Below are positions 1-11,892 of a stretch of 11,892 bases of DNA, one piece after another. A program made the position numbers and the translations under genes. Under the pieces are notes generated by a model. That model saw only the letters and a list, made by a program, of their open reading frames with translations, was not told the origin of the DNA and searched no databases. Positions within the stretch are counted from its first letter, which is position 1. The number at the start of each line of letters is the position of its first letter. The stretch is from Candidatus Micrarchaeum sp. (GTDB taxonomy: Archaea; SpSt-1190; DYHY01), in NCBI GenBank assembly GCA_020723935.1, contig DYHY01000024.1, positions 1 to 11,892 on the forward strand, in the 5' to 3' direction.

Positions 1-59
1 TCGGGTTGAGGCCTTGGAAAGGTCCCCTTCCTGGCTTTTTTAAGCGTTGTTGTCGGCTT

Positions 60-75
60 CCGGCGGCCCCGCCGG
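60..75. repeat. GC-rich inverted repeat upstream of the first promoter
   Basis: CCGGCG and CGCCGG arms (60-65 and 70-75) surround a four-base loop, forming a short perfect hairpin just before the TATA-like box at 81-87. It follows a T-run at about 36-42. It could be the terminator of a gene to the left of the window, an operator, or a chance palindrome in GC-rich DNA. Bases 1-110 show no other supported feature: the hydrolase reading frame stays open back to base 6, but that extension has no promoter or family support. Confidence 0.25.
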
Positions 76-80
76 CAAGC

Positions 81-87
81 ATAAAAT
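81..87 (+). promoter_or_regulatory. TATA-like box for the hydrolase gene
   Basis: ATAAAAT lies in otherwise GC-rich DNA, with its centre about 27 bases before the ATG at 111. Archaeal TATA boxes are centred about 26-27 bases before the transcription start, so the transcript would begin at or next to the start codon (leaderless). No Shine-Dalgarno-like sequence precedes the ATG, which fits. The box lies inside the longer open frame beginning at base 6 and so argues against that start. Confidence 0.5.
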
Positions 88-110
88 TCCCCTTCCGGGG
101 CGTGTCCCGC

Positions 111-788
111 ATGGCTGAAAAGTTCTCAATCAGGTGGTTCCCGAACGCGTGGATTGTCCTGGCGGGCGCGGGGAAGACGATCAATATCGACCCCTCGTAT
201 GCGCCCACTTTCCTCCCTGCCGGGGACCCTTCGGCAAGCCTCCCGAAGGCAGACCTTATCCTGGTAACGCACGACCATTTCGACCACTGCAACGCCGAAA
301 CCGTCCGCGCAGTATCCAAGACAGGGACGCGGGTCTTCGCGGTCGAGTCGTGCCGCAAGGCCCTTGGGAGCATCGCGCAGTTCGTCAAGGCTGGCGAGGA
401 ACTGGACGCCGGCGGCGCCCACGTGCGGGTCGTCCATTCCTACAACACCCCGGGCGGGAGCTCGACTGCCAAGTTCCACAAGAAGGGCGAGTGCGCCGGA
501 TACGTCGTCTCGATCGGCGGCAAGGCGTTCTACCACGCCGGGGACGCGGATTTCATACCCGAGATGCGCGAGCTTGGCCCGATAGACGTCGCGTTCCTCC
601 CCATCGGCGGGAAATTCACAATGGACCTAAACGAGGCGCTCGCGGCGGCGGTCGCGATCGCCCCCAAGGCCGTAGTCCCGATACACAGGCTCCAGGCGGA
701 CGCCGGGGAGTTCAAGAGGAAGCTGGACGCGGGGAAGACGGGAATTACCGTTCTCACCCTCAAGCCGGGCGAGGCGCGCGAAATCTAG
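111..788 (+). CDS. UlaG-like metallo-beta-lactamase-fold metal-dependent hydrolase
   Basis: A 225-residue cytoplasmic protein with no signal peptide. It carries the metal-binding signature HDHFDH at residues 54-59 (H54, H56, D58, H59), a likely third ligand H109, the HAGD motif at 142-145 and a late histidine H192 (PIH). These are the hallmarks of the MBL fold, and the HAGD context and short length fit the UlaG/UPF0173 group of metal-dependent hydrolases, which typically bind one or two divalent metal ions. The true substrate cannot be told from sequence; members include phosphodiesterase- and lactonase-type enzymes. The ATG at 111 is preferred over the upstream in-frame ATG at 6: it begins right before the first beta strand, lies 27 bases after a TATA-like box, and removes a 35-residue Pro/Arg/Cys-rich extension unlike the family. 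The gene converges on the nuclease gene and overlaps it by four bases. Confidence 0.88.
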   Translation: MAEKFSIRWFPNAWIVLAGAGKTINIDPSYAPTFLPAGDPSASLPKADLILVTHDHFDHCNAETVRAVSKTGTRVFAVESCRKALGSIAQFVKAGEELDAGGAHVRVVHSYNTPGGSSTAKFHKKGECAGYVVSIGGKAFYHAGDADFIPEMRELGPIDVAFLPIGGKFTMDLNEALAAAVAIAPKAVVPIHRLQADAGEFKRKLDAGKTGITVLTLKPGEAREI

Positions 789-1966
789 CTCTTCAGCTTG
801 GAGAGAGAGACGCTCCTTCTCGTCTCCTTCGTCTCGAACTCCCCGATCTTGCCCTCGTCAACCTTCCCTTCCTTGAGGAGGCGCCTCAAGGCGAACATGT
901 CCAGGTCCGAGACGTCGTCCCAGACGCCCTCGCTCTTGAGGACTTCCACGAGGCCCTGGCGCGCCCCTTTCGGGGGGAAGGAGACGACCTCCTCCGATTT
1001 CACGCGCGCGATATGGCTCTTGCCCGAGACCCGGTCAATGCCCTTGTCGAGGGCGAAGGCGATTATCGCCTCCTCCACCTTCCCCATCTCTTCGTCCATT
1101 TTCTCGGAGGACTTCTTCTTCTCGTCCTTGAGCTCGGAGAGCTTCTCCACGAGGACGGCGGCAGGCTCCTTCATCCACTCGTTCTCAAGGGCCTTCACCT
1201 TGAACAGGTGCGACCAGCTTGGGCAGATCCTCTGGTATTCGCAGTAGCCGCAGAGGGCGCTCACATGCGGCGGATATTCACGCGCGGCTTCGAGGACCGC
1301 GATGACCTGCGCCGTCGCTTCGCCCATCTTTTCCAGCTCGCCGAGGCTCTTGGAGATCCTCACCTCCCGGTCGAACGCGAGCATGTGCCAGACGAGGTCC
1401 ACCCTCTTCGCGTCCGGGAACTGCTGGAAGACGGCGAGGGCGTAGAGGAAGAGCTGCCTGTCCTTCTCCATCTCGGCCGCCCCCTTGAGCGTGGCATACG
1501 TCTTGTAGTCGTGTATCTCGTACCTCCCGCCGCCAATGTCGACGAGGCGATCGACTATCCCGGCGATGCGCGCGTCGCCCGGGAGGGCGGCGGAGACCTT
1601 CATCTCAAGGCCGAGGGTCCTCCCCTGGCCGAACGGGTGGTAGTGGACGTAATAGTCGGAGATCATCTTCTCCCCCCGGCGCCGGTAGTCGTCCGCGCCG
1701 TATTCCGTCGAGTTTATCTTTATTTTGTCGGACAAGTTCCCCTTCCAGACTCCGTTGTAGTAGTCCAGGAGCGCCTCGAGGGCCGGGATCCTGCCAAACA
1801 TCTGGTCTTTGTAGAGCTTCTTCAGGGCCTCGTGGACGCGGCTCCCGAGGAAGAACTCGATGGGGGTTTCGGTCTTGTCGACGGGGACCTTGTCAAGGTA
1901 CCTGAACTTGAACTTGAGGCGGCACTGCTCGAAGTAGCCTAGCTGGGAAGGTGAGTATTTCTTCAT
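785..1966 (-). CDS. PD-(D/E)XK nuclease, RecB/Cas4-like, with C-terminal helical extension
   Basis: A 393-residue protein. The N-terminal two thirds match the PDDEXK_1 (RecB-like, Cas4-related) fold: an opening SPSQLGYFEQC with C15, H45 in a GSRVHEAL helix, D139 in GIVDR, the catalytic DYK at 153-155, and the Q-x3-Y motif (Q171, Y175). C239, C242 and C248 (CGYCEYQRIC), with the distant C15, form the four-cysteine arrangement that holds a 4Fe-4S cluster in Cas4 and AddB. The likely role is metal-dependent DNA cleavage in repair or recombination, by family knowledge. After about residue 255 comes a roughly 140-residue extension: a charged helix likely to form a coiled coil (about 268-305), then a small alpha/beta part ending in KLKS. 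No CRISPR array or cas1/cas2 is present, so a CRISPR role is unsupported. ATG 1966 is chosen because the family motif begins immediately after it and a TATA-like box precedes it. Confidence 0.88.
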   Translation of the reverse strand: MKKYSPSQLGYFEQCRLKFKFRYLDKVPVDKTETPIEFFLGSRVHEALKKLYKDQMFGRIPALEALLDYYNGVWKGNLSDKIKINSTEYGADDYRRRGEKMISDYYVHYHPFGQGRTLGLEMKVSAALPGDARIAGIVDRLVDIGGGRYEIHDYKTYATLKGAAEMEKDRQLFLYALAVFQQFPDAKRVDLVWHMLAFDREVRISKSLGELEKMGEATAQVIAVLEAAREYPPHVSALCGYCEYQRICPSWSHLFKVKALENEWMKEPAAVLVEKLSELKDEKKKSSEKMDEEMGKVEEAIIAFALDKGIDRVSGKSHIARVKSEEVVSFPPKGARQGLVEVLKSEGVWDDVSDLDMFALRRLLKEGKVDEGKIGEFETKETRRSVSLSKLKS

Positions 1967-1996
1967 CGCCGTCGGGTTTTCCCGCGCTGGCCGCGG

Positions 1997-2003
1997 CTTT
2001 AAG
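1997..2003 (-). promoter_or_regulatory. TATA-like box for the nuclease gene
   Basis: On the minus strand CTTAAAG lies in the short gap between the nuclease start (1966) and the stop of the membrane-protein gene (2012-2014). Its centre is about 34 bases before the ATG, predicting a leader of about seven bases without a Shine-Dalgarno site. It suggests the nuclease can be transcribed on its own, although read-through from the upstream gene is also possible. Confidence 0.35.
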
Positions 2004-2011
2004 CAGTTCGC

Positions 2012-3406
2012 TTACCTGACTTCCTCTATTTCTGCCTGGGCCGAGGCCTTCTTGCCGCCCTCAGCTTCCTCGAGGGTCTCCTGCCTGCCGGTCTCCTTGG
2101 CCTTGGCCTTGGCGGCCGCGGGTTCAGCAGCAGCAGCAGCCGTCGTTCCTGATGCAGGGGGCTTACAGTCCTTGCCCACGTCGCCCGGCTTCTTTGAAGA
2201 CGGCTTCTTCATCCTGACCGAAATCACTATCCCCGCCGCCGCGATTATCGCGACCACGAGGCCTATCCCACCCCCTATTGCCATGTTCTTGAGGCCCTCG
2301 CTGTTGCAGATTCCCAGCTTCGTCTCGCACCTCGTGACCTCCTTCTGGGCTTCCGCCCTCGTCGCCGAGAGGTTCCCCTCGTAGGAGGTTATGGTGGAAG
2401 ACAGGTTCGCCCTGAGGAGCGCCCGCTCGCTCCAGAGGCTGGAATTCGCCGCTTCAAGGGCTATGTTCCTCGACTGGAGCTGGAGGACCTTGATCGCCAG
2501 CTCCGACTCGTTCTGGACCGAGAGCTCCCTGTTGTCCTTGTTCGCGAGCCACTCGACCGCGGCGAGGCCGAAGGCGTCGTTGTTTATTGTCTCGTTGGCG
2601 AAATCCCGATCGAAGATGTGCGCGTCCGAGAGCATGTCGAAGTCGGAGAAGACAATCACTGCCCCTGCCCCGAAGAATGCCCGGGCAGCTATTGGGGGTT
2701 GGCTCCCGACCGGGAACGTCCCGGTCTCAGTGTAGGAGAGGTTGCTCCCAGTCGCGATGACCTTTGTCTTCCCTATTGGGGAGTTTACACGCACAGACTC
2801 GACGAAGAGCGGATGGGCCTTGTATATCCCGATCTTCCCGACACCCGACATTCTCAAGCCCTGCGCATCCGTTTTGTCGGGGAATTCGCGCACGAGCGCG
2901 TAGTATTTCTGCTCGCCAGAGGCTATCGACGTCCCCGAAGTGTTGAACGGGAAGTTCGCGGTGTCAACGATCCAGGTGCTGGACTTGTCCATGAGGATGC
3001 CGTATATCTGCCCGAGGTTGTTCACGCCGTCCGGCTCGTCGCCGTTTATCAGGAGGCCGCCGCCCTGCACGCCGACATACCACCTGAGCGCAAGTATTTC
3101 TTCGGTGTCAAGCGCCTTGTTCAGGCCCTGCATTATGACCACGTCGTATTCCTTGAGCTTCTCTTGGGTGAGCTTCACGTCCGCGCTGCTGATGCTCGCC
3201 GTCGAATAGCCCGCTCCTTGGATGAGGCCGTTGAAGCTCGTGTAGCCGCTGCCGGTTATCCTCATCGTAGCCGGGGCCTGGACCTCGTAGAAGAGGATCT
3301 TTCCTGTCGCCGCGAGGCCCGGGGATGCAAGGAAGAGGACGAGCAGGGCTGCTAGGAAGGCTGAAAACTTTGCGCAATAGACGAATGCGGGGCTTTTCGC
3401 GGCCAT
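2012..3406 (-). CDS. Exported GIFT-domain (GldG/IFT52-like) single-pass membrane protein
   Basis: A 464-residue protein. Residues 1-33 form a signal peptide (Lys near the start, hydrophobic core, cleavage near GLA-A). Residues about 34-287 look like the Rossmann-type GIFT/DUF4350 domain: strand KILFYEV, then YDVVIMQG, the glycine turn GGGLLINGDEP, and the late AVIVFSDFDMLSD followed by a WLANKDNREL helix end. Residues about 299-362 form a coiled coil with a possible disulfide pair (C360, C367). One membrane helix spans about 375-397, followed by a 67-residue Lys/Ala/Glu-rich cytoplasmic tail with an A5 run and KAKAKAK. Seven N-x-S/T sequons all precede the membrane helix. GIFT domains are usually non-enzymatic and bind other proteins or sugars; the exact role here is unknown. 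The frame opens at 3475, but that start would put the TATA-like box at 3431-3437 inside the gene and 23 residues before the signal peptide, so ATG 3406 is used. Confidence 0.8.
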   Translation of the reverse strand: MAAKSPAFVYCAKFSAFLAALLVLFLASPGLAATGKILFYEVQAPATMRITGSGYTSFNGLIQGAGYSTASISSADVKLTQEKLKEYDVVIMQGLNKALDTEEILALRWYVGVQGGGLLINGDEPDGVNNLGQIYGILMDKSSTWIVDTANFPFNTSGTSIASGEQKYYALVREFPDKTDAQGLRMSGVGKIGIYKAHPLFVESVRVNSPIGKTKVIATGSNLSYTETGTFPVGSQPPIAARAFFGAGAVIVFSDFDMLSDAHIFDRDFANETINNDAFGLAAVEWLANKDNRELSVQNESELAIKVLQLQSRNIALEAANSSLWSERALLRANLSSTITSYEGNLSATRAEAQKEVTRCETKLGICNSEGLKNMAIGGGIGLVVAIIAAAGIVISVRMKKPSSKKPGDVGKDCKPPASGTTAAAAAEPAAAKAKAKETGRQETLEEAEGGKKASAQAEIEEVR

Positions 3407-3430
3407 GGTGGCCCTCACGCGCGCATTTCG

Positions 3431-3437
3431 TATTAAA
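3431..3437 (-). promoter_or_regulatory. TATA-like box for the GIFT-domain membrane protein gene
   Basis: TTTAATA on the minus strand is centred about 28 bases before ATG 3406, giving a leaderless or nearly leaderless transcript. It is one half of a divergent promoter region (3407-3552) shared with the large glycoprotein gene. It decides the start in favour of 3406 over 3475. Confidence 0.5.
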
Positions 3438-3511
3438 TCGTTTGTCCTTGCAAGTCTGCGCGGCCCCCGTCCCATCGGCGTCGAAAATGCAACTCTTCTC
3501 GGTGAAAAAGG

Positions 3512-3518
3512 TTAAATA
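3512..3518 (+). promoter_or_regulatory. TATA-like box for the surface glycoprotein / MinD cluster
   Basis: TTAAATA, preceded by GAAAAAGG that could act as the purine-rich TFB-recognition element, is centred about 38 bases before ATG 3553. It predicts transcription from about 3540 and a leader of about 12 bases. No other convincing promoter is seen before the next two plus-strand genes, so this may drive all three. Confidence 0.5.
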
Positions 3519-3552
3519 TTGGGCCAAACGCCCCCGTTACTAGGTCAAATCA

Positions 3553-6500
3553 ATGGGCAACGGTGGCAGGCTCCTAGCGCTCGCCTTATTCCTGGCTTTC
3601 GCCCCTTTTTTGCCAGCCGCGGCGTACGAATTCAGCCTCTCCTATCCCCAAAACGACAGCTGGACAGCCCTTGGCAACAGCAGCCTGAACTTCACCTTCA
3701 AATACAGCAATCCCGACGATTCCGGGAGCGTCTGCACCTTGTACCTCAACAACATGACGGTCGGGACCGTGAACGCCATCAACAATACGCAGACAAACGT
3801 TTCCTCCGCCGAAATCTTCTTGCAGGACAGCAATTTCTGGTTCATCGGCTGCATGAACCAGACAACCCAGAATTCCGGCAATTCGTCCCGCATGCTCTTC
3901 CACTATGACCCCGTGGCGCCCGTTCTCATCTCCCAATTTCCAGTCAACAATTTCAACTCCTCGTCCGCCAACGTCACGTTCAACATCACAACTACTGACA
4001 ACCTGAACCTCACGAGCCTGGAGCTCCTCGGCAACTGGAACACCTCCGGAATCGCCGTATGGCACGTCAACAAGACGAACTCAACGCCGTACAACAACTC
4101 CGTCTGGTCGTTCAACGTGAGTGGCATCCCCGACGGGAGGTACCTCTGGGCCGCCAGGGCGACGGACGCGGCAGGGAGCTACATCCTCTCCGCGAACTTC
4201 ACGATAACCGTTGACACTACGTCCCCGTCGATAACGCCGCTCTTCGCCAACGACACGAATTACACGAACCTCACCTTCCCGGCGTTCAGCTTCCTTGTCT
4301 CCGACGCGCTCCTCCCAGCCTCGGGCTGCACTCTGAAGATCCTGGGCGCATCGAACACTTCCCAGTACAACGTGACGGCGGCTTCAGGCTACTGCAACTT
4401 CACCTCTATCAACATGACGATGCTCCTTGAGGGCAGGCACATGATGATAATCACGGCCAACGACACGCTCGGGAACACGGCGACGAACGACTCGTTCACG
4501 ATCGGGATAGACGCGACAGCCCCAAAGTTCTCCTCCGGGATCCCGGCGAACGGAACCCTGTACCTCGGGAACGTCTCCTTCGCCCCGAGCTTCTCCGAGA
4601 CCGTTAACATGACATGGCTTGTCAACGAGACGGGCGGCAACGAGAGTAGCGCCACCGGCGTGGACTTCTTCCCAGTCAACAGTTACCGCGCCTCGGGGAG
4701 CTACCAGTGGACGATCCTCATCCGCGACTCGTCGGGGAACTCCAACTACACGACCTTCAACTTCACGGTGAACACGACGCGCCCCTACGTGAACCTCACA
4801 TACCCAGCAGACGGCTTTTCGACGAAACTCACTTCCTTCGACGTGCAGTTCAACGCCACGGACGACTCGGCTTCCCTCTCCTGCTCGGTTCTTCTGGACG
4901 GCGCTGTGAACCAGACGAACGCCAGCGTCCTAAAATACACAACCACCAATTTCACCCTCGGCAACCTGGCCTACGCGACGCACACCTGGCAAGTGTCCTG
5001 CACGAACGGGACCGCCACCGCGTACTCCGTGCCGCGCACCTTCCGCACCCAGTTCCTCGGGGTTACTTCCCAGGCGAACTCCACGATGGCCGCGTTCGGG
5101 CAGGTCCTGAACCTTTCCGCGAGCGTGCGCTCGCTCTCCGCGGGCACGAACGGGGCGTGGCTCGCCTGGTCCCTGCCCTCGGGATGGAGCGTCCTCTCCA
5201 ACTCCACGGACGCCGGGTCGATGGCAAACCAGACGAACGCGACGAATGCGACCCTCGCTTTCGGGAGCCTGTTCTGGAACAACCTAACGGTGCGCGTCGG
5301 GAACCTCTCCACCGGCCTCGTGCAGATAGCGGCGACCGCAAACTCCTCCCACGGCTTCGGGACCGTGGAGGCGGCGAACGTGACAATCTACGCCCTCTCG
5401 GCGAACGGCTCATTCTCCTCGGCAGTCAACCTGACGGAGGAACGCTCCCTCAACTTCACGTTCCAGAACAACGGCGGCGCGCAGTCCGACAACGTGACTG
5501 CCTTCAACCTGACGTTCAACCCGGAGTACTTCAACGTCACGGACGCGGCGGGGATCACATCGGGCTGGCTCTGCGACTTCACCGGCTACTACGCCAACTG
5601 CTCGGGCGCGGCCTCCCCTAGCGGCAACCTGACGATCGTCAAACTCACCCTCAAGGCCGGGATCTTGTTCGGGAACAGCACCGCCATCCTGGACCTCTTG
5701 GGAACGATGGGCTCGCGCTACAACTACACAATCGCCGCGCCGGAGATCAAGGGCGCCGGAGGCGTCTTCACCAACGTCACGGCGGTGCGCCAGGGCAATA
5801 CGAGCCTCCACATGAACCTCTCGGTGCGCAACTGGGGGATAATGTCCCTCTCCGCGTTCAACGGCACGTTCCCGACGGTCAACATAACCACCCTCAACGT
5901 CACGGGCTACGGCGGGGGCCTCACGTGCGGAAACTTGACAGGCTCCAACGTCTCCTTCAACTGCACCGGCCTGCTTTCCCCCGGGCAGACGGGCTACGTC
6001 GTCCTCCAGATCACGGCGAATGCGAACTCCCTGGGGACCTTCGCCCCCAATCTGATAGCTCACAACTCGACGGGGAAATTATTCTCCCTTGACTCGCCCA
6101 ACATCACAATCACCCAGGCGCCCATAATATCCGGGTTCGTCAACGTGCCCGCCTCAGTCTCCCTGGACTCGAACGTCACCCTGCTCGCGGGCTTCTCCAA
6201 CTGCATAAGCAACCCCGCCTGCGCCAACCTGACGAGCGTCGCCGCGACCTGGAGCGTCACGGGGACGGGCTGCCGCCTGCCCAACAACATGACGACCTAT
6301 TCCGGGATATACCTCGAATCCGGCACCTCCTACACCGTCCCGTCCCAGTCGACCTTCACCTCCAGCTCCGTCACGACCTGCAACTACACTCTCACGGTAA
6401 CCGGCGTCTCCGCCGACACAGGCACGAACTTCACGACGGTCGCGTTCACAAACTCGGTGATCATAGTCAACACGACCTCCGGGAGCACGGGCGACCCCCC

Positions 6501-7449
6501 GGGCCCGGGGCCGGTCTTCACGGAGCCCGCGATCCACCTCTCCCTCTCCCCCACTTCCGTCGTCGTCAGCAAGGGCGACCGGCGCTACGTTACGGCCACC
6601 GTGACCCTCTCGGACGCGTCGTCCCTCGCCGGGACTCTTTCGCTTGTGCAGAACTCCAGCGTCGGCTGCTGTTCCGTCTCCATTTCCCCCTCATCCTTCT
6701 CCGGGATAACCAACACGAGCTCGCGCATCTTCAACGTGACGGTGAACGTCGCGTCCACCGCGTCGGCCGGCTCCTATCCGCTCGTTCTCAAGTCCTCGAT
6801 AGGGGCCAAGAGCTCGGCCGCGACCCTGACAATAGTCGTCCAGTATCCGACGACCACAACGATTGCCGCGAACGCCACGGGCAACCAGACGGCGAACCAG
6901 ACCGGGAACGTGACCTTGCCTGGCAGCGCCACCGCCAACGGGACGATGAACCTTACGGGGAACGGGACTGTCATCTCCAACAGGACCCTTTCGGAGGCGA
7001 CGAAGCTCCTCTCCGACGTCAACAGGACGGTCCTCGCCCTGATTGCGTCGGATTCCTCCCTGAATTCGACGTACTACGCCGCCAGGATGAAGGAGGTGGA
7101 GGAGTTCCTCTCCAGCGCCGCGGCCGCCCTCGCGGCGGGTAATTCCACCGCATATGAGGACTACGTCTCCAAGGCGCGGGCGATCCTCTCCGACGTCAAG
7201 GGCCAGGTGTTCTGGAAGGGCGTAGGGAAGAACGCGCCGATCGTCGGCATCCTCCTCTTCCTCCTCCTCCTCCTCGCGGCGGTCGGGACGGGAGCGTACT
7301 ACCTGGCGCTGCGCTCCGGGAACGGGCCGCCGATAAAGATAGACGAGGTCCAGACTGTGCTGGGCGAGCTTGCCGACGAGGTCAAGGAGCCCCTCGACAA
7401 GAAGAAGACAAAGCCCGCGGAAGACGGCGGGAAGAATAAGGAGAAGTAG
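3553..7449 (+). CDS. Giant Ig-repeat surface glycoprotein, type I membrane protein
   Basis: A 1298-residue exported protein. Residues 1-24 are a signal peptide (RLLALALFLAFAPFLPAAA, then Y25). Five Ig-like beta-sandwich units follow at about 25-118, 119-220, 221-319, 320-406 and 407-501; units 2-5 each open with a D/N-x-x-x-P motif (DPVAP, DTTSP, DATAP, NTTRP). Residues about 502-990 contain further beta-sandwich regions resembling CARDB/DUF11-type domains, then a Pro/Gly linker (DPPGPGP, from 981). A domain at about 994-1099 carries an adjacent cysteine pair. A Thr/Asn-rich linker and a helical stalk (about 1141-1228) lead to a transmembrane helix (about 1230-1251, Leu-rich) and a 47-residue charged cytoplasmic tail rich in Lys/Glu. 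I count about 90 N-x-S/T sequons, all on the outer side, so heavy AglB-type N-glycosylation is expected. It resembles S-layer or adhesin-like proteins; no enzyme motif is visible. The MinD-like gene begins five bases after its stop. Confidence 0.88.
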   Translation: MGNGGRLLALALFLAFAPFLPAAAYEFSLSYPQNDSWTALGNSSLNFTFKYSNPDDSGSVCTLYLNNMTVGTVNAINNTQTNVSSAEIFLQDSNFWFIGCMNQTTQNSGNSSRMLFHYDPVAPVLISQFPVNNFNSSSANVTFNITTTDNLNLTSLELLGNWNTSGIAVWHVNKTNSTPYNNSVWSFNVSGIPDGRYLWAARATDAAGSYILSANFTITVDTTSPSITPLFANDTNYTNLTFPAFSFLVSDALLPASGCTLKILGASNTSQYNVTAASGYCNFTSINMTMLLEGRHMMIITANDTLGNTATNDSFTIGIDATAPKFSSGIPANGTLYLGNVSFAPSFSETVNMTWLVNETGGNESSATGVDFFPVNSYRASGSYQWTILIRDSSGNSNYTTFNFTVNTTRPYVNLTYPADGFSTKLTSFDVQFNATDDSASLSCSVLLDGAVNQTNASVLKYTTTNFTLGNLAYATHTWQVSCTNGTATAYSVPRTFRTQFLGVTSQANSTMAAFGQVLNLSASVRSLSAGTNGAWLAWSLPSGWSVLSNSTDAGSMANQTNATNATLAFGSLFWNNLTVRVGNLSTGLVQIAATANSSHGFGTVEAANVTIYALSANGSFSSAVNLTEERSLNFTFQNNGGAQSDNVTAFNLTFNPEYFNVTDAAGITSGWLCDFTGYYANCSGAASPSGNLTIVKLTLKAGILFGNSTAILDLLGTMGSRYNYTIAAPEIKGAGGVFTNVTAVRQGNTSLHMNLSVRNWGIMSLSAFNGTFPTVNITTLNVTGYGGGLTCGNLTGSNVSFNCTGLLSPGQTGYVVLQITANANSLGTFAPNLIAHNSTGKLFSLDSPNITITQAPIISGFVNVPASVSLDSNVTLLAGFSNCISNPACANLTSVAATWSVTGTGCRLPNNMTTYSGIYLESGTSYTVPSQSTFTSSSVTTCNYTLTVTGVSADTGTNFTTVAFTNSVIIVNTTSGSTGDPPGPGPVFTEPAIHLSLSPTSVVVSKGDRRYVTATVTLSDASSLAGTLSLVQNSSVGCCSVSISPSSFSGITNTSSRIFNVTVNVASTASAGSYPLVLKSSIGAKSSAATLTIVVQYPTTTTIAANATGNQTANQTGNVTLPGSATANGTMNLTGNGTVISNRTLSEATKLLSDVNRTVLALIASDSSLNSTYYAARMKEVEEFLSSAAAALAAGNSTAYEDYVSKARAILSDVKGQVFWKGVGKNAPIVGILLFLLLLLAAVGTGAYYLALRSGNGPPIKIDEVQTVLGELADEVKEPLDKKKTKPAEDGGKNKEK
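3625..5055 (+). repeat. Five divergent Ig-like repeat units within the surface glycoprotein
   Basis: Units begin at about 3625, 3907, 4213, 4510 and 4771 and are 87-102 residues long. The boundaries of units 2-5 are marked by short motifs of the type D/N-x-T-x-P right after an N-F-T-hydrophobic strand ending. The DNA itself is not obviously repeated, so the duplication is old and visible only at protein level. Tandem Ig-like units of this sort usually build an extended rod projecting from the cell. Confidence 0.6.
7439..7443 (+). promoter_or_regulatory. Candidate ribosome-binding site for the MinD-like gene
   Basis: AGGAG, inside the last codons of the glycoprotein gene, lies 11 bases before the GTG at 7455. 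The spacing is slightly long but workable. Together with the five-base gap it suggests translational coupling. It supports GTG as the start, since no in-frame ATG lies before the P-loop. Confidence 0.4.
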
Positions 7450-7454
7450 GCGAA

Positions 7455-8441
7455 GTGAAACCAACGGGCAAGGCGAAGGCACCTGCGACGGCGGCTCCGG
7501 TCAGGGAGGCAAGAATAATCTCGTTCGTATCCGGAAAGGGGGGCGTCGGCAAGACCACCATCGTCTCGAACCTGGGAGTCATCCTCGCAAGCGAGTTCAA
7601 GAAAAGGGTCCTCCTCATCGACGGGAACATAAGCACCGCGAACCTCGGGATACACCTCGGCTTCATCAAGTCCCCTGTCTCCATCCAGGACCTCATCGAC
7701 GACACGATAAAGACCTACCAGGCGGTCTACGTGCACCGCTCAGGCCTGCACATAATACCCGCGTCCCTGTCCCTGGAGCACGAGCAGCACGACTACGGCG
7801 CGCACCTCCTAGCCAAGCGCTTCATCAAGATAATATCCGACATCAGCCACGAGTACGACTTCATCCTGATAGACGGGGCGGCCGGGATAAGCGGCGAGGC
7901 CAAGGCCGCGGTCGCCGCAAGCGACGAGGTCGTGGTGATAACAGTACCGGAGATCCCGACCGTGACCGCGGCCGTCAAGGTCGTGGAGGTTGCCCACCTC
8001 CTAGAGGTCCCGGTGGCGGGCCTCGTCGTCAACAGGGTCCGGCGGAACAAGACGGCCGACCTCCCGCTCCCGGAGATAGAGAAGGCGTGCGGCGTCCCGA
8101 TACTTGCCACCATCCCCGAGGACGAGGCGGTCAGGGAGAGCACGGCGATGCGGGACCCCGTGTGCTCGTGCAGGCCGCGCTCCCACGCTTCCGGCTCGCT
8201 ACGCAGGCTGGCCGCCAGGATGGCGGGCGCGGAGGACGAGGGCAGGAAATCGGCCGGAGTGTTTGAAAGGCTTAAAATACAGTTCTTCCCTGAGAAGGGC
8301 ACCGGCGGGGGCCGCAAGGCCGAAACGGTCGCAAAGGCGCAGGCCCCCGGGACGAAGTTCGTCCTGGTGCTGGCATCCCCCGCTCCCGCGGAGGCGCCCG
8401 GGAGAAGGGACGGCAAGGGCGGCAAGCAGCAGGCGAAATGA
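7455..8441 (+). CDS. MinD/ParA-family deviant Walker A ATPase
   Basis: A 328-residue cytoplasmic P-loop ATPase starting with GTG. The deviant Walker A motif GKGGVGKTT is at residues 27-35, with signature lysine K28 and P-loop lysine K33. Switch I reads LLIDGNISTANLG (53-65), in which the second Asp of the usual D-x-D is Asn58. Switch II/Walker B reads YDFILIDGAAGI (134-145). NRV at 193-195 and IPEDEAVREST (220-230) match the MinD pattern, and the length suits MinD plus a tail. MinD-type proteins dimerise on the membrane when ATP-bound and position other complexes; archaeal paralogues place archaella and chemoreceptor arrays. Residues about 268-281 (GVFERLKIQFFPEK) look like a short amphipathic membrane-binding helix, followed by an unusual Gly/Ala/Lys-rich tail of about 47 residues. 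No minE or chemotaxis gene is in view. Lying between two giant surface glycoproteins, it is most simply read as part of their system. Exact subfamily uncertain. Confidence 0.9.
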   Translation: MKPTGKAKAPATAAPVREARIISFVSGKGGVGKTTIVSNLGVILASEFKKRVLLIDGNISTANLGIHLGFIKSPVSIQDLIDDTIKTYQAVYVHRSGLHIIPASLSLEHEQHDYGAHLLAKRFIKIISDISHEYDFILIDGAAGISGEAKAAVAASDEVVVITVPEIPTVTAAVKVVEVAHLLEVPVAGLVVNRVRRNKTADLPLPEIEKACGVPILATIPEDEAVRESTAMRDPVCSCRPRSHASGSLRRLAARMAGAEDEGRKSAGVFERLKIQFFPEKGTGGGRKAETVAKAQAPGTKFVLVLASPAPAEAPGRRDGKGGKQQAK

Positions 8442-8472
8442 GGATGACGTAAAGACGGACACTGCGAAGAGG

Positions 8473-11400
8473 ATGACGACGGCGACGCTTCGGCATCGCG
8501 GTAGCCCGGCTCTCGCAGCGGCGGCAGCCCTCGTCCTCGCAATCCTGCTCCTCCCTGCATTCCCGGCGGACCCGGACATTGTGGCGGGGAACGCGACTTT
8601 CTTCTACGCGAACGGCACGCCCAGGCAGGCTGTCCAGGGCGTAATCATGGACCGCCTCCTCGTCCACTTCCACTTCAACAGCTCCTTCCCCGGGAACCTC
8701 TCGGCGATACTCCTGGATTCCTCCGAGTACGTCCTTCCCGCCAGCTACAGCTGCGCCAACTGGAACCTGTGGGGCCTTTCCCCTTCCGCATCCCCGGCGA
8801 CGAACTCAAGCTACACACATCCGGTGTCCTTCGACTGGCAGGGCCTCTCGAACGGGACGGGCCTTGTCCGCTGCGATATGACGAGCCTCGGATGGTCCAA
8901 CGGGACGGACGTCGGGGCGCTCTGGAACTTCCCGGCCGGCTACCCGGTCTCGACGGCAGGCTTCAACAGCACCGTCTTCTCCTACTCACCCCGCTTCTTC
9001 CTAGAAATCCACAATTTCCACATATCCCCTGCCTTCCCGCCGGCGAACCGGACAGTCAGCCTGGGGGTCTTGGGGATTTTCGTGCTCGACAACTTCACGG
9101 TCGTCTACACGCCTCAGGCGACCTACCAGCTGACAGTCCCCTTCCCGAGGCCCGTCTCCTCCGCCCACCCGCTCGTCCCCCAGCAGGCCAACTTCAGCGC
9201 CGGGCAGAACGTCTCCCTTTTCAGGGTGCCGATCGCCAGCGCGTACGGGAACGTCTCCTTCAACGTGAGCCGCATCGCCATAAGGCTCTCTTCTCCTGAC
9301 GTGTCTAGGGTCGATGTCTACAATTCCAACAATATGACAATCCCCCTCGGCACCAATTCGTCCCTCTTCAACAGGACGTACGTCCTCGTGGCCGTCGGGA
9401 ACTCCAGCGTCTTCGACATCACAGTCGCGGCGACCCTCGCATCCGCCCCTTCGGCAAACGCCTCCGCGTACGGCCTCAACGCGACCCTCAACACTTCGGA
9501 GATAGAATACTATGCGGGCCTTTCGGCGACAGGCGGGGTTCCTGTCTTGATCCAGACCTCCGACCTCAACTCGACCGTCTCGACGTCCAGGGTCGGCTTC
9601 CACTCGATGTCATTCTCGTCCAGCCTTTCCCAGGAGCCCGTCCTCTTCACGCGCAGCCAGGGCAGGGCGTTCAACTTCACGCTCAATTCGACCGGCCAGG
9701 ACCCCTTCGCGTACGTCGAGGTGGTCCCGCAGGCGTCCGGATACGCGCTTAACAACCTCTCCGTCTGGATGCCCGCCGCCGGGAACGCCTCCGCGTCTTG
9801 GACCTGCTTCAGGAATTCCACCGCCCTCGGGACTTGCTGGGGCTGGTGGAACCCGGGCGATTCGGCGGTCGTCCAGGTCAACGCGACGGCGCCCGCATCC
9901 TCTGGGAACTTCAGCTGGACCGTGCGCGCGTACAACACCCAAGGGGCACCCTACGTCAACGCATCCGCCTTCAACACGACCTCCCAGTCCGCGCCCGCCC
10001 TCAACGTCACGGTGCAGACCGCCCTCCCGGGCAACATCACAGGGGGCCAGAGCGCGGTGCAGGTGGTGTTCCTCCTCAACAACTCCGGCGAAGCCGCGGC
10101 AGCCAACGTCTACCCCAACGTGTCCGTGGCGTATTCCAACTCGTCGATCGCGAACATAACGATGACCTCCTCGTTCTCGCCCCAGTCCGTCGCCGGCAAC
10201 TCGACGGCGTCTTACACTGTGACCTTCAACACCCCGGCGAACCTCTCGAGCGGCAACATAACGGTGACCTTCAACGTCACCGGCCAGGACGCGAACTCCG
10301 GTGCGAACGTCACGAGCAGCACGGCGTCGTCAGCGGCTTTCGTCGTGCAGGGCGCATCTGTCCAGATAGCTTACCTGACGCTGGACAAGGCGACGGCGTA
10401 CTCCTCGGGGAATTTCACCCTCGCGGTCGCGGTGTTCAACCCGGGATCAACCGTGCTCCAGGGAATAACCTATGCCCTCTCGCCCTCCGCCGCGATAGGC
10501 CTCTCCGCCGCGACGGTCTCCCCGCCCGTCGCCAACGGCTCCTCGTTCTCCAACTTCAGCTTCGCCGTGTTCGTCGCCTCCGGGGCGCAGGCCGGGACCT
10601 ACCAGGTCAACCTGACCGTGACGGGCAAGGATTCGGTATCCGGCGCCGCCATCTCGGCGACGGCGGACTTCAACATAACAATAGAGAACCTCTACGCGAT
10701 ATCCGTCGCCCCCGACAACATAACGGGCGCCGAGGCGGGGAAGAACGTCACATTCACCCTGACGGTAAGCGCCAAGGACGGCGTCCTGCACCGGAACGTC
10801 GCGCCCCTGTTCACGAACACCTCCTCCTGCTGCTCCTTCTCGTACGGCGGGGCGCAGAACGTCTCCGCGGACTCGGCAGTGTTCTCAGTCGTCCTCTCGC
10901 CCTACGAGAACATGACGGCGAACAGGACCGTGCGCATGGTGTACGTACAGGTCGCCTCCTCCGACGGCTCGGTTTCGGAGAAGAGGCTCGTGACGATCGA
11001 GGCGCTGCCGCGCGTCTTCTGCGGCGACGTCGGGCAGGCCTGCTGCCCCGGGAGCCCCAAGTGCAACGAGGGAGGACTCTGCTGTAGCAACCTCTGCAGG
11101 CAGGTCGCGACGGGCAAGTGCTGCCAGGACACCTGGAAGATAGCCGCCATCTGCTGCGCCGACTCGGAGTGCTCTGGCGGCAACGTCTGCTACGCGGCGA
11201 ACAACACGTGCGGGCCAAAGCCCCTCACCTCCGATGACCTGAACTCCCAGATATCCGAGATCCAGAAGAGGATCGACGCGCTCAAGCAGGCCATAGAGGA
11301 GGCGAGGCAGAGCCACAAGGCCGTCGGAACCGCCCTCACGTTCCTGGACACCGCCGAGCTCAAAGCCAAGCAGGCCGGGATACTTGTGTCCCAAAACAAG

Positions 11401-11892
11401 CTCCCCGACGCCAAGACGATGATAGACGAGGTGAACGACCTCCTTTCCAAGACGGACGACGCGATAACCGCCGCTCCGGAGGATTCTGGCGGAGGCCTCC
11501 TCCTGCCAATAATATTCATCGCGGTGGTGTTCCTGGGCTTCGGGGCCGCGGGCTACTACTACATGCAGAAGGGCAAGTCCTCCTTCCCGGCGCAGGGGCA
11601 GGGGCAGGGGCAGCAGCATACGCCCATGGGCCCGCCCGGAACCGGAAAGCCCTCAGGCCCTCCCGGCAGATACCCGGGCGGGTTCCCGGGCCAGGCCCCT
11701 TCATTCGGCTTCAACCCTGCCCAGAGGCAGCAACATTTCCCCGGCGCCCAGAAGCCACCCCAGCAACAGCAGGCTTATTATCCGCCGACTTCATACTACC
11801 AGATGAGGGGGCTTGCCCCGGTGCAGCAGAACTGGGGATCTTGGAAGATGCCCCGGGGGCAGCAACAACAACAGCAACAACAACAGCAACAA
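8473..11892 (+). CDS. Second giant surface glycoprotein with Cys-rich module and polyQ cytoplasmic tail (3' partial)
   Basis: The frame stays open for 1140 codons to the last base with no stop, so the C-terminus is missing. Residues 1-32 are a signal peptide (Arg/His-rich start, Ala/Leu core, cleavage after AFPA). A long beta-rich ectodomain follows, including two related beta-sandwich repeats (about 507-626 and 627-738) and a domain with a vicinal cysteine pair (about 741-846). Residues 850-913 hold 14 cysteines including four CC doublets, probably a disulfide knot. Residues about 917-1000 form a charged helical stalk, about 1009-1030 a transmembrane helix (LLLPIIFIAVVFLGFG), and the rest a Q/G/P/Y-rich cytoplasmic tail ending in 11 glutamines. 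About 54 N-x-S/T sequons lie before the stalk and none after the membrane helix. ATG 8473 is chosen because the signal peptide begins there; no earlier in-frame start follows the MinD-like stop, 31 bases upstream. No good Shine-Dalgarno site is seen. Likely a surface or adhesion protein co-transcribed with the MinD-like gene. Confidence 0.88.
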   Translation, partial: MTTATLRHRGSPALAAAAALVLAILLLPAFPADPDIVAGNATFFYANGTPRQAVQGVIMDRLLVHFHFNSSFPGNLSAILLDSSEYVLPASYSCANWNLWGLSPSASPATNSSYTHPVSFDWQGLSNGTGLVRCDMTSLGWSNGTDVGALWNFPAGYPVSTAGFNSTVFSYSPRFFLEIHNFHISPAFPPANRTVSLGVLGIFVLDNFTVVYTPQATYQLTVPFPRPVSSAHPLVPQQANFSAGQNVSLFRVPIASAYGNVSFNVSRIAIRLSSPDVSRVDVYNSNNMTIPLGTNSSLFNRTYVLVAVGNSSVFDITVAATLASAPSANASAYGLNATLNTSEIEYYAGLSATGGVPVLIQTSDLNSTVSTSRVGFHSMSFSSSLSQEPVLFTRSQGRAFNFTLNSTGQDPFAYVEVVPQASGYALNNLSVWMPAAGNASASWTCFRNSTALGTCWGWWNPGDSAVVQVNATAPASSGNFSWTVRAYNTQGAPYVNASAFNTTSQSAPALNVTVQTALPGNITGGQSAVQVVFLLNNSGEAAAANVYPNVSVAYSNSSIANITMTSSFSPQSVAGNSTASYTVTFNTPANLSSGNITVTFNVTGQDANSGANVTSSTASSAAFVVQGASVQIAYLTLDKATAYSSGNFTLAVAVFNPGSTVLQGITYALSPSAAIGLSAATVSPPVANGSSFSNFSFAVFVASGAQAGTYQVNLTVTGKDSVSGAAISATADFNITIENLYAISVAPDNITGAEAGKNVTFTLTVSAKDGVLHRNVAPLFTNTSSCCSFSYGGAQNVSADSAVFSVVLSPYENMTANRTVRMVYVQVASSDGSVSEKRLVTIEALPRVFCGDVGQACCPGSPKCNEGGLCCSNLCRQVATGKCCQDTWKIAAICCADSECSGGNVCYAANNTCGPKPLTSDDLNSQISEIQKRIDALKQAIEEARQSHKAVGTALTFLDTAELKAKQAGILVSQNKLPDAKTMIDEVNDLLSKTDDAITAAPEDSGGGLLLPIIFIAVVFLGFGAAGYYYMQKGKSSFPAQGQGQGQQHTPMGPPGTGKPSGPPGRYPGGFPGQAPSFGFNPAQRQQHFPGAQKPPQQQQAYYPPTSYYQMRGLAPVQQNWGSWKMPRGQQQQQQQQQQQ
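9991..10686 (+). repeat. Two tandem beta-sandwich repeats in the second glycoprotein
   Basis: Units at 9991-10350 and 10351-10686 (about 120 and 112 residues) share a layout and a closing motif. The first ends FNVTGQDANSGANVTSSTA and the second NLTVTGKDSVSGAAISATA, that is, VTG-x-D followed by SGA and TA. They resemble CARDB/NEW3-type domains, which often form stalks in archaeal surface proteins. The relation rests on visual alignment. Confidence 0.5.
11860..11892 (+). repeat. CAA/CAG run encoding polyglutamine at the window edge
   Basis: Eleven consecutive Gln codons (CAG CAA CAA CAA CAG CAA CAA CAA CAG CAA CAA) run to the final base. The interruption of CAA by CAG every fourth codon gives a 12-base period. 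A related low-complexity patch of three CAGGGG units (QGQGQG) lies at 11593-11610. Such repeats can vary in length by slippage and can also stop a short-read assembly. Confidence 0.85.

Follow-up and report, generated by a model that had tools for sequence, protein, structure and literature searches.

An archaeal MinD-type ATPase is encoded between two giant single-pass surface glycoproteins, and we propose, with confidence a little better than even, that it is their dedicated cytoplasmic partner, clustering, placing or assembling them. MinD/ParA ATPases are known for positioning the division apparatus, flagella, pili, arrays and archaella. The window analysed here is the entire contig C46 (11,892 nt) of an archaeal genome, G000 (1.14 Mb, 91% complete, 47 contigs), from what we infer to be a DPANN-type group, and because it is a complete contig nothing is visible to the right of position 11892. 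Genes were called mechanically from open reading frames (Table 1), and the phylum was sampled with ten genomes, G001 being the only one of the same family as G000.

Table 1 Genes and candidate promoter elements in the window
Feature	Coordinates	Strand	Details
Divergent 487-aa protein with signal peptide, TM segment and tail	2012–3475	−	ORF and hydropathy
TATA-like box GTTAAATA	3511–3518	+	Differs from TTTAWATA at one position; the glycoprotein 1 ATG follows about 35 bp downstream
Surface glycoprotein 1 gene (P0001)	3553–7449	+	ORF, ATG start, 1298 aa
MinD-type ATPase gene	7455–8441	+	ORF, GTG start, 328 aa
Second TATA-like box TTAAAATA	8272–8279	+	Within the end of minD; 200 bp upstream of glycoprotein 2
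Surface glycoprotein 2 gene (P0003)	8473–11892	+	ATG start, open at contig end, at least 1140 aa

The order and sizes of the three genes on one strand agree with the first-pass annotation of this DNA, as do the gaps of 5 bases between the glycoprotein 1 stop codon and the minD start and of 31 bases between the minD stop and the glycoprotein 2 ATG. Real coding is supported for all three by a GC3 of 0.86–0.88. That annotation had also described one clear promoter. The TATA-like box ahead of glycoprotein 1 stands, but it is mismatched, it is matched equally well by the rival box at 8272, and the window's total of three boxes of this quality does not exceed chance, since three or more also arose in 29 of 200 shuffles. 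The internal box TTAAAATA could drive glycoprotein 2 on its own, or it may be a chance occurrence. As an equally good box lies inside minD, a single transcript over the three genes is only plausible. The divergent 487-aa gene shares a 77-bp intergenic region with the glycoprotein 1 gene and may belong to this surface locus as well; Pfam gives its product weak ThuA and ABC_transp_aux matches and nothing more, and the ectodomain may be ThuA- or amidotransferase-like. Further left on the minus strand (785–1966) lies a PD-(D/E)XK nuclease gene with weak similarity to Cas4, the Cas4 models scoring well below cut-off.

The ATPase is an archaeal MinD by family score and fold, as its first description as MinD-like had it. 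It scores 209.8 bits against TIGR01969 (minD_arch; cut-off 201.75), carries the deviant Walker A motif SGKGGVGKTT with the signature and Walker lysines K28 and K33 conserved, and retains both main aspartates, D56 in switch I (D56-G-N58) and D140 in switch II. The core of the AF2 model has pLDDT above 90, and the best PDB match in a fold search was the MinD of P. furiosus (1g3q, E 3.5e-22). At the C terminus the model predicts, at low confidence, a short helix (269–276) followed by a disordered extension; the hydrophobic moment of this low-confidence helix is 0.63, against a 95th percentile of 0.55 for the MinD core. The bacterial prototype has an acidic residue as the second of its switch-I positions (E. 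coli D40), which the archaeal family model does not demand. The window protein has Asn58 there, which is non-discriminating because Asn is common among surveyed archaeal MinDs (43 of 81, with Asp in 31 of 81); for the same reason we rejected Asn as a mark of surface-linked MinDs. With Asn at this position, many of the surveyed MinDs may have a changed ATPase activity.

A tailed membrane protein beside a P-loop ATPase also recalls the layout of CapA–CapB, in which a membrane tail activates a MinD-related tyrosine kinase, and the window MinD does give weak eps_fam and EpsG matches. Such a switch is nevertheless highly improbable here: the eps_fam score is 27.5 bits against 209.8 for minD_arch, the D-x-D-x-R motif (the Walker A′ of BY-kinases) is absent, the sequence being LLIDGNISTANLG (LLIDGNIST), and the C-terminal extension contains no Tyr and so no tyrosine cluster.

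Hydropathy places an N-terminal signal peptide, a single C-terminal TM segment and a cytoplasmic tail in both large proteins, bearing out the earlier view of them as single-pass glycoproteins with tails on the cytoplasmic side. In glycoprotein 1 the TM segment spans residues 1230–1248 and is preceded by juxtamembrane helices and followed by a charged tail of 50 aa. In glycoprotein 2 a Cys-rich segment and a helical juxtamembrane stalk lead to the TM segment (1019–1037, P0003 numbering), and the tail of at least 114 aa is rich in P, G, Q and Y (window 11593–11892) and closes on a CAA/CAG poly-Q run exactly at the contig end, which is probably where the assembly broke. Sequons number about three times the shuffled expectation in both, with 92 in glycoprotein 1 (30.9 ± 4.6 expected, 1000 shuffles) and 54 in glycoprotein 2 (15.1 ± 3.3 expected from shuffles). 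Pfam recognised an Ig-like Big_13 ectodomain in glycoprotein 1 and matched little else in either protein. We do not retain the labels ‘adhesin’ and ‘stalk’ that had been attached to the complex, Ig-like ectodomains being all that spoke for them. A juxtamembrane stalk common to all surface partners was likewise considered and dropped, glycoprotein 2 matching at E 0.064 and glycoprotein 1 remaining unmatched.

Among 394 sampled genomes, the closest MinD to that of the window is encoded in G001 (contig C63; 50% identity). It starts 14 bp after the gene for a 581-aa protein with signal peptide, TM segment and tail, to which the C-terminal part of glycoprotein 1 is homologous across stalk, TM segment and tail (23% identity over 445 aa; E 1e-5 pairwise, 2e-4 in a 16-protein set). 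A secreted protein follows 61 bp downstream and is itself cut by the contig end; no homology to glycoprotein 2 was detected in the 140 aa available. The first-pass annotation had named a separation of minD from the glycoproteins in relatives as what would undo the functional link; in this one ortholog locus (n = 1) minD instead lies directly behind a homologous surface protein.

The earlier call to look for the same arrangement in related genomes was borne out more widely: independent pairs of a MinD and a surface protein recur across DPANN-type archaea. We surveyed seventy-odd MinD neighbourhoods with a simple hydropathy classifier. A protein with signal peptide and C-terminal TM segment lay directly upstream of 9 of the 43 MinDs with a codirectional neighbour and of 7 of 344 random genes, drawn from random regions of related genomes (odds ratio 12.7, p 7e-6, kinship between genomes ignored), a roughly tenfold excess of surface-anchored neighbours at MinDs over random genes. 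Surface-paired MinDs are scattered in the MinD tree (minimum 7 changes), falling in the window family, in L199/L202, in L176/L196 and in a set made up of L045 (an Aenigmatarchaeota MAG), L183 and L181. In these last three loci, small secreted proteins, a 245–298 aa membrane protein, MinD and a 750–850 aa surface protein are encoded in a common operon, which is conserved across several archaeal families and kept in Nanohaloarchaeal-type genomes with minD flipped but still adjacent. When the large surface protein of this operon was used alone as query, strong homologs were found in 20 of 197 genomes, and a MinD lay within 1.5 kb in 14 of these 20 (11 of 17 with the seed genomes removed), against the 2% or so that we roughly estimate for each genome by chance from five MinDs in 1.1 Mb. 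Over the wider set with this operon (L045, L183, L181, L194/L049 and the 14 reverse-search genomes) the surface protein measures 750–890 aa, and a protein with two Ig-like domains, signal peptide and TM segment, and small TM proteins, also occur. TasA- or bundling-pilus-like subunits in the six-gene operon of L045/L183 were considered, from conserved C-terminal strands seen by eye, and rejected, the AF2 model having pLDDT 53.5 and the fold search giving nothing significant. Together, the conserved pairing in G001 and the recurrent pairs support a functional link between MinD and surface proteins.

Pairing is not general to MinD. Of the 17 nearest MinDs examined outside the family, none has such a surface neighbour, all standing beside unrelated genes, and most MinDs of the sister family in the same phylum likewise lack one; pairing is therefore a trait of certain MinD lineages, that is, paralog-specific. 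These unpaired MinDs, and the abundance of MinDs in such genomes, would also suit an ATPase with a general part in cell organisation, division or partition that lies between two surface genes by accident. We regard this as improbable in view of the pairing conserved in G001, the recurrence of pairs elsewhere and the strong reverse test; moreover, G000 retains a separate, apparently solitary MinD on contig C27, which groups with those of G001:C57 and G003:C117 in the MinD tree.

Four of the five MinD genes of G000 lie in surface-protein or pilus loci, on C46, on C29 (a tandem pair) and on C16. At C29 (L034, 183–10890) the gene for a 1514-aa surface protein is followed by two for MinDs, the first MinD having 444 aa and a long extension at its C terminus; G001:C49 (L038, 9192–16721) has the same order together with a HerA-like ATPase–ectodomain fusion and a coiled-coil protein. 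HerA/FtsK-like ATPases fused to a surface ectodomain and TM segment occur beside two MinD loci (L038, 14622–16721; L177, 6721–10800). In the C29 and C49 loci, a 46-aa helical hairpin turns up in three kinds of protein, in the tail of the surface protein, in the coiled-coil protein and in the extension of MinD: an HMM built from the coiled-coil partner copies alone recovered both MinD extensions (E 1e-9 and 1.4e-7) and both surface tails (E 3e-5 and 7e-4). In six-frame searches, the hairpins of G000 lay within or close to the MinD locus of C29, apart from one in a coiled-coil protein by the C16 minD, and those of G001 at C49 only; SHOCT (PF09851) matched one copy weakly, below cut-off. This distribution suggests that the C29/C49 surface tail, coiled coil and MinD are parts of a single assembly. 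The HMM found no match in the window's own tails or MinD, and the sequence evidence for a connection between tail and MinD thus comes from the paralogous C29/C49 locus only.

The MinD gene of C16 (L035, 6240–16000) stands in a type IV pilus-like locus with T2SSE, two T2SSF and pilin-like genes; two of the latter (8671–9153 and 9401–9883) have identical ends and are apparently near-identical copies. The window MinD is similar in part to CpaE/TadZ of Tad pili, a MinD-family ATPase encoded with the surface structure that it serves (PMC13170226); a predicted C-terminal amphipathic helix would be a further parallel, that of the window MinD being a low-confidence prediction. The window protein differs in lacking a REC domain, with just 18 residues preceding the ATPase domain, and motor ATPase, platform and pilins, present near the C16 minD, are absent from the window. 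In a role suggested to some extent for CpaE/TadZ of Tad pili, MinD could be coupled to the surface proteins as an assembly or export factor acting on their assembly, stability or exposure and not on their position. The neighbourhood evidence (9 of 43 versus 7 of 344; 14 of 20 in the reverse search) would fit this equally, CpaE, which belongs to the MinD family, is ubiquitous in Tad systems and is modelled as touching the motor (PMC13170226), and C16 supplies a MinD in a pilus locus with T2SSE/T2SSF within the same genome. We nonetheless consider it rather unlikely, given that the window contig holds no motor ATPase, platform protein or pilin genes and that partner proteins of the six-gene operon of L045/L183 were not found in G000 in a search run without a positive control.

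Other known systems are similar in part. Haloferax volcanii MinD4 and MinD2 share with the window protein the archaeal MinD family and, if its predicted role is right, a function outside division and the organising of surface or polar structures from the inner face, and the earlier statement that archaeal MinD paralogues position archaella and chemosensory arrays matches what is reported of them (PMC11588486). Their reported cargo differs, being motility and chemosensory machinery (Nussbaum 2020, cited in PMC11588486); the operon partner discussed for MinD2 in PMC11588486 is HVO_0596, and not a giant single-pass glycoprotein, whereas the candidate cargo of the window MinD is encoded on both sides of it. 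FlhG/FleN, which organises a surface organelle, is one of the solved structures that match best once archaeal MinDs are set aside, but the window has no flagellar partner and its MinD is nearer archaeal MinD in sequence. The archaeal Ted locus (PMC9905601) places a MinD/ParA (VirC1-like) gene in a surface-appendage locus with HerA, and the paralogous G001:C49 and G023 loci also contain a HerA-like ATPase; there, however, HerA is fused to an ectodomain, and no channel protein, VirB4-like ATPase or TedC-type pilin of Ted/Ced kind was recognised in the window. The window protein is best read as a putative MinD-type spatial organiser or assembly ATPase dedicated to surface proteins, like TadZ/CpaE or MinD4 but without pilus or archaellum. 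The open-access papers that we searched contained no description of such a pairing between a MinD and surface glycoproteins.

With ATP, MinD-family ATPases form dimers, and it is in this state that they bind the membrane and their partner. In the reading that we favour, a dedicated partner of both glycoproteins, the three genes would form one functional surface locus. MinD would dimerise with ATP at the inner face of the membrane, binding it through the predicted C-terminal helix, and the dimer would engage the cytoplasmic tail or tails of the glycoproteins. In this way the surface proteins would be gathered into clusters, positioned or assembled at selected sites, and ATP hydrolysis would recycle MinD. 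There are precedents for such an output: MinDE gradients can pattern and distribute membrane proteins in vitro, as reported in PMC6158289, and archaella and chemosensory arrays owe their placement in Haloferax to MinD4 and MinD2, as summarised in PMC11588486. Against this reading stand the unpaired MinDs, both the 17 nearest outside the family and most of the sister family, the hairpin undetected in the window proteins, the one ortholog locus, whose downstream protein showed no homology to glycoprotein 2 in its 140 aa, and the possible internal promoter. The first-pass annotation had suggested that the MinD organises a surface complex through the tails; its functional link to surface proteins is supported, by G001 and by recurrence, but the placing of a ‘stalk complex’ through the tails stays conjectural.

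More broadly, and only tentatively, DPANN-type archaea may possess a MinD family whose members are each operon-paired with their own single-pass surface proteins, as a general means of patterning the surface from the inside out, with the shared tail hairpin joining MinD to its partners in one locus type. If true, such patterning could determine, among other things, where the cell makes contact with a host or neighbour. If MinD is wired by operon to single-pass surface glycoproteins, the spatial control exerted by this family would extend to the surface coat. The recurring gene pairs offer defined MinD–tail combinations for binding tests, and this reading would give a testable handle on surface-protein siting in small, often host-attached archaea.
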